Shown: positions 1 to 64,000 of the stretch, one piece after another
How positions within the stretch are numbered: the first letter of the stretch is position 1
Layout: every line of letters begins with the position of its first letter
Source: Anaeromyxobacter soli
GTDB taxonomy: Bacteria > Myxococcota > Myxococcia > Myxococcales > Anaeromyxobacteraceae
Direction of reading: 5' to 3'
Length of the DNA: 64,000 bases
Assembly (NCBI RefSeq): GCF_022808855.1
Contig: NZ_JAKZLF010000002.1
Span: 62,001 to 126,000 of the forward strand
Translations under genes and position numbers: made by a program
The notes under the pieces: model-generated
What the model was told of the DNA's origin: nothing
Database searches by the model: none
The model's input: the letters and a program-made list of their open reading frames with translations, nothing else

Positions 1-75
1 ACGATCTGGTATCCGGTGCTCATGGGCTCCTCGTCGTGCGCGCCCGCCGGCGAGCGGCGGGGGCGGGGTTTGCGA

Positions 76-1896
76 TCAGTTCTCCGCGGAGTGAAGCCCG
101 CCCGTCCCGGCGCGGAGCTCGAGGTTCACCTCGTCGGTCCCCTCGAGGCGTCCGGTGCAGCTCCACAGGCACGCGCCGCAGTGGACGCACTTCTCGCGAT
201 CGAAGCTCGGCACGCCGTCGGCGCCCGGCCGGAGCGCCTCGGCCGAGCAGATCTCGACGCAGACGCGCTTGCCGCAGGCGCGGCAGCGCTCGGCGGAGCG
301 GAACCCGACGTGATCCGCGTAGCCGGGGGGCGCCTGGACCTTGCCGCCCATGAGGAGCGCGTCCTGCTGCGACACGAGGAGCTTCCCGTCGAGCGGCACG
401 GCCGGCCAGCCGGCGCGATCCATGAGCGCGTCGTGCAGCGGGACGCCCCTCGCCTCGCACTCCGCCCGCAGCCGCGCGAGCTCCTCGGCCGGGATCCGGC
501 CCGCGTAGAAGTCCTCCAGCGTGCCGACCGCGTCGGCCGGGTGCGGCGGCTCGTGGCCGAGCGACACCCTGCCGCGCGTGAGGCCCGCGAGCGCCATCCC
601 GACGAGGCCGGGCACGAACCCGCGCTGGAAGCCGTCGCGCGCCTTCTCGGCGATCCTCGCCTCCGCCTCGATCCAGCTCGCGCGGCGACGGGCGACGTAG
701 GCCTCCTCCAGGCCCTCCTTCGTGAGCGGCCTCCCCGCCTCTAGGAGCGCGATGACGCCCTCCGCGAGCTGGACGCCCGTCGTGAAGGCCTCGTCCACGC
801 CCGAGGACGTGAGGACGTTCGTCGAGCCGGAGCCCTCGCCGATCCGCGCGAACCCGTCGCCCGCGAGGAACGGCTCGCCGCGCCGCCCGGACTCGAGGAG
901 CGACTTCGCCCCCCAGGACCGGAGGCGCGCGCCCTCGAGGTGCCGCCAGATCGCGGGGTGCTGGACGTAGTGCTGTAGGTAGCGATAGGTCGTGCGCGCC
1001 GGCGACGCGAAGCCGCTCGGGACGAAGATGCCGACCGACGCGACGTGATCCGGGTGGACGTACAGGAACCCGAAGATCTCCGGCTCCGGGAACCCGAGCG
1101 TGTGGAGCACCGTGCCCGGCTCGAGGCGCGTTTCCTCCGGGAGGTCGACCACGAACTTCATGCCGACCGCCCACTCGCGCCGCGCGTTCCCGGGGGGCAT
1201 GCCGAGCTCGGCGTCGAGCTGGCGCCCGACCGCGCCGACCGGCCCGTCGCCGACGACGGTCAGCGCGGCCCGGACGTCCATGCCCGGCATGAACGCGGCG
1301 TCCGGGAGCCCCTGGCGATCGACGCCCTGGTCGACGAGGCGGACGCCCCGGACCTTGCCGTCCTCGACGAGCGCCCGCGCGACGGGTGTCCCCGGCCAGA
1401 GCTGGACCGCGCCGGACGCGAGCACCTGGGCGCTCATCCACTGCATGAGCTGGCCCATCGAGAAGACGAAACCGTCCTGCTTGTGCAGGAACTCGGGCGT
1501 GAAGGGGAGCTCGAGCGCCTCGTCGGCGAAGGGCAGCACGCCGCGCAGCGCGCGGATGGTCCGATCCGCCGCGCGCAGCGAGGCCGACCGGCGGCTCGCG
1601 CCGAGGGGATCGAGCAGGTAGAGGACGCGCTCGTCCTTCACCCTCGCCGCCATGGGGATCTGCGCGCCGTCGAGGTCCGGGAACGCGGCGCGCAGGCCGC
1701 GGGCGCGCGTCACGACGCCCGACACGCCGAAGCCGAGGTCGTCGGCGCGCTCGTAGCAGACCACCTGCAGCGGCAGGCCCGGCGCCGCGGCGCTCTCGAG
1801 TGGCGGGAGGTCGGACGCGGAGAGGCGGCGCGACAGGGTGGTGAGGAAGCCGGCCGTGGCCGGCCCGAAGCCGACGCAGGCGATGTCCACGGACAT
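76..1896 (-). CDS. ETF-quinone oxidoreductase-like FAD protein with C-terminal Fe-S domain
   Basis: 606 aa. The N-terminus has a Rossmann FAD-binding turn (GFGPATAG, residues 9-16), followed by a long flavoprotein body with ETF-QO-like stretches such as the one around GDGPVGAVG. The C-terminus is ferredoxin-like with eight cysteines: C538, C541, C546, C550 and C570, C573, C576, C580 (CxxCxxxxCxxxC, then CxxCxxCxxxC). Known ETF-QO binds one 4Fe-4S cluster; here the cysteines could hold two. Inferred role: passing electrons from a flavoprotein dehydrogenase to the quinone pool at the membrane. It lies 74 bp downstream of the acyl-CoA dehydrogenase gene on the same strand, so the two probably form an operon. 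The start is the ATG giving MSVDIACVGF; the frame stays open upstream but that part is antisense-type noise. The exact electron donor is not visible. Confidence 0.85.
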   Translation of the reverse strand: MSVDIACVGFGPATAGFLTTLSRRLSASDLPPLESAAAPGLPLQVVCYERADDLGFGVSGVVTRARGLRAAFPDLDGAQIPMAARVKDERVLYLLDPLGASRRSASLRAADRTIRALRGVLPFADEALELPFTPEFLHKQDGFVFSMGQLMQWMSAQVLASGAVQLWPGTPVARALVEDGKVRGVRLVDQGVDRQGLPDAAFMPGMDVRAALTVVGDGPVGAVGRQLDAELGMPPGNARREWAVGMKFVVDLPEETRLEPGTVLHTLGFPEPEIFGFLYVHPDHVASVGIFVPSGFASPARTTYRYLQHYVQHPAIWRHLEGARLRSWGAKSLLESGRRGEPFLAGDGFARIGEGSGSTNVLTSSGVDEAFTTGVQLAEGVIALLEAGRPLTKEGLEEAYVARRRASWIEAEARIAEKARDGFQRGFVPGLVGMALAGLTRGRVSLGHEPPHPADAVGTLEDFYAGRIPAEELARLRAECEARGVPLHDALMDRAGWPAVPLDGKLLVSQQDALLMGGKVQAPPGYADHVGFRSAERCRACGKRVCVEICSAEALRPGADGVPSFDREKCVHCGACLWSCTGRLEGTDEVNLELRAGTGGLHSAEN

Positions 1897-1970
1897 CGTC
1901 TGGCGCTCCGGCTGTTCCTGGGTCCCGAGGGGCTGCAATGGCGTCTCCCTGGCGACGAAGGCCGCCGCGG

Positions 1971-4196
1971 CTACTGCGGGTAGTCGAGCGCCTCGGGGAT
2001 CATCACCTTCGAGAGCGCCTCCGCAGCGCGGTCCTTCGCGAGCAACGCGCCCGTCAGGCACCCGTCGATCTTCACCCGCATCGTCCGGAAGTCGCTGATG
2101 CCCTGGCAGGAGGCGCAGGGGCCCTCCTTGTCCGGGTGGCCGCCCTCGGCGACCACGTCGCCGGTGCAGCCCGCGAGGCCTGGGATGATCCCCTCGAGCG
2201 CCTCGGCGTCGCTCGCCGACCAGCACGCCGCGCACCCCTCCGCGTCCCACGACGGGTGGCGGTTGTAGCCGTGGACGAGCTCGGCGCAGATGCGCCCCAC
2301 CTCGCCCGCGGCGCGCGCCGCCTGGACGTGGCAGAGGTCCGCGAAGAAGCGGGCCGTGCCCGCGTGCGCCTCGCCGAGCACCGGCGCGCCCTCCTCGGCG
2401 AGCACGACCGCGTCGAGGATCTGGCTGCGCGCGGCCATGAGCCAGCCGAGCGCGTCCGCGAGCTTGAAGGTCACCCCCTGCCGCGGCGACTGGACGAGCT
2501 TCGCGCCGTCCGCGTCCGTCGACCGCTCGAGGTGCCGGTACGTCCAGAGCCAGAGCTCCATCGCCGACGCGAGCGCGCAGGCCCCGGTGCCCGGATGCGC
2601 GCCCGCCACGTGGCGCAGCTCGCGGACCCACGCCTTCTGCTGCGCGAGGAAGAGCGGGTTCGCCATCGTCACCGAGAGCTGCCGGCGCTGCACGGCCTCG
2701 GGGCCCTCGTAGGTCGCCTCGAGCTGGGCGTCCATCCACTTCTGGCCGAGGAACCCCGGGCAGTCCTCCGTGATGCCGTAGCCGCCCATGAGCGAGACCG
2801 CCTCGCGCATCACGCTCGCGCCGACGCCGGTGTTCCAGAGCTTCGTCGCGGGGCAGAGGACGTTCGCCTGCGCGTCGAGGAGCGCGAACCGGACGAGCTC
2901 GTCGGCGCGGAGCTCCGCGATGCGCGCCTCCTGCTTCTCGCCGCGGGGGTGCGCCTCGAGCTCCAGGAGCTCGAGCCCCTTCTGCTCGAGGGCCTTCGTC
3001 CACTTGAGGGTGGCCTTCATGCCGGAGATGCCCTGGGCCGCGAGCGCGGCGTCCTTGCGCCGCTCGAGCGGATCGAGCTCGTCGAACAGGCGAGCCGTCG
3101 CGAAGCCCAGCGACGCGCCCGCCTCGCCCGCCGCCCAGACCTCGACGAGCCGGTGCAGCGCGTCCTCGCGCTGCTGGATGCCGAGCTCGTAGCGCACCGA
3201 TCCGGGCGCGGCCTGCTCGGCGCCGCGGAACCGCCCGCGCTGGTAGCGGATGACCGGCTCGATCGCGCTGAGCAGCTTCGCGGAGGTCATGACGCCGACC
3301 GTCACGCGCGTGCGCCGGAACACCGCCTCGATCACCTCGGAGTGGTCGAACCTCGGGACGATGACGCCGTCCTTCACGGTGTACCCGCCGACGATGCGGC
3401 TCGCCGGAACTTGCAGGCTGAAGATGGGATCGCTCGTCGAGGAGAGCTGGTGCACGAGCTTCTTCGTGGGGGTGCCGCGGTCGAACGTCCCCGCGTCCGT
3501 CTCCTCGAGGATGACGAGGCACGAGGACTTGATGCGCGGATCGTCGGTGTCCACCGCGGCGGTGACGAAGTTCGCGAACCCCATGTTCGTGATGAACCGG
3601 CCGCGCTTCTCGACCCGCAGCACGGGCTCCTCGCCCTCCTTCCACTCCGCCACGCTCACCTTCCCGGAGAGCATGCCGGTGTCCACGCCGACGTAGGGAA
3701 TGGGCTCGGTGAGCGCGAACGCCGCGCGCCAGGGCCGCCGGTCCTCGCCGGGCTTCGCGGGCGCGGCGAGGCTCATGTAGTGGCGCACCTGCTCGGGCGT
3801 GCCGCGCTCGTGGATGGGCGACAGGCCCAGGAAGCCGGCGAGGGCGCCGGTCGCCGCGCCCGCGTCCACCCAGGCGAGCTCGAAGGCGGCGAGCGCGAGG
3901 GCGAGGTTCTTCGGGCCGGCGATGAAGCCGCCCTCCTCCGGCTCCATGAACGCCGCCGTGATCCCCGACGCGTCGTAGTGGGCGAGGAGCTCGTTCTTGC
4001 GCGCGGTCCACTCGTGCTCGTTCCTCCCGCCCTCCGCGACGAGGCGCGCGACCGGGCCGCGCGCGACGCCGCGCGCGGACTGCACCAGCATCTGCAGGTC
4101 GTACCGTTCCGCGAACCGCCACATGAGCTGCCGGACGTCGTCGCCGGGCAGGGTGCGGAGCGTGTCGGGATGAGCCTTCAGGGCGGGCGTCGCCAT
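1971..4196 (-). CDS. Large acyl-CoA dehydrogenase with Cys-rich C-terminal extension
   Basis: 741 aa, much longer than the usual 380-600 aa. The middle has the acyl-CoA dehydrogenase fold (for example AFALTEPIPYVGVDTG near the substrate/FAD region and the LMGGYGITEDCPG helix). The protein would oxidise an acyl-CoA to the enoyl-CoA with FAD. The last 90 residues carry CAAC (C655, C658), C677, CASC (C694, C697) and C713, which looks like a metal or Fe-S site and is not part of the standard family. The start MATPALKAHP is an ATG. It is first in a likely two-gene operon with the Fe-S flavoprotein downstream, which suggests a dedicated dehydrogenase-to-quinone route. The substrate cannot be told from sequence. 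Confidence 0.85.
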   Translation of the reverse strand: MATPALKAHPDTLRTLPGDDVRQLMWRFAERYDLQMLVQSARGVARGPVARLVAEGGRNEHEWTARKNELLAHYDASGITAAFMEPEEGGFIAGPKNLALALAAFELAWVDAGAATGALAGFLGLSPIHERGTPEQVRHYMSLAAPAKPGEDRRPWRAAFALTEPIPYVGVDTGMLSGKVSVAEWKEGEEPVLRVEKRGRFITNMGFANFVTAAVDTDDPRIKSSCLVILEETDAGTFDRGTPTKKLVHQLSSTSDPIFSLQVPASRIVGGYTVKDGVIVPRFDHSEVIEAVFRRTRVTVGVMTSAKLLSAIEPVIRYQRGRFRGAEQAAPGSVRYELGIQQREDALHRLVEVWAAGEAGASLGFATARLFDELDPLERRKDAALAAQGISGMKATLKWTKALEQKGLELLELEAHPRGEKQEARIAELRADELVRFALLDAQANVLCPATKLWNTGVGASVMREAVSLMGGYGITEDCPGFLGQKWMDAQLEATYEGPEAVQRRQLSVTMANPLFLAQQKAWVRELRHVAGAHPGTGACALASAMELWLWTYRHLERSTDADGAKLVQSPRQGVTFKLADALGWLMAARSQILDAVVLAEEGAPVLGEAHAGTARFFADLCHVQAARAAGEVGRICAELVHGYNRHPSWDAEGCAACWSASDAEALEGIIPGLAGCTGDVVAEGGHPDKEGPCASCQGISDFRTMRVKIDGCLTGALLAKDRAAEALSKVMIPEALDYPQ

Positions 4197-4543
4197 GGGG
4201 TGTTCCTCGCGGGGCGGGTGCGCGTGGGAGCGCACTGTGAGGAGAACAGTGACCGTGGTCCGAGCGGCGTGCGGCGGACAGTAGCAGAGGAACGGGGCCC
4301 GATTGCAATGCGTCAGGCCCGAGGATCGGCGGTGATTGCCCAATCCATTGTTCGGGATCATCGGACGACGCGACACTCTGCCGCGCCCGCGACCGTTCGC
4401 CACACTCTGCGGACGTCCGCCACACGGGTCTGCCGGCCGTGAGCTTCGGCGGATCCCTGCCCCTGGATCGAGGTGCACTGCCCGCGAAAGGGCGCACCCT
4501 TCCGGTCCGAGCCGCGGCAACACGCCCGCCGTACCTGTCGCGC
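4197..4543. promoter_or_regulatory. Divergent intergenic region, acyl-CoA dehydrogenase / sodC
   Basis: A 347-bp gap between two genes transcribed away from each other, so it must hold both promoters. It is locally less GC-rich around 4331-4360. There a small inverted motif CAAT-CC-ATTG occurs, a possible repressor half-site pair. No convincing -35/-10 pair and no further gene were found. Confidence 0.4.
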
Positions 4544-5059
4544 ATGACGACTCGAGCGTTCTCCCTGTTCCTGGCTCTCGCCGTTCCACTCACCGTCACC
4601 GCCGCCGCTCCCGCCGCGAAGGCGGTCCTGAAGGACGCCGACGGCAAGGAGGTCGGGACGGCCACGCTCACGCCGACTCGCGGCGGCGTGAAGCTCGCGG
4701 TCGCGGTGGCCGGGCTCCCGCCGGGGAAGCACGGCATCCACCTCCACGGAGCGGCCAAGTGCGAGCCGCCCGACTTCAAGTCGGCCGGCGGTCACTTCAA
4801 CCCGTTCGGCAAGAAGCACGGCGTCCACAACCCGGAGGGCGTGCACGCCGGCGACCTGCCGAACCTCACGGTGGGGAAGGACGGCAAGGCGAAGGCGACC
4901 TTCACCGCGAAGGGGGCCACCCTGGGCGCCGGCGAGGGCTCGCTGCTCGGCCCGGACGGCACGGCCCTGGTCATCCACGCCGACCCCGACGACGAGAAGA
5001 CCGATCCCGCCGGCAACTCGGGCGCGCGCATCGCCTGCGGCGTGGTCGAGAAGCAGTAG
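4544..5059 (+). CDS. sodC: Periplasmic Cu/Zn superoxide dismutase
   Basis: 171 aa. Dismutates superoxide to peroxide and oxygen in the periplasm. Residues 1-20 form a signal peptide. Copper ligands are seen at H66 and H68 (GIHLHG), the bridging H84 (GGHFNP) and H145 (VIHAD). Zinc ligands are H84, H92/H95, H101 and D104 (HAGD). C73 and C165 form the family disulfide. All key residues are present, so the enzyme should be active. The frame is open upstream, but the start MTTRAFSLF is chosen because the signal peptide begins there. It sits next to a Cys-rich copper-storage-like gene and near a CusF-like gene, suggesting a copper/oxidative stress neighbourhood. Confidence 0.93.
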   Translation: MTTRAFSLFLALAVPLTVTAAAPAAKAVLKDADGKEVGTATLTPTRGGVKLAVAVAGLPPGKHGIHLHGAAKCEPPDFKSAGGHFNPFGKKHGVHNPEGVHAGDLPNLTVGKDGKAKATFTAKGATLGAGEGSLLGPDGTALVIHADPDDEKTDPAGNSGARIACGVVEKQ

Positions 5060-5171
5060 GGAGCCGGCGCCGGGGCGCTCACGCACGGGCCGGGCACTCC
5101 GCCCGGCTTGTCCCGAAGGCCCGTCCCCCCAATGTTCCCCTCCGAACCCTCGAAACCAAAGCGGAGGGGAC

Positions 5172-5573
5172 ATGGCCACCGTCAGCGGGCAGCAAGGCTT
5201 CCAGGCGACCTTCCAGGCGACGCCGCACTTCAGCCACATGGCCGAGCAGATGCGGCGGTCCATCCAGGAATGCCTGTCGTGCTTCAGCGTCTGCGAGCAG
5301 ACCCTCGCGCACTGCCTGCAGAAGGGCGGCGAGCACGCGGCCGCCGATCACGTGAAGCTCCTGATGGACTGCGCGGAGAGCTGCCGCATGAGCGTGGCGC
5401 TCATGTCACGCGAGTCCGCGTTCCACGCCCACCAGTGCGCGACGTGTGCGGAGATCTGCAAGGCCTGCGAGGAGTCCTGCGAGGAGTTCGCGGGCGACGC
5501 GCAGATGAAGGCCTGCGCCAACGCGTGCCGCTCGTGCGCCGAGGCGTGCAGCGCGACGGCCGCCCTGGCGTAG
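5172..5573 (+). CDS. Cys-rich four-helix bundle copper-storage-like protein (DUF326/Csp)
   Basis: 133 aa with 15 cysteines, many spaced as CxxxC or CxxC along predicted helices (ECLSCFSVC, CATCAEICKACEESC, CANACRSCAEAC). The pattern fits DUF326, the family of Csp copper-storage proteins, which pack many Cu(I) ions inside a four-helix bundle. No signal peptide is evident, so it is more like cytosolic Csp3 than exported Csp1; this is inferred. A purine-rich ribosome site (GGAGGGGAC) lies directly before the ATG. It lies 112 bp after sodC on the same strand. Together with the CusF-like gene 1.1 kb further on, it suggests local copper buffering. Confidence 0.85.
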   Translation: MATVSGQQGFQATFQATPHFSHMAEQMRRSIQECLSCFSVCEQTLAHCLQKGGEHAAADHVKLLMDCAESCRMSVALMSRESAFHAHQCATCAEICKACEESCEEFAGDAQMKACANACRSCAEACSATAALA

Positions 5574-5724
5574 CCGCCGGAGCCGGCCGCATCTCACGCG
5601 CACGCGAAGGTGGAGCGTCCGCCTCCCGGGAGGGCGGCGCGCGCCCCGACTCCAGCGGAGCCCGGTTGATCTGGTCGCGTCACGAGGCGCGCGATGGCGT
5701 CGGCGAGCCGGGCACAAGACGACC

Positions 5725-5767
5725 GAGCAGCGCAGGCGGGCCTGGAAGGCCCGTCGAGCAGCGCAGG
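5725..5767. repeat. 12-bp direct repeat flanking a terminator hairpin
   Basis: GAGCAGCGCAGG occurs at 5725-5736 and again at 5756-5767, with a hairpin between the copies. The role is unknown; it may be a small duplication. Confidence 0.5.
5738..5752. terminator. Hairpin between convergent genes
   Basis: GGGCCT-GGA-AGGCCC is a perfect 6-bp stem in the 262-bp gap between the copper-storage-like gene (plus) and the PNPOx-like gene (minus). It lacks a T-tract on either side, so termination is inferred from position and stem only. Confidence 0.45.
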
Positions 5768-5835
5768 GAGGAGTCTGCCCGGCGCAGCCAGCCAGCGTGC
5801 GCCGCAGTAGCGATCCAGGTCGACCGGTCTCTGCC

Positions 5836-6195
5836 TTACCCGAGCACCTTCTCCGCCTGCGCCACGTGGAGCAGCACGGCGGCCCGGCACCAGGGGAAGT
5901 CCCGCTTCAGCTGCTCGTGGACCGGCGTGCCCACCTGGAACTCGGCGCGTCCGGAGAGGCGGAAGCCGACGCCCTTCGGGTGCTTGGCCCCCAGGATCAT
6001 CTGCACCCCGCTGCCGCTCCGGACGTTCTCCTCCGTCCGCCGGTAGCCGCCGGCGGGGAACGCGAGGGTGGTGTCGTCGAGGACGCGGAGGTAGCTGTTC
6101 CACGTCGCGACGAGGTGCGGCCCCGCCGGCCCCTCCGTCACGAAGGCGGCCGAGCCCTCCTGCGTCAGCGCTGCGCGAATCTCCTCGGAAATCAT
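5836..6195 (-). CDS. Pyridoxamine 5'-phosphate oxidase-like FMN-binding protein
   Basis: 119 aa, the size of a single split-barrel PNPOx domain. It begins MISEEIRAAL and shows the typical barrel strands (AAFVTEGPAGPHLVATWNSY, then GRAEFQVGTPVHEQ). Such small proteins bind FMN or heme/F420 and often act in stress responses; true pyridoxamine oxidase activity is unlikely at this size. It is divergent from the DUF488 gene (79-bp gap) and convergent with the copper-storage-like gene. The substrate is unknown. Confidence 0.75.
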   Translation of the reverse strand: MISEEIRAALTQEGSAAFVTEGPAGPHLVATWNSYLRVLDDTTLAFPAGGYRRTEENVRSGSGVQMILGAKHPKGVGFRLSGRAEFQVGTPVHEQLKRDFPWCRAAVLLHVAQAEKVLG

Positions 6196-6274
6196 GAACG
6201 CACTCCTCCTGGCTCGCGGTCGCGTTTCTCGCGCGCGACGGTGTGCGCCCCCGTATAACGCGGGCGAGGAACGG

Positions 6275-6643
6275 ATGGTCCGATTGAAGCGCGCCTACGA
6301 CGGGCCCGAGCGGAGCGATGGCTACCGCGTGCTCGTGGACCGGCTCTGGCCGCGCGGCGTGAAGAAGGAGGCGCTCGCGCTCGACCTGTGGGCGAAGGAC
6401 CTCGCGCCGAGCCCGGGGCTCCGGCGCTGGTTCGGGCACGACCCCGCCCGCTTCCGCGAGTTCGCGCGGCGCTACCACGCCGAGCTCGGGACGGGCCCGG
6501 CGCAGGTGCTCCTCGCGGAGCTCGGCCGCCGCGCAGCGCACCGTACGGTGACGCTCGTCTACGGCGCGCGCGACCGGGAGCACAACGGCGCCGTCGTGCT
6601 GCGTGACCTGATCGCGGAGGGGCCGGGGGAGCACGCGAGGTGA
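6275..6643 (+). CDS. DUF488 family protein
   Basis: 122 aa. It matches the short DUF488 (YeaO-like) type: IKRAYD-like start (LKRAYDGPERSDGYRVLVDR), then LWPRGVKKE and the C-terminal TLVYGARDREHN. The function of the family is not established. The start is the ATG at MVRLKRAYDG, preceded by a GAGGAACGG ribosome site; an upstream ATG in the same frame lacks support. It ends 4 bp before the CusF-like gene, so the two are probably co-transcribed. Confidence 0.85.
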   Translation: MVRLKRAYDGPERSDGYRVLVDRLWPRGVKKEALALDLWAKDLAPSPGLRRWFGHDPARFREFARRYHAELGTGPAQVLLAELGRRAAHRTVTLVYGARDREHNGAVVLRDLIAEGPGEHAR

Positions 6644-6647
6644 CACC

Positions 6648-7142
6648 ATGCCGCATGCGGCCGCGGCAGGCGGCGATGAAGATGACGGGATGACCTCCGG
6701 TCCGACCCGTACCGCGTGGCTGAAGTGGCTCTATCCGGTGATGCTGACGCTCGCGGGCGCGCTCCTCGCGACGGGCCCGGGTTGCCGCGAGGGTGGCTCA
6801 CGCTCCGGAGACGCCGCGCCTGCGAACGCGCGGCGCTACACCGTGCGCGGCGAGATCGTGCGGCTCTCCGCCGCGGCGCGGCAGGTCTCCATCCGTCACG
6901 AGCCCATCGACGACTTCGCGAACGAGGCGGGGACGGTGGTGGGGATGGGCTCGATGGTGATGCCGTTCGACGTTTCGCCGGAGGCCGCGCTCGACGACGT
7001 GCGCGTCGGGGACAAGGTCGAGGTCCGGATCGCCGTCTCGTGGTCGCCTCCCGTGCTGCGGATCGAGCAGCTCCGCAAGCTTCCCGCCGACACCGCCCTC
7101 CGGTTCGGAGAGGCCCGCCCGAAGGCCGCCACGCGTCCCTGA
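6648..7142 (+). CDS. CusF-like periplasmic copper-binding lipoprotein
   Basis: 164 aa. A hydrophobic segment (about residues 25-45) ends in a Cys (PGCREGG), consistent with a signal-anchored lipoprotein. The mature part has the copper-binding domain found with Sco/Cus systems: YTVRGEIVRLS, then GMGSMVMPFDV (Met-rich ligand loop) and the GDKVEVRIAV barrel strand. Inferred role: carrying Cu(I)/Ag(I) in the periplasm. The first ATG has a GCGAGG ribosome site 5 bases away; a second ATG at 6690 would start just before the hydrophobic segment and is also possible. It follows the DUF488 gene by 4 bp. Confidence 0.8.
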   Translation: MPHAAAAGGDEDDGMTSGPTRTAWLKWLYPVMLTLAGALLATGPGCREGGSRSGDAAPANARRYTVRGEIVRLSAAARQVSIRHEPIDDFANEAGTVVGMGSMVMPFDVSPEAALDDVRVGDKVEVRIAVSWSPPVLRIEQLRKLPADTALRFGEARPKAATRP

Positions 7143-7240
7143 CGACCGTCGGCGGGCCCCGCGTCCCGGGACCCGAGCGCCCCCCGCCGCTCCGCCCTCG
7201 CCTTCTCGCGCGCCCTGCCGGCGCTCGACCCCCTCGCCCG

Positions 7241-8479
7241 TCAGCGTCCACGAGCCTCGCGCCTGCCGGGCACGACCACGAGGAGCGCGACCGCCGCCAC
7301 GAACGCAAGCGTCGCGCCGTAGGCGAACGCGGCGGGAGATCCCAGCCGGTCCCAGATCAGGCCGAAGATCACCGAGGCCGGGAGCGCGCCGAGCCCGATC
7401 GCGAGGTTGTACCAGCCGAACGCGGCGCCGCGCCGGTCGGGCGGGACGAGGTCGGCCACGAGCGCCTTCTCCGCTCCCTCGGTGAGCCCGAAGTAGACGC
7501 CGTACAGGGAGAAGAGGGCCCACGCGTGCCACGCTGCGCTCGCGTGGCCGAAGAGGAAGTAGACGAGGGCATAGACCGCCCAGCCGACGACGATGAGCGG
7601 CTTGCGTCCGACCCGATCCGAGAGCGCGCCGCCGGGGGTGCTGGAGAGGGACTTCACGACGTGCAGCAGCGCCCAGAGGATCGGGGTGAGCGCCTGGTTC
7701 ACGCCGAGCTGGGAGGCGCGCAGGAGGAGGAACGCGTCGGTCGCGTTGCCGAGCGTGAAGACGAGGAGCACGACGAGGTAGCGCCAGAACCCTCGACCCA
7801 GCGGGCCTGACGCGGCGGGGGCCTCGCGCCTCCCGTCCACCTCGCGCGGCACCTCCGACACGGCGGATGCGAGGACCAGCACCGAGAGCACGCCGGGGAT
7901 CGCCGCCAGCCAGAAGACGCGCCGGAGCGGCGCGCCCGTCCACCACGTCAGGATCGCGAATGCGATGAGCGGCCCGACGACCGCGCCCGCGTGGTCGCCT
8001 GCCCGGTGGAGGCCGAAGGCCCTGCCGCGGATGGACGGCGCGACCGAGTCCGCGATGAGCGCGTCGCGCGGCGACGTCCGCACGCCCTTGCCGACGCGGT
8101 CCACGACCCGGATGACGAGAACCTGCGAGGCCGCCTGCGCGACGGCGACGAGCGGGCGCGCGAACGAGGAGATCACGTAGCCGAGGAGGACGAGCGGCTT
8201 GCGCCTCCGGACCCGATCCGACCACCACCCGCTGGCGAGCTTGAGGAGCGCGGCGGTGGTCTCCGCAGTTCCCTCGATGAGCCCCACCGCGCTCGCGCTC
8301 GCGTGGAGCACGCTCGACAGGAAGAGCGGCAGGAGCGGGTAGATCATCTCGCTCGAGACGTCGGTGAGGAAGCTCACCACCGCGAGCGCGATCACGTTCC
8401 GGCCGAGCCGCGGGCGCCCCTCCACGCTCGTCTCGCGCTCGGTCCGGCGGCCTCGAGCTCCATTTCCGGGAAGGCGCAT
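7241..8479 (-). CDS. MFS transporter
   Basis: 412 aa with about 12 hydrophobic segments. The major facilitator loop 2-3 motif is visible as GWWSDRVRRRKPLVLLGY and repeated in the second half as GGALSDRVGRKPLIVVGW. The sequence near the N-terminus (ALAVVSFLTDVSSEMIYPLL) is typical of a drug/metabolite efflux subgroup common in deltaproteobacteria. Substrate unknown. It is convergent with the CusF-like gene and divergent from pirin (222-bp gap). Confidence 0.88.
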   Translation of the reverse strand: MRLPGNGARGRRTERETSVEGRPRLGRNVIALAVVSFLTDVSSEMIYPLLPLFLSSVLHASASAVGLIEGTAETTAALLKLASGWWSDRVRRRKPLVLLGYVISSFARPLVAVAQAASQVLVIRVVDRVGKGVRTSPRDALIADSVAPSIRGRAFGLHRAGDHAGAVVGPLIAFAILTWWTGAPLRRVFWLAAIPGVLSVLVLASAVSEVPREVDGRREAPAASGPLGRGFWRYLVVLLVFTLGNATDAFLLLRASQLGVNQALTPILWALLHVVKSLSSTPGGALSDRVGRKPLIVVGWAVYALVYFLFGHASAAWHAWALFSLYGVYFGLTEGAEKALVADLVPPDRRGAAFGWYNLAIGLGALPASVIFGLIWDRLGSPAAFAYGATLAFVAAVALLVVVPGRREARGR

Positions 8480-8654
8480 GCGGCTCCTCGGGCGAAGGGT
8501 AACGCTGCTCGCGTCTCGCGGGGCCCCGCAATCGCGGCTGGCGGGCAGGGCCGCGCCGCCGGGTGCGACGCGCGGGGCGAGCGAACGGCCCTCGCGCGAG
8601 GAGCCTCGAGCCGGGATTGTTCCGCGCCGCGGGACACGGTGGTGCGCGCGCGCG

Positions 8655-8682
8655 ACTTGTCCCGATCGCCTCGGCGGTTATG
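8655..8682 (+). promoter_or_regulatory. Possible promoter of the pirin gene
   Basis: TTGTCC (8655-8660) and TATGGA (8677-8682) are separated by 16 bp and end 19 bp before the ATG. The match to the sigma-70 consensus is only partial, so this is tentative. Confidence 0.3.
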
Positions 8683-8701
8683 GATCCCGTCGGAGAGACC
8701 C

Positions 8702-9559
8702 ATGATCGAGCGAGGACTGAAGGACGTGGTGACCCCCGTCGCGACGAGCGACGGCGCAGGCGTGCGGCTCCAGCGCAGCATCGCCACGGAGCGGCTCGAC
8801 CACCTCGACCCGTTCTTCCTCTTCGACCATTTCGGGTCGGAAAACGCGAACGACTACGTCGCCGGCTTCCCCATGCACCCGCACCGGGGCATCGAGACCA
8901 TCACCTACATGCTCGACGGCAGCGTTGCCCATCGGGACAGCCTCGGGAGCTCGGGCGTCATCGGGGCGGGCGACGTGCAGTGGATGACCGCGGGGAGCGG
9001 CATCCTGCACGAGGAGATGCCGAAGGTCGGACCGCGCCGGCTCGACGGCTTCCAGATCTGGGTGAACCTGCCCGCGAAGCTCAAGATGACCCGGCCGCGC
9101 TACCAGGACGTGCCCTCGAGCGCGATCCCCGAGGTCGCGCGCCCCGACGGCGCCCGCATCCGCGTGGTGGCGGGCGAGGTGGACGGCGTTCCCGGCGCGG
9201 TCCGCGAGATCTTCGCGGGACCGACCTACCTCGACATCGCGCTCCCTGCCGGCCGGACCTTCGAGCAGCCGGTGCCGCGCGGCCACACCGCGATCCTCTA
9301 CGTCTTCCAGGGAGAGGTGAGCGTGGGCGGCGCCGCGCCCTCGCGCGGGCCCGCCATCCGCGCCCCGCACCTCGCCATCCTGGAGGACGGTGACGTCGTC
9401 CGCGTCCACGCCGGCGGCGCGGGCGCGCGCTTCCTGCTCCTGTCGGCGCAGCCGCTCCGCGAGCCGTACGCACGCTACGGCCCGTTCGTCATGAACACCC
9501 GCGAGGAGATCGCCGAGGCGCTCGCGGAGCTCCGCGCGGGGACGTTCATCAAGCCCTGA
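8702..9559 (+). CDS. Pirin family protein
   Basis: 285 aa bicupin. The N-terminal cupin keeps all four metal ligands of the family: H59 and H61 (MHPHRGIET), H103 and E105 (GILHEEMP). Bacterial pirins are Fe-binding proteins, some with quercetin dioxygenase activity and some that bind metabolic enzymes; which applies here is unknown. The C-terminal cupin (residues about 185-260) lacks the ligands, as usual. A GGAGAG ribosome site precedes the ATG. The gene is convergent with the Cache-domain gene, sharing a hairpin that includes both stop codons. Confidence 0.93.
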   Translation: MIERGLKDVVTPVATSDGAGVRLQRSIATERLDHLDPFFLFDHFGSENANDYVAGFPMHPHRGIETITYMLDGSVAHRDSLGSSGVIGAGDVQWMTAGSGILHEEMPKVGPRRLDGFQIWVNLPAKLKMTRPRYQDVPSSAIPEVARPDGARIRVVAGEVDGVPGAVREIFAGPTYLDIALPAGRTFEQPVPRGHTAILYVFQGEVSVGGAAPSRGPAIRAPHLAILEDGDVVRVHAGGAGARFLLLSAQPLREPYARYGPFVMNTREEIAEALAELRAGTFIKP

Positions 9560-9604
9560 CGGCGGCGCGGCTCGTCGCGCCGAGCGCGCCGCGCCCCGCC
9601 GTCA
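9557..9604. terminator. Bidirectional hairpin anchored on two stop codons
   Basis: TGACGGCGG (9557-9565) pairs with CCGCCGTCA (9596-9604). Inside, CGCGGC pairs with GCCGCG after a 2-base bulge. The outer TGA is the pirin stop and the outer TCA is the Cache-gene stop read on the other strand, so one stem can end both transcripts. No T-tract is present. Confidence 0.6.
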
Positions 9605-10453
9605 CCGCGTCGCGCCCGCCTTCCCCGGCGGCGTCTCGGCGCGGGCGCTCTGCGGCGCCTCTACGACGCCGAACCCGTACCACCACCCGGTCACGGCGGA
9701 CTTGCGGAACACGACCGTCCGCTGGCGTTCACGGAACGTATATCGAACCACGCCCTCCTTCTTCGACAGCATCTCCGTGAAGGCCTTGTCGACCTCGGGG
9801 CCGAGCTCCTTCGGGTTCGTGAAGACGAGCGTGGGATCCCATACGATCGCGAGGAGCGGCGTCGCGTCGAACGAGTAGAAGATGAGGTCGTCTCCGACAT
9901 TCATCTCCTCGCGGATCCGGGCGCTCAGCTTGCCGAGGTAGATCGACGCGCCGAGGACGCCGGACACGACGCCGTCGCGACCCTTCACCGGCACGGCGAC
10001 GATGGCGACGCCCTTGCCCGTCGCCTTGCTGACGACGAGGTCGCCGATCACGGTCTCCCCTGCGAGGACCTTCGGAAAGTAGGCCCGCGTGGAGAGGTTT
10101 CCCTTCTCGCGGCCGTTCTGGACGCTCCAGTACGACCCGTCTGGCAGGGCGAACCAGTTGAGCGCGGCGTCGTTCAGCTTGGCGATCTCGCCGAGCTGGC
10201 GCTCGATGTTTGCCCAGTCGGCGGAGCGCGTCTGCTCGGACAGCGCGAGCACCTGGAGCGAGTCCGCCATCTTCCGAAGGTGGCCGTCCGCGAGGGCGAC
10301 GAACGCAGCGAGCACGACCTTCGCGTCCACCTCGAATGCCGCAGCCTCGGCGGGTGCCTGCGGCGGTGCGGCCCGTGCGATGCCGCTCGCCAGCGCCATC
10401 GCCAGCGCGAGCGCGAGACCCCTCCCGAATACGCCTCTCGATGCGGGGAACAT
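9602..10453 (-). CDS. Secreted single Cache-domain protein
   Basis: 283 aa. Signal peptide at residues 1-28 (ends SGIARA). The rest resembles a Cache sensor domain: an N-terminal helix with LSEQTRSADW, then NWFALPDGSYW, YFPKVLAGETVIGD and PVKGRDGVVSGVLGASIYLG. Cache domains bind small ligands outside the cell, usually in chemoreceptors or kinases, but this protein has no transmembrane output module. It may be a free periplasmic ligand-binding protein or partner of a separate sensor. The start MFPASRGVFG is chosen for the signal peptide; an upstream in-frame start would add an Arg-rich, unlikely extension. Confidence 0.75.
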   Translation of the reverse strand: MFPASRGVFGRGLALALAMALASGIARAAPPQAPAEAAAFEVDAKVVLAAFVALADGHLRKMADSLQVLALSEQTRSADWANIERQLGEIAKLNDAALNWFALPDGSYWSVQNGREKGNLSTRAYFPKVLAGETVIGDLVVSKATGKGVAIVAVPVKGRDGVVSGVLGASIYLGKLSARIREEMNVGDDLIFYSFDATPLLAIVWDPTLVFTNPKELGPEVDKAFTEMLSKKEGVVRYTFRERQRTVVFRKSAVTGWWYGFGVVEAPQSARAETPPGKAGATR

Positions 10454-10964
10454 GCCCTGCCTCCTTCCACGCCGGCCGGGTCGCGCCGCGCGACGAGCCT
10501 GCCCGAGCCCGGCCTCTCGTCGCGCACGCCTCGACCGGTCCACCCCACGATACGCTCCGAGGCGCGCTCACCTTCGCATTGCGGACGAGGGCCTTCGGGT
10601 TCGGACGATCGGCGTGCCCGCATCGTGGTGAGGAGATCACCCGTGCGCTCCTCTGGCTCACCGATCCGCGTGGACGGCCGCGCGCAGTGACGCTCGCCCG
10701 AACGGCGCCGAGGGCGCGGATCGCCGCCGGCCCGCGCACGTGCGCGCGAATGCGGCGCGGTCCGACGCGGTCGCGCCGACCGGCAGGACCGACCGTTCCA
10801 ATCCTGGAACAGACCTGTGCTAAGGCGCCGATTGCGCCGCATCGGGAACGCCGCCAAGAATGCTCCCGTGCCGAGCGGCAGCGGGAGAGGGCCGAGAGAA
10901 GGCCCCGCCCCGCCGATGAGACCGCCGCCGCGGCCCCCAACGCTCTCCCGAAGGAAGGCCGAAC
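10454..10964. promoter_or_regulatory. Divergent intergenic region with a palindrome
   Basis: A 511-bp gap between the Cache-domain gene and yceI. No believable gene was found. At 10795-10810 there is a perfect dyad GTTCCA-ATCC-TGGAAC, 155 bp before yceI, a candidate operator. A related dyad lies upstream of the exopolyphosphatase gene (12063-12079). Confidence 0.45.
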
Positions 10965-11564
10965 ATGAAGAAGCTCCTCGCCTCGCTGCTCGCCGTCGCC
11001 CCGATGCTCGCGCTCGCCGCGCCTGCCGCCTGGAACGTCGACGCGTCCCACTCGCAGGTCGGCTTCGCCGTGAAGCACCTCGTCATCTCGACGGTCCGCG
11101 GCGAGTTCACGAAGTACTCGGGCGTCGCGCAGCTCGACGACGCGGATCCGGCGCGCTCCACGGTCGAGGTGACGATCGACGCGAACAGCATCGATACCCG
11201 CGTCGCCGACCGGGACGCGCACCTCAAGTCGCCCGACTTCCTCGACGCGGCGAAGTACCCGGCCATCACCTTCAAGTCGGCCAAGGTCACCAAGGCGGGC
11301 AAGGACAAGCTGAAGGTCGCGGGCGACCTCACCCTGCACGGCGTCACGAAGCCCGTCACCCTCGACGTGACGACGTCGCCCGAGGTGAAGGGCATGTACG
11401 GCGAGACCCGCCGCGCGTTCTCGGCCGTCACGAAGATCAGCCGCAAGGACTACGGCCTCTCCTGGAACAAGCTCGTCGAGGCCGGCCCGGCGGTCGGGGA
11501 CGAGATCGCCATCACGCTCGACGTCGAGCTCGTGAAGGACGCCCCGAAGAGCGCGTCGAGGTGA
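10965..11564 (+). CDS. YceI family periplasmic lipid-binding protein
   Basis: 199 aa. Signal peptide at residues 1-19. Mature start AWNVDASHSQVGFAVKHL is the YceI hallmark, followed by GEFTKYSG, SIDTRVADRDAHLKSPDF and the closing DYGLSWN. YceI proteins are lipocalin-like barrels that bind long isoprenoids such as polyprenyl quinones in the periplasm and respond to acid or osmotic stress. Full family length. It has a GAAGGA ribosome site and a long upstream region with a dyad. It converges on the DUF2249 gene with a strong hairpin between. Confidence 0.93.
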   Translation: MKKLLASLLAVAPMLALAAPAAWNVDASHSQVGFAVKHLVISTVRGEFTKYSGVAQLDDADPARSTVEVTIDANSIDTRVADRDAHLKSPDFLDAAKYPAITFKSAKVTKAGKDKLKVAGDLTLHGVTKPVTLDVTTSPEVKGMYGETRRAFSAVTKISRKDYGLSWNKLVEAGPAVGDEIAITLDVELVKDAPKSASR

Positions 11565-11588
11565 GGACGCCTGGCGCGCGGTGAGTCC

Positions 11589-11618
11589 GGGCCGGCTCCG
11601 CGAGCGCGGGGCCGGCCC
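11589..11618. terminator. Strong bidirectional hairpin
   Basis: A near-perfect 30-base inverted repeat: GGGCCGGC (11589-11596), CCGCG (11598-11602), CGCGG (11605-11609) and GCCGGCCC (11611-11618). It lies between convergent yceI and DUF2249 genes. GC-rich without a T-tract. Confidence 0.6.
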
Positions 11619-11631
11619 GCGCCGTCCGTGG

Positions 11632-11874
11632 TCAGGGGCTCGCTCTCCTCGCGATGCGGACGCGCCAGTCGGCCGGGCCGCGCTCGAGGTACTCGGACTC
11701 CGCCTGGCCGGGCCGCACGAACCGGAACTGCTGCAGCAGCGGCGCCGGGTCGTGGTCGTTCACGATCACGAGCGCCTCGCCCGGTCCGAGCGCGTCGAAG
11801 GTCTGGAACACGAGGCCGTGCCGCAGCTCCGGCGGCAGCTTGCGAAGGTCGAGCTCACGGGGCGATCCGGTCAT
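11632..11874 (-). CDS. Small DUF2249 domain protein
   Basis: 80 aa, the size of one DUF2249 domain. It shows the family pattern LDLRKLPPELRHGLVFQTFD, then LGPGEALVIVNDHDP (the NDHDP motif) and a closing W-V-I strand. DUF2249 proteins are TusA-like in fold and often sit near hemerythrin or nitric-oxide genes; the activity is unknown. The start MTGSPRELDL is chosen because homology begins there, although the frame is open for nearly 3 kb upstream as antisense noise. It is divergent from the exopolyphosphatase gene. Confidence 0.85.
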   Translation of the reverse strand: MTGSPRELDLRKLPPELRHGLVFQTFDALGPGEALVIVNDHDPAPLLQQFRFVRPGQAESEYLERGPADWRVRIARRASP

Positions 11875-12225
11875 CGGGAGAGGCTCCTCGGGACGGGGTT
11901 CGGTCGCCGGGCGGTGCACCTCGCGTGCCTTCCGCGCGCGGCGCGACCCGCCGGCGCGGCGCTCTTGCGCTCGCCGCTCCGGCCCAGCGATTTCCCGCGG
12001 GGCGCCTCCGACCGCGCGCCCGGCGCGCCGGCGACACGATCGCGGCCCCGCGTGTTCCACGCCGTTCCGGTCTGGAACGTAAGGGGGATCGAGGACCCTC
12101 GGGGCACCCCCGGTGCTAGAACCCTTGCCGAGCGGCGCGGTCCGCCACCCGGCCCGTGTGAGCCCACTCGCATCCCGGCCGTTCCTGCGACCGTGCGGGC
12201 GAATAGACTCGACGCGGGAGGCCGA
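11875..12225. promoter_or_regulatory. Divergent intergenic region with dyad and leader hairpin
   Basis: A 351-bp gap between the DUF2249 and ppx genes. A perfect dyad CGTTCC-GGTCT-GGAACG lies at 12063-12079. A small hairpin (CGAGG-AC-CCTCG, 12090-12101) follows, enclosed by GGGGG/CCCC. TGCTAGAAC at 12114-12122 resembles an extended -10 site for ppx. No gene seen. Confidence 0.45.
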
Positions 12226-13731
12226 TTGGCGCACGACCACGAAGGACAGCGCATCCTCGCGGCCATCGACGTGGGGACGAACGCGGTGCGCCTCGAGATC
12301 GCGCGCCCGCTGCCTGACGGCACGCTCGAGACCCTCCACCAGGAGCGCGATCCGGTGCGCCCGGGCGAGGGGGTCTTCGCCACCGGCTCGATGTCCCGCG
12401 AGGTCGCCGACCGGCTCCTCTCGGCCCTCCGCCGGTACGCGGCCCTCTGCCGCCGCTACCACGCCACCGTGCGCGCCGTCGCGACGAGCGCCGTCCGCGA
12501 GGCGCGGAACCGCGACGACCTCGTGAAGCGCGTGAAGCGCGAGACCGGGCTCGACCTCGAGGTCGTCTCCGGGCGCGAGGAGGCCCGCCTCATCTGCCGC
12601 GGCGTGCTGAACGGCCGGCCCCGGCGCGCGCGCTCGCTCGTCCTCGACATCGGCGGCGGGTCGACCGAGGTCGCGACCGCCGTGGGGGAGGAGGCGAAGG
12701 ATCTCTACAGCGTCGGGCTCGGCGCGGTCCGGCTGACCGAGATCTTCGGCTCGGCGGGGAAGGTCTCGCCGCAGCGGCTCGCGGCCATGCGCAGCTTCGC
12801 CGACGAGGCGTTCCGCGACTCCGTTCCGCGGCGGCTGCCGCACGGCAACGTGGCGCTCGGGTCGTCCGGGACGATCAACGCCATCGTCGCGGCCCACGGC
12901 GAGGGCCGCCGCATGACGCTCCGGGACGTGAAGCGCGCGGTCGAGGAGCTCGCCTCCGACTCCATCGCGGAGCGGCGCAGGCGGTTCGAGCCCCGCCGCG
13001 CGGAGATCATCGTCGCGGGCGCCGTGATCCTCGAGGCGGCGATGCGCCACCTCGGCCTCGACTCGATCGCCGCGGTCGACACCGGGCTCCGCAACGGCAT
13101 CCTCGTCGACCTCGCGCGCCGGTCGCCGGCGGCGGTCGCGGCCGCCCAGGCCTCTCGCGCCGCGGCGGCGCTCGCGTTCGGCCGCCGGTTCAACTTCGAC
13201 GAGGGCCACGCCCGGCAGACGGCGCGCCTCGCGCTCGATCTCTTCGATCAGCTCGCCGAGCTGCACGCGCTCCCCGCGAGCGCGCGCGGGCTGCTCGAGG
13301 CGGCGGCGCTCCTCCACGACGTCGGGCACGCCGTCTCGCCGACCCGCCACCACAAGCACACCTTCTACCTCGTCTCGAGCGCCGACATCCCCGGGCTGTC
13401 CGACAGGGAGCGGCTCCTCGTCGCGCTCGTCGCCCGCTATCACCGGCGCAGCCCGCCGGAGCGGCACCGCCCGGATCTCGAGGACCTCCCCGCGGGCGAG
13501 TTCCGGCTCGTGCGGCGGCTCGTCGCCCTGCTGCGCGTCGCGGACGCGCTCGACCGGAGCCACCACCAGCCGGTCGTCTCCGTCCGGGCCGCCCGGAAGA
13601 ACGGCGTCGTGAGGGTGCTCGCGCGGACCCGCGGCCCCGTGGACCTCGAGCTGTGGGACGTCGCCCGGGAGGCGTCGCTCTTCCGCGCCGTCTTCCACGC
13701 GTCGATCCACGTCGAGCGAGCGCGGAGGTAG
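12226..13731 (+). CDS. ppx: Exopolyphosphatase / guanosine pentaphosphatase
   Basis: 501 aa. Removes terminal phosphate from polyphosphate and/or pppGpp. The N-terminal actin-like ATPase fold shows the phosphate-1 motif AAIDVGTNAVRLEI, the phosphate-2 motif VLDIGGGSTEV and ATSAVREARN; GSSGT is in the second lobe. The C-terminal third is an HD-type domain (LLHDVGHAV, then HHKHTF), as in longer Ppx/GppA proteins. The start is a TTG preceded by a good GGGAGG ribosome site, because homology begins within 12 residues; no better ATG exists. Its neighbours, a CHAD protein and a pyrophosphatase, support a polyphosphate role. Ppx and GppA cannot be told apart from sequence alone. Confidence 0.88.
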   Translation: MAHDHEGQRILAAIDVGTNAVRLEIARPLPDGTLETLHQERDPVRPGEGVFATGSMSREVADRLLSALRRYAALCRRYHATVRAVATSAVREARNRDDLVKRVKRETGLDLEVVSGREEARLICRGVLNGRPRRARSLVLDIGGGSTEVATAVGEEAKDLYSVGLGAVRLTEIFGSAGKVSPQRLAAMRSFADEAFRDSVPRRLPHGNVALGSSGTINAIVAAHGEGRRMTLRDVKRAVEELASDSIAERRRRFEPRRAEIIVAGAVILEAAMRHLGLDSIAAVDTGLRNGILVDLARRSPAAVAAAQASRAAAALAFGRRFNFDEGHARQTARLALDLFDQLAELHALPASARGLLEAAALLHDVGHAVSPTRHHKHTFYLVSSADIPGLSDRERLLVALVARYHRRSPPERHRPDLEDLPAGEFRLVRRLVALLRVADALDRSHHQPVVSVRAARKNGVVRVLARTRGPVDLELWDVAREASLFRAVFHASIHVERARR

Positions 13732-13736
13732 GGCCC

Positions 13737-13753
13737 GGTCGCGAGCCGCGACC
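13737..13753. terminator. Hairpin between convergent ppx and CHAD genes
   Basis: GGTCGCG-AGC-CGCGACC forms a perfect 7-bp stem in the 41-bp gap between the two opposing stop codons. No T-tract. Confidence 0.5.
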
Positions 13754-13772
13754 GCGACCTCGAGCCGCGTCG

Positions 13773-14735
13773 TCACGCCGCCGGCGCGTCCGCCGCGTGC
13801 CCGTTCGCCGCCGCCGCGACCTTCACCCCGAGCTTCACGCGCCGTCCGCCGCGCGAGAACCCGCGCCGCAGCGCCCGGACCACCCTCTCCTCCCGCCACC
13901 GCGAGAGCTCGCGCCGGAGCGCCCGGGCCTCGCGGGCGCGCTCCTCGTGGAGGACGGCGAGCGTCGCGCGCGCGGCCCGGCGCTCGCGCCGCTGGCCCCG
14001 GCGGGCGAGGCGCTCGAGCCGCTCGATCCGCACGTCCGTGTCGTGGAGATCGCCGAGCCGCTCCTGGAGCGGCACGAGCGCGGCGAGCATCCCCTTCGCC
14101 GCGCCCGGGAAGCCGGGCTCCACGAGCTCGGCGACGTAGCGGAGCTTCTTCGCCGCGATGCGGAGGCGGTGCACCTTCCGTGGCGATCGCGCGTCCCGCG
14201 CGGCCGCGAGGCGGCGCTTCAAGGTCGCGAGCCGCGCCCTCACCTCCTTCGCGAGCCGCTTCCCCTGGAGCCGCCCCTTCCCTGCCGCGTCCTCCGCGGC
14301 GCGCGCGATCGAGGGCGCGACGGCGCCCTGCCAGCCACGGATCGCGCGGCGCAGCCGCTTGCTGGCCCTCGGCAGGCCTCCGCCCGCCCACGCCGCGAGC
14401 CGCCCGCCGCCATCCTGCCTCCGGGCGTGCCGCTCGAACCAGCGCCGCTGCACCTGGCCGTCGCGGACCTCGCCGAGCGCGTCCTGGAGCGCCTTCACCT
14501 CGTCCTCGAGCGCCGCGAGGTCGCCGCGGCCGAAGAGCTGGAGCGCGGCGCGCAGCCGCCGCGTCGCGATCCGCATGTCGTGCACCGCGTCCACGTCCGG
14601 CTCGCCGTCGCCCGTCCCCACGGCCGCGGCCTCGTACCGGCGCACGTCGTCGAGGCGCGCGCGGACGAGGAGCGGGCCCGCCACGGAGAGCGGCGTGCCG
14701 GGCTCGAGCCCGGGGATCTCCGTCGGCTTCGCCAC
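13773..14735 (-). CDS. CHAD domain protein
   Basis: 320 aa. The CHAD domain is an all-helical module rich in conserved His and Arg that binds polyphosphate. Here it covers most of the protein: VDAVHDMRIATRRLRAALQL (residues about 48-67), then the second repeat VHRLRIAAKKLRYVAEL, each with the typical H-x-x-R-(I/V)-x-x-(K/R)-(K/R)-(L)-R pattern. Very basic overall, as expected for a polyanion binder. It is the last gene of a likely sixA-ppa-CHAD operon, only 3 bp after ppa, and converges on ppx. The link to polyphosphate is strong by context. Confidence 0.9.
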   Translation of the reverse strand: MAKPTEIPGLEPGTPLSVAGPLLVRARLDDVRRYEAAAVGTGDGEPDVDAVHDMRIATRRLRAALQLFGRGDLAALEDEVKALQDALGEVRDGQVQRRWFERHARRQDGGGRLAAWAGGGLPRASKRLRRAIRGWQGAVAPSIARAAEDAAGKGRLQGKRLAKEVRARLATLKRRLAAARDARSPRKVHRLRIAAKKLRYVAELVEPGFPGAAKGMLAALVPLQERLGDLHDTDVRIERLERLARRGQRRERRAARATLAVLHEERAREARALRRELSRWREERVVRALRRGFSRGGRRVKLGVKVAAAANGHAADAPAA

Positions 14736-14738
14736 GCG

Positions 14739-15245
14739 CTAGCTCCCGGCGAGGAGCCGCTCCACGTCCTCGGGCCCGTGCCATCCGAGGACGCGGGGGT
14801 GCTTCGGCTCGAAGAACACGGACGACGTGAAGAAGTGCTCGATCTCCTCGAGCACCCGGCCGTCGAGGTCCCGATGCGTGCGCAGCGCGGCGCCGCGGGG
14901 GTGGACGAGCGGGAGCGCGAGGATCCGGTCGTTCCGCTCCCGTCCTCCGCCCTTCGCGTCCTGCTCGAGCGCGAGGACCCCGAGTGCGCGGCAGCGGAGG
15001 ACGACGCCGGGGTAGCTCGCGACGTCCCAGTAGACGAGCGCGTCCACCGGGTCGCCGTCGGAGGCCTTCGTCCCCGGCACGAAGCCCCAGTCGTACGGGT
15101 AGGCGAACCCGAGCGGCAGCGGCCGGTGGCCGATCATCACGTCGAGCTCCGGATCGTGCTTGAGCTTGAGCGTCGCGCCGCGCGGCGCCTCGACGACGAC
15201 GTGGAATCCGCCCTCCGTGCGGGCGGGAACGGACGAGATGGGCAT
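14739..15245 (-). CDS. ppa: Inorganic pyrophosphatase
   Basis: 168 aa family I soluble pyrophosphatase, hydrolysing PPi to phosphate with Mg2+. The signature DGDPVDALV gives the metal ligands D63, D65 and D68. YPYDWGFVPGT and the basic substrate residues K27/K29 are also present. Length is typical for the bacterial enzyme. The start MPISSVPART is the ATG 5' of all homology. It sits between sixA and the CHAD gene; hydrolysis of PPi fits with polyphosphate turnover by the adjacent ppx. Confidence 0.92.
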   Translation of the reverse strand: MPISSVPARTEGGFHVVVEAPRGATLKLKHDPELDVMIGHRPLPLGFAYPYDWGFVPGTKASDGDPVDALVYWDVASYPGVVLRCRALGVLALEQDAKGGGRERNDRILALPLVHPRGAALRTHRDLDGRVLEEIEHFFTSSVFFEPKHPRVLGWHGPEDVERLLAGS

Positions 15246-15336
15246 GCCTCGAATCTGCGGTCCGGCGTCACGACCCGCCACCGGCGAGGCGGGCGGCGAG
15301 CGAGCGCCTCCCTGGACGCGCTCGACGGTGTGCGCG

Positions 15337-15849
15337 TCACCTCGCCTTCCGCGCCCCGAGCAGGCGCAAGAGCCTCGCCGTCGCGAGCCAGCGCAGCCGC
15401 CCTCCCCCCGGCCGCGGGGCGCCGTCGAGCTCGAGGAGGCACGCGCCGCCTTTGCGAAAGGTGAACAGCGGCTCGGGATCGCCGGCGACGAGGAGCGCCG
15501 CGAGGCCAGAGAGGTGCGGCTCGTGCCCGACGAGCGCGACGGTCCCGCCGTGGCGCGACGCGCGGAGCCACTCGAGCAGCTCCTGGGGCGGATGGCCCGG
15601 CGCGAGCGCCGGGAGCCCTTCCTCGGGCGAGAGCTCGAACGCGTCCGCGACGATCCGCGCCGTCTCGACGGCCCGGACGAGGGGGCTCGGGACGACGGCG
15701 TCGAGCTCCGCGACGAGCGCCATGAGCCCCCGCGCACCCCGGGCCATGCGCCGGCGTCCCTCGGCCGTCAGCGGCCGGCGCGCGTCGGCCGCCTCGCCGC
15801 GCGACGAGGCCCGCTCGGCGATGGCGTGGCGAATGAGCAGGAGCTCCAT
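15337..15849 (-). CDS. sixA: Phosphohistidine phosphatase SixA
   Basis: 170 aa histidine phosphatase. The catalytic RHG-type motif is LLIRHAIAE with H8, and the second histidine is in LVGHEPHLSGL. SPLVRAVETARIVA is the third hallmark. In E. coli SixA dephosphorylates the phosphocarrier NPr of the nitrogen PTS. Here the gene is divergent from a PTS enzyme I gene (198-bp gap), which supports the same type of target. It is the first gene of the sixA-ppa-CHAD set. The start MELLLIRHA is the first residue of the family fold. Confidence 0.88.
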   Translation of the reverse strand: MELLLIRHAIAERASSRGEAADARRPLTAEGRRRMARGARGLMALVAELDAVVPSPLVRAVETARIVADAFELSPEEGLPALAPGHPPQELLEWLRASRHGGTVALVGHEPHLSGLAALLVAGDPEPLFTFRKGGACLLELDGAPRPGGGRLRWLATARLLRLLGARKAR

Positions 15850-16047
15850 CTCCCTGCTCGATAAGGCCGGGCGCGGCCCGGCGGCAGCGGCGCGCCCCAT
15901 TCCCGTGCACGCTCGGGGCCCACGCGAGGCGGGCTCCCCCGGTCGCTCGCGCGCCCGACCGGGTGGGGAGCGGGGGCGGACGGCGCGGCCCGTCTTCGTG
16001 GCGGCCGCGGCCCGCCGCCGCTTATGAGCGAAGAAAGGATCCCTCAG

Positions 16048-17775
16048 ATGCTCAGAGGCACGGGCGTGTCGCCGGGAGTCGCGCGGGGCAAGGCCCTCGT
16101 CATCGCGTGCGGCTACCGGTCCGCGGCCCCCCGGCGCAGCATCCACCCGTCCGAGGTGGAGGGCGAGCGGCTGCGCCTGGACGCAGCCCTGGCCACCGCC
16201 GGCGCGGAGCTGGCCGCGCTCCAGGCGGACGTGACCGAGCGGCTCGGCCAGAGCCAGGCCGACATCTTCGGTGCCCAGGCGCTCGCGGTGGACGATCCGG
16301 AGCTGCGCGACCGGGTCCTCCGCCGGGTCCGGGAGAAGCTCATCAACGTCGAGGCGGCGCTCTCGGAGGTGATCGACGAGTACCTGCGGATCATCGAGGC
16401 GATCCCCGACGCCTACCTCCGCGAGCGCGCGGCCGACGTCCGCGACGTGGGCCGCCGGGTCCTGTCGACGCTCATCGAGCGCCGGGGCCCCTCGAGCCTC
16501 GTCATCCCCGCGGGCGCCATCATCGTGACGGAGGAGCTCCTGCCGTCCGTGACGGCGCGCCTCGAGCTCGACCGCGTCGGCGGCCTCGTGACGGAGCGGG
16601 GCAACCGGTTCTCGCACAGCTCGATCCTGGCGCGCTCCCTGGGGACCCCCGCCGTCGCCGGGGTGCCCGAGGCGTCGCTCCGGATCAGGACGGGAGATCG
16701 GCTGATCGTGGACGGCATCGGGGGCGTGGTCTTCGTCAACCCGGAGCCTGCGCTGGAGCGCGAGTACGATCGCGTGGAGGCGGAGCTCCGCGCCGGCAAG
16801 GAGGAGCTCACGCACCTCGTCGGCGTGCCCTCGGTGACGCGCGACGGCACGGCGGTCCCGCTCTACGCCAACGTGAACAAGCTCGCGGACACGGAGTCCG
16901 CGCTCCGCTTCGAGGCCGAGGGGATCGGCCTCTACCGCACCGAGTTCGCGTTCTCGATCCGCCCGGCGTTCCCCACCGAGGAGGAGCAGTACGAGTACCT
17001 CGCGCGGGCGGCGGAGCGCTTCCACCCGCGGAAGGTCGTCTTCCGTCTCCTCGACCTCGGCGGCGACAAGGTCCTGCCGTACTTCCCCCTGCCGCCCGCC
17101 CGCAACCCCTCGCTCGCGCAGCGCGGTGTCCGGCTCCTGCTCCGCCACCCCGAGGTGCTGAAGCCGCAGTTGCGGGCGTTCCTGCGCGTCAGCGCGGATC
17201 ACCCGGCCTCCATCCTGCTCCCCGTCGTCGGCGGGCTGGAAGAGGTCCGGGAAGCCCGCCGGATGGTGAGGCAGGTGCAGGCGGAGCTCGCCGCCGAGGG
17301 CCTGCGCTTCAACCCCGACGTCCCGCTGGGCGCGATGATCGAGGTCCCCTCGGCGGCACTGATGGCGCGCACGCTGGCGCGGGAGGTCGAGTTCCTGAGC
17401 CTCGGGACGAACGACCTCGTGCAGTACGTGCTCGCGGCCGATCGCGAGGACGAGACCATCGCTCCCTACTACCAGCCCCTGCACCCGGGAGTGCTGCGCC
17501 TCATCCGCTCCGTCGCGGAGGCCGCGGAGGCCGCCGCCCGTGAGCTCACCATCTGCGGCGAGATGGCCGGCGATCCGCTCCACACCGAGCTCCTCCTCGG
17601 CCTCGGCCTGCGCGCGTTCAGCGTCGCCCCGGGCGAGATGCTCGAGGTGAAGAACGCCATCCGCGAGACCCGCCTCGACGCGGCCCGGGAGCTCGCGCAG
17701 CGCGCCGTGGAGCTGGGATCGGCCGCGGAGGTCGAGGCGCTGCTCGGCGAGCGGACCCGCCCCCGGAAGGATTGA
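16048..17775 (+). CDS. ptsI: PTS enzyme I (phosphoenolpyruvate-protein phosphotransferase)
   Basis: 575 aa, the standard length. Takes phosphate from PEP onto a histidine and passes it to an HPr-type carrier in the cytoplasm. The phosphorylated His lies in NRFSHSSILARSLGTP; with the chosen start it is H190, matching H189 of the E. coli enzyme. PEP-binding motifs include GIGLYRTEFAF, LGGDKVLPYF, SLGTNDLVQYVLAADR and the catalytic-Cys motif CGEMAGDP. The ATG at 16048 has an AAAGGA ribosome site 8 bases upstream; an ATG at 16024 would add eight residues but has none. No HPr or enzyme II gene is nearby, so this may be a regulatory PTS. Confidence 0.93.
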   Translation: MLRGTGVSPGVARGKALVIACGYRSAAPRRSIHPSEVEGERLRLDAALATAGAELAALQADVTERLGQSQADIFGAQALAVDDPELRDRVLRRVREKLINVEAALSEVIDEYLRIIEAIPDAYLRERAADVRDVGRRVLSTLIERRGPSSLVIPAGAIIVTEELLPSVTARLELDRVGGLVTERGNRFSHSSILARSLGTPAVAGVPEASLRIRTGDRLIVDGIGGVVFVNPEPALEREYDRVEAELRAGKEELTHLVGVPSVTRDGTAVPLYANVNKLADTESALRFEAEGIGLYRTEFAFSIRPAFPTEEEQYEYLARAAERFHPRKVVFRLLDLGGDKVLPYFPLPPARNPSLAQRGVRLLLRHPEVLKPQLRAFLRVSADHPASILLPVVGGLEEVREARRMVRQVQAELAAEGLRFNPDVPLGAMIEVPSAALMARTLAREVEFLSLGTNDLVQYVLAADREDETIAPYYQPLHPGVLRLIRSVAEAAEAAARELTICGEMAGDPLHTELLLGLGLRAFSVAPGEMLEVKNAIRETRLDAARELAQRAVELGSAAEVEALLGERTRPRKD

Positions 17776-17827
17776 GCCGCCGGCGGCCGGGCGAGCGAGC
17801 GAGCCGCCGGGCAGCGCGCGCGGCTCA
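17773..17827. terminator. Stop-anchored inverted repeat between ptsI and receiver gene
   Basis: TGAGCCGC (17773-17780), starting with the ptsI stop, pairs with GCGGCTCA (17820-17827), ending with the receiver gene stop. The 39-base loop contains further GC-rich pairing and two copies of GAGCCGCCGG. The same design as at 9557-9604. Confidence 0.5.
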
Positions 17828-18205
17828 GGCCGCGATCGCGCGGCCGGCCCGGACCGCGGCGACGGCGCGGAGGAGGTCGGAAGCGGCGTACGGCTTGGCC
17901 AGGTATCCGCTCGCGGCGAGCGCGCCGGGCTCGGCCGACGAGGTGACGAGCACCGGCACCTGGGCGAGCACGGGGTCGCGCAGCTGCTCGCGGCGGAACT
18001 CCCAGCCGGACATGACCGGCATCTCGAGGTCGAGCAGGATGAGCTCGGGCGTGAGCTCGCCCGCCTTGAGCCGAGCGAGGGCCTCGCGCCCGTGCCTCGC
18101 CGTCACCGTCTCGAAGCCCGCGTCGGTCAGGACCTGGACGACGAGCTCCCGGAGGTCCTCGTCGTCGTCGACCACCATCACCACGCCACCCGTCCGCTCG
18201 ACCAT
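17825..18205 (-). CDS. Stand-alone response regulator receiver
   Basis: 126 aa, a single CheY-like receiver with no output domain. The acidic pocket is D13-D15 (VVDDDED), the phospho-acceptor is D59 (LILLDLEMP), the conserved Ser/Thr lies in VLVTSS near residue 88 and the lysine is K104 (LAKPY). All needed residues are present. It would pass phosphate within a two-component relay or act by protein binding. No kinase is adjacent. It converges on ptsI and is divergent from the tautomerase gene. Confidence 0.92.
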   Translation of the reverse strand: MVERTGGVVMVVDDDEDLRELVVQVLTDAGFETVTARHGREALARLKAGELTPELILLDLEMPVMSGWEFRREQLRDPVLAQVPVLVTSSAEPGALAASGYLAKPYAASDLLRAVAAVRAGRAIAA

Positions 18206-18422
18206 GCCGTCCTCCCCTCGGACGCCGAGCTCAACGCTACGCCCCGTCCCGCGGCCGTCGAGCTTTCGGCGCCCGGGAACGCCAGCTCTCGTGGGTTCGG
18301 CCGACGGGAGGAGCGGCGGAGCCGGCCGGGCGCGTCAGGGACGCTCCGCGTGCCCCAAGTGCGGCCCTCGGCAGGGGGATGCGTGGCGATAGATCCCCGG
18401 TCCTTTCCCCAGGGAGATCCCG

Positions 18423-18803
18423 ATGCCGCTCGTTCGCATCTCGCTCAGAGCCGGAAAGCCGGAGGCCTACCGCACCGCCCTCGGCGACGCGGTCCACCGC
18501 GCCATGGTGGAGACGATGAACGTCCCCGCGAAGGATCGCTTCCAGGTCATCACCGAGCACGACGCCGCGGGGCTCGTCTACGACCGGTCCTATCTCGACA
18601 TCGCGCGGAGCGACGATCTCGTCGTCGTGCAGATCACGCTCAACGCGGGACGGACCGTGGAGATGAAGAAGGCGCTCTACGCCCGGATCGCCGAGCTGCT
18701 CTCCACGTCACCCGGGGTCCGAAGGGAGGACGTCCTCGTCTCCCTCGTGGAGGTGGGGAAGGAGAACTGGTCGTTCGGGAACGGGATCGCGCAGTACGCG
18801 TGA
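18423..18803 (+). CDS. Tautomerase family protein
   Basis: 126 aa. Begins MPLVRISLRAGK, so the catalytic Pro1 of the tautomerase superfamily is exposed after Met removal. The double beta-alpha-beta repeat fits the 4-OT/MIF type of the longer (about 125 aa) class. Proteins of this family catalyse keto-enol tautomerisation or related reactions; the substrate here is unknown. A GGGAGA ribosome site lies 5 bases before the ATG. Its TGA stop is one base from the opposing stop of the next gene, so there is no terminator between them. Confidence 0.88.
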   Translation: MPLVRISLRAGKPEAYRTALGDAVHRAMVETMNVPAKDRFQVITEHDAAGLVYDRSYLDIARSDDLVVVQITLNAGRTVEMKKALYARIAELLSTSPGVRREDVLVSLVEVGKENWSFGNGIAQYA

Positions 18804-18804
18804 C

Positions 18805-19215
18805 TCAAGGCGCCGCGACCACCCAGACGTCCTTCACGCCCTGCCCATTCGTGTCGCCCGGCTTCTTGTCCCCGACGAACGTGTAGAGCGGCTTGCCCTT
18901 GTACGTCGTCTGCTTCTTGCCGTCCTCACGCGTGATGGCGCCGAAGTCGCCCGCGCTCGGCCCCCCCGCCGGCTCGACCTTCTCGCGGTAGTAGATCGGC
19001 CAGTTCGCCACGCACGACCCTGCGCACGCGCTCTTCCCGCCCGCGTCCATCTTGAACACGTAGAGCGTCATGCCCTTGTCGTCGGTGAGGTAGCTCCCGA
19101 CCTTCTCGCTCTTCGCCACCGTGACCGTGTCGCCGGCCGCCCGCGCGCCACCGGCGAGCCCTAGGACGGCGGCGGAGGCGATCGCCGCCACGAACCCACG
19201 CTTCGAAACGCGCAT
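18805..19215 (-). CDS. Secreted protein of the COG4315 type (YxFxxD repeats)
   Basis: 136 aa. Signal peptide at residues 1-26 (ends GGARA). Two copies of the family repeat are visible: LTDDKGMTLYVFKMD and YKGKPLYTFVGDKKPGD, which match the Y-x-(F/W/Y)-x-x-D motif. A CAGSCVANWP segment lies between them. Homologues are often annotated as predicted lipoproteins, but here there is no lipobox, only a standard signal peptide. Function unknown; members are often found near redox or heme genes. It lies downstream of the pentose-phosphate operon with a 145-bp gap and may be transcribed separately. Confidence 0.82.
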   Translation of the reverse strand: MRVSKRGFVAAIASAAVLGLAGGARAAGDTVTVAKSEKVGSYLTDDKGMTLYVFKMDAGGKSACAGSCVANWPIYYREKVEPAGGPSAGDFGAITREDGKKQTTYKGKPLYTFVGDKKPGDTNGQGVKDVWVVAAP

Positions 19216-19360
19216 CTCGAGTCCCTCCCGCCCGTACGGGCGCGATGAACGTAGGGCGAGGAGGCCCTCGCGATCGCGGCTCGCGCGGGGCCATCGTCGC
19301 CTTTGCGCGGGTGCTGCCTTGGCGGGAACCGCGCGCGGTCGGGCGCGCGCGCCGGCGGGG

Positions 19361-20119
19361 TCAAGGCGCCGCGAGGAAGGGCGCTGCGGCGCGGTCGACG
19401 AGCCAGAGGACCGAGCCGTGCGCCGGCCGGACGCGCGCCGCGGGGAGCGCCTCCGCCCCGCTCTCGCCGGAGAGCACGCGCGCGAGCGCCGGCGCCTTCT
19501 GCGCGCCCGAGACGAGGAAGACGGCGTGCGCCGCCGCCTGCAGCGCGCGCAGGGTGAGCGTGATCCGGGCGGGGCCCGCGGCGGGCGCGGGCACCGCGGC
19601 GACGAGCCGCGACGGCTCGTCGATCGCGGGGCTCCCCGGGAACAGCGAGGCGGTGTGACCGTCCGCGCCCATCCCGAGCAGCAGGAGATCGAAGCGGGGC
19701 GCGACGCCGAAGAAGGCGCGCAGCGCGTCCTCGTAGGAGCGGGCGGCCGCGCCGGGCTCGTCCTCCCCGCGGATCCGGTGGACGTTCTCCGGCGGGAGCG
19801 CCACGGACGAGAGGAGCGCGCCGCGCGCCATGCCGTAGTTCGACCGCGGGTCGTCGGGCGGCACCGCCCGCTCGTCCCCGAAGAACACGTGCGTGCGCGC
19901 CCACGGGAGCGCGTCGCGGTAGGGGGCGGCGGGATCGGCGAGCAGCGCGTAGACCGCGCGCGGGGTCGCGCCGCCGGAGAGCGCGACCGCGAAGCGCCCC
20001 GACGCGGCCACCGCCGCGAGGGCCCGGAGGCGCCACTCGTCGGCGGCGGCGCGAGCGAGCGCGACGTGGTCGTCGAGGACCCGCACCTCCCGCCCGGACG
20101 TGTCCCCCTCCGCGCCCAC
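19361..20119 (-). CDS. pgl: 6-phosphogluconolactonase
   Basis: 252 aa of the SOL/DevB type. Hydrolyses 6-phosphogluconolactone to 6-phosphogluconate. Motifs include ALSGGATPRAVY, HVFFGDERAVPPDDPRSNYG and LLLGMGADGHTASLFPG, all typical. The start is a GTG 12 bp after the zwf stop, preceded by GAGGG; no ATG lies between this and the first conserved strand. It is the last gene of the glk-tkt-rpiB-tal-gnd-zwf-pgl operon, directly behind zwf, whose product it uses. Confidence 0.9.
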   Translation of the reverse strand: MGAEGDTSGREVRVLDDHVALARAAADEWRLRALAAVAASGRFAVALSGGATPRAVYALLADPAAPYRDALPWARTHVFFGDERAVPPDDPRSNYGMARGALLSSVALPPENVHRIRGEDEPGAAARSYEDALRAFFGVAPRFDLLLLGMGADGHTASLFPGSPAIDEPSRLVAAVPAPAAGPARITLTLRALQAAAHAVFLVSGAQKAPALARVLSGESGAEALPAARVRPAHGSVLWLVDRAAAPFLAAP

Positions 20120-20130
20120 GCGGCCCGCCC

Positions 20131-21663
20131 TCAGCCCACCACCCAGCGCCGCCCGTCGCGGCGCAGGAGCGTGTCCGCCGCCGGAGGCCCCCAGGAGCCG
20201 GCGGCGTAGTTCGGGAAGTCGGGGGCGGGGCGGCTCGACCACGCGTCGAGGATCGGGGTCATGATCCGCCACGCCGCCTCGACCATGTCGGCGCGGTGGA
20301 AGAGCGTCGAGTCGCCCACCAGCGCGTCGTACAGGAGCCGCTCGTACCCCGTCGCCGCGCACCCCTCGCCGATGCTCCCGTAGTCGAAGGAGAGCCGCAC
20401 GTCCTCGACCCGGATGGCGGCGCCCGGCGCCTTCGCCTTGATGTCGAAGGAGATCGCCTCGTCGGGCTGGATGTGGATGTGGAGCCGGTTCGGCTCGAGC
20501 TCCGCGACGCCCGACTGCTGGAAGAGCGTGAGCGGCGGCTTCCGGAACTGGACCACGATCTCGGTGCAGCGGCGCGCGAGCCGCTTGCCCGATCTGACGT
20601 AGAAGGGCACCCCGGACCAGCGCCAGCTGTCCAGGTCGAGCCGCACGGCCGCGTAGGTCTCGATCGTCGACTGCGGGTCCACGTCCGGCTCCGACCGGTA
20701 GCCGGGCACGCGCGCCCCGGCGATCGTCCCCTCCCCGTACTGCCCGCGGACGGCGCCCGTCGCGCGGATCGTCTGGAGCACCTTCACCTTCTCGGCGTGG
20801 ACCGCGTCGGCGTCGAGGCTCGCGAGCGGCTCCATGGCGACGAGCGTGACGAGCTGGAGGACGTGGTTCTGGAGGACGTCCCGCAGCGCCCCCGCGCTCT
20901 CGTAATAGGAGCCGCGCCCCTCCATCCCGAGGTCCTCCGCCACGGTGATCTGGACGTGGTCGACGTAGCGGCGGTTCCAGATGGGCTCGAACACGCCGTT
21001 CCCGAAGCGGAAGACGAGGATGTTCTGGACCGTCTCCTTCCCGAGGTAGTGATCGATCCGGAAGATCTGATCTTCCCGCAGCACCGCGTGCAGCTCCGCG
21101 CCGAGGGCCTTCGCCGAGGCGAGATCGCGCCCGAACGGCTTCTCCACGACCACGCGCCGCCACCCCTGCGCCTCGCGGGTGAGCCCCGCGGCCTCCAGGC
21201 GGCGGACGATCGTCCCGAACGCCGCGGGCGGCGTCGCGAGGTAGAAGAGGACGTTCCCGCCGGTCCGGTGGCGCGCGGACACCTCGGCGAGGCGGGCCTT
21301 CAGCCACCCGTAGGTGGCGGGGTCCTCGAACGCGCCCTGCACGACGCACATCCGCTCGACGAAGCCGTCGAAGCTGCGCTCGTCCTCCGGCGGGCACGCC
21401 GCGACCTCGCGCACGCTCGCGCCGATCGCCTCGCGGTACGCGGTGTCGGAGGCGACCTTGCGCCCGACGCCGATGATGGCGAAGTCCTCGGGCAAGAGCC
21501 CGTTCGACCACAGGTTCCACAGCGAGGGGAAGAGCTTGCGGCGCGCGAGATCGCCCGTGCCTCCGAAGATCACGAGCGCGGCGGGGTCGGCCGGCCGCTC
21601 GAGCGGAGCCGGCTTCGGCTTGCCTCCCTCGTCGGGCGCGATCCGCGCCTCGGGCTCGCTCAT
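20131..21663 (-). CDS. zwf: Glucose-6-phosphate 1-dehydrogenase
   Basis: 510 aa, normal length. Oxidises glucose-6-phosphate to the lactone, first step of the oxidative pentose-phosphate branch. The coenzyme motif [18 protein letters not shown] lies at residues 31-48. The active-site signature [13 protein letters not shown] is intact, with the catalytic His and the substrate Lys. Coenzyme preference (NADP or NAD) cannot be fixed from this alone. Its ATG overlaps the gnd stop by four bases, showing translational coupling. Confidence 0.95.
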
Positions 21664-22685
21664 CGCCGTCGCTCCCGGGAGGTCCCCGGCGCCGACCCGG
21701 GCGCGCTCGGCGGCGGGGCCTCCGCGTGGCCGCCGAATTGCCGCCGCATCGCCGAGAGGAGCTTCTCGCCGAACGTGTGGTCCTGCCTCGAGCGGAACCG
21801 GGCGTAGAGCGCCGCGGAGATGACGGTCGCCGGGACCGCCTCCTCCACAGCGGCCTGCACCGTCCAGCGCCCCTCGCCGGAGTCCGGCACCCTGCCCCCG
21901 AACGCGTCGAGCCCGGGGTCCTGCGCGAGGGCCGCGGCGGCGAGGTCGAGGAGCCAGGAGGAGACGACGCTGCCGCGTCTCCAGACCTCGGCCACCTCGG
22001 CGAGATCGAGCCGGTAGCGGAGCTCCTCGGGCACCTCGTCCCCGGCGGCGCCGCGCAGGATGTCGAACCCCTCGGCGAACGCCTGCATGAGGGCGTACTC
22101 GATGCCGTTGTGGACCATCTTCACGAAGTGCCCGGCGCCCGCCGGACCGCAGTGGAGCCAGCCGTCGTCGGCGGTGCCCGTCCGGCCCTCGCGGCCGGGC
22201 GTGGCCGGCACCGCGGCGCGCCCCGGCGCGAGCGAGCGGAAGACCGGCTCGAGGAGGCGGACCGCCTCGGCGTCCCCGCCGATCATCAGGCTGTACCCGC
22301 GCTCGAGCCCGAAGACGCCGCCGCTCGTGCCGACGTCCACGTACCGGACGCCCTTCGCCGCGAGGCGCCCTGCCCGCCGCACGTCGTCCTTGAACCAGGA
22401 GTTGCCCCCGTCCACGACCACGTCGCCCGCCTGGAGCCGGTCCGCCAGCGCCGAGACCGTCTCCTCGGTGGGCGCTCCCGCGGGCAGCATGACCCAGACC
22501 GCCCGCGGAGGGGCGAGGCGGCCGACGAGCGCCTCGAGCGACGGCGCCGCGGCCGCTCCCTCCCGCTCCAGGGCCGCTCCCGCCGCGGGCTCGCGGTCGT
22601 ACGCGACGACGCGGTGACCGGCGCGCAGGAGGCGCCGCGCCATGTTCGATCCCATCCGCCCGAGCCCGACCATCCCGAGGTGCAT
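21660..22685 (-). CDS. gnd: 6-phosphogluconate dehydrogenase, short (NAD-type) form
   Basis: 341 aa, the short GndA/YqeC-type rather than the 470-aa form. Oxidatively decarboxylates 6-phosphogluconate to ribulose-5-phosphate. The Rossmann motif GLGRMG starts at residue 7, and an Asp (D30, in VVAYDRE) follows the second strand, which generally favours NAD over [28 protein letters not shown] and the catalytic-helix segment [20 protein letters not shown] are present. The ATG at MHLGMVGLG is chosen for its GAGGAG ribosome site. It starts 14 bp after tal and overlaps zwf by 4 bases. Confidence 0.92.
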
Positions 22686-22699
22686 CGCGCCGTCTCCTC

Positions 22700-23839
22700 T
22701 CATGGGGCCGCGGGCGCGCCGAGCCCCGCGCGCCGCGCCTCGATCGTGGCGAGGAGCGCCTGGAACGGCTCGGCGAACTTCCGGACCCCCTCCGCGAGCA
22801 CCTCGTCCGTGACCGCGTCCATCGAGATCCCGAGCGCCCTCAGCGCCGTGAGGTCGGCGTGGGCTCCCGGCACGTCCTCCTCGAGCGTGGGGCGCACCGT
22901 GAGGCCGCGGCGGAGGGCCTCGAGCGTGTCCGGCGGCACCGTGTCCACCGTGTCCGGGCCGACCAGCGCCTCGACGTACATGAGCTCCGGGTAGCGCGGA
23001 TCCTTCACGCTCGTGCTCGCGAAGAGCACGCGCTGCGTGCGGGCGCCGCGGGCCGCGAGCCGCTGCCAGCGCCCGGTCGCGACGAGGGCCTTGTAGTCCT
23101 GGTAGGCCAGCTTCGCGTTGGCGATGCCGGCCTTGCCGCGGAGCGCCACGATGCGCTCGCGCTCGCTCGGCCCCGCCGCGCGGCCGGCCAGCGCGTCGAG
23201 CCGGCGGTCCACCGCGGTGTCGATCCGCGAGACGAAGAAGCTCGCCACGCTCGCCGCCCGCGAGAGCTCCTCTCCCCTGGCCGCGCGCGCCTCGAGCCCG
23301 GCCATCCAGGCCTCCGCGGCCAGTCGGTACGCCGAGCGCGCGAACAGCAGCGTGACGTTCACGTTCACGCCCTCGGCGGCCAGCGCCTCGATGGCCGGCA
23401 TGCCCTCGGGCGTGCCCGGGACCTTGATGAAGACGTTCGGTCGCGAGAGCGCCCTCCACAGACGGAGGCCCTCCTCGATCGTCCCTCGCGTGTCCTTCGC
23501 CAGGAGCGGCGAGACCTCCAGGCTCACGAAGCCGTCGCGCCCGTCCATCGCGTCCCAGACCGGGCGCAGGAGATCGGCCGCCGCGCGCAGGTCCTGGAGC
23601 GCCAGCGCCTCGAAGATCGCCTTCGCGTCCGCGGTCCCCCGCCCCAGCGCGGCGATGTCGGCGTCGTAGTCGGCGGTGCCCGCGATCGCCTTCTCGTAGA
23701 TGGACGGGTTCGTGGTGAGCCCGCGGACGCCGTCCTCGACGAGCCGCGCGAGCGACCCGGTGCGGAGGAGATCCCGCTTCAGCCCGTCGTACCAGAGGCT
23801 CTGCCCGTACCTCGCGAGCTCACGGATCGGCTCGATCAT
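22700..23839 (-). CDS. tal: Transaldolase
   Basis: 379 aa, the long bacterial type as in actinobacteria. Moves a dihydroxyacetone unit between sugar phosphates. [12 protein letters not shown] near residue 40 and the Schiff-base lysine in [16 protein letters not shown] are intact, as is [12 protein letters not shown]. Ends SAT-like sequence is replaced by a Glu/Ala-rich tail, not critical. Its start overlaps the end of rpiB by 20 bp. Part of the pentose-phosphate operon. Confidence 0.93.
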
Positions 23840-24302
23840 GTGCGCCTCCTTGCAGCGCCCGCGCCTCGATGGAGCGCGTCAGCGAGACCCGACGGCGGTG
23901 CCGCTCCTCGGCGGAGGGGCGGGCGCCGAGGAAGGCCCGGACGATCTCCCGCGCGAGCGCCTCCCCGACGACCCGCGCCCCGAGCGCGAGGACGTTCATC
24001 GCGTCGTGCTCGACGCCCTGGTGCGCCGAGTAGGTGTCGTGGCACACGCCGGCATAGACGCCCGGCAGCTTGTTCGCGGCGATGGCCACCCCCACGCCGC
24101 TCCCGCACACGAGGACGCCGCGCTCGGCCCGGCCGGACCGGACGGCCTCGCCCACCCGCACCGCGTGCTCCGGGTAGTCGTCCTCCGGTCCCGGCGCGCG
24201 CGGGGCGAGATCGACGATCTCGTGGCCGCCGGCGGCGAGGTCCTCGCGCAGCGCCTCCTTCAGGGCGAAGCCGGCGTGGTCGGCGGCGAGGGCGACGCGC
24301 AC
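23820..24302 (-). CDS. rpiB: Ribose-5-phosphate isomerase B
   Basis: 160 aa. Interconverts ribose-5-P and ribulose-5-P. RpiB/LacAB fold: ALAADHAGFALKEAL at the start, the catalytic-Cys loop VLVCGSGVGVAIAANK and HDTYSAHQGVEHDAMNVL with the catalytic His. The start is a GTG, with GGAGG 12 bases upstream, 5 bp after the tkt stop; homology begins at the second residue. It overlaps tal by 20 bp at the other end. The C-terminal tail past residue 145 is slightly extended. Confidence 0.92.
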   Translation of the reverse strand: MRVALAADHAGFALKEALREDLAAGGHEIVDLAPRAPGPEDDYPEHAVRVGEAVRSGRAERGVLVCGSGVGVAIAANKLPGVYAGVCHDTYSAHQGVEHDAMNVLALGARVVGEALAREIVRAFLGARPSAEERHRRRVSLTRSIEARALQGGAHDRADP

Positions 24303-24307
24303 GGGCG

Positions 24308-26368
24308 CTAGCCCTCCCCGCGCGCGAGGAGCGCGCTCGCGGTCGAGACGATCGCGTCCGGCGTGAACCCGAAGCGCGTCTGCAGCGCCTTGAGCGGCGC
24401 GGAGGCGCCGAAGGTGCGCATCCCGACGACGGCGCCTTCGCTCCCCACGTAGCGATCCCAGCCGAACGTGGAGGCCTGCTCCACCGCGACGCGCGCCTTC
24501 ACCTCGGGTGGGAGCACGCTCGCGCGGTACTCCGGCGGCTGCTGCTCGAAGAGCTCGAACGACGGCATGCTCACCACGCGCGCGCGGACGCCCCGCGCCG
24601 AGAGCGTCTCCCAGGCCGCGAGGGCGAGGTGCACCTCGCTCCCGGTGGCGAGGAGCAGCAGCGCGGGGCGCCCGCCGGGGGCGTCGGCGAGCACGTAGGC
24701 GCCGCGCGCGAGTCCCGACGCCGGGGCGTAGCGGGTGCGATCGAGGATCGGCACCGGCTGGCGGGTGAGCACGAGGGCCACCGGGCCGTAGCGCCGCTGC
24801 ATCACGACGCGCCAGGCCTCCACCACCTCGTTCGCGTCCGCCGGGCGGAGCGTGACGAGGCCCGGGATCGCCCGGAGGGAGGCGAGGTGCTCCACGGGCT
24901 GGTGCGTGGGGCCGTCCTCGCCGAGCCCGATGGAGTCGTGCGTGAAGACGGCGATGACGGGGAGCTCCATGAGCGCGGAGAGCCGCAGCGCGGGGCGCAT
25001 GTAGTCGCTGAAGACGAGGAAGGTCGCCTCGAAGGGGCGCAGCTTCGTGAGCGAGAGGCCATTCGTCACCGCGCCCATGGCGTGCTCGCGGATCCCGAAG
25101 TGCAGGTTCCTGCCGCCGGGGGTGTCCGCCTCGAGGTCCAGGGCGCCGTCGAGGGCGAGGCGGGTCTTCGTGGAGGGCGCGAGATCGGCGGCGCCGCCGA
25201 GGAGCCAGGGGACGTTCGCGGCGACGGCGGTCGCGACCTTCCCGGACGCGTCGCGCGTGGCGATCCCCTTCGCGTCGGCCGGGAACGCCGGGAGCCCCCG
25301 GTCCCACGCCTCCGGCAGCTCGCGGCGCTGGATCCGCTCGAGCTCGCCGGCGAGGTCCGGGTGGCGCGCCCGGTACGCGGCGAACGTCCGCTCCCACGCG
25401 CCGCGCAGGCGCGCGCCGCGGGCCCCGATCCCCGCGCGGAAGTTCTCGCGCACTCCCTCCGGCACGAGGAACCGGCCGTCCTCCGGCCACCCGTAGCGCC
25501 GCTTCGTGTCGCGGACCTCGTCCTCGCCGAGGGGCTCGCCGTGCGCCTCGGAGGTGTCCTGCTTCCGCGGCGCGCCCCAGGCGATGTGGCTGTCCACCAC
25601 GATCAGCGTCGGGCGGTCGCGGGTCGCGCGGAACTGCTCGAGCGCGCGAGCGAGCGCGTCGAGGTCGTTCGCGTCGCCCACGCGCGTCACGCTCCACCCG
25701 AGCGCGATGAAGCGGCACGCCACGTCCTCGCTGAAGGCGAGCTCGGTCCGCCCCTCGATGGTGATCCGGTTGTTGTCGTAGATCCAGCAGAGGTTCGGCA
25801 GCCGGAGGTGGCCCGCGAGCGACGCCGCCTCCTCGGAGATCCCCTCCATGAGGTCGCCGTCCCCGCACAGCGCGTAGACGTCGTAGTCGAACAGCGTGAG
25901 GTCGGGGCGGTTGTACCGGGCGGCGAGCCAGCGGCCGCCGATCGCGAGGCCGACGCTCGTCGCGACGCCCTGCCCGAGCGGACCGGTCGTCGCCTCGACG
26001 CCGCTCGTCCACCGGTACTCGGGGTGTCCGGGGCACTTGCTGTCGAGCTGGCGGAACCGCTCGATGTCCGCGAGCTCGACGGCCAGCCGGCCCAGCGTCT
26101 CGTAGTCGGGATCGACGGCCTTCACCCCCGCGAGGTGGAGCAGCCCGTAGAGGAGCATCGACGCGTGCCCGTTCGAGAGCACGAAGCGGTCGCGGTCCGG
26201 CCAGACCGGATCCTCGGGGTCGTATCGCAGGAAGCGTTGCCACAGCACGTAGCCCACCGGCGCGAGGGCCATGGGCGTGCCCGGGTGGCCCGAGCGCGCC
26301 TTCTGGACGGCGTCCATGGCGAGGGTGCGGAGCGTCGCCACCGAGAGCTGGTCGACATCGCGGTCCAC
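24308..26368 (-). CDS. tkt: Transketolase
   Basis: 686 aa with the chosen start. Thiamine-diphosphate enzyme moving two-carbon units between sugar phosphates. Motifs: KARSGHPGTPMALAPVGYVL near the N-terminus, GDGDLMEGISEEAASLAGHL (TPP-Mg binding) and the pyrimidine-domain motif TFLVFSDYMRPALRLSALM, with FTHDSIGLGEDGPTHQPVEH for substrate binding. The start is one of two adjacent GTG codons (26371 or 26368) behind AGGAG; 26368 gives better spacing. An ATG at 26407 is a further option. Second gene of the operon, 115 bp after glk. Confidence 0.93.
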   Translation of the reverse strand: MDRDVDQLSVATLRTLAMDAVQKARSGHPGTPMALAPVGYVLWQRFLRYDPEDPVWPDRDRFVLSNGHASMLLYGLLHLAGVKAVDPDYETLGRLAVELADIERFRQLDSKCPGHPEYRWTSGVEATTGPLGQGVATSVGLAIGGRWLAARYNRPDLTLFDYDVYALCGDGDLMEGISEEAASLAGHLRLPNLCWIYDNNRITIEGRTELAFSEDVACRFIALGWSVTRVGDANDLDALARALEQFRATRDRPTLIVVDSHIAWGAPRKQDTSEAHGEPLGEDEVRDTKRRYGWPEDGRFLVPEGVRENFRAGIGARGARLRGAWERTFAAYRARHPDLAGELERIQRRELPEAWDRGLPAFPADAKGIATRDASGKVATAVAANVPWLLGGAADLAPSTKTRLALDGALDLEADTPGGRNLHFGIREHAMGAVTNGLSLTKLRPFEATFLVFSDYMRPALRLSALMELPVIAVFTHDSIGLGEDGPTHQPVEHLASLRAIPGLVTLRPADANEVVEAWRVVMQRRYGPVALVLTRQPVPILDRTRYAPASGLARGAYVLADAPGGRPALLLLATGSEVHLALAAWETLSARGVRARVVSMPSFELFEQQPPEYRASVLPPEVKARVAVEQASTFGWDRYVGSEGAVVGMRTFGASAPLKALQTRFGFTPDAIVSTASALLARGEG

Positions 26369-26483
26369 CACGGCTCCTGATCTGGATGCGACGCGCGCCG
26401 ATCGCATCCCCTCGGCGCTCGCGTACCGGATCGTCCTGCGAGTGCGCGAGCGCCCGCACGGACGCGCGCTCCGTGCGCTCTTC

Positions 26484-27470
26484 TCAACCGCGCGCCGGGA
26501 CCTCCATCGCGCGGCGCGCGGCGCCGAGGAGCCCGGCGCGGTCGTCGAGGATGACGTGGACCGGGATCTCCTCGAGCAGCGCGGCGAGCCGTCCCTTGTC
26601 CGTGAAGACCTCGTGGAACACCCCGCGCCGGAGCCAGGGCAAGATGTGCGGCGCGATGCCGCCGCCGAGGAAGACGCCGCCCGTCGCGAGCACGCGGAGG
26701 GCGAGGTTCCCCGCCTCGGCGGCGTACGCCGAGGCGAACAGATCGAGCGCCGCCGCGCAGACGGGATCGCGCCCCTCGAGCGCGGCCGACGACACGGCCT
26801 TCGCCGCGCCCGCGCCGGCGATCGCGCGGACGAGCTCCGGCGGCTCCGGGACCCCGCTCCGCTCGCGGAGGAAGCGGTACGCGTCGCCGAGCCCGGGGCC
26901 GGAGAGCACGCGCTCCCAGCTCACGCGGCCGTGGCGCGCCCGGAGCCAGCGGAGGAGCTCGATCTCGAGGTCGGTGCGCGGCGCGAAGTCCGCGTGCCCC
27001 CCCTCGCTCGGGAGCGCGACGAGGCGGCCGGAGATGGACAGGAGCGCCGCCTCGCCGAGCCCCGTCCCCGCCGCGATCACGGCCCGCGCCGCGGACGGGT
27101 CCGGGCGGCCCGCGTGGATCGTCCCGAGCGCGTCCGCGCCGAGCACGTCCAGTGACCACGCGAGCGCCTCGAGGTCGTTCATGAGCACGACCTCGGCGAG
27201 CCCGAGCGCCGCCGCGAGGCGATCCGCGTCGACCACCCAGGGCAGGTTCGTGGTCACGACGACGCCGGCCCGCAGCGGCCCGGCCACGCCGAACGCCGCC
27301 GAGTCGATGGAGCCGCCCTCCTCGCGCAGGAAGCGCTCCAGGATCTCCTCGAGGCGGCCGAAGCGGTCGCTCGGGTAGATCCGGAGGGCGCGCAGCGCGG
27401 GCCGTCCGCCCCGGACGTCGAAGGTGGCGAGGCGGGCGTTCGTCCCGCCGATGTCCCCTGCCAGGATCAC
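26484..27470 (-). CDS. glk: Glucokinase (ROK-independent, bacterial Glk type)
   Basis: 328 aa. Phosphorylates glucose with ATP. The N-terminal phosphate loop [18 protein letters not shown] is typical of the Glk family. [12 protein letters not shown] carries the catalytic Asp region, [12 protein letters not shown] is the glucose/ATP loop and [16 protein letters not shown] the C-terminal adenosine motif. The start is a GTG with GGAGAGG in front. It is the first gene of the pentose-phosphate operon and divergent from the acetate kinase-phosphoketolase gene (168-bp gap), so the two transcription units may share control. Confidence 0.9.
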
Positions 27471-27638
27471 GAGCCTCTCCGGGCCGCCTCGATCGTGCGA
27501 ACCTCGCTCATCGCGTCCCATGCCGCGCCCGAGCGCGCAGGGCTCGTCTCGCACGGGCCATCGGGGCGGTGCGCGCTCCTGGCCTTGCGCGCGAGGCGCG
27601 CGGGTCGAAGATCCGGCACCGACGGGGTGCGCCGGCAA

Positions 27639-30600
27639 ATGCCCGATAGGATCCTGGTCCTCAACGCGGGCTCGTCGTCCATCAAGTTCTCGCTCTTCCG
27701 CGGGCGCGATGGGGCGCTCGCGGCCGACGTCCGCGGCCAGGTCGACGGGCTCTCGCCCGAGGGCGCGCCGCGCTTCGTGGCGCGCGGGCCGGGCGGCGCG
27801 GTGCTCGCGGAGCGTCGCTGGCCGGCGAGCGCGTACCTCGACCACGCGGGCGCGGTGCGGGCGCTCCTCGACTTCGTCCGCGGGGCGGCGGAGGGCGGGG
27901 CGCTCGCGGGCGCGGCGCACCGGGTGGTGCACGGCGGCGCCGTCTTCGCCGGGCCGGAGCTCGTCGACGACGGCGTGCTCGCCCGGCTCCAGACCTTCGT
28001 CCCGCTCGCGCCACTCCACCAGCCGCACGGCCTCGCGCCCATCCGCATCCTGCGCGAGCTCGACCCGGCGCTCCCGCAGGTCGCCTGCTTCGACACCGCC
28101 TTCCACCGCACCCTGCCCCCCGTGGCCGAGCGCTTCGCGCTCCCCGAGGAGCTGCACGCGGCGGGCCTCCGGCGCTACGGCTTCCACGGTCTCTCGTACG
28201 AGTACGTAGCCTCGACGCTCGGGTCGCTCGATCCCGCCGCCGCGTCCGGGCGGACGGTCGTCATGCACCTCGGCAGCGGCGCCAGCATGTGCGCCCTGCT
28301 CGAGGGTCGCAGCGTCGCGACGACGATGGGGTTCAGCGTGCTCGACGGGCTCTGCATGGGGACCCGCTGTGGCGCGCTGGATCCGGGCGTCGTGCTCTGG
28401 CTCGCGAGCGAGCGGGGCCTGGATCCGCGCGCGATCGAGCGGCTCCTGTACGACGAGTCCGGGCTCCTCGGGGTGTCGGGCATCTCGAGCGATCTCCGGA
28501 CGCTGCTCGCCTCGCCCGATCCGCGCGCGCGGCTCGCCGTGGACCTCTTCGTCTACCGGATCGACCGCGAGCTGGGGTCCCTCGCGGCGGCGCTCGGCGG
28601 ACTCGACGCCGTCGTGTTCACGGCGGGTATCGGCGAGAACTCCGCCGAGATCCGGGCGCGGGTCTGCCGCGACGCCGCCTGGCTCGGCCTCGAGCTCGAT
28701 CCTGCGGCGAACGCCGCGGGGGGCCCGCGGATCTCCGGCGGCCGGAGCCGCGTGTCCGCCTGGGTGGTCCGCACCGACGAGGAGCTGATGATCGCGCGGC
28801 ACGCGCGCCGGATCCTGGCGCGCGCGGTCGCGGGGGAGGGACGAGCCGTGAGCGAGCAAGCGCCGAGGACCCCGGGAATCGCCGACCTGTCCGCGTTCGG
28901 GCCTGCGCGCTCCACCGTGCGCGGAGCGCCGCTCGCGCCCGAGGAGGTGGGCCGGATCGACGCCTTCTGGCGCGCCTGCAACTACCTCGCGCTCGGCATG
29001 ATCTTCCTGCAGGACAACCCGCTCCTGCGCGAGCCGCTCCGCCCCGAGCACGTGAAGAACCGGCTCCTCGGCCACTGGGGCGCGAGCCCGGCCCTGTCGT
29101 TCGTCTACGCGCACCTCGACCGGATCATCCGCGCGCGCAACCTGGACGTGCTCTTCCTGGCGGGGCCGGGGCACGGCGCGCCCGGCGTGCTCGGCCCGGT
29201 CTACCTCGAGGGCACCTACTCCGAGGTCTACCCGGACAAGAGCCTCGACGAGGAGGGGCTCCGGCGCCTCTTCAAGCAGTTCTCGTTCCCGGGCGGCGTC
29301 GGCAGCCACTGCACGCCCGAGCTGCCGGGCTCGATCCACGAGGGCGGAGAGCTCGGGTACGTGCTCTCCCACGCCTGCGGCGCCGCGTTCGACGACCCGG
29401 ACCTCATCGTCGCGGCCGTCGTGGGGGACGGCGAGGCCGAGACCGGCCCGCTCGCGACGTCGTGGCACGTGAACAAGTTCCTGAACCCGATCCGCGACGG
29501 CGCGGTCCTCCCGATCCTGTCCCTGAACGGCTACAAGATCGACAACCCCACCCTGCTCTCCCGCATCCCCTCGGACGAGCTCACGCAGCTCCTCGCCGGC
29601 TACGGCTGGACGCCCTTCCTCGTGGAGGGCTCCGAGCCCGAGTCGATGCACCAGGCGATGGCGGCCACCCTCGATCGCTGCGTGGAGCTCGTGCGCGGGG
29701 CGCAGGCCGAGGCACGCCGGACCGGCGTCGCCGCCCGGCCGCGCTGGCCGATGATCGTGCTGCGCGCGCCCAAGGGCTGGACGGCGCCGGCCGAGCTGGA
29801 CGGCCACGCGCTCGAGGGCTCCTGGCGCGCGCACCAGGTCCCCATCCCGGGCGTCAAGCGGGACCCCGCCCGGCTCGCGCTGCTCGAGCGCTGGCTCCGG
29901 AGCTACCGCCCCGAGGAGCTCTTCGACGCGGCGGGCGCGCCGGTCGCCGCCGTGCGCGAGGCGGCGCCCCGGGGGCCGCGCCGCATGGGCGCGAGCGCGC
30001 GCGCCAACGGCGGGCTCCTCAAGAAGGCGCTCCGGCTCCCCGACTTCCGGGACTACGCGGTGACGGTGGAGTCGCCCGGGGGCTCGCAGGCGGGGAACAC
30101 CGGTCCGCTCGGCGCCTTCCTGCGCGACGTGCTGCGCGCGAACGACCGGAACTTCCGGTTCTTCTCGCCCGACGAGACCACCTCGAACCGGCTCGACGCG
30201 GTGTACGAGGCGTCGGGGAAGCTCTGGCTCGGCGCGAGCCTCCCGGAGGACGCCGACGGCGGCCGGCTCGCCCCCGACGGCCGCGCCGTCGAGGTGCTCT
30301 CGGAGCACACGCTCGAGGGGATGCTGGAGGGCTACCTCCTGACCGGGCGCCACGGGCTCCTCGCGTCCTACGAGGCGTTCGTCCACATCATCGACTCGAT
30401 GTTCAACCAGCACGCGAAGTGGCTCTCCATCTGCAACCGCCTCTCGTGGCGCGAGGAGATCGCGTCGCTCAACCTGCTCGTCACCTCGACCGTCTGGCGC
30501 CAGGACCACAACGGCTTCACCCACCAGGACCCCGGGTTCCTGGACGTGGTGGTGAACAAGAGCGCCGAGGTGACCCGCATCTACCTCCCGCCCGACGCGA

Positions 30601-31304
30601 ACTGCCTGCTCTCGGTGGCGGACCACTGCCTCCGGAGCGAGAACTACGTGAACGTGATCGTCGCCGACAAGCAGGTCCACCTTCAGTACCTCTCGATGGA
30701 GGCGGCCGTCGCGCACTGCGCGAAGGGGATCGGCATCTGGGACTGGGCGAGCAGCGACGAGGGGCACGACCCCGACGTCGTCATGGCGTGCGCCGGCGAC
30801 GTCGCCACGCTGGAGGCGCTGGCCGCCACGGCCATGCTGCGGGAGGCGTTCCCCGACCTGCGCCTCCGCTTCGTGAACGTCGTGGACCTGTTCAAGCTCC
30901 AGCCGGAGACGGAGCACCCGCACGGCCTCTCCGACCGGGACTTCGACTCGCTCTTCACCGGGGACGCGCCGATCATCTTCAACTTCCACGGCTACCCCTG
31001 GCTCGTCCACCGGCTCGCCTACCGCCGCAGGAACCACCCGAACCTGCACGTGCGCGGCTACAAGGAGAAGGGGAGCATCAACACGCCCCTCGAGCTCGCG
31101 ATCGAGAACCAGATCGACCGGTTCAGCCTGGCCATGGACGTGATCGACCGCGTGCCGCGGCTGCTCGGCCCGGGCGCTCACGCCAAGGAGCGGTTCCGCA
31201 ACCGGCAGATCCAGTGCCGGCTGCACGCCCAGGAGTACGGCATCGACCCGCCCGACATCGTGGGCTGGCGGTGGCCGGCGGGGGACGCCGTTGGCCGCGA
31301 TTAG
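27639..31304 (+). CDS. Acetate kinase-phosphoketolase fusion protein
   Basis: 1221 aa in one open frame. Residues 1-403 are a complete acetate kinase: [23 protein letters not shown] (H94), [18 protein letters not shown] and the adenosine motif [10 protein letters not shown] (from residue 330). Residues 404-1221 are a complete phosphoketolase: GHWGAS (H479), [34 protein letters not shown] and [16 protein letters not shown] (TPP/Mg). The phosphoketolase would cut xylulose-5-P or fructose-6-P to acetyl-phosphate, and the kinase would make acetate and ATP from it. No stop separates them; an in-frame GTG with a ribosome site at the joint (28848) may also give free phosphoketolase. Known genomes usually have separate, adjacent genes. 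It overlaps the next gene by 14 bp. Confidence 0.88.
28834..28850 (+). promoter_or_regulatory. Internal ribosome site and GTG at the ackA/xfp joint
   Basis: GGGAGGG (28834-28840) lies 7 bases before an in-frame GTG (28848-28850) exactly where phosphoketolase homology would begin. It could allow a separate 818-aa phosphoketolase to be made as well as the fusion. Confidence 0.55.
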
Positions 31305-34140
31305 CCCCACGGACGCATCTCCTCAGCGCCGCGCCGTCGCGGACGTCGTCGCCGCGCTCGCGAGCGACGCGCGGCGCGGGCTCTCGGGCGGCGCGGTCGA
31401 GGAGCGCCTCCGGCGCCACGGCAGGAACGAGCTGCCCTCGCCGCCGCCGGTCCCCGCCTGGCGACGCTTCCTCGCCCAGTTCGCGGACGTCCTCACGATC
31501 CTGCTGCTCGTCGCGACGGTGGTCTCCTTCGTCGCCTGGTGGATCGAGCGGGAGACCCCGCTCCCGTACGAGACGCTCACCATCGTCGCGATCGTCCTCC
31601 TCAACGGCGTGCTGGGCTTCGTCCAGGAGAGCCGGGCCGAGCAGGCGGTCGCGGCGCTCCGGGCGATGACCGCCCCGACGGCCCGCGTCCTGCGCGACGG
31701 GAAGCAGGAGCTCGTCCCGACCGCCGGGCTCGTGCCGGGCGACGTCCTGCTCCTCGAGGAGGGCGACACGGTCCCGGCGGACGCCCGCGTGCTCGAGGCG
31801 ATCGCGCTCCGGGTCGCCGAGGCGGCCCTCACGGGCGAGAGCACGCCCGTCTCGAAGGACAGCGCCCCGCTCGCCGTCGAGGCCGGGATCGCCGATCGGA
31901 CGAACATGGTGTGGAGCGGCACGGCCATCGCCTCCGGCCGCGGCCGGGCCGTCGTCACCGCCACCGGACCCTCGACGGAGCTCGGCCGGATCGCCGGCTC
32001 GCTCCAGGAGACCGAGGAGGTCGCGACGCCGCTCCAGCGGGAGCTCGACCGCGTGGGCAAGCAGCTCGGCGTCGCGGTCGTCGCGATCGCGCTCGCGATC
32101 AGCGCGACGATCCTGGTGCTGGAGGAGCTGCGGTCGCTCACCGACCTGGTCGACGTGCTGCTCCTGGCGGTCTCGCTCGCCGTGGCCGCCGTCCCGGAGG
32201 GGCTCACGGCGATCACGACGATCGTGCTCTCGCTCGGGACGCAGCGCATGGCCGCGCGCCACGTCATCGTGCGCAAGCTCTCGGCGGTCGAGACGCTCGG
32301 CTCGACCACGACGATCTGCTCCGACAAGACCGGGACCCTGACCCGGAACGAGATGACCGTCCGCGCCGTCGTCACGGCGAGCGGCGCCGTCGAGCTGAGC
32401 GGGACGGGCTACGATCCCACCGGCGAGGTGCGGAGGGACGGCGCGCCGGTGGAGGACCCCGCGCTGCTGGAGGAGGTGGAGAAGACGCTCGGCGCCGGGC
32501 GGCTCGCGAGCAACGCCACGCTCGTCGAGCAGGACGGCCGCTTCACGATCCAGGGCGATCCGACCGAGGGCGCGCTCCTCGTCGCCGCGAGGAAGGTGGG
32601 GCTCGCCGCGGAGGAGCTCGAGGCGCGCTACCCGCGCGTCGGCGAGGTGCCGTTCTCCTCGGACCGCAAGATGATGAGCACCGCCCACGCGGACGCCGAG
32701 CAGGAGCGGGTGCTCGTGTTCGCGAAGGGGGCGCCCGACATCCTGCTCGCGCGCTGCACGCAGGAGCGGGTCGGCCAGGGGACGAGGGCGCTCGGCGAGG
32801 AGCGCCGCGCGGAGCTCTCGCGCGCCGTCGACAGGCTCGCCGCGTCGGCGCTGCGGACGCTGGGCGTCGCCTACCGCACGCTGGGCCGGGACGCGGTCAC
32901 CGGCGAGCTGACGGACGAGGTCGAGCAGGAGCTCGTGTTCCTCGGGGTGGTCGGCATGATCGACCCGCCGCGCCCGGAGGCCCGCGCCTCGGTCGCGCAG
33001 GCGCAGGGCGCAGGCGTCCGGCCCGTGATGATCACCGGCGACCACCCGATCACCGCGGCGGCCATCTCCGCCGAGCTGGGCATCGCCGCCGCCGGCGCCA
33101 GGGTGCTGACCGGCGCCGAGCTCCAGCGCATGGACGACGAGGCGTTGCGCGAGGCCGCCCGCGACGTCTCCGTCTACGCCCGGGTGTCCGCCGAGCACAA
33201 GCTGCGGATCGTCCGGGCGCTGCGCGCGAACGGCGAGATCATCGCCATGACCGGCGATGGCGTGAACGACGCCCCGGCGCTGAAGGCGGCGGACATCGGC
33301 GTGGCGATGGGCATCACCGGGACCGACGTCGCGAAGGGCGCCGCCGACATGATCCTCACCGACGACAACTTCGCCTCCATCGTCGCCGCCGTCGAGGAGG
33401 GCCGCTCGATCTTCGCCAACATCCAGCGCTTCCTGCGCTACCTGCTCTCGTCGAACATCGGCGAGGTGCTCGTCATGCTCCTGGGCGTGCTGCTCGCCGG
33501 GGTCGTCGGCCTCGCGCCCGAGGAGGGCTCGGCGGTCGTCGTCCCGCTGCTCGCGACCCAGATCCTCTGGATCAACCTCTTGACCGACTCGGGCCCGGCG
33601 CTGGCGCTCGGGGTCGAGCCCCCGGACCGTGACGTCATGCTCGAGCCGCCGCGCGACCCCCGGAGCCGGGTGATCGACGCACGGACCTGGCTCGATCTCA
33701 TCCTGGTCGGCGTGGTCATGGCCGCCGGGACGCTCGCGGTGATGGACCTCGCCTTGCCCGGCGGGCTCCTCGGCGGCGGCGCCTCGGCGCCGGGGCAGGG
33801 CCTCCGCCGTGCCCAGACCCTGGCGTTCACCACCCTCGTCCTGTTCCAGCTGTTCAACGCCTTCAACGCCCGCTTCGTGGCCCGCAGCGCCTTCCACCGG
33901 GCCTTCGCCAACCGCTGGCTCTGGCTCGCGGTGGCGATCTCGGCGGGCCTGCAGGTCGCCGTGGTCCACGCCCCGTTCCTCCAGCGTCCGTTCCGGACCG
34001 TCGCGCTCGACGCGAAGGACTGGCTCCTCTGCGTCGCCGTCGCGAGCTCCGTGCTGTGGGTGATGGAGGCGAAGAAGGCGGTGGTGCGGCTCGCCGCGCG
34101 GTCCGGCGCCGGGCGGCTGCCGCGAACGCGCCCGGCCTGA
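31291..34140 (+). CDS. Ca2+-type P-type ATPase
   Basis: 949 aa P-II ATPase (SERCA/PMR1-like). Pumps a cation out of the cytoplasm using ATP. Phosphorylation site [14 protein letters not shown] (D345), TGES in the actuator domain, KGAPD in the nucleotide domain and [13 protein letters not shown] hinge. Ion-binding residues match the Ca2+ branch: AVAAVPEGL in M4, NIGEV in M5 and [15 protein letters not shown] in M6 (N, T, D kept). About 10 transmembrane helices. The start is a TTG inside the end of the phosphoketolase frame, with GGGGG upstream, so translation is probably coupled. The link of a Ca2+ pump to ATP-yielding phosphoketolase is unexplained. Confidence 0.88.
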
Positions 34141-34354
34141 GCGCGAAGCGCCGCGGCAACAGGGACGCGGCAGACCTGCTTACCGGTACGTCAGCCGTCT
34201 CGGCGCGGCCCAGATGGGCTCGGCGGACGCCCGCGCGCGGGCCGCACGACCGAGCGGCGCGTCGCCCGAGCGGAGCGCGACGCGCCCCGCCGAGGCCCCG
34301 ACACGGCAGCGCGCGCCGTGCATCGGTGAGGAGAGCTCGACGAGGAGGTACGAC

Positions 34355-35017
34355 ATGGCCCCGACTCGCCCGGGGTTCCGCCTGGGCATCTACGTCTTCA
34401 AGGACGCCGAGATCGTCGACTTCGCCGCTCCGCACGGCGTCTTCTCGGTGGCGCGCCGGTACGATCCGGAGCTGGACGCGTTCCTGGTCGCGGACGCGAT
34501 GCGCCCGGTGCAGGCCCAGGCCGGCTTCACGGTCCTGCCGAACTACGGCTTCTCGGACCGCCCTGCGATGGACGCATTCCTGATCCCGGGGGGCTACGGC
34601 ACGAGGCAGGAGCTGCACAACCGGCGCCTCCACGAGTTCATCCGCAGCCAGCCCCAGGAGACGCTCCTCGTCTCCGTCTGCACGGGCTCCTGGATCTACG
34701 GCGCGATGGGCCTGCTCGACGGCCTCCCCGCGACGAACCGCAAGGAGCCGGACCGCGCCGAGGCGACGCCGCCGGGCCTCGTGCCGCTCGAGCGGCTCGC
34801 GCGGATCGCGCCGGCGTGCAAGCCGAGCCGCGCCCGCGTCGTCGACGCCGGACGGATCATCACCGCGGGGGGGATCACGTCGGGGATGGAGATGGGCTTC
34901 CATCTGCTCCGCCGCGCCGGGTATCCGGAGAGCTTCATCGCCGACGTCGCGCGCGTCATGGAGTACACCGCGGCGTACGAGCTGTACCGGGACGATCGCG
35001 AGGAGCCGCGGAGCTGA
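34355..35017 (+). CDS. DJ-1/PfpI family protein
   Basis: 220 aa. A GATase1-like domain with the nucleophile elbow SVCTGSWIYGAMGLLDG holding the family cysteine, and a start IYVFKDAEIVDFAAPHGVF. The usual His that follows the Cys in many members (ATTHW) is replaced here by ATNRKE, so amidase/protease chemistry is doubtful. It may be an isonitrile hydratase-like or chaperone/glyoxalase-like member; unknown. A strong GAGGAGG ribosome site precedes the ATG. Converges on the multiheme cytochrome gene. Confidence 0.85.
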   Translation: MAPTRPGFRLGIYVFKDAEIVDFAAPHGVFSVARRYDPELDAFLVADAMRPVQAQAGFTVLPNYGFSDRPAMDAFLIPGGYGTRQELHNRRLHEFIRSQPQETLLVSVCTGSWIYGAMGLLDGLPATNRKEPDRAEATPPGLVPLERLARIAPACKPSRARVVDAGRIITAGGITSGMEMGFHLLRRAGYPESFIADVARVMEYTAAYELYRDDREEPRS

Positions 35018-35134
35018 TGGCGCCCGTCGCTTGCGTCGAGCCGTCGCGAGACGCGCGATGCCGTCGCCGAGCCGGGCCCGGGCTCGCCGGTCGCGGTGGA
35101 CCGGCGGGCGCGGGCCCGGAGCTTCAGGAGCGAC

Positions 35135-35164
35135 GCTCCCGGCGCGGCGGAGCGCGCCGGGAGC
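35135..35164. terminator. Perfect 12-bp stem hairpin
   Basis: GCTCCCGGCGCG and CGCGCCGGGAGC form a perfect 12-bp stem with loop GCGGAG, 9 bp beyond the stop of the multiheme cytochrome gene (minus strand) and in the gap to the convergent PfpI gene. The strongest hairpin seen in the window. Confidence 0.65.
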
Positions 35165-35173
35165 GGGCGTCGC

Positions 35174-37900
35174 CTACAGGCAGGTCGCCGCGCAGGCCGC
35201 CGCCGGCGTCGCCGCCTTCAGCGCCTCGTCCGTCGCCTGCAGCACCTCGAACACGAACGTCGGGTTGTGGATGGCGTTCGAGCCGTCGTTCACGAGGCCG
35301 AGGTTCCACAGCGACCGCGAGAGGACGCCGTCCACGCCGGCGAGCGCGAACGCGCCCGTCGCGTCCGTGACCTTCCCGGCCGAGGCGCGGACCGTCTTGG
35401 TCGAGACCGTTCCCGACGGGAACGTGACGTCCACCGCCGCGACGAGGTTGAACACGATGGTCGTGCCCTCCACGTCGATGCTCGCGATGTTCGTGAGCGC
35501 GAGGACGAGCGGCGTGCCCTCAGGGGCTCCGTGGCCCGCGCCCGCGGGCGTGACGGTGAACCCGGCGGTGCCGGCCACCGCGGCCTCGAGGGTCGCGCTG
35601 AGCTGCGCGATGACCTGGGCGCGCGCGTTCGCGTACGCCGTCTCGATGGCCTCGCCGTTCACCTCTTCGCCGTGGCACTCCTTGCAGATCGACTTCGCCG
35701 CGTCGAAGCCCGCGTCGTTCGTGAAGCCGAACGTGTGGTTCGTGATCGTGTAGCGGAGGCCCTCGACGGCGGTCTTCATGTGGCAGCCGACGCAGGTCTC
35801 GGACACGGCGGCGTGGCCGGAGACCTTGTAGCCGTTGGCGTCGCCGATGAAGTACGCGTTCATGCCCATCAGCACCTCGGTCTGGGTCGGCGCGTGCGGC
35901 GTCGCGAAGCCCGTCATCGGGACGGCGTCGCCCCTGAGACCGCGGCGGCCGTTGTGGCAGGTCATGCAGAGCGCGCCGGTGCCGGCGCCGGAGACGGTGA
36001 AGCCGGCGGCGACGTAGACGGGGGCCTTGCCGTCGATGCGGACGGTGGTGGAGTGCGAGTCGTGGCACGCGGCGCAGGTCTGCGGCTCGACGTTCTCCTT
36101 CGTGGCGCCGCTGTCGACCGAGTCCTGCAGCGTGTTCGCGGCGTACTTCACGAAGCCCTGCGCCGAGTGGCAGCGCGCGCAGCTGGAGTTGGCGCGGGCC
36201 CCGGTCGACTCGCCGAAGGCGAGGCCGGTGTTCGCGTGGCCGGAGCGGCGCCAGAGCGCGACGCGGTCATGGTTCGTGGGACGGTCGTGGCACACGGCGC
36301 ACGCGGCGACGCCGTACTCGCCGACCGGCTTCGAGCCGCCGTTCGCGGCGTGGCGGCCGAGCGGACCGTGGCAGCTCTCGCACTGCATGCCGGCGTAGGC
36401 CTTGGCGTCCGCGGGGACGAGGTCCCAGGCGCCGTACTGCGGCTCCGTCGTGACGAGGTCGGGGGGAGTGCCGGTGAGGCCGGTGAGGTACTTGGAGAGG
36501 TCGGGGAAGGTCCAGCCCGCGGCCTTGGCGACGTCGTCGAAGCCGTCGTTCTGGAGCGCCGCGTTGTAGCCGGTCGTGTGGCACGCCACGCAGTTCTCGC
36601 CGTAGTGCGTGCCCTCGGCGCCCGTCATGCCGTACTCGAACGTCGTCATCGCGCCCGGCTCGGTCCAGAAGACGGTCGGGTTCGCCGTGGGCGCCGGGAT
36701 GGGCTTGCCGTCGGGGCCGGTCTTCCAGACCAGCTGGCCGTTCGCGTCGTACTCCATGTACTTGAAGAAGTGGTTCCCGTGCGCCGAGTTGCTCCACTTC
36801 TTGAACTTGAGCGCCATGGCCGCCTGCTTCTCGGCGGACATGAGGTACTCGTGGCAGCCACCGCAGCTCGGGTTCGAGCTGACGTAGTTCGAGACGGCGA
36901 CGCGGAGCCCGTCGAACCGGTAGACGCCCGGGGCGTCCGCGATGAACCAGGGGAACGCGGTGTCGGCGTCGTTCAGCACGGCGCTCGAGGCGATCGGCTT
37001 CTCGGTGAAGACGAGCGCGGCGGCGTTGCCGGGGATGCTGGCGATGACGAGGGTGCCCGTCGGGATGGAGCCGTTGGCCTGGGCGAGCGTCGCCGGGACG
37101 ACCGCGACGGTGACCTTGCCCTCGAAGCCCATCTGGTCGGTGACGACGACGTCGAAGTTGTACGTCATCTCCGTGAGCTGCCGGTTGCTGACGCCGAGGA
37201 ACTCGGGGCGGAAGGGCTTCCCTTCCTCGTCGAGCGACGGACCGAACCCGATCACCTTCTTGTCGGCGGCGACGATGTCGGCGAGGGCGCCCGTCGTGAA
37301 GGTCGGGGCCTCGACGTCATTCGCGGACAGCGTGACCGCCGTCGGGTTCGTGGTCCGCGGCGTCCACTTGTACGTGTAGGGCGGCGTGCCGCCGGTGACC
37401 GTGACGCCGAGGGTGACCTCGCGCTCGAAGCCGGCCGGGTTCGGCGGCTTCGCGGCCTTGAGGACGAGCGGGGAGATCGCGGTGAGCTCGCGGTTCAGGA
37501 TGTACTCCTTGCCCGCGGCGATCGAGATGTTCGGCACCTCGAGCGTCTTGAAGCCGTTGCCCGAGAAGACGATGGTGTAGACGCCGATGGCGCAGCCCGA
37601 GCCGAGCTCGTACTCGCCGTTCGCGTCGGACGTGGCGGTCCCGCACCAGTCCGGAATGCTCGTCACCGTGACGTTCGTCGCCGGATACTCCTTCCCCGCG
37701 ACCTTGAACGTCAGCTTGCCCATCACCCCACCCGTCGACCTGCCGTCCGCGCCGTCCTGGCCGCTCGGCCCCACTGGTCCCGCCGCGCCGTCCTGGCCGT
37801 TCAGCCCGTCCCTGCCGTCCTTGCCGTTCGAGCCACCGGAGCAGCCGGCGAGCGCGAGGACCATCACCAGCGAGAGCACGCGATGCTTCGTCGCATCCAT
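35174..37900 (-). CDS. Nine-heme c-type cytochrome lipoprotein with collagen-like segment
   Basis: 908 aa. Lipobox LALAGC puts a lipid on C20. Residues 26-55 are ten Gly-X-Y triplets (GKDGRDGLNGQDG and on), a collagen-like stretch. Beta-sandwich domains fill residues about 58-330, including a carboxypeptidase-regulatory-like fold (TVTSIPDWCGTATSDANG). Nine CxxCH heme sites follow between residues 346 and 743 (CGGCH, CVACH, CESCH, CAVCH, CARCH, CAACH, CMTCH, CVGCH, CKECH). The C-terminal 165 residues are again non-heme. Probably an outer-membrane or surface electron carrier for extracellular or metal respiration. It stands alone, without porin or partner cytochrome genes. A GGGGGGAA ribosome site precedes the ATG. 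Confidence 0.9.
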   Translation of the reverse strand: MDATKHRVLSLVMVLALAGCSGGSNGKDGRDGLNGQDGAAGPVGPSGQDGADGRSTGGVMGKLTFKVAGKEYPATNVTVTSIPDWCGTATSDANGEYELGSGCAIGVYTIVFSGNGFKTLEVPNISIAAGKEYILNRELTAISPLVLKAAKPPNPAGFEREVTLGVTVTGGTPPYTYKWTPRTTNPTAVTLSANDVEAPTFTTGALADIVAADKKVIGFGPSLDEEGKPFRPEFLGVSNRQLTEMTYNFDVVVTDQMGFEGKVTVAVVPATLAQANGSIPTGTLVIASIPGNAAALVFTEKPIASSAVLNDADTAFPWFIADAPGVYRFDGLRVAVSNYVSSNPSCGGCHEYLMSAEKQAAMALKFKKWSNSAHGNHFFKYMEYDANGQLVWKTGPDGKPIPAPTANPTVFWTEPGAMTTFEYGMTGAEGTHYGENCVACHTTGYNAALQNDGFDDVAKAAGWTFPDLSKYLTGLTGTPPDLVTTEPQYGAWDLVPADAKAYAGMQCESCHGPLGRHAANGGSKPVGEYGVAACAVCHDRPTNHDRVALWRRSGHANTGLAFGESTGARANSSCARCHSAQGFVKYAANTLQDSVDSGATKENVEPQTCAACHDSHSTTVRIDGKAPVYVAAGFTVSGAGTGALCMTCHNGRRGLRGDAVPMTGFATPHAPTQTEVLMGMNAYFIGDANGYKVSGHAAVSETCVGCHMKTAVEGLRYTITNHTFGFTNDAGFDAAKSICKECHGEEVNGEAIETAYANARAQVIAQLSATLEAAVAGTAGFTVTPAGAGHGAPEGTPLVLALTNIASIDVEGTTIVFNLVAAVDVTFPSGTVSTKTVRASAGKVTDATGAFALAGVDGVLSRSLWNLGLVNDGSNAIHNPTFVFEVLQATDEALKAATPAAACAATCL

Positions 37901-37947
37901 GAAGGGATTCCCCCCAATTACTTAACGTGAAGAGTCGATTCCAGAGA

Positions 37948-37973
37948 CACCGCCGGTCACACGGCCGGCGGTG
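37948..37973. repeat. Inverted repeat upstream of the cytochrome gene
   Basis: CACCGCCGG and CCGGCGGTG (9-bp arms, 8-base loop) lie 47 bp upstream of the cytochrome start. Could be an operator or a leader hairpin. Confidence 0.45.
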
Positions 37974-38248
37974 CCCGCGGTGCACGTGCGAGAGCCGGGC
38001 CGCTCGCTCGCTGATCGCCCGCACTCACCGTGTACCGCGTAACGTCGTCACGGCGGCATGGGAGCCCCGCGAGGTCGAGCCGCGCGGCGACGTGTCGTGC
38101 GCGCCGAGTGATCCCGTGCCCTTGAGCGCGCCCGTCCCTCCGCCGCAGCCGGCCCGGCGGTCGGGCGTTTTCTGCCAGGGCCACAAGCGGCGATCCGCGA
38201 CCGGCGGCGTGTGTGGCGGGGTCGCACGGGTGTGGTCTTACCCTGCGT

Positions 38249-38272
38249 GATTTCACCCGGGGGATTTCACCC
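38249..38272. promoter_or_regulatory. Tandem direct repeat GATTTCACCC
   Basis: Two copies of GATTTCACCC start at 38249 and 38263, 14 bp apart. Less GC-rich than the surroundings. Likely binding sites for a regulator; TTTCACCCACCG also occurs at 47288-47299. Confidence 0.4.
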
Positions 38273-38494
38273 ACCGGCGTGGTCACGGAACGTCAACCTA
38301 TGGAAATGCGGGGCGATTCATCGCACTCCTTGGCAGCTCCTTGAATGGTCTGCCGACCGCCGGGAGCACCCCTGGAGGGACGCCCTGCCGCAAGACGGGC
38401 TCTGCCGCAGCGACGTCCGCCGACGCGTTGAAGGCGTTCCCGCGGGCTCGCTCACGCCGGGCGCCGTCCTCATCGTCATGCGCGGAGGTGCCAC

Positions 38495-38695
38495 ATGCCG
38501 AACGAAGGTGGAGAGCGGCCGCGCACTCAGACGAGCGCTCCCGTGAAGCCCGCCCGCACGACGGAGGACGTACCGGCTCCTCGGCGCGACGCTCCCGATG
38601 AGAGGATGCCCGCTCGACGGGCGGCCGACGACGACACGGGCGTGGGCGGCGACCGCATGCCGAAGGGCGCGGACGAGCCTGGCGCCGGGCTGTGA
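38495..38695 (+). CDS. Possible small hydrophilic protein
   Basis: 66 aa, rich in Arg, Asp, Pro and Gly, probably disordered. It has a good GGAGGTG ribosome site 6 bases before the ATG and third positions rich in G/C. No domain recognised. It might be chance open frame in a GC-rich gap. It is the only candidate in the 884-bp intergenic region and runs in the same direction as the amine oxidase gene 89 bp later. Confidence 0.35.
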   Translation: MPNEGGERPRTQTSAPVKPARTTEDVPAPRRDAPDERMPARRAADDDTGVGGDRMPKGADEPGAGL

Positions 38696-38784
38696 CCGAA
38701 CCGGCACGAGCCCCGGCGCGCGGACGGCTCTCCGGCCGGGCAGGCGCGGGGGAAGGCGGGGAGACGTAGCCTGTCCGTGCAGAA

Positions 38785-40068
38785 ATGGCGGCCAGACGCG
38801 CACCGCACGTCATCGTCGTGGGAGCCGGCGCGGCCGGGCTCGCGGCGGCCGCGCTGCTCCGCGACCGCGGGGTGGCGGTGACGCTCGTCGAGGCGCGCGA
38901 TCGGTATGGCGGGCGCATCGACACGCGCCTCGACCCGGTGCTGGGCCTTTCTCTCGAGCACGGCGCCGAGTTCGTGCACGGCCACCCGGACCGGACGCTC
39001 GCGCTCGCGCGCCGCGCTCGGGCCGCCATCCGCGAGGTGCCGGACCGGCACCAGCGCCCGCGAGGGAGTCGGCTCGCCGGGATCACGGCCGCGTACGCGC
39101 GCGCGCAGGAGCTCCTCGCGCTCGGCACCCGGGACGACGAGAGCATCGGAGCCCTGCTCCGACGCCGCTCCGCCCTGCGACGGTCGCGGGAGGCGATCCC
39201 CCTGGCCCGGGAGCTCGTGCGCGGGTTCTACCTCGCCGATCCGCGCACCGCGTCGTCCCTCGCCCTCGCGCGGTTGAGCCGCGGGATGGAGGAGATCGGC
39301 GGCGACACCGCCGCGCGGATCGACGGAGGCTACGCGAGGATCCTCTCCCCGCTGGCGCGAGCGCTTCGCGGCGGCGTGCTCCGCCTCGGCATCGTCGTCG
39401 AGGAGGTCGGGTGGGGTCGCCGGGAGGTGCGGCTCCGGGCGCGCGGTCGCGCCGGAGGCCGGCTCGCGCCGATCACGGGGAGTCACGCCATCGTGACCCT
39501 GCCGCTGTCGATCCTGCGCGACGGCGCGGTCCGGTTCGTCCCTGCGCTGCCCGAGAAGCAAAGCGCCGCGAGGGCCCTCGCGATGGGGCCGGTCGTGAAG
39601 GTCCTGCTGCGGTTCCGGCGCGCGCCGTGGGGAGGCCGGCGCCTCGTGTTCCTGCACGTCCCCGGCGCCGCCGTGCCGGTCTTCTGGACGCTCGCGCCCG
39701 TGGACGCGCCGGTGCTGGTCGGCTGGGCGGGAGGACCGGGCGCGGCCCGCCTCGCGGGGAAGCGGGAGCAGGACGTCTTGCGGGCGGCGATCCGGTCCGC
39801 CTCGCACGGCCTGGGCGTGCCGCCGGCCGAGCTCGAGGACCTGCTCGACGGCGCGGCGATCGCCGACTGGACGCGCGACCCGTTCGCGCGCGGGGGCTAC
39901 GCGGTCTTCCCGGTCGGCTCGGACGGCGCGTCCGCCGCGCTCGCGCGCAGCGTCGAGGGGACGCTGTTCTTCGCAGGCGAGGCCACCGCCGCCGGGCTGG
40001 CCGGCACCGTCGAGGGGGCGCTCCGGAGCGGCGAGCGCGCGGCGCGGGAGGTGCTGGAGACGCTCTGA
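38785..40068 (+). CDS. Flavin monoamine oxidase family protein
   Basis: 427 aa. The FAD dinucleotide motif VIVVGAGAAGLAAAALLRDR is at residues 9-28, followed by VEARDRYGGRIDTR, the classic amine-oxidase GG motif. The C-terminus has FFAGEATAAGLAGTVEGAL, the second FAD contact. Such enzymes oxidise amines, polyamines or related substrates; the actual one is unknown. No signal peptide. It is followed by guaB1 after 44 bp on the same strand, but the functions are not clearly linked. Confidence 0.88.
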   Translation: MAARRAPHVIVVGAGAAGLAAAALLRDRGVAVTLVEARDRYGGRIDTRLDPVLGLSLEHGAEFVHGHPDRTLALARRARAAIREVPDRHQRPRGSRLAGITAAYARAQELLALGTRDDESIGALLRRRSALRRSREAIPLARELVRGFYLADPRTASSLALARLSRGMEEIGGDTAARIDGGYARILSPLARALRGGVLRLGIVVEEVGWGRREVRLRARGRAGGRLAPITGSHAIVTLPLSILRDGAVRFVPALPEKQSAARALAMGPVVKVLLRFRRAPWGGRRLVFLHVPGAAVPVFWTLAPVDAPVLVGWAGGPGAARLAGKREQDVLRAAIRSASHGLGVPPAELEDLLDGAAIADWTRDPFARGGYAVFPVGSDGASAALARSVEGTLFFAGEATAAGLAGTVEGALRSGERAAREVLETL

Positions 40069-40112
40069 GCGTTTTCCTTCCCTTGCGACCCCCGTTCGCT
40101 TATCGCCTGGTC

Positions 40113-41546
40113 ATGCGCTTCCTCCATCCCGAGCACGACGAGGCCCTCGAGCTCTCCCTCGACGACGTCTTCCTCGTCCCCGACTACTTCGACGGCGGCT
40201 CGCGCCTCGACGTGGACCTGCGCCCCGTGGACTTCTCCGGGGGCGCGCACCCGGTCGTGTCCGCGAACATGAACGCGGTCACCGGCAAGCGGATGGCCGA
40301 GACCATGGCTCGCCTCGGCGGCCTCGGCGTCCTGCCCCAGGACATGGACCTGGAGACGGCTTCGCGCATCATCCGGCACATCAAGGCCGCCGACCCGCGC
40401 TACGACACCCCGCTCGCCGTGTCGCCGCGCGCCACGCTGCGCGACGTCCTCGGCATCATCCGCAAGCGCGCGCACGACATGGTGGTCGTGGTCGACGACG
40501 AGCGCCGGCCGCTCGGCATCGTCACGCACGCCGACCTGCGCGACCGGGACCAGTACTCGCCCGTCGGCTCGCTCATGTCGTCGCGCCTCGTGACCCTCCC
40601 GGCCGGCACCCCGAACCGGGACGCCTTCCTGCTCATGGAGGATCAGCGCGTGAAGGCCGCGCCGGTCCTCGACGCCGAGGGCCGGCTGGCCGGCGTGCTG
40701 ACGCGCGACGACGCTGTGCGGCTGGAGCTGCTCGAGCCCGCGCTCGACGCGCGGGGCAGGCTCATGGTCGCCGCCGCCGTCGGGATCTCGGCCGGCGCCG
40801 CCGCGGCGGCCGCCGCCCTCGCCGAGCTCGGCGTCGCCGCGATCGTGCTCGACACCGCGCACGGGCACCAGCGCCGCATGATCGAGGCGATCCGCGAGGT
40901 GCGCCGCGCCATCGGCGCGCTGCCGCTCGTGGCCGGCAACGTGTGCACCCCCGAGGGCACCCGCGCCCTCCTCGACGCGGGCGCCGACATCGTGAAGGTG
41001 AACGTCGGGCCGGGTGCCATGTGCACGACCCGCATGCAGACCGGGGCCGGCCGGCCGACGTTCTCGTCGGTGCTCGCGTGCGCCCGCGAGGCTCACCGGC
41101 GCGGGCGACACGTGTGGGCCGACGGCGGCGTGCGCGATCCGCGCGACGTGGCCCTCTACCTCGCCGCCGGCGCCTCCCGCGTCATGATCGGCACCGCGCT
41201 CTCCGGCACCTACGAGAGCCCGGGCGACGTGAAGGAGGATCGCGAGGGGCGCCCGTACAAGGAGAACTACGGGATGGCCAGCGCCCGGGCGGTGAGCGAT
41301 CGCTCCGCGGGGCTCGACGCGTTCGAGCGCGCGAAGAAGGGCTTCTTCCGCGAGGGGATCTCGACGTCGCGGATCTACATCCGCGAGGGGCGCGAGAGCG
41401 TCGGCGCGATCCTCGTCGACGTGATCACCGGCGTGCAGTCCGCCTTCACGTACGCGGGCGCGCTGACCGTGCCGGAGTTCCACCGCAAGGCGGTGATCGG
41501 CGTCCAGACCGCGGGCGGCTACGGAGAGGGGAAGCCGCGGGGGTGA
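40113..41546 (+). CDS. guaB1: GuaB1-type IMPDH/GMP reductase family protein
   Basis: 477 aa, matching the length of GuaB1. The TIM barrel begins with [20 protein letters not shown] and [24 protein letters not shown] domain pair is inserted at about residues 95-215. The catalytic Cys lies in [18 protein letters not shown], and the C-terminal [20 protein letters not shown] is the GuaB1 hallmark. GuaB1 of actinobacteria was shown to be a GMP reductase regulated through its CBS domain, not an IMP dehydrogenase; the same is inferred here. The end overlaps the convergent UBP zinc-finger gene by 28 bp. Confidence 0.88.
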
Positions 41547-41857
41547 GCGGCGTAGTGCGTTCGCGGCGACTCCGCGGGGAACGCGGGGATCGCCTCGACC
41601 AGCTCCTCGTCCACGTAGCACCACGCCCAGTCCTCTCCCGGCTCGAACGCCTTCGCGACCGGATGCCTCGTCGCGTGGAAGTGGCGGGTGGCGTGCTTGT
41701 TCGGTGAGCTGTCGCAGCACCCCACGTGGCCGCAGGTCATGCACAGCCGCAGCTGGACCCACGCGTCGCCGCTCTGGAGGCACTCCTCGCAGCCGAGCGA
41801 GCTCGGCGTCAGGGCGTGCGACCTCGGTCGCTGGAGGCTGCTCAGGTGCTCGCACAT
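41519..41857 (-). CDS. UBP-type zinc finger protein
   Basis: 112 aa. A ubiquitin-protease type zinc finger without the protease: CEHL at the start, GCEECLQSGDAWVQLRLCMT, CGHVGCCDSSPNKHATRHFH and a closing HP. The Cys/His pattern fits the ZnF-UBP fold; bacterial members are small and of unknown role, often near thioredoxin or flavin genes. The start MCEHLSSL is chosen since family members begin near CEHL and AGAGCAGG lies upstream; two upstream starts (41869, 41893) are possible. Overlaps guaB1 tail to tail by 28 bp. Confidence 0.85.
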   Translation of the reverse strand: MCEHLSSLQRPRSHALTPSSLGCEECLQSGDAWVQLRLCMTCGHVGCCDSSPNKHATRHFHATRHPVAKAFEPGEDWAWCYVDEELVEAIPAFPAESPRTHYAAHPRGFPSP

Positions 41858-41944
41858 GCCTGCTCTCATGACGGCGCGGCCCCCGGCGGTCAATCCCGGA
41901 CGACCCCGCGCCCGCCCGTGCTATGCACAGGAGCTGGAGGTTCC

Positions 41945-42229
41945 ATGACCCGCGCCCTGATCCTGACCCTCGCCGCCCTGCTCGCCGCCCCGGCGCTCGC
42001 GGACGAGCCCGCGCCGAAGGCGCCTCCGGCGCCCGCGACCGCCGGCGGCGCCGCGCCCCGCGCCGCGAGCGGCGAGCGCCCCCGGCCGGACGCGCGCCGC
42101 GCCACCGACCTGCGCCCTCGCCCGCGGACGGAGGAGCCAGCAAAGAGAGACGGAGCGGCGCCGGCTCGCTCGCAGACCGCGTCGAAGCCGCCGCCGTGCG
42201 TCGAGGTGAAGCCTTGCTCGATCGACTGA
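41945..42229 (+). CDS. Small secreted Pro/Ala-rich protein
   Basis: 94 aa. A clear signal peptide covers residues 1-19 (ends APALA-DEP). The mature part is Pro-, Ala- and Arg-rich, with no fold, and ends CVEVKPCSID with two cysteines. Strong GGAGG ribosome site. No family recognised. It is 112 bp before the VKOR-DsbA gene, so the two cysteines could be substrates of that oxidation system; this is only a guess. Confidence 0.65.
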   Translation: MTRALILTLAALLAAPALADEPAPKAPPAPATAGGAAPRAASGERPRPDARRATDLRPRPRTEEPAKRDGAAPARSQTASKPPPCVEVKPCSID

Positions 42230-42341
42230 TCGCCGGGGCAGCGCCTGCCGTGCATCCAGCGCGTGCAGCCGCGCGCACGACGCTTCTCCGGGAACACGTC
42301 ACCCTCTCGGCCCTCACCGCGACCGCTTACCCTCACCGTCC

Positions 42342-43544
42342 ATGAAGAGAGCACGTCAGAAGACGTCGCGGCGCCCCGGCGGCGTCCCGCCCGACCGTCG
42401 TTCGCCCGCCAGGCCGCTCGTGGCGGCGCTCGGGCTCGCCCTGCTGGGCGTGGCCCTGGCTGCCCTCCTCGCGCGCCTGCACGCTCGCGCGCACGCGGGG
42501 TACTCCAGCTTCTGCGCCATCAACGACGTCGTGAACTGCGATCGCGTGGCGTTGAGCCGGTTCTCCGTGTTCCTCGGGCTGCCCGTCGCGGCCTGGGGCG
42601 TCCTGGGCTACGGCCTCGCCGCCGGGCTCGCCGCTCGGGCGCTCGTCCACGCGCGGCGCGGTCGCCCCCTCGCCCGGGGGCTCCTGTTCGGCGTGGCGGC
42701 GACCGCGGTCGCGGCGTCGATCGCGCTCGCGATCGTGAGCGAGGCCGCCATCGGCGCGTGGTGCCTGCTCTGCGTGGCCTCGTGGCTCACGGCCGTCGCG
42801 CTCCTCGCGGCGGCCTGGCGCGCCTGCCCGGCCGGCCCCGCCGCCGCGATCGCGGCCGACCTCGCCGCGCTCCGCGCGCGCCCGGCGAGGTCCGCGGCGC
42901 TCGCGGTCGTGCTCCTCGCCGCCGTCGCGGGCGCGCGGGCCGCATACCCGCGCTACGCGTCCGTGGCGCCCGCGCCTCCCGCCGCGCGCGCCGGCGCGCC
43001 GGGGACCCCGACCCCGAGCCCGGCGGCGGCTCCGGCCCCCGGCGACCGCGTCATCGTCGAGTTCAGCGACTACGAGTGCCCGTTCTGCGCGCGCGCCCAC
43101 GAGCAGCTCGCGCTCCTCCGCGCGGCGAGGCCGGACCTGGAGATCGTCCGCCGGCACTTCCCCCTCGACGCCGCGTGCAACCCCGCCCTGAAGCGCTCCA
43201 TCCATCCGTCGGCGTGCTCCCTCGCGCGCGCCGCGATCTGCGCCGAGGCGCGGGGCCGCTTCGAGCAGATGGACGACGCGCTGTTCAAGAACCAGCAGGA
43301 CAAGGCGCCGGTGGCGACCCTCGCGGCTCGCCTCGGGCTCGACCTCCCCGCGTTCGAGGCGTGCCTCGTGTCGCCCGCGACGGAGGCCCGGCTCTCCCGC
43401 GACGTCGCGGACGCGATGCGCGCCGGCGTGCGCGCGACGCCGTCGTACGTCGTGGGCGGCAAGGTCTACGCGGGCGAGCTCCCGCGGGAGCTCTGGAGCG
43501 CGCCCCCGGCCGCCCAGCCTCGCGCCCGCGCCGCCGAGCGCTGA
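42342..43544 (+). CDS. VKOR-DsbA fusion disulfide-forming protein
   Basis: 400 aa. The N-terminal half is an integral membrane vitamin-K-epoxide-reductase-like domain with loop cysteines C58 and C66 and the quinone-side pair C141/C144 (WCLLC). The C-terminal half is a periplasmic thioredoxin/DsbA-like domain with C246-P-F-C249 (DYECPFCARAH) and the cis-Pro loop ATPSYVV. It would oxidise thiols in exported proteins and pass the electrons to quinone, replacing DsbA plus DsbB. A Pro/Ala linker joins the halves (about residues 208-233). Fits an organism with many multiheme cytochromes. Confidence 0.92.
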   Translation: MKRARQKTSRRPGGVPPDRRSPARPLVAALGLALLGVALAALLARLHARAHAGYSSFCAINDVVNCDRVALSRFSVFLGLPVAAWGVLGYGLAAGLAARALVHARRGRPLARGLLFGVAATAVAASIALAIVSEAAIGAWCLLCVASWLTAVALLAAAWRACPAGPAAAIAADLAALRARPARSAALAVVLLAAVAGARAAYPRYASVAPAPPAARAGAPGTPTPSPAAAPAPGDRVIVEFSDYECPFCARAHEQLALLRAARPDLEIVRRHFPLDAACNPALKRSIHPSACSLARAAICAEARGRFEQMDDALFKNQQDKAPVATLAARLGLDLPAFEACLVSPATEARLSRDVADAMRAGVRATPSYVVGGKVYAGELPRELWSAPPAAQPRARAAER

Positions 43545-43680
43545 GGCGCCGAGGGAGCGCGGGACCGGAGCTTCGTGGACGACCGCCGCGCCGAGCGCCC
43601 GCCTCGGTGGGCGCGCGTGCGCGATCGGCGTCGGTGTGGGAACAACGGCGCTCCGCGGCGGATTGGAACAGGGGACGACG

Positions 43681-45783
43681 GTGTCCCCCTGGACTCCCTT
43701 GGACGTGCTTCGACGCATCGGTGAGCGGTTGCGCAGCGACACGGTCGTCGCCCGCTACGGGCTCGCCGTCACGCTGGCCACCGCCGCGATCGGGCTCACG
43801 CTCGTGCTCTCGCCGGTGTTCCCGCACACGCTGACGGTGCTCGCGCTGGGGGCAGTCGCGGTGAGCACCGCGACCTGCGGCGCGGGCCCCGGGGTGCTCG
43901 TCATCGTCCTCGTCGTGGGCTGGTTCACCGCCTTGGTGGCGCCCACGCTCGATCGCGGCGAGGCGCTGCACTTCGTGCTCTTCGCGCTGGTGGGCGCCCT
44001 CATCGTCCGCACGAGCGGCTCGGCGCGCGCCTCGCTCCGCGCCGCCGTCGGCCTGCGTCGCGAGGGGGCGCGGCGGGTGCGCGCGCGGCTCGAGTCGCTG
44101 CGCGCGGTGACGCGCGCCGTGGACGAGGGCGTGTACGCCATCGGGCGGGACGGCCGCATCACGTACCTGAACGCGGCCGCGGAGCGCATGCTCGGGTACC
44201 GGAGCAAGGAGCTCGTCGGCCTCGAGATGAAGGCGGCGCTCCGCTGCAACCGCATCGAGGGGACCTGCTCGGGGAAGACGTGCCGGCTGCTGAACGTGAT
44301 GGCCACCGGCCAGCCGCACCGCGGCGCCGACGACACGCTCACGCGCAAGGACGGCTCCTGCTTCCCGGTGCGCTACAGCTCCGCGCCCATCACCCGCGGC
44401 GGCAGGATCGTCGGCGCCGCCATCGCGTTCCAGGACATCACGGAGGAGCGGCGCGCCGCCAAGCGGGAGCGGTTCCTCGCGATCGCGACCGAGCAGCTCG
44501 CGAGCTCGCTCGGCTTCGACGAGACGCTCGCCCGGTCGGCGCGCGTCGCCCTCCCGCACCTCGGCGACTGGTGCGCGGTGGTCCTCGCCGGCGAATGCGG
44601 CGCCGCCGGTCGGGTCGCGGTGGAGGCGCTCGATCCGGCGCGCGCGCACGAGGGGTACGAGATCCTGCGCCGCACTCCCGTCGCTCCGCTGGCGGAGGAC
44701 GGGTTCGGGATCGAGGTCCGGACGAGCGCACCCGAGCTCATCCGCGAGGTGGACAACCTCTCCGACCACGACGGCTCGACGGCTCGCGCACGCGAGGAGC
44801 TGCTCCGGAGGGTGGGCGTCCGGTCCTTCATGTCCGTCCCGCTCCGCGCGCGCGACCGGGTGCTCGGGACCATGGACTTCGGCATCGCGGGCTCGAGCAG
44901 GCGGTTCGACGCGGAGGATCTCGGCGTCGCCACGGAGCTGGCGCGCCGGTGCGCGCTCGCGATCGACAACGCCCGGCTCTACCAGCAGGCGCAGGACGCC
45001 ATCCGCGCCCGCGACGACACCCTCGCCATCGTGTCGCACGATCTCAGGAACCCGCTCTCGGCCATCCGGATGGCCGCGAGCGTCGCCGCCGGGAGCACCG
45101 CGCCCGGCACCCCCGCCCGGAAGGCTTCCCAGTCCATCGAGCGCGTGTGCAACCGCATGAACCGCCTCATCGGCGATCTCGTCGACCTCGCGTCGATCGA
45201 CGCGGGGCGGCTCTCGATCCTGCGCACCGCGATCTGCCCGGCGGGGCCCGTGGACGACGCCGTGGACGCGATCCGGCCGCTCGCGGAGCAGCTCGGCGTG
45301 CGCCTCGAGCTCGACCTCGCCGTCGACCCGCCGCGCGTGTGGGGCGACCGCGACCGCCTCCAGCAGGTCCTCGTGAACCTGCTCTCGAACGCGGTGAAGG
45401 TGAGCGCGCGCGGCGCGTCGGTCCGGCTGCGGTCCCGCGCGCTGCCCGGCACGGTGGTGTTCTCCGTGAGCGACCGCGGACCGGGGATCCCCCTCGAGCA
45501 CCAGGCGCGCATCTTCGACCGGTACTGGCGCGATCCCTCGGTTCGCTACACGGGCACGGGCCTCGGCCTCTCGATCGCCCGCGGGATCATCGAGGCGCAC
45601 GGCGGACGGCTGTGGGTCGTCAGCAGGCCCGGCGCCGGAGCGACGCTGCGGTTCACGATCCCGCTGGCGCCCGAAGCCGAGGTCGCGGAGCCGGAGCGCG
45701 CTCCCAGGGCGCCGGGCGCCGGCGCAGCCCCGGAGGTCGGAGCGTCGCGGTGGGCGATGGAAGGGGACCGGCGCGGGGCGTGA
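43681..45783 (+). CDS. Membrane sensor histidine kinase with DUF4118, PAS and GAF domains
   Basis: 700 aa. Residues about 20-115 hold four transmembrane helices of the KdpD-like DUF4118 type. A PAS domain follows (VDEGVYAIGRDGRITYLNAA, then FQDITEERRA), then a GAF domain (about residues 265-430). The kinase core has H453 in IVSHDLRNPLSAIRMA, the N box NLLSNAVK, G1 DRGPGIP and G2 GTGLGLSIARG. No receiver or output gene is adjacent. The start is the GTG at 43681 with AGGGG upstream; a GTG at 43636 is open but lacks a ribosome site. Signal and partner unknown. Confidence 0.88.
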   Translation: MSPWTPLDVLRRIGERLRSDTVVARYGLAVTLATAAIGLTLVLSPVFPHTLTVLALGAVAVSTATCGAGPGVLVIVLVVGWFTALVAPTLDRGEALHFVLFALVGALIVRTSGSARASLRAAVGLRREGARRVRARLESLRAVTRAVDEGVYAIGRDGRITYLNAAAERMLGYRSKELVGLEMKAALRCNRIEGTCSGKTCRLLNVMATGQPHRGADDTLTRKDGSCFPVRYSSAPITRGGRIVGAAIAFQDITEERRAAKRERFLAIATEQLASSLGFDETLARSARVALPHLGDWCAVVLAGECGAAGRVAVEALDPARAHEGYEILRRTPVAPLAEDGFGIEVRTSAPELIREVDNLSDHDGSTARAREELLRRVGVRSFMSVPLRARDRVLGTMDFGIAGSSRRFDAEDLGVATELARRCALAIDNARLYQQAQDAIRARDDTLAIVSHDLRNPLSAIRMAASVAAGSTAPGTPARKASQSIERVCNRMNRLIGDLVDLASIDAGRLSILRTAICPAGPVDDAVDAIRPLAEQLGVRLELDLAVDPPRVWGDRDRLQQVLVNLLSNAVKVSARGASVRLRSRALPGTVVFSVSDRGPGIPLEHQARIFDRYWRDPSVRYTGTGLGLSIARGIIEAHGGRLWVVSRPGAGATLRFTIPLAPEAEVAEPERAPRAPGAGAAPEVGASRWAMEGDRRGA

Positions 45784-45864
45784 GACCGACCCTCCCTCCG
45801 CGAAGGCCGCGAACCCGTCCTCCGTCCACAGAAGGCTCGGCCCGCTCCGTGAGCCGCCGCAGAA

Positions 45865-47073
45865 TCACGGGGCCCACATGCCCAGCTGCATCCCGGGACG
45901 GAGGGGCGCCACGTCAGCGCGCGAGAGCGGCGTCGGCCCTTCGCCCGCGTCGCGGCGGAAGCGATCCATGTGCTCGCGCCCGAAGCTCCTCTCTGCGTGA
46001 AGCAGATTGTGGGCTCGGCAGGCGAGCCGAAGGTTGTCGATCGTCGACGGTCCGGCGAGGGCCGCGGGTTGGATGTGATCGAGCTCGAGCTTCCAGCGGC
46101 TATTGCAGCGGCAGCCGTCCGGACCGACCCAGGCGCAGCGCCCGCCGTCGCGGCTCCACACCGCGCGGCGCACTATCGCCGGGATCGTGGACCTCGCCAC
46201 CGCCGGCTTCGCCGCAGTCTGCTTCGTGCCCTGCTTCGCGTCCTCTTTCGCGTCCTTCGTCTTGCGCTGCGGCGTGACCGCGCCCTTGCGCTTGCCGTGC
46301 TTGTCGATGGCGCAGCGGATCGCTTCGTGGAGCACCGCCGCGAGGTCGCCGTCCGGGACCTTGTGCGACAGGAGTGACCGGAGCGTCTCGAGGTCCTCCT
46401 TACAGGCGCGGCCGAGGGTGACGCGGAGCGACCAGTGGTCGTCCGAGACGGGGAGGGTCTCGGCCCGTCGCTTTGGCTTCTCGAGGGTGGCGTCAGGCGG
46501 TGGGAGCCGGCCGGCATTCGGGCTCGGATCGAGGGTCTCCGCAGTTCCGGGCGAGCTCGACGCCTCCGCCCGCTCGGCCCCACCATTGGACGCCGGGAGG
46601 GCCAGCGCTGTGCTCGCCGCGGCGGGCGCGCGCTCGGGCAGCGTCCGGAGGCCCGTGCGCGGAGCGGTGCGCGCCTGCACGGACACGACGAGGTGCTCGA
46701 CCTCGGCCCGGGTCCGATAGGCGGCGCGGGCGAGAAGGTCGTTCAGGTTCTCCTCGGTGAGCACCTGGCCGAGGAGCGCCACGGTGGACAAGCAGAGGCG
46801 CCCATCGCGCAGCGGAGCTTCCAGCGTCGGGAACCGGCGCAGCACTCGCATCGCCTGGATGCGCCTTCCGGCGGCGCCCTCGCGCAGGTGGAGCGCCTCG
46901 AGGCAGTAGCTCCACAGCGACGAATAGCCGGCCTCCACGAACGCGCGGCGCCGATCGAATTCGTCGAGGTGCAGGAGGAAGTCGACCTGGACGTTTCGTT
47001 CCTCTCCGGCGAGCTCGCGCAGGCGCAGGGCGAGGACATTGGACTCGAGAGAAGCGGGGGCGAGCGCGGACAT
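45865..47073 (-). CDS. HNH endonuclease domain protein
   Basis: 402 aa. The N-terminal 150 residues are helical, like the DUF222-type region that precedes HNH domains (EEGAA-like helices, LRELAGEERN, DFLLHLDEFDRRRAFV). A Lys-rich linker (KGAVTPQRKTKDAKEDAK) leads to the HNH core near residues 310-375: GGRCAW, CRCNSRWKLELDHIQP, NLRLACRAHN. The DHI and HN residues are kept. Homologues occur in many copies in myxobacterial and actinobacterial genomes and behave like mobile, selfish genes. Slightly less GC-rich than its surroundings. A GGAGGTG ribosome site decides the start. Biological role unknown. Confidence 0.88.
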   Translation of the reverse strand: MSALAPASLESNVLALRLRELAGEERNVQVDFLLHLDEFDRRRAFVEAGYSSLWSYCLEALHLREGAAGRRIQAMRVLRRFPTLEAPLRDGRLCLSTVALLGQVLTEENLNDLLARAAYRTRAEVEHLVVSVQARTAPRTGLRTLPERAPAAASTALALPASNGGAERAEASSSPGTAETLDPSPNAGRLPPPDATLEKPKRRAETLPVSDDHWSLRVTLGRACKEDLETLRSLLSHKVPDGDLAAVLHEAIRCAIDKHGKRKGAVTPQRKTKDAKEDAKQGTKQTAAKPAVARSTIPAIVRRAVWSRDGGRCAWVGPDGCRCNSRWKLELDHIQPAALAGPSTIDNLRLACRAHNLLHAERSFGREHMDRFRRDAGEGPTPLSRADVAPLRPGMQLGMWAP

Positions 47074-47586
47074 GGGGTTGCACCTCCAGTACACCCTTCG
47101 TAACACGCGATTTCCGGAGCTCCGGAGACGCTCCAGGCTCGCGCCTGCGCGGCGTTCTTCGCTTCACCCTCGTCGATGCCTTTCGGCGGTCGGCGCACGT
47201 GACACGCGCCAGGCGCGTGCGCGAGAGCGGCCCTTCCGCGCCGACCCGTACGCCCGAGCGCGATCGTGGCGAGATGGCGTCAATGGGAAAGTTTCACCCA
47301 CCGCAACCGGGACGCTCTCCCTGGGCGCGAGCGACGCTGCGACGTCCTGAGGAACTATCGCTGGCGATAGCGGTCGCTGTAGGTGAACGCTAGCGAGCTC
47401 CCGAGACGCTCCGGTCCGTGCGCCCGCACGAGCTGTGGATGCGCGTCGCTCGCATGCACCCGCGCAAATTCACGCCCGCGCCGCGCCCAGCCGGTCACGC
47501 CCCGACGTGACGTCCGGCTGCTTCGCCGCCTCTGGCGCGTTCATCGGGGGAGCGGCTCAACCCCAAGCGAGCAACCCCTGTCATCA
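47074..47586. promoter_or_regulatory. Intergenic region upstream of the HNH gene
   Basis: 513 bp with no believable gene. It holds a 17-bp palindrome CACGCGCC-A-GGCGCGTG (47203-47219), TTTCACCCACCG (47288-47299, shared with 38265-38276) and an AT-richer dyad (47355-47370, listed separately). The base composition is mixed, which could mark an insertion boundary. Confidence 0.4.
47355..47370. promoter_or_regulatory. 16-bp dyad CTATCGC-TG-GCGATAG
   Basis: Perfect 7-bp arms around TG. It fits the CT-N12-AG layout of LuxR-type boxes and also simple repressor operators. The nearest genes run away from it (HNH start 282 bp away, DUF3943 stop 217 bp away). Confidence 0.4.
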
Positions 47587-49104
47587 TCAAGGTTCCTCGG
47601 GGATCGCCTCGGCCGAGAAGCGGGGCGACGGGCCGCCGAGCAGCACGTACGAGAGCTGCACGGCAGAGTCCGCGTGGAACGTCGCGTCCTGCACCCGCCG
47701 GGCGCGACGGGTCACCTCCACGGCGATCGCGCTGGCGCCCACGATGCGCAGCGTCGCCCCCGCGCGCGCCTCGAGCAGGAGCGCCGTCCCGCCCGGCTCG
47801 CCCTCGCCCAGCACGAGGTACTGGCGGAGGGTCAGGCCTGCGCGCGCGCGCGTGCCGGCGAGCAGGGCGACGTCGAGCAGCGACTGCGCGCCGGGGCCCA
47901 TCAGGTAGTCCCGCCCCGTGCCGTCCGGCGCGCGCGCGACGGATCCGGCGGCGCCGAGCAGCACCGCCCCGCCGTGGAGGTCCGCCTCGAGCGCCCAGTC
48001 TCCGCCGAGGTCGGCGCGACCGCTCGCGCCCACCCCGATCGCGCTCGTCGAGACGCGGTACGGTCCGGGCGTGTCGAGATCGAAGGACAGGAAGAGTCCC
48101 CACAGCCCGCGCACCGCGCGCGTGGGCTCCAGCACGGCACCGGCGAGGAGCCCGCGGCCGCGCACCGTCGCGTCCGGATCCGCGGAGAAGCCGTACGCCG
48201 CCTCGAGCACGAAGTGGTCGAACGGCCGCGCGAGCTCGAGGTCCGGGTCGCCGGGGAGCCCCCACGTGAAGTCGAGGCCCGCCCGCCCGTGCCACGCTTC
48301 CTCGCGGTCCGCCCCCGACGCCGCCGACAGGGAGAGCTCCCACCGCGAGGACGGCGCCTCCATGGGCGTGGTCGCGACGTACAGCCGCCGGTTCACCGCC
48401 GACATGGGCGAGAGCACGCTCGCGGCGGCGTCGCGCCAGGCTCCGCCCTCCGCCCGCAGCGCGTCCGAGAAGCGCGTCAGGACCTCCCCGAGCACCATGC
48501 CCGCCACGGGGGTCGTGATCTGATCGTTCCTCGCGGGCCGCTCCGTCTCCCCCGCGATCTCCCAGAGCGCGCTCGCCGCGAACGCGTAGGACGCGGACTG
48601 CCAGAAGCCGAGCCCCGTGGAGCGCGCCGCGGTGAACGCCCACGTGCCCTGGTACGGATGACCGAACTGGTTCACCCAGAACTGATCGTCGTCGAGCACC
48701 CACCGGCTGCGCAGGTTGCGGCCGATCGAGTCGGCGGAGACGTCGCCCCAGGGAGCCGCGCCCACCCAGCGGTTCCAGCTCACCATGACGGCGTGGACGC
48801 CGAGCGCCTCGGCGGCGGGGAGCACGAAGCGGCGAGCGCCGTCGCCGGAGCGCTCCGGCCGCTCGAGCCCGGGGGCCGCCGTGATCGACGATGGCGGGAG
48901 GAGCTGCAGGTCCGCCTCGCGAGCGGCGTACTCGGCCCGTCGCTCGGATCTCTTCGCGTCCGGAGCGCTGCGGGTCGCGGCGGGCGCGGCGTACTCCACC
49001 CGGCGCTCGTGCGGCGGCGCGTCCGCCGCACCGCGGACCGGGGCGGCGGCGAGGAGGAGGAGCAGGAGGAAGGAGGCCTTCGGCGAGGATCGGCGCGGCG
49101 CCAT
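47587..49104 (-). CDS. DUF3943 outer-membrane protein
   Basis: 505 aa. Signal peptide at residues 1-25 (hydrophobic run of six Leu). The DUF3943 core is seen as FWVNQFGHPYQGTWAFTAA, RSTGLGFWQSASYAFAAS and ALWEIAGETERPARNDQI. The second half has alternating beta strands (ALEADLHGGAVLLGAAG and others), as in an outer-membrane barrel. The function of the family is unknown. The start MAPRRSSPKA is chosen for a GGGAG site and the signal peptide; the frame extends 35 residues further upstream. Divergent from another envelope protein gene (68-bp gap), so the two may work together. Confidence 0.82.
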   Translation of the reverse strand: MAPRRSSPKASFLLLLLLAAAPVRGAADAPPHERRVEYAAPAATRSAPDAKRSERRAEYAAREADLQLLPPSSITAAPGLERPERSGDGARRFVLPAAEALGVHAVMVSWNRWVGAAPWGDVSADSIGRNLRSRWVLDDDQFWVNQFGHPYQGTWAFTAARSTGLGFWQSASYAFAASALWEIAGETERPARNDQITTPVAGMVLGEVLTRFSDALRAEGGAWRDAAASVLSPMSAVNRRLYVATTPMEAPSSRWELSLSAASGADREEAWHGRAGLDFTWGLPGDPDLELARPFDHFVLEAAYGFSADPDATVRGRGLLAGAVLEPTRAVRGLWGLFLSFDLDTPGPYRVSTSAIGVGASGRADLGGDWALEADLHGGAVLLGAAGSVARAPDGTGRDYLMGPGAQSLLDVALLAGTRARAGLTLRQYLVLGEGEPGGTALLLEARAGATLRIVGASAIAVEVTRRARRVQDATFHADSAVQLSYVLLGGPSPRFSAEAIPEEP

Positions 49105-49172
49105 CGAGGGCGCTCCCTGCAAGCGGACGGCCGAGCGGAACGGCCCGTGCAGACGCGCGTGGCGTGCTCCAG

Positions 49173-50285
49173 GTGTCGGATCTCCGTGCATCGGCCAGGA
49201 CGCCGCCACGGGGCGTCCGCGACGACCTCGGCGCGTCGCGAGCGAACCCGAGGCAGCGACCCGCGGCGCGAACCAGGCCCGGCGGCCGGGCCGGCGCGGC
49301 CGCCTGCGCCGCCGCCGCGCTCGTCGCCTCGAGCGGCTGCGCGGCTCACCTGCCGCGCGCGGACGAGCGGGTCCCGTTCCTGGAGCGGTCGTACGTGTCG
49401 CTCACGACCGACCGGCGCCAGGCCTTCGAGGCCGATCCCGCCCTGCACCTCGTGCTCTGGAACGGGCTCGAGGATCCGGGCCTGCAGGAGTCGGGCGGGG
49501 TCACGACCTCGCTCTCGATGTCGTTCCTGGGGATGTTCCGGCTCCTGCGCGAGGACTCCACGCCCGTCCGCACGCCCACTTACGAGCCGCGCGCCAAGCT
49601 CCAGATCTTCGCGGCCGCCCGACCCGAGGACGCGGGGGCGGCACCCCGGGGCCCGCGCACGCTCGCCGCCCTCGAGCTCTCCGTGGGGCACCGCTCCAAC
49701 GGGCAGCAAGGCTGCGCCCTCACGGATCACCTCCGCACCGGAAAGGGCGACTTCGACTGCGTTCCGCTGACGGATCCGCCGAGCGAGCGGCTCGACCTCT
49801 CCGCGGGGAGCTTCACGACGAACTACCTCGGCGCAGCGGTCGGCGGCCTCCGGCAGCTCGGCGCTGGACGCGGCCGGGCGATCCTCTCCGCCCGCTCCTC
49901 GGCGGAGTGGAACGTGCCCTGCGGGCTCGGGGCGTGCATGCCCGCGCAGATGCGCCGCCGGTACGGCGCGGTCGTAGGGCGGGCGTCGGCGGAGCTCGAG
50001 CTGCCCGCCCTGTGGCACCTGACGCGGGCGCTGCCGCTCGTCGCCGCGCACTCGGAGCTCGGCCTCCGCCTGGGCCTCGCCGGCTCGCGCCACCTCGGCA
50101 CGGTCGCGCGGCCTGCGTTCGGCGATCTGGCGGCCGAGGTGACCTTGCTGGCTCGCGCGCCGCGGAGCCTGGGCCTCGGACTGTTCCTGCGGCGCCAGCA
50201 GGGCCGCGACCCGCTCAACATCCGCTTCGAGGAGCGCCTCGACGCGTGGATGGTCGGGTTCGTGGCGGAGCCGGGGGCGCCATGA
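49173..50285 (+). CDS. Outer-membrane lipoprotein with phospholipase A1-like HxSNG motif
   Basis: About 370 aa. A long Arg-rich N-region precedes a hydrophobic stretch ending in VASSGC, a possible lipobox. The mature part has alternating strands. ELSVGHRSNGQQGC carries H-x-S-N-G, the same layout as the active His-Ser of outer-membrane phospholipase A (HQSNG), followed by SFTTNYLGAAVGG. Overall similarity to OMPLA is weak, so activity is uncertain. The start is doubtful: GTG at 49173 or 49164 are the in-frame options and neither has a good ribosome site. Divergent from DUF3943. Confidence 0.6.
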   Translation: MSDLRASARTPPRGVRDDLGASRANPRQRPAARTRPGGRAGAAACAAAALVASSGCAAHLPRADERVPFLERSYVSLTTDRRQAFEADPALHLVLWNGLEDPGLQESGGVTTSLSMSFLGMFRLLREDSTPVRTPTYEPRAKLQIFAAARPEDAGAAPRGPRTLAALELSVGHRSNGQQGCALTDHLRTGKGDFDCVPLTDPPSERLDLSAGSFTTNYLGAAVGGLRQLGAGRGRAILSARSSAEWNVPCGLGACMPAQMRRRYGAVVGRASAELELPALWHLTRALPLVAAHSELGLRLGLAGSRHLGTVARPAFGDLAAEVTLLARAPRSLGLGLFLRRQQGRDPLNIRFEERLDAWMVGFVAEPGAP

Positions 50286-50391
50286 CGACGCGTGTCCGCG
50301 AATCCGACAGGGCTGTTCAGGATTCCGGCAGACTGCGCATCGCCCAGGCGGTGCTCACGAGGGCGGAAGCACTTGTCGCCGGCGACCCGCC

Positions 50392-51081
50392 TCACCACGG
50401 CAGCGGCCGCCCGTCCCTGAAGAACCCGCCCGTCGGGCCATCGTCCGGGAGCGTCGCCGCCCAGACGATCCCGCGCGCGCCCTCGGGGATGGGCCTGCCG
50501 CCGGCCCCGCCCATGTCGGTCGCCACCCAGCCCGGACAGACCGCGTTCACGAGGATGCCGGTGCCGGCCAGCTCGGCGGCGAGGACGCGCGTCAGCGCGT
50601 TGAGGGCGGCCTTGGAGGTGGAGTAGGCGGGGGTGTCCGAGCCCATCGAGGCGAGCGAGCCTGCCTCGCTCGACACGTTCACGATGCGTCCGCGTCCACG
50701 CTCGAGCATGAGCGGCAGGAGCGCCTCGGCGAGGCGCCAGGCGCCGAAGAGGTTCGTCTCGAAGGCCTCGCGGACCACCCGCCAGTCGGGGCTCCAGGCG
50801 TGGTCTCCGGTGTCGTAGTGGATTCCGGCGTTGTTGACGAGCACGTCGCAGCGCCCGAAGGCGGCGCGGACCTCCGCGGCGAGCCGGGCCGGGGACTCCG
50901 GATCGGCGACGTCGAGGATCGCGGGGTGGAGCGCCTTGCGACCTCGCGCCGCCGCCTCGCCCTTCCGCAGCTCGCGCACGCCCATCACGACGTCGAAGCC
51001 GCGGTCGGCGAGCTGCAGGCTCACCTCCAGGCCCAGCCCGCGGTTCGCCCCGCTGACGACCGCGACGGGAGCTTCGGCCAT
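50392..51081 (-). CDS. Short-chain dehydrogenase/reductase
   Basis: 229 aa classical SDR. NADP(H)-binding GANRGLG near residue 13 (an Arg after the Asn favours NADPH), NNAG, the catalytic Ser in VNVSSEAGS and YSTSKAA (Tyr-x3-Lys). PGWVATDMGG follows. Resembles carbonyl reductases of the CBR1-like type that act on small aldehydes/ketones. Substrate unknown. The ATG is chosen because GGGGAGGTG lies 3 bases before it; an upstream GTG two codons earlier is within that site. Followed by a HAD gene upstream (21-bp gap, same strand). Confidence 0.9.
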   Translation of the reverse strand: MAEAPVAVVSGANRGLGLEVSLQLADRGFDVVMGVRELRKGEAAARGRKALHPAILDVADPESPARLAAEVRAAFGRCDVLVNNAGIHYDTGDHAWSPDWRVVREAFETNLFGAWRLAEALLPLMLERGRGRIVNVSSEAGSLASMGSDTPAYSTSKAALNALTRVLAAELAGTGILVNAVCPGWVATDMGGAGGRPIPEGARGIVWAATLPDDGPTGGFFRDGRPLPW

Positions 51082-51102
51082 TCGCACCTCCCCTGCTCCT
51101 CG

Positions 51103-51780
51103 TCAGCGGCGGCCGCCCACCTCGTCGAGGTGCTCGAGGAGGTCCGCCGGATCCTCGAACACCCGGTACGCGCCGGCGCGCTCGAGCTCTCCCTCGCCGT
51201 AGCCGCCGGACAGCAGGCCGATCCCCAGCGCGCGCGCCCGCTGGGCGGCGAGCATGTCCCAGACCGCATCACCCACCACCGACGCCGAGCCGATGGGAAC
51301 CCCGAGCCGCTGCGCCGCTGCCAGGAAGAGGTCGGGATCGGGCTTCGCGTGCCTGACCTGGTCCCGCGTGACGATCGGCACGCGCTCCGCGTCGACCCCC
51401 AGGGAGGCGATCACCGGTCCGGCCGATTCCATCCGGCCGCTCGTCGCGATCGCCCACGGGATCCGCGCCGCGTCGAGCGCCGCGAGCAGCTCGCGCGCCC
51501 CGGGCAGCGGGCGAACGTCGGCGAGCCGCCGCCGGTACGCCTCGCCGTGCAGGCGCTGCAGCCGCTCGATGCGCTCGCCGGACAGCTCCACGCCCGTCTC
51601 GCGCAGGAGCATGTTCGTGAACAGCCCGCCGCTCATGCCGATCCGGCGGTGGATCCTCCACACGGAGAGCTCGATCCCCTCCGACTCGAGCGCCTCGCGC
51701 CAGGCGAGCACGTGCTGGTAGACGCTGTCGACGAGCGTCCCGTCGAGGTCGAAGAGGAAGGACGTCTGCGGATGGAGCAT
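51103..51780 (-). CDS. HAD family hydrolase
   Basis: 225 aa. Motif I FDLDGTLVDS with the nucleophile Asp, motif II ATSGR, motif III lysine in HAKPDPD and motif IV VVGDAVWDMLAA. Size and helical cap (SVWRIHRRIGMSGGLF) match beta-phosphoglucomutase/phosphoglycolate phosphatase-like members. Probably a small phosphatase; substrate unknown. It lies 21 bp upstream of the SDR gene on the same strand, so the two are likely co-transcribed. Confidence 0.9.
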   Translation of the reverse strand: MLHPQTSFLFDLDGTLVDSVYQHVLAWREALESEGIELSVWRIHRRIGMSGGLFTNMLLRETGVELSGERIERLQRLHGEAYRRRLADVRPLPGARELLAALDAARIPWAIATSGRMESAGPVIASLGVDAERVPIVTRDQVRHAKPDPDLFLAAAQRLGVPIGSASVVGDAVWDMLAAQRARALGIGLLSGGYGEGELERAGAYRVFEDPADLLEHLDEVGGRR

Positions 51781-51826
51781 CGTCGTCTCCGTTCCCGTGC
51801 ACCGGCCTGCGCCGAAGGCGTCGCGC

Positions 51827-52054
51827 TCACGCGCCGGCGCGCTCGAACATCCTCAGCTCCCAGCGGTCCGCCGCCTCGTCGTGGCGCAGGAGGTAGACCG
51901 CTCCGTCGTCGCCCCGGAGCTTGAAGTAGCGGTGGTCGGGGCCGAGCCAGCGGTCGATGATCTCGACCACCTCGACATGCCGACCGCCGAGGTCGAGCCT
52001 TCGCGGCGCCTCCTCGCCGCGATACCCCGCATGGCTGTCCACCTTCACGTCCAT
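51827..52054 (-). CDS. Small conserved hypothetical protein
   Basis: 75 aa. Contains SHAGYRGEEAPRRLDLGG, then EIIDRWLGPDHRYFKLR and VYLLRHDEAADRWEL. Similar short proteins (GPxxRYF... YxLRHDExxDxWEL) are known in deltaproteobacteria but have no assigned function. No signal peptide or membrane segment; likely a small beta-barrel. It lies 46 bp upstream of the HAD gene on the same strand and may share its transcript. Confidence 0.72.
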   Translation of the reverse strand: MDVKVDSHAGYRGEEAPRRLDLGGRHVEVVEIIDRWLGPDHRYFKLRGDDGAVYLLRHDEAADRWELRMFERAGA

Positions 52055-52272
52055 GTCGCGTCCGCGCTCGCGCAGCGGTCGAGCCCCGCGGCGTGCAGCT
52101 CCTTCGCCTTTCCGAGGGGGTGATAGAGGAGCACCGTCCCGCGCCGCCGCCTCTTAGCGGGGCCCCGTCTCCGCGCGGCGGTCGGGCCGCTGGAAAAGAT
52201 CGGAGGACCCCCGCGTCTCCACTTCCGCGGTTGCACGGCTGGAGAGACCCCGGCCTGGCGCCCGGCCGCGCC

Positions 52273-52653
52273 TCACGGCGCGGGAAGGGCGAGCAGCTCG
52301 TGGTCGACGACCTCGCGAAGGTACCGGCTGCCGACGAACCCGACGACGCGGTCCACCTCGCGACCTCGCTTGAAGAAGATCACGGTGGGCGTGCCCATCA
52401 CACCGTGACGCGCGGTCGTCCGGCCCGCCTCCGCGGCGTTCAGCTCGGCGACCTTCACGCGCCCCTCGTATGCGCTCGCCAGCTCCATGATGACGGGCTC
52501 GAGCCGCTGGCAAGGGCCGCAGCCGGGCGACCAGAAGTCGACCACCACGGGCACGTCGGACCGGAGGACCTCCGCGGCGAAGTTTCCGTCCGTGAGGTGG
52601 ACCGGCTGCACCTTCGACGCGCTCGGTCCGAAGATCCGCGAGAGCAGTCCCAT
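52273..52653 (-). CDS. Thioredoxin
   Basis: 126 aa. Active site C45-G-P-C48 in DFWSPGCGPCQRLEP, and the cis-Pro loop VMGTPTVIFFKRG. The first 15 residues (MGLLSRIFGPSAS) are an extra hydrophobic start not seen in the smallest thioredoxins but without clear signal cleavage. Reduces disulfides in the cytoplasm. A GGGAGA ribosome site fixes the start. The frame is open a further 25 residues upstream. Not in an obvious operon with the genes at 51-52 kb (218-bp gap). Confidence 0.92.
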   Translation of the reverse strand: MGLLSRIFGPSASKVQPVHLTDGNFAAEVLRSDVPVVVDFWSPGCGPCQRLEPVIMELASAYEGRVKVAELNAAEAGRTTARHGVMGTPTVIFFKRGREVDRVVGFVGSRYLREVVDHELLALPAP

Positions 52654-52886
52654 TCGGTCTCCCTGCCTGTGAAAGCCGCCGGCCCCGTCCCCCGCGCTCG
52701 GGCCTACCTCCCCGCTGCGGTGGGACACGACGACGTCGTCGCTTGGGTTCGAGCCCCACGGCGCACCGGCGGTTCGGCCGTCCGAACGGGCGCACGCGAG
52801 GTCCGCCGTGTCCTCGAGGGAGACGCGGGCGTCACCGCGTCGATCCGGCCCCCGTCGTTCGACATGGGAGCCGGGGAGGAACGCGC

Positions 52887-53186
52887 ATGTTCAGGAGCAC
52901 GAAGGCATTCTCGGGGTTCTCGGTGGACGACCTTCAGAAGGCCAGGGAGTTCTACGGGCGGACCCTCGGCCTGGAGGTTCCGCGCCGCAACCCTGGCGCC
53001 GCGCACCGAGATGGCGTTGCGCGCTCAACGGCTGCTGGGTGTCGCGGCGGCTGCCGAGGGGAAAATGCGGAGGAGGTCCGCGGCGCTCGACGCTGGCCGG
53101 GTCCTTGCTCTCGTACGGCGCCACGAGGGCACGCCGGCCGGCGCCGGCGACTCGCCCACCCCACCCTCTCACCGGAGCCCCCATGA
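52887..53186 (+). pseudogene. Truncated VOC (glyoxalase-fold) gene
   Basis: The ATG and first 31 codons encode a normal start of a VOC-family protein (FSVDDLQKAREFYGRTLGLE), which should continue to about 120 aa. After about 52980 the frame reads Arg/Gly-rich non-homologous sequence to a stop at 53186, so the rest of the gene has been lost, probably by deletion. No frameshifted continuation was recognised. The ribosome site (GGGAGGAACG) is still good, so a short peptide might be made. It lies just upstream of the hemerythrin gene. Confidence 0.75.
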
Positions 53187-54133
53187 GCCAGACCTGGCGC
53201 GAGCTGCTGATGACCGACCACGAGACCACCGAGCGCGTCTTCTCGGCGGCCGAGAAGGCCCTCGCGGCGCCGGAGGGCCCGACGCCGGGGCTCGTCGCCA
53301 ACCTGCGCGAGTACCTCGTCGGCTACGTCGATCGCTGCCACAACCAGAAGGAGGAGCGGACCGTGTTCCCGCTCCTCGAGCGGGCCGGCATGCCGGTCGA
53401 GGGAGGCCCGCTCGCCGTGATGCTGGCCGAGCACCGGCAGGCGAAGTCGCTGGTGGAGCGGCTCGACGCCGCCGCCGCCGCGTTCGTGGCGGGCGACCGG
53501 GCGCGGCTGGGCGAGCTGCGGGAGGTCTTCGGAGCCTACGCCGCGCTGTGCAAGGACCACTTCTGGAAGGAGAACGACATCCTCTACCCGCTCGCGGCGC
53601 GCATGCTGGACGGGGAGACGCAGGCCGGCATCGTCGCGGCCATCGAGGCGGTGGAGGCCGGGCTCGGCCCCGACACGCGCCGGCGCTATCACCGCATGGC
53701 CGACGAGATCGTGCGCGCCGTCGAGCTCGAGGACCTCTCGTACGGCCTCGACCGCGACGTCCTCGCCGCGATCCTCAACACGCTGCCGGTCGAGCTGTCG
53801 TTCATCGACGAGGAGGACCGGGTCCGCTACTTCAGCCACGAGCGGGGCGAGAAGATCTTCCCGCGCAGCCGCGGCGCCATCGGGACGAACGTCCGCAACT
53901 GCCATCCGCAGAAGAGCGTGCACCTCGTGGAGAAGATCCTGGCCGACTTCAAGGCCGGCCGGCGCGAGGTGGCCGAGTTCTGGATCGACATGGGCCCGCG
54001 CAAGGTCCACATCCGCTACTGGCCGGTGCGCGACGAGGCGGGCCGCTACCTCGGCTGCCTCGAGACGGTCCAGGACGTGGCCCCGATCCAGCGGCTCACC
54101 GGGCAGCGCCGCCTGCTCGAGGAGGCGGCCTGA
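53183..54133 (+). CDS. Hemerythrin-PAS protein
   Basis: 316 aa. The N-terminal half is a hemerythrin HHE domain: LLMTDHETTERVF, DRCHNQKEERTVFPLLE, LAEHRQAKSLV and KDHFWKENDILYPLA, which give the His/Glu ligands of a di-iron site. The C-terminal half is a PAS domain of the DUF438 type (ELSFIDEEDRVRYFSHE, IGTNVRNCHPQKSVHLVEKI, REVAEFWIDMG). Such proteins may sense oxygen, nitric oxide or redox through the di-iron or a heme. No kinase or cyclase domain is attached. The frame extends upstream, but the ATG at MSQTWRELL fits family starts. Confidence 0.88.
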   Translation: MSQTWRELLMTDHETTERVFSAAEKALAAPEGPTPGLVANLREYLVGYVDRCHNQKEERTVFPLLERAGMPVEGGPLAVMLAEHRQAKSLVERLDAAAAAFVAGDRARLGELREVFGAYAALCKDHFWKENDILYPLAARMLDGETQAGIVAAIEAVEAGLGPDTRRRYHRMADEIVRAVELEDLSYGLDRDVLAAILNTLPVELSFIDEEDRVRYFSHERGEKIFPRSRGAIGTNVRNCHPQKSVHLVEKILADFKAGRREVAEFWIDMGPRKVHIRYWPVRDEAGRYLGCLETVQDVAPIQRLTGQRRLLEEAA

Positions 54134-54158
54134 CGCGCGCGGTCCCCGTCGGCCGGGC

Positions 54159-54174
54159 GCAACCGAGAGGTTGC
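54159..54174. promoter_or_regulatory. Palindromic operator copy 1 (GCAACC-N4-GGTTGC)
   Basis: GCAACC-GAGA-GGTTGC, perfect 6-bp arms, 45 bp before the SRPBCC start. A second copy begins 42 bp later. Probably bound by the ArsR-type regulator encoded downstream. Confidence 0.65.
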
Positions 54175-54200
54175 ATCCCGCGGCGCGCGTGGCTACACCT

Positions 54201-54216
54201 GCAACCTGGAGGTTGC
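54201..54216. promoter_or_regulatory. Palindromic operator copy 2 overlapping the ribosome site
   Basis: GCAACC-TGGA-GGTTGC, ending two bases before the SRPBCC ATG and including its GGAGG ribosome site. Spacing from copy 1 is 42 bp, about four helical turns, so both lie on the same face of DNA. Confidence 0.65.
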
Positions 54217-54218
54217 AC

Positions 54219-54680
54219 ATGGCCACGACGAGCACGGATCGCATCGAGAAGCAGGTCCTCCTGCGGGCACCCCGCGCGCGGGTCTGGCGAGCGCTCGTCG
54301 ACCCGCGGGAGTTCGGCAGCTGGTTCGGGGTGAAGCTGGAGACCGGCTTCGCGCCGGGGTCGGTGACGCGCGGGCGGATCACGTACCCCGGCTACGAGCA
54401 CCTCGTCTTCGAGGCGACCGTGGAGCGGATGGAGCCGGAGCGGCTCCTGTCCTGGCGCTGGCACCCGGCGCCCGTCGACGCGGGGGCGGACTACTCGAAG
54501 GAGCCCTCCACGCTCGTGACCTTCACGCTGGAGGAGGCGCCCGAGGGGACCCGGCTCACCGTGGTCGAGTCGGGGTTCGACGAGCTCCCGCTCGCGCGCC
54601 GCGCCGAGGCGTTCCGGATGAACGAGGGCGGCTGGGCCGAGCAGATGAAGAACATCGCGCGCCATGTCTCCGGGGCCTAG
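54219..54680 (+). CDS. SRPBCC (Aha1-like) family protein
   Basis: 153 aa START-like fold: VLLRAPRARVWRALVDPREF at the start, WFGVKLETGFAPGS, RLLSWRWHP and the closing helix EGGWAEQMKNIARHV. Such single-domain proteins bind hydrophobic ligands and are very often paired with an ArsR regulator, as here. The gene overlaps the ArsR gene by 17 bp. Two palindromes sit in its promoter and ribosome site, so expression is probably repressed by that regulator. The ligand is unknown. Confidence 0.88.
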   Translation: MATTSTDRIEKQVLLRAPRARVWRALVDPREFGSWFGVKLETGFAPGSVTRGRITYPGYEHLVFEATVERMEPERLLSWRWHPAPVDAGADYSKEPSTLVTFTLEEAPEGTRLTVVESGFDELPLARRAEAFRMNEGGWAEQMKNIARHVSGA

Positions 54681-55035
54681 CGGCGCGGGGCGAGGCGCCG
54701 TCCGCGCTGCCGCCGCCCACGCCGCGCCGATGTTCGCGGCGCTCGGCGACGAGACCCGCCTCGCCCTGGTGGCGCGGCTCTGCGCCGCCGGACCGCTCTC
54801 CACCGCGCGCCTCGCCGAGGGCGCCGCCATCTCGCGCCAGGCCATCGCGAAGCACCTCGAGGTCCTCGCCGGCGCGGGCCTCGTGCGGCGCGGTGAGGGG
54901 GGCCCGGGCCGCGAGCGGCGCTGGGAGATCGAGCCCCGCCGCCTCGACGAGGCGCGCCGCGCGCTCGAGCAGATCTCGCGCCGCTGGGACGAGGCGCTCG
55001 AGCGGCTGCGGGCGGCGGTGGAGGAGGAGCCCTGA
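54664..55035 (+). CDS. ArsR-family transcriptional regulator
   Basis: 123 aa winged-helix regulator. Typical core: FAALGDETRLALVARLCAAG, then the recognition helix region SRQAIAKHLEVLAGAGLVRR and the wing GRERRWEIEP. No obvious metal-binding Cys pairs, so it is the SRPBCC-linked type that senses something else. The overlap with the SRPBCC gene shows co-translation. It is the natural candidate to bind GCAACC-N4-GGTTGC upstream and to control its own operon. Confidence 0.9.
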   Translation: MSPGPSGAGRGAVRAAAAHAAPMFAALGDETRLALVARLCAAGPLSTARLAEGAAISRQAIAKHLEVLAGAGLVRRGEGGPGRERRWEIEPRRLDEARRALEQISRRWDEALERLRAAVEEEP

Positions 55036-55095
55036 GACCCTGCGGCCCCTAGCGGGCACCCTCCTTCGAACGCGAGCGGGGCCCGACTGGCTTTC

Positions 55096-56490
55096 GTGGA
55101 CACCCGGCGAAAGCCGTGCGACATGGCGGACGTGAGAGATCGGCGCAGCGTGCTGGGCGAGGCCCCGTCGGACGTCGTCCACGTGCCGTCGCGCGGCGCG
55201 GAGGCGCGCGCCCGCTCGCGGTCCGCGGCGGCACCTGCCTCGATGCTCCGCGTCGCGGAGGACGCGTCCGACGCTCCCGCAGGCGCCCCTTCGACACGGC
55301 GGCGCGCGCATCGCTTCGCCCTGCTCGCCGTCGTCGTGGTGGCGGCGGCGCTGCGGGTGGCGTGGAACGACGTCACGACGTTCTCGCCCGCCGACGAGAC
55401 GCACTACCTCGAGACCGCGAGGGCGCTCGCCCCGTCCTTGCTCGAGCGGTACCCCGTGCTCGCGTCGGAGTACCTCTCCCAGCCCGGGGCGTGGAAGTTC
55501 CCGAGCTTCCTCCGCTGGGGCTGGTACGGGATCGGGGCGACGATCTGCAAGGCCCAGCCTGACTGCTCCCACCGCAGCCTGGCCTGGCTCTCCACGCTGT
55601 CGGGGGTGCTCGTCGTCCTGCTCGCCTACGCGGTCGGTCGGGCTCGCCTCGGCGAGCGCGCGGCCCTGCTCGGCGGCGCGTTCGTCGCCGTGTCGCCGCT
55701 GCAGCTCGGGCTCGGGCGTCGCGCCCTGCAGGACGAGCTCGTGTGCGCGACGGTCCTTTTGTCCCTCTGGACCGCCCTGCGCGTGCTCGACGTTCCGCGC
55801 GAGGCGCGGGCGTGGGGGCGCTACGCGGCGGCCATCGCGGCCGCCTCCCTCGCCTTCGCCGTGAAGGAGACCTTCGTCCTCTACGCCCCCGCGTTCGTCG
55901 CGCTGTGGCTGTTCGCGCGCGAGCGGCGCGGCGGGGGCCGCCCGCTCGACGCCGCGCTCCTGCTCGTCCCACCGCTCGTCTACTACGCGGGCTACTGCCT
56001 GCTCACGCACTCCGCGACCCAGTTCTTCGAGATGGCGCGCGTCGCCGTCGCGTCGCTCGGCTCCGAGTACGCGCGGCAGTACCAGTCCGGGCCGCCCCAC
56101 CGGTACCTCCTCGACCTCCTCGTGCTCTCGCCGGTGCCCGTGCTGCTCGCCGTCGGCGCCTGCGCGGTGATCGTGTCGTCGCGCGGCCCCGCGGAGCGCG
56201 ACGCTCGCCACCTCGCGGCGTTCGCCGCCCTGGCGCTCGCGGCGTTCGCGCTCGTGTCGAAGAGCGTTCGCTTCGTCGCGGCCACGGACGTGCTCGCCTC
56301 GCTCCTGGCCGCGTGGTTCGTCGTCTCGCTGGCGGAGCGCACGCGGGCGCCGCTCCGGCGGGTCGCCGCGGTCGTCGCGATCGTCGCCGCCTCGAACCTG
56401 TGGATCTTCGACCGGGTCTTCGTGCAGGGGCAGGTCGGCGACCCGACGACCTACGAGATCCTCCGCGCGCTCGACGCGATCCCGCGCTGA
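55096..56490 (+). CDS. GT-C type membrane glycosyltransferase (ArnT/PMT-like)
   Basis: 464 aa with about 10-12 transmembrane helices. After the first helix a loop has FSPADETHYLETARAL, the acidic D-E pair typical of the first periplasmic loop of GT-C enzymes that use lipid-linked sugars. RRALQDELVCATVLLSLW is the second conserved acidic site. It would transfer a sugar to lipid or protein at the periplasmic face. The start is uncertain between GTG 55096 and ATG 55123; neither has a strong ribosome site. No other cell-surface genes are next to it. Confidence 0.78.
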   Translation: MDTRRKPCDMADVRDRRSVLGEAPSDVVHVPSRGAEARARSRSAAAPASMLRVAEDASDAPAGAPSTRRRAHRFALLAVVVVAAALRVAWNDVTTFSPADETHYLETARALAPSLLERYPVLASEYLSQPGAWKFPSFLRWGWYGIGATICKAQPDCSHRSLAWLSTLSGVLVVLLAYAVGRARLGERAALLGGAFVAVSPLQLGLGRRALQDELVCATVLLSLWTALRVLDVPREARAWGRYAAAIAAASLAFAVKETFVLYAPAFVALWLFARERRGGGRPLDAALLLVPPLVYYAGYCLLTHSATQFFEMARVAVASLGSEYARQYQSGPPHRYLLDLLVLSPVPVLLAVGACAVIVSSRGPAERDARHLAAFAALALAAFALVSKSVRFVAATDVLASLLAAWFVVSLAERTRAPLRRVAAVVAIVAASNLWIFDRVFVQGQVGDPTTYEILRALDAIPR

Positions 56491-56497
56491 CGGGCGC

Positions 56498-56520
56498 GGC
56501 GAGCGCGAGGGCGCCTCGCC
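56498..56520. terminator. Hairpin between convergent genes
   Basis: GGCGAGCGC pairs with GCGCCTCGCC (one bulged base) in the 50-bp gap between the glycosyltransferase (plus) and M48-like (minus) genes. No T-tract. Confidence 0.5.
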
Positions 56521-56540
56521 GGCCGCCGCGTCTCCCGGGC

Positions 56541-57509
56541 TCAGGCGCGGGGGTCGGGAACGGCGCCGACGAGCTCCGCGTCCGGCCGGAAGAAGCCGTA
56601 CCGGTGGAGCTCGTGCACCCGGTCCGCGAGGTGCGGCTCCTTCCTCAGGATCGCCCCGAGGCGAGCGGGCGCGGGCCGCGGGGTCGGTGTGAGCGCGTCG
56701 CGGACGTAGGCGCGGACGTTCACGAGCCCGAAGATCTCACCCCCCGACGCGGACAGCGCGAGCGCGTCGAGCGAACCCGGCGCGAGGAGCGCGGCCACGC
56801 GATCGCGCGAGTAGGTCTGGACCGTGACGAGCGGCAGGCGCAGCACGGGGATGCGCTTCAGGTATCCGAGGAGGAGCTCGGCCCACCAGCTCGCGTGCCC
56901 GAGCGTGATCCGCCCCAGCTCGTGGCCGATCATGAACGCGAAGACCTCCCGGCGCGTCGCGAGGTCCTGGACCCCGTCGAAGAGCTTCTCCCCGAGGACG
57001 ATGGCCCGGGTCCCGCGCCGCAGCGCGAGCGCGTCGGAGAGCCCCACGCTCGGCAGCGCCGAGACGTAGAGCGCCGGCGCGGAGATGCCCAGCATCCGGC
57101 ACTGCCGCTCCAGGATCGCGTGGAGCTCGGGGAGCTGATCGCTCCCGAGCCTGACCGAGTTCAGGTGGATCATCATCCACCGCCCGAGCCGCAGGAAGCC
57201 CAGCGCCGGCACGAGCAGCAGCGCCAGGACGGCGGCCGCTTGCACCCGCCGGACGAGCCGGGCGGCCTGCGGGTGCGCGGAGAGCCACTCCGGCGCGAGG
57301 AGGATGGCGGCTACCGCGCCGGCGACGAGGGCGAGGTTCGCGGCCGCGGAGAGGAGGAGGATGCGGCGCTCATGCGGGTGGCGCACCTGCGACAGGTCGA
57401 TGACCCGGCCCGGCAGGGCGTCCGCACCCACGGCATCGGCTTCGAGCGTCAAGCCACGGCCATCCTCGCCGTCGATCGTCCCGGAACCTCGCGGCCGCGG
57501 CAACGCCAC
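56541..57509 (-). CDS. M48 peptidase homologue with degenerate zinc site
   Basis: 322 aa. Overall layout fits M48 (HtpX/Ste24-like): two transmembrane helices near residues 50-70 and 90-108, then a cytoplasmic domain with PELHAILERQCRMLGI and YVSALPSVGLSDALAL. The zinc motif should be HExxH; here residues 196-200 read HELGR, so the second His is lost. The third ligand region (YSRDRVAALLAPGS) also lacks the usual Glu. The enzyme is probably not active; it may be a scaffold or sensor. Convergent with the glycosyltransferase gene. Confidence 0.8.
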   Translation of the reverse strand: MALPRPRGSGTIDGEDGRGLTLEADAVGADALPGRVIDLSQVRHPHERRILLLSAAANLALVAGAVAAILLAPEWLSAHPQAARLVRRVQAAAVLALLLVPALGFLRLGRWMMIHLNSVRLGSDQLPELHAILERQCRMLGISAPALYVSALPSVGLSDALALRRGTRAIVLGEKLFDGVQDLATRREVFAFMIGHELGRITLGHASWWAELLLGYLKRIPVLRLPLVTVQTYSRDRVAALLAPGSLDALALSASGGEIFGLVNVRAYVRDALTPTPRPAPARLGAILRKEPHLADRVHELHRYGFFRPDAELVGAVPDPRA

Positions 57510-57608
57510 TTCGCGTCACCCCCTCGCGGCGGACCCCGAGCAACCGATCTCCTCGCAGGGAGCGGAGGGTGTCCGCCGCCGTCCAGGCGCTCGGGCGAGG
57601 GGCGGCCC

Positions 57609-59693
57609 CTACCACACCTGCACGCGCGCCGCGCGGTCGAGGTAGAGCGCCTGCCCGGGCTCCACGTCGAACGCGGCGTACCACGGGTCGAGGTTGCGCA
57701 CGGTGAGGGAGCGGTAGCGGCCGGGCGCGTGACCGTCGGTGAGGAGCTGCCGGCGCACCGCCGGCTCGCGCGCCTTCGTCTGCCAGGTCTGCGCGTAACC
57801 GACGAAGAACTGCTGCTCGCCGTCGAGCCCACCCACCCGCGGCGTCGCCACGCCGCCGAGGGAGGCGCGCCAGGCGTCGTACGCGGCGGCGAGGCCGGCC
57901 AGGTCGGCGATGTTCTCGCTGAGCGTGAGCTTCCCGTTGACGGCGGCGTCGGGGAACGGCCGGTAGGCGTCGTACTGGGTGACGAGCTTCTGCGCCGCCG
58001 CCTGGAAGCGGGCGAGGTCGGCCTGGGTCCACCAGTTCTCGAGCTTGCCGCGCGCGTCGAAGAGCGCGCCCTGGTCGTCGAAGCTGTGGCTGATCTCGTG
58101 GCCGATGGTCGCGCCGATGGAGGCGTACTTCACGGCGGCCGTCGCGCCGCGGTCGTAGAAGGGCGGCTCCATGAAGCCCGCCGGGAAGTTCAGCGCGTTC
58201 CGCACCGGGAGGTTCACCGCGTTGACGGTGTGCGGGAGCATGCACCACTCGCCGCGGTCGGGCGCCTTGCCGAGCTTCGCGAGCTGGCGGCGGTACTCGA
58301 ACAGCTCCGCGCGCTCCACGTCGCCGAGGAGGTCGCCCTTCACGATCTCCAGGCCGCCGTAGTCGATCCAGCGGTCCGGGTACCCCACCCCGACCTCGAG
58401 CACCGCCAGCTTCTCCTTCGCGCGCGCCTTCGTGGCGGGCGCCATCCAGTCGAGCGCGTCGATCCGGCGGGCGAACGCCTCGCGGAGGTTCCGCACCATC
58501 CCCTGGATCTCCGCCTTCGCCTCGGGGGGGAAGTAGCGCTGCACGTAGATGCGCCCGACCGCCTCGCCGAGGGCTGCGTCCACGACCCCGAGCCCGCGCT
58601 TCCAGCGCGCGCGTTGCTGCGGCGTCCCGTTGAGCGCCGTGCCGTAGAACGCGAACGCCTCGTCCGACAGGGCCCTGGAGAGGAGCGGCGCGGCGCGATC
58701 GAGGGCGCGGACGGTGAGGTAGTCCTTCCAGGTCGAGAGCGGCTCGCTCTTCACGAGCGCGGCGAGCCCGGTGAGCGCGGTGGGCTGCCAGGCGATGAAC
58801 CGCTGCTGCCCGTCGAGCGCGGCCGCGCGGAGGAACGCGCCCCAGTCCATCCCGGGGGCCCGCTGCTCGAGGTCGGCCCGCGTCCACGGGTGGTTGCCCT
58901 TCTGCACGTCGCCCGCCTCCTCGCGCGAGCCGTGCGTCTTCGCGAGCCGGGTCTCGAAGGCCAGCACGCGCTCCGCGCGGTTCCCCGGCTCGGACAGGCC
59001 GGCGAGCGCGAAGGTCTTCTCGAGGTGCGCGCGGTACTGGGCCCGGAGCGCCGCGAACCGCGGGGACGCGTCGAGGTAGTAGTCGCGGTCCGGGAGCCCC
59101 AGGCCCCCCTGTACCAGGTAGACGGCGTTCCGCGCCGGCTCGTCGAGGTCCTGCTCGACGAAGACGCCCAGCGGGCGCGAGGTCGTGAGGTTCGTGCAGT
59201 TGAAGATGTCGACGTCGGCGCGCACGGTCGCGCCGAGCTCGGCGGCGAGCGCGCGCGCGTCGGAGAGCGCCGCGATGCGGGCGAGCGTGGGGCGGAGCGG
59301 CTCGAGGCCCTTCGCCTCGAGGCCGGCCTCGTCCATGAAGCTCGCGTAGAGATCACCGATCTTGCGCGCGTCCGTGCCGGCGGGCGCGTCGCCGCGCGCC
59401 GCCTCCTCGACGATCCCGCGGTTGCGCGCCTCGACCGTCTCGAAGACGCGCAGGAACGCGCCGGTGCTCGCGCGATCGGGAGGGATCTCGGCGGTGCGCA
59501 TGAACCCACCGTTCGCGTACTCGTAGAAGTCGTCGCCTGGCTTCACCGAAGGGTTCATCGCGGCCAGCTCGACGCCGTGCGGCCCCGCGGCCGGCGTCTG
59601 CGCTTGCGGCGGGGAGCCTGAGGCGGAGGGCTTCTTGCCCGCGCAGGCGGCGAGCGCGGCGACGGAAAGGACCAGGGCAGTGCGCAGGATCAC
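57609..59693 (-). CDS. M13 family (neprilysin-like) zinc metallopeptidase lipoprotein
   Basis: 694 aa. Lipobox in VAALAACAGKK, so exported and lipid-anchored. The N-terminal M13 domain starts with VKPGDDFYEYANGGFM. The zinc site is complete: ATIGHEISHSFDDQG (HExxH) and ENIADLAGL with the third ligand Glu. FPAGFMEPPFYD and the substrate-binding VNLPVRNALNF precede it. It would cut small peptides in the periplasm or outside. The GTG giving MILRTALVL is chosen since the signal peptide begins there; an ATG 23 codons upstream would bury it. Confidence 0.92.
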   Translation of the reverse strand: MILRTALVLSVAALAACAGKKPSASGSPPQAQTPAAGPHGVELAAMNPSVKPGDDFYEYANGGFMRTAEIPPDRASTGAFLRVFETVEARNRGIVEEAARGDAPAGTDARKIGDLYASFMDEAGLEAKGLEPLRPTLARIAALSDARALAAELGATVRADVDIFNCTNLTTSRPLGVFVEQDLDEPARNAVYLVQGGLGLPDRDYYLDASPRFAALRAQYRAHLEKTFALAGLSEPGNRAERVLAFETRLAKTHGSREEAGDVQKGNHPWTRADLEQRAPGMDWGAFLRAAALDGQQRFIAWQPTALTGLAALVKSEPLSTWKDYLTVRALDRAAPLLSRALSDEAFAFYGTALNGTPQQRARWKRGLGVVDAALGEAVGRIYVQRYFPPEAKAEIQGMVRNLREAFARRIDALDWMAPATKARAKEKLAVLEVGVGYPDRWIDYGGLEIVKGDLLGDVERAELFEYRRQLAKLGKAPDRGEWCMLPHTVNAVNLPVRNALNFPAGFMEPPFYDRGATAAVKYASIGATIGHEISHSFDDQGALFDARGKLENWWTQADLARFQAAAQKLVTQYDAYRPFPDAAVNGKLTLSENIADLAGLAAAYDAWRASLGGVATPRVGGLDGEQQFFVGYAQTWQTKAREPAVRRQLLTDGHAPGRYRSLTVRNLDPWYAAFDVEPGQALYLDRAARVQVW

Positions 59694-59861
59694 GGGCGGC
59701 CTCGGGGTTGGCAGGACCGATCCGGCGAGGTTTTCAGCCGGATCGGGGGCGCATTCTGTCACCGACGGGGCGGCCGCGCGAAGGAGCGACCTCGGCGGTC
59801 CCTTCCGTGACGACGGAAGACCGGGTCGAGCTCCCGAGCGGACGCGAACGGCGGTCGCCGC

Positions 59862-60074
59862 TCACCCCTCTTGCTCGAGTCGGTCCCGCCGCAGCGCCTC
59901 GCGGACCGCCCTCACCGACTCGTGGGTCGCGTCGTTGCACGTCTGGCACTTGCAGAGCGGGCAACCGTCCACGTGGACCAGCAGGGCGGCGAACATCCAT
60001 TCGGCCGCGCCGGCGAGCGTCGCGCGGCGAAACTGCAGATGCGCCGAGAGACCAGCTTTCGTTCGCGCCACCAT
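59862..60074 (-). CDS. Small Cys-rich hypothetical protein
   Basis: 70 aa. Contains HVDGCPLCKCQTCND, four cysteines (CPLCKC, CQTC) that could bind zinc, after a short hydrophobic helix (EWMFAALLVHV). Codon use looks genuine (G/C in third positions). The frame is open further upstream to 60233, giving an Arg-rich, less likely extension. No family recognised. Confidence 0.5.
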   Translation of the reverse strand: MVARTKAGLSAHLQFRRATLAGAAEWMFAALLVHVDGCPLCKCQTCNDATHESVRAVREALRRDRLEQEG

Positions 60075-60408
60075 GTGGAGACGATGGCGCTGCGCCGGCC
60101 CGAACTGCGAGGAGGCATCGCGCCGCACCGCATTTCGGGGAGCGAACGCTCGACGGACGGCTCGGCGGCTGCATGCGAGCGCGCATCCCCGGCGCGTCGA
60201 GGAGCGTGATCGGCTCGCCGCGGGGGTCCCCATGGCCGTTCGGGCGCGCAGCCCCCGCCTCGGGCGAGCCCGGGTCGCCGGCGATCGCGGAGGCGCCCGT
60301 TGACAGCGGAGAGCGGGTTTGCTTCATTATTCAAGTTAGTTCTTGAATAGACGCCCGGAAGCGTCGCACCGCGCCCTCCCTGCGGCGCGGCGTCATCGAG
60401 GAGAATGC
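60075..60408. promoter_or_regulatory. Promoter region of the osmC-dsrE operon
   Basis: 334 bp. The first 220 bp hold nothing recognisable. TTGACA at 60300-60305 is a perfect -35 site; CATTAT at 60325-60330 is the best -10 (19-bp spacing), with TTCATT (60323) as an alternative at 17 bp. The region around 60318-60350 is strikingly AT-rich for this genome. The operator at 60328-60349 covers the -10/start area. Confidence 0.55.
60328..60349. promoter_or_regulatory. AT-rich operator TATTCAAG-N6-CTTGAATA
   Basis: Perfect 8-bp inverted repeat with spacer TTAGTT, right after TTGACA/CATTAT and 59 bp before the osmC start. The symmetry and size suit a MarR/OhrR-type dimer. No such regulator is encoded in the window. 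Confidence 0.75.
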
Positions 60409-60933
60409 ATGAAGCGGAACAACGTGAACCTCGCCGCCGTGGGCGCGCTCGCGGAGCGCGCGAAGGTCGATCGGGGCGCGGCGAAGCTGACGAAGCGGGT
60501 CGAGGGGACGTGGAGCTCCCGCGACGGCTCCCCCCAGTTCTCCGCGACCGTCGCGCACGGTGATCGCGCCTCGTTCCTCCAGGCGGACATGGCGGTACCG
60601 TTCGGCGGCGCCGGCCTCGCCCCGGATCCCCTGCAGTACATGCTCTTCGGGCTCGCCGCCTGCTACACGGCCACGCTCGTGATGATCGCCTCCCTGGAGG
60701 GCGTGGAGCTCCGGGACGTCAAGACGGTCGCGGAGAACGCCGTGGACACGTCCCGGGTCCTGGGCCTCGGCGAGGCTCCGCTGGTCGAGCGCGTGTCCGT
60801 GCGCGTCTCGGTGGCCGCCGACGTCGACGACGCGCGGCTCGCCCGCTGGGCGCAGGCCGCGCGTGAGGGCTGCCCGTTCGCCTTCACCGTCGCGCACGCG
60901 GTCCCGCTGGAGACCCGCGTCGAGCGCGCGTGA
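60409..60933 (+). CDS. OsmC family protein
   Basis: 174 aa. OsmC/Ohr-like fold with the two catalytic cysteines C85 (FGLAACYTATL) and C155 (REGCPFAFT). MDPxxxxLxxL-like segment LAPDPLQYMLFGL matches the family. These enzymes reduce organic hydroperoxides, or bind sulfur compounds. A GAGGAGAA ribosome site precedes the ATG. Followed 32 bp later by a DsrE-like gene, forming an operon under the TTGACA promoter and AT-rich operator. Confidence 0.9.
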   Translation: MKRNNVNLAAVGALAERAKVDRGAAKLTKRVEGTWSSRDGSPQFSATVAHGDRASFLQADMAVPFGGAGLAPDPLQYMLFGLAACYTATLVMIASLEGVELRDVKTVAENAVDTSRVLGLGEAPLVERVSVRVSVAADVDDARLARWAQAAREGCPFAFTVAHAVPLETRVERA

Positions 60934-60965
60934 CCGTCGCCTCCACCCTCCCGGATCGAAGAGCC

Positions 60966-61316
60966 ATGAGATTCCTGATCATCCTGAACGACCCGCCCTA
61001 CGGCACCGAGCGCAGCTACAACGGCTTGCGGCTCGCCGGAAACCTCCTGACGAAGCATGAAGACGTCGAGGTGGACGTCTTCCTCATGGGCGACGCGGTC
61101 GCCTGCGCCAAGGCCGGGCAGACGACGCCGAACGGCTACTACAACCTGGAGCGGATGCTGAAGCCGGTGCTGCGGCGCGGACGCGTGCTGCTGTGCGGGA
61201 GCTGCATGGACGCCCGCGGCTTGAAGGAGCCCGAGGTGGTCGAGGGGGCGAAGCGCAGCTCCCTCGACGAGCTGACCCAGCTCACCGTGGCGGCGGGCAA
61301 GGTCCTCGTGTTCTGA
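60966..61316 (+). CDS. DsrE family protein
   Basis: 116 aa. The DsrE/F fold shows FLIILNDPPYGTERSYNGLR, then VDVFLMGDAVACAKAGQ and the conserved LLCGSCMDARGL, a CGxC motif typical of the small DsrE-type sulfur-carrier or peroxiredoxin-like group. Likely role in sulfur transfer or thiol redox along with OsmC upstream. No tus/dsr genes are nearby. It has a GAAGAG ribosome site and ends before a strong convergent terminator. Confidence 0.88.
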   Translation: MRFLIILNDPPYGTERSYNGLRLAGNLLTKHEDVEVDVFLMGDAVACAKAGQTTPNGYYNLERMLKPVLRRGRVLLCGSCMDARGLKEPEVVEGAKRSSLDELTQLTVAAGKVLVF

Positions 61317-61355
61317 GCGTCCCGCGCCGTCGCGCCACGCCACCGCGACCTTGCG

Positions 61356-61383
61356 GAGCGGCCCCCGCCTCGCGGGGCCGCTC
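61356..61383. terminator. Strong hairpin between dsrE and katE
   Basis: GAGCGGCCCCCGC pairs with GCGGGGCCGCTC (12 bp with one bulged C) around loop CTC, between convergent genes. No T-tract. Confidence 0.6.
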
Positions 61384-61410
61384 GCCGCTCACCCGGGCGC
61401 TCGAGCGCGG

Positions 61411-63816
61411 CTACACGGGAGGCGGGTCCTGGGCACGATCCCAGTTGCGGTGCCTCGCGACCGCCTGCAGGAAGGCCTTCGTCCCCGCCTCGACCTTGCC
61501 GGCCGGCACGACGATCAGCGCCGGATCGCCCGCGTCGAGCGGCAGGCCCGCCTTCTCGAGGAGCTTCTGACCGGCGCCGAGCACGAGGAGGGTCTTGCAG
61601 TGGCGGTACTGATCCTTCACGAACTCGACCGCCTGCCCCAGCGCCGCCAGCGCGGCCGCGGAGGCCTCGCCGTCCGGCACCACCACCGCGTCGAACAGGC
61701 AGGAGGGCATGGTCTCGAGCGTCGCGTCGGGATCGAGCGCGTCGCCCGTGGCGCTCTCCACCGGCCCGAGCCGGGCCGCCACCACCCGCGGCACCGCGCC
61801 CGCCCGCGTGAGCGCGCGGTGCACGGAGAGCGCGCCCTCGCCGTCTACCCCGGGCGCGACCAGGATGGCGACCTTCCGGCCTGCGACGTCGCCACGGCCG
61901 GGGCGCGCGAGGAGGGAGAGCGCCGGCGACCTCGTCACCTCGGGCTTGGCGGCCCTCCCCGACGGCGGCAGCGGGTCCGGCACCTCGATCCCGAGGCCGT
62001 CCGCCACCGCCCGGGCGAGCGCGTCGCTCACGTTCGCGAGCTGCGCGACCACGCGCTCCCGCACCGCCGGCGTCTGCACCTTCGTGAGCTCGAACCGGAA
62101 GGCCCGCACGATGTGCGCCTGCTCCATCTCGGACTGGCTCTCCCAGAACAGCGTGGCCTGCGTGTAGTGGTCGGCGAACTTCTCGGGCTTGCCGCGCACC
62201 TTGTCCTCCGGGGTCGGATCGGGGAACGAGGTGAAGCCCGCCGCGGCGCCGACCTGGAACGGGCAGCCGCCGGCGAGCGAGTTGGGCTCGTACGCCACGC
62301 GCCCCCGGTGGATCGCCTGCCGGTGCATCCCATCGCGCTGACCGTTGTGCACCTGCGCCACCGGGGCGTTGATGGGGATCTCGTGGAAGTTCGGCCCGCC
62401 CAGGCGCGAGATCTGCGTGTCGACGTACGAGTGGATGCGGCCGGCGAGGAGGGGATCGTTCGAGAAGTCGATCCCGGGCACGACGTGCGCCGCGCAGAAG
62501 GCGACCTGCTCCGTCTCGGCGAAGAAGTTGTCCGGGTTCCGGTTCAGCACGAGCCGCCCCACCGGGCGCACGGGCACGAGCTCCTCCGGGACGATCTTGG
62601 TCGGGTCGAGGACGTCGAACGAGAACCGGGCGGCCTCCTCCTCTGTGAAGAGCTGGACGCCCAGCTGCCACTCGGGGAACTGCCCCGCCTCGATGGACTC
62701 CCACAGGTCCCGGCGGTGGTAGTCGGGATCGGCCCCGTTGATCTTCACGCACTCGTCCCAGTCGAGGGAGTGGGTCCCGCGCACCGGGCTCCAGTGGAAC
62801 TTCACGAACCGTGACTCGCCCGCGGCGTTGACGAACCGGAACGTGTGCACGCCGAAGCCCTGCATCATGGAGTAGCTCCGCGGCAGCGCGCGGTCGCTCA
62901 TGACCCAGAGGAGCATGTGCGTCGACTCGGGCATGAGCGACACGAAGTCCCAGAACGTGTCGTGCGCGCTCGCCGCCTGCGGCATGCCGTGGTGAGGCTC
63001 GGGCTTCACCGCGTGGACGAAGTCCGGGAACTTGATCGCGTCCTGGATGAAGAACACCGGCATGTTGTTGCCGACCAGATCGAAGTTCCCCTCGTCCGTG
63101 TAGAACTTCACGGCGAACCCGCGCACGTCGCGGGCGAGGTCCGCCGAGCCGCGCTCCCCCGCGACCGTCGAGAAGCGCACGAAGACCGGGGTGCGCTTGC
63201 CCTCCTCCGCCAGGAACGACGCCCGGGTGACCTCGGTGAGGGCCTCGGTGCACTCGAAGAACCCGTGCGCGGCCGAGCCTCGCGCGTGCACGATGCGCTC
63301 GGGGATCCGCTCGTGGTCGAAGTGCGTGATCTTCTCGCGGAGGATGAAGTCCTCCATGAGCGTGGGGCCGCGCAGCCCCGCCTTGAGCGAGCTCTGGTCG
63401 TCGGCGATCGGAACGCCCTGGTTGGTGGTGAGTCCCCGGTCGGTGGAGTCCACCCGGACGCGGTCGAGCGGCAGGTTGCCTGGATTGACGCCGAGTCTCT
63501 CCTGCGGCTTGCCCCGCCCCACCTTGGCGGACGAGACCGCCTCGCTGAGCGTGCTGCCGGTCGCGGCCACGTCCCCCGGCGGCACGTGCGCGCCCTCCGG
63601 CGGATTGCGCGCGAGGGCGCCGTGCTCGGCCTTCTTGTTGGCGTTGAACGGCATGGCGGCGGCGAGCGCGTCGGTCGCGGCCAGCTTCGCGGCGAGCGCG
63701 TCGTCCGCTCTGGCAGCGGAGGTTCCTCGCCGTGACCCGCTCACCGTGGAGCGGGCGGACGCCTTGGCGGTGGACTTCTTCGGCGGCGGGGACGGCTTCC
63801 TCGGCTTGGCGGCCAT
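61411..63816 (-). CDS. katE: Large-subunit catalase HPII with C-terminal DJ-1-like domain
   Basis: 801 aa. Breaks hydrogen peroxide to water and oxygen. Catalytic His177 in [29 protein letters not shown] (Asn) and the heme-ligand Tyr in [10 protein letters not shown]. The last 150 residues ([14 protein letters not shown] to the end) are the DJ-1/PfpI-like domain of large catalases. The N-terminal 50 residues are Lys/Ala/Ser-rich. Start [10 protein letters not shown] is the ATG; the frame is open upstream but Arg-rich. It is convergent with osmC-dsrE, so this end is an oxidative stress block. Confidence 0.94.
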
Positions 63817-64000
63817 GCGCGGTACTCCCGGGTGCGGGTCCCGCTCGGCAGCTGGCGCCCGGGGCCGGGGCGGCGACTGCGCGTGCGGTGTCCTCAACTT
63901 CGGTCCGCCACCCCCGCGGCGGTAGCGCCGACGCCACCACGGGCGCGCAGTCGCCGCGGCGGTGTGCCGCGGAGCGGCCCCCGCCGCCACCTCGCCCGGC

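Follow-up and report, generated by a model that had tools for sequence, protein, structure and literature searches.

A nonaheme lipoprotein of Anaeromyxobacter soli with a collagen-like tether and a predicted OcwA-like heme head

The gene and its neighbourhood

The window, the whole 64-kb stretch of the Anaeromyxobacter soli genome analysed here (an assembly of 80 contigs), carries on its minus strand a gene for a nonaheme lipoprotein of 908 amino acids, which starts with ATG (35174..37900, minus). A G-rich, Shine-Dalgarno-like stretch, GGGGGG, lies 10 nt 5' of the ATG (37910..37915, minus), and the G+C content by codon position is 0.61/0.52/0.98, with third positions at 97.7%. The upstream G-rich stretch and the strong codon-position bias together indicate that 35174..37900 is a real gene. 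Compared with a close orthologue (L002), its codons differ at 109 synonymous and 98 non-synonymous positions. The nearest named record is from Anaeromyxobacter terrae, with 89% identity. A relative is present in 12 of 24 genomes of Anaeromyxobacteraceae and is missing from several genomes of the same genus, so the gene is an accessory one. Relatives extend to other Myxococcota, a groundwater Deltaproteobacteria assembly (L022) holds two of them close together, and none of the relatives was found on a plasmid.

The genes flanking the nonaheme gene encode a DJ-1/PfpI protein and a flavin amine oxidase, and the 64-kb window has no second multiheme reading frame, which agrees with a preliminary description of this DNA that saw no partner porin or cytochrome next to the gene. 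An adjacent electron-transfer operon was considered and rejected, because the flanking genes are unrelated and differ between relatives. Exceptions to these changing neighbours are found in two distant genomes, where tethered cytochromes stand in tandem together with a histidine kinase. A membrane sensor histidine kinase is encoded directly after tethered cytochrome genes in two related genomes (L176:15161-16126, L177:7483-8379).

Two other genes of the window deserve mention in their own right. A VKOR domain fused to a DsbA-like thioredoxin is encoded at 42342-43541, some 4.4 kb away from the cytochrome gene, and could have a role in envelope disulfide handling. At 27495-31301, an acetate kinase (residues 53-435) and a full phosphoketolase (residues 481-1260) are encoded in a single reading frame, and the Pfam scores of both are very strong. 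This is possibly a natural fusion, making ATP from the acetyl phosphate of phosphoketolase.

Architecture of the protein

All segments of the protein are encoded on the minus strand. It opens with a lipoprotein signal peptide (37841..37900), in which a hydrophobic signal is followed by the lipobox LAGC, ending at the lipidated Cys20 that had already been proposed as the anchor. Cys20 is invariant in the family alignment, and the residue at +2 is Ser21 and not Asp, as in outer-membrane lipoproteins. Directly behind the anchor, residues 23-55 (37736..37834) form a collagen-like tether, an uninterrupted run of 11 Gly-X-Y triplets that is seen in the sequence and in the alignment; the preliminary description had recognized the run and counted ten. 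Across 5000 shuffled copies of the 908-residue protein, the longest Gly-x-x run is 6 and the largest number of CxxCH motifs is 1.

Beta-sandwich domains follow the tether, as had also been claimed. Residues 68-138 (37487..37699) match a carboxypeptidase-regulatory-like domain (PF13620, E 3e-8), with modelled strands at a pLDDT of about 67-85, and residues 145-335 (36896..37468) probably hold further Ig/PKD-like domains, as judged from partial strands of lower confidence and from PKD/Ig Pfam matches in some relatives. Taken as a whole, strands are predicted with moderate confidence over residues 56-180 and in patches to residue 337. The nine-heme domain, which the family profile and the alignment describe as OcwA/NrfA-like, spans residues 346-743 (35672..36865), and its CxxCH motifs at residues 346, 437, 507, 534, 574, 609, 645, 703, and 739 confirm the number first reported. 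The alignment and the model end the protein in helices with an inserted beta segment (35177..35656), bearing a conserved WN and HNP.F, with HNP invariant in the family and H878 aligned with H479 of OcwA.

The structure model was made for a single chain, from five sequences and without hemes. It leaves the tether disordered and gives the heme head a mean pLDDT of 42, too low to judge NrfA-like packing or a three-helix C-terminus, and the support for the fold of the head comes from sequence profiles. A fold search gave nothing but Ig-like strings that superposed poorly, and it was not used for the heme head.

The heme head and its relationship to OcwA

A family profile was built from 23 relatives and searched against all PDB sequences. 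The top match is OcwA (6i5b), with an E value of 3e-29 and 105 bits. The next PDB chain is NrfA at 33 bits, followed by the octaheme nitrite reductase and cytochrome c554, and chains of MtrC or OmcA are absent from the best 60 PDB matches. Since CxxCH-rich proteins match one another by motif, OcwA (427 residues recovered from the alignment) was scored beside 300 shuffles that preserve its CxxCH motifs. OcwA reaches 112.6 bits against at most 28.7 in the shuffles, and with CxxCH masked in the model it still reaches 47.6 bits against at most 3.0. All nine CxxCH motifs align one to one with those of OcwA and in the same order. Nearly every conserved His outside the motifs is matched as well, with the family-conserved H374, H517, H544, H555, H616, H669, H722, and H878 aligned with histidines of OcwA. 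Judged by profile and alignment, the heme head is homologous to OcwA beyond its heme motifs and is not MtrC-like.

OcwA is a cell-surface terminal reductase of Thermincola, a nonaheme cytochrome of solved structure that reduces iron oxides, flavins, and N-oxides; six of its hemes are bis-His, one is His-Met, and two are open with His-His pockets (PMC6703420). The A. soli protein departs from this pattern in places. The invariant H696 aligns with Met373 of OcwA, the His-His pocket of heme 5 (H351/352) is replaced by A666/T667, and in the pocket of heme 2 the second His alone is kept (H544). Neither His-His pocket is complete, so we call the protein an OcwA relative and not an OcwA. Its reactive heme sites may differ from those of OcwA, and seven six-coordinate hemes with one or two open, reactive hemes are predicted. 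OcwA has previously been placed among the nonahemes of Gram-negative bacteria (PMC7829351), and this type of head is therefore not new.

The same profile search gives some room to another function, in which the protein, at the surface or in the periplasm, reduces soluble oxyanions such as nitrite, hydroxylamine, or sulfite and is closer to NrfA and the octaheme enzymes than to a mineral reductase. NrfA, octaheme nitrite reductase, and cytochrome c554 are the matches next to OcwA, and OcwA itself is reported to reduce nitrite and hydroxylamine. However, the CxxCK motif of the NrfA active site is absent, and a soluble substrate gives little reason for a lipid anchor with a long spacer, which makes such a reductase unlikely.

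A Pfam match, taken at face value, would instead make the protein a degenerate OmcA/MtrC member that has lost one heme. PF22113, the MtrC/MtrF domain, matches at 35627-36895 above its cut-off; however, three shuffles that keep the CxxCH letters alone also pass, with 38-46 bits against a cut-off of 30. PF22113 matches alone overcall MtrC-like proteins. The OmcA/MtrC model TIGR03507 gives 19.9 bits against a curated cut-off of 209.3, when a true tethered decaheme scores 322.9, and the protein has nine hemes instead of ten. With the PDB profile preferring OcwA as well, OmcA/MtrC membership was rejected, and an origin by heme loss from that family is very improbable.

Conservation and physical nature of the tether

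The alignment (A1) contains 12 relatives with a complete N-terminus that a homology search had found, at 29-89% identity; all 12 keep the lipid Cys and the Gly-X-Y run, which is interrupted in one of them. Further relatives with a complete N-terminus outside this alignment have the lipobox and Gly-X-Y too. Among the A. soli protein and its two close orthologues, Gly is changed in 0 of 33 comparisons and the X and Y residues in 22 of 66, while the Gly codons differ synonymously in 20 of the 33 comparisons. A larger set, which includes tethers found by pattern and is biased towards intact Gly, has 0 of 169 changes at Gly against 52 of 338 at X/Y. Tether lengths differ between orthologues by whole triplets. 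Across 38 tethers of multiheme proteins, most of them found by the Gly-X-Y pattern, Pro occurs more at X than at Y (118 versus 51), and the Pfam collagen model PF01391 is matched by 15 of 23 relatives and not by the A. soli protein itself.

The spacer had been described at first as flexible and collagen-like. The collagen-like module holds, being kept in the relatives and recurring on other multiheme lipoproteins, but the word flexible is open to doubt because Gly stays in register, a pattern that suits a sequence able to form a triple helix no less than it suits a floppy linker. Two ways of reading the pattern have to be weighed, and both concern the tether alone and are compatible with our main reading of the protein.

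In one, Gly-X-Y folds as a collagen triple helix, giving a trimeric cytochrome with a stiff stalk of about 9-10 nm and 27 hemes at its tip. Gly is kept every third residue despite codon drift as X and Y vary, and the whole-triplet length changes, the preference of Pro for X, and the Pfam collagen matches of the relatives point the same way. There is also a precedent in Bucl8 of Burkholderia, a lipid-anchored collagen-like outer-membrane protein that is triple-helical in vitro (PMC7682875). Yet 11 triplets with few prolines and no hydroxyproline are short for a stable helix, and a short version of the tether occurs on MtrC of Shewanella, a protein present once per MtrCAB (PMC7198977). Whole-triplet changes could also arise from 9-bp DNA repeats, and the Gly conservation is partly built in, as most of the compared tethers were found by the Gly-X-Y pattern. 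A trimeric stalk appears improbable.

The other reading, to which we give slightly less than even odds, treats the tether as a flexible or export-related lipoprotein linker in which the Gly-X-Y pattern has no structural role. It draws on the short Gly-x-x runs after the lipid Cys in MtrC, MtrF, OmcA, and UndA, on the disorder of the tether in the single-chain model, and on a decaheme lipoprotein of the A. soli genome (L045:4602-7076), in which a poly-Gly run takes the position that Gly-X-Y has in others behind the lipobox. Against it stands the strictness of the register, which deeply diverged tethers keep for 11 to more than 30 triplets.

The tether on other cytochromes

A DNA pattern of a lipobox followed by eight Gly-X-Y positions matches in 125 of 189 Myxococcota genomes, although the reversed control pattern also matches, so that chance matches occur. 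From the match list, Gly-X-Y lipoproteins were picked by hand and not at random, from related species that are not independent; 34 of 46 in Anaeromyxobacteraceae are multiheme (8-10 CxxCH), against 10 of 35 in the rest of the phylum (Fisher P 1e-4). The multiheme ones include true OmcA/MtrC decahemes. In one genome (G014) a tethered decaheme adjoins a nonaheme relative; it scores 322.9 bits, above the OmcA/MtrC cut-off. A tethered decaheme of the A. soli genome, carrying GEKGANGVNGTDGTDGTNGQDG, scores 136.7 bits over most of its length, below the cut-off. As true OmcA/MtrC decahemes are also tethered, two different heme families share the lipobox and Gly-X-Y module. Shewanella MtrC and MtrF, as given in the PDB, have GGSDG... 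behind the lipid Cys, and the constructs of OmcA and UndA lack that Cys and begin with GGSDGKDGEDGKPG; the query sequences were confirmed by their PDB match.

These occurrences suggest that lipid Cys plus Gly-X-Y is a reusable mount that fixes electron-delivering proteins to the cell exterior. A bolder form of the idea, which we regard as less probable still than the trimeric stalk of a single cytochrome, is that the tethers are a shared mounting module of true triple-helix stalks, on which unrelated heads, OcwA-type nonahemes and MtrC-type decahemes, would stand as trimeric clusters of about 27-30 hemes off the cell and independent of a co-encoded porin.

The open-licence literature yielded no paper pairing 'multiheme cytochrome' with 'collagen-like' or 'Gly-X-Y' with 'decaheme', and no remark on Gly-X-Y after the lipid Cys of these cytochromes; the sole paper there in which collagen-like, c-type cytochrome, and lipoprotein come together reports a genome and uses each term once. 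Myxococcota commonly encode long collagen-like lipoproteins, one of which (L197, G050:C13:54170-59600) has 93 unbroken Gly-X-Y triplets and no hemes. The A. soli genome also has very large multiheme frames (L049, G000:C1:115000-130000), including one of 2049 codons with 61 C-x(2-4)-CH motifs.

Proposed function and significance

We propose, with a probability of roughly 60%, that the protein is an outer-membrane lipoprotein of the OcwA/NrfA superfamily that acts at the cell surface as a terminal electron-transfer cytochrome, its head held out by the tether and the beta domains. Based on homology to OcwA, a role in extracellular electron transfer is likely. The lipid on Cys20 would anchor the protein, and Ser at +2 would direct its sorting to the outer membrane. 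Type II secretion is a known route for Shewanella surface cytochromes; a type II secretin is encoded in the A. soli genome, and this machinery could carry the protein to the surface. Together, the 11 triplets and two or three beta-sandwich domains would keep the heme head at least about 10 nm away from the lipid layer. Electrons would be supplied by a porin-cytochrome conduit encoded elsewhere, and the head might pass them from respiration to Fe(III) or Mn oxides, humics, or small oxyanions.

In the 80 contigs of the A. soli genome, neither an MtrB/PioB porin nor a pcc conduit was found. An MtrA/DmsE-like candidate on contig 1 was rejected as part of a conduit, having no recognizable porin beside it. 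Anaeromyxobacter is an abundant metal reducer in soil. Its described pcc clusters encode a porin and a periplasmic cytochrome of 12-14 hemes without an outer-membrane cytochrome gene (PMC4245776). With such clusters, an unlinked partner like the nonaheme lipoprotein would make sense, and unlinked, lipid-anchored, collagen-tethered cytochromes could fill this gap at the outer membrane. One tether is shared by two heme families, and Gram-negative lipoproteins are seen to carry OcwA-like nonaheme heads. Should the tethers prove to be triple helices, the assumed oligomeric state of surface cytochromes would need revisiting.

Comparison with known systems

The nonaheme lipoprotein resembles OcwA in the order of its nine hemes, in the matching conserved His outside the motifs, in the C-terminal HN helix, and in its proposed role as a surface terminal reductase. 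It differs by adding a lipid anchor, a collagen-like tether, and several beta domains, a stalk that OcwA does not have, as well as by the His at the M373 position, the absent His-His pocket of heme 5, and the beta insertion in the C-terminal helices. With OmcA, MtrC, MtrF, and UndA of Shewanella it shares the plan of a lipid-anchored multiheme protein with Gly-x-x directly after the lipid Cys and beta domains behind it. However, those proteins have ten hemes in a staggered cross and a shorter tether (about 4-6 triplets against 11), and are encoded with MtrAB. The tethered OmcA/MtrC decahemes of Anaeromyxobacteraceae (e.g., L047 and L176) have the same module in the same organisms, in one genome as a tandem neighbour, but carry a heme head of another family (TIGR03507). 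Bucl8 and Scl likewise present uninterrupted Gly-X-Y in a surface protein, lipid-anchored in the outer membrane in the case of Bucl8, but they are adhesins or efflux parts and not cytochromes.
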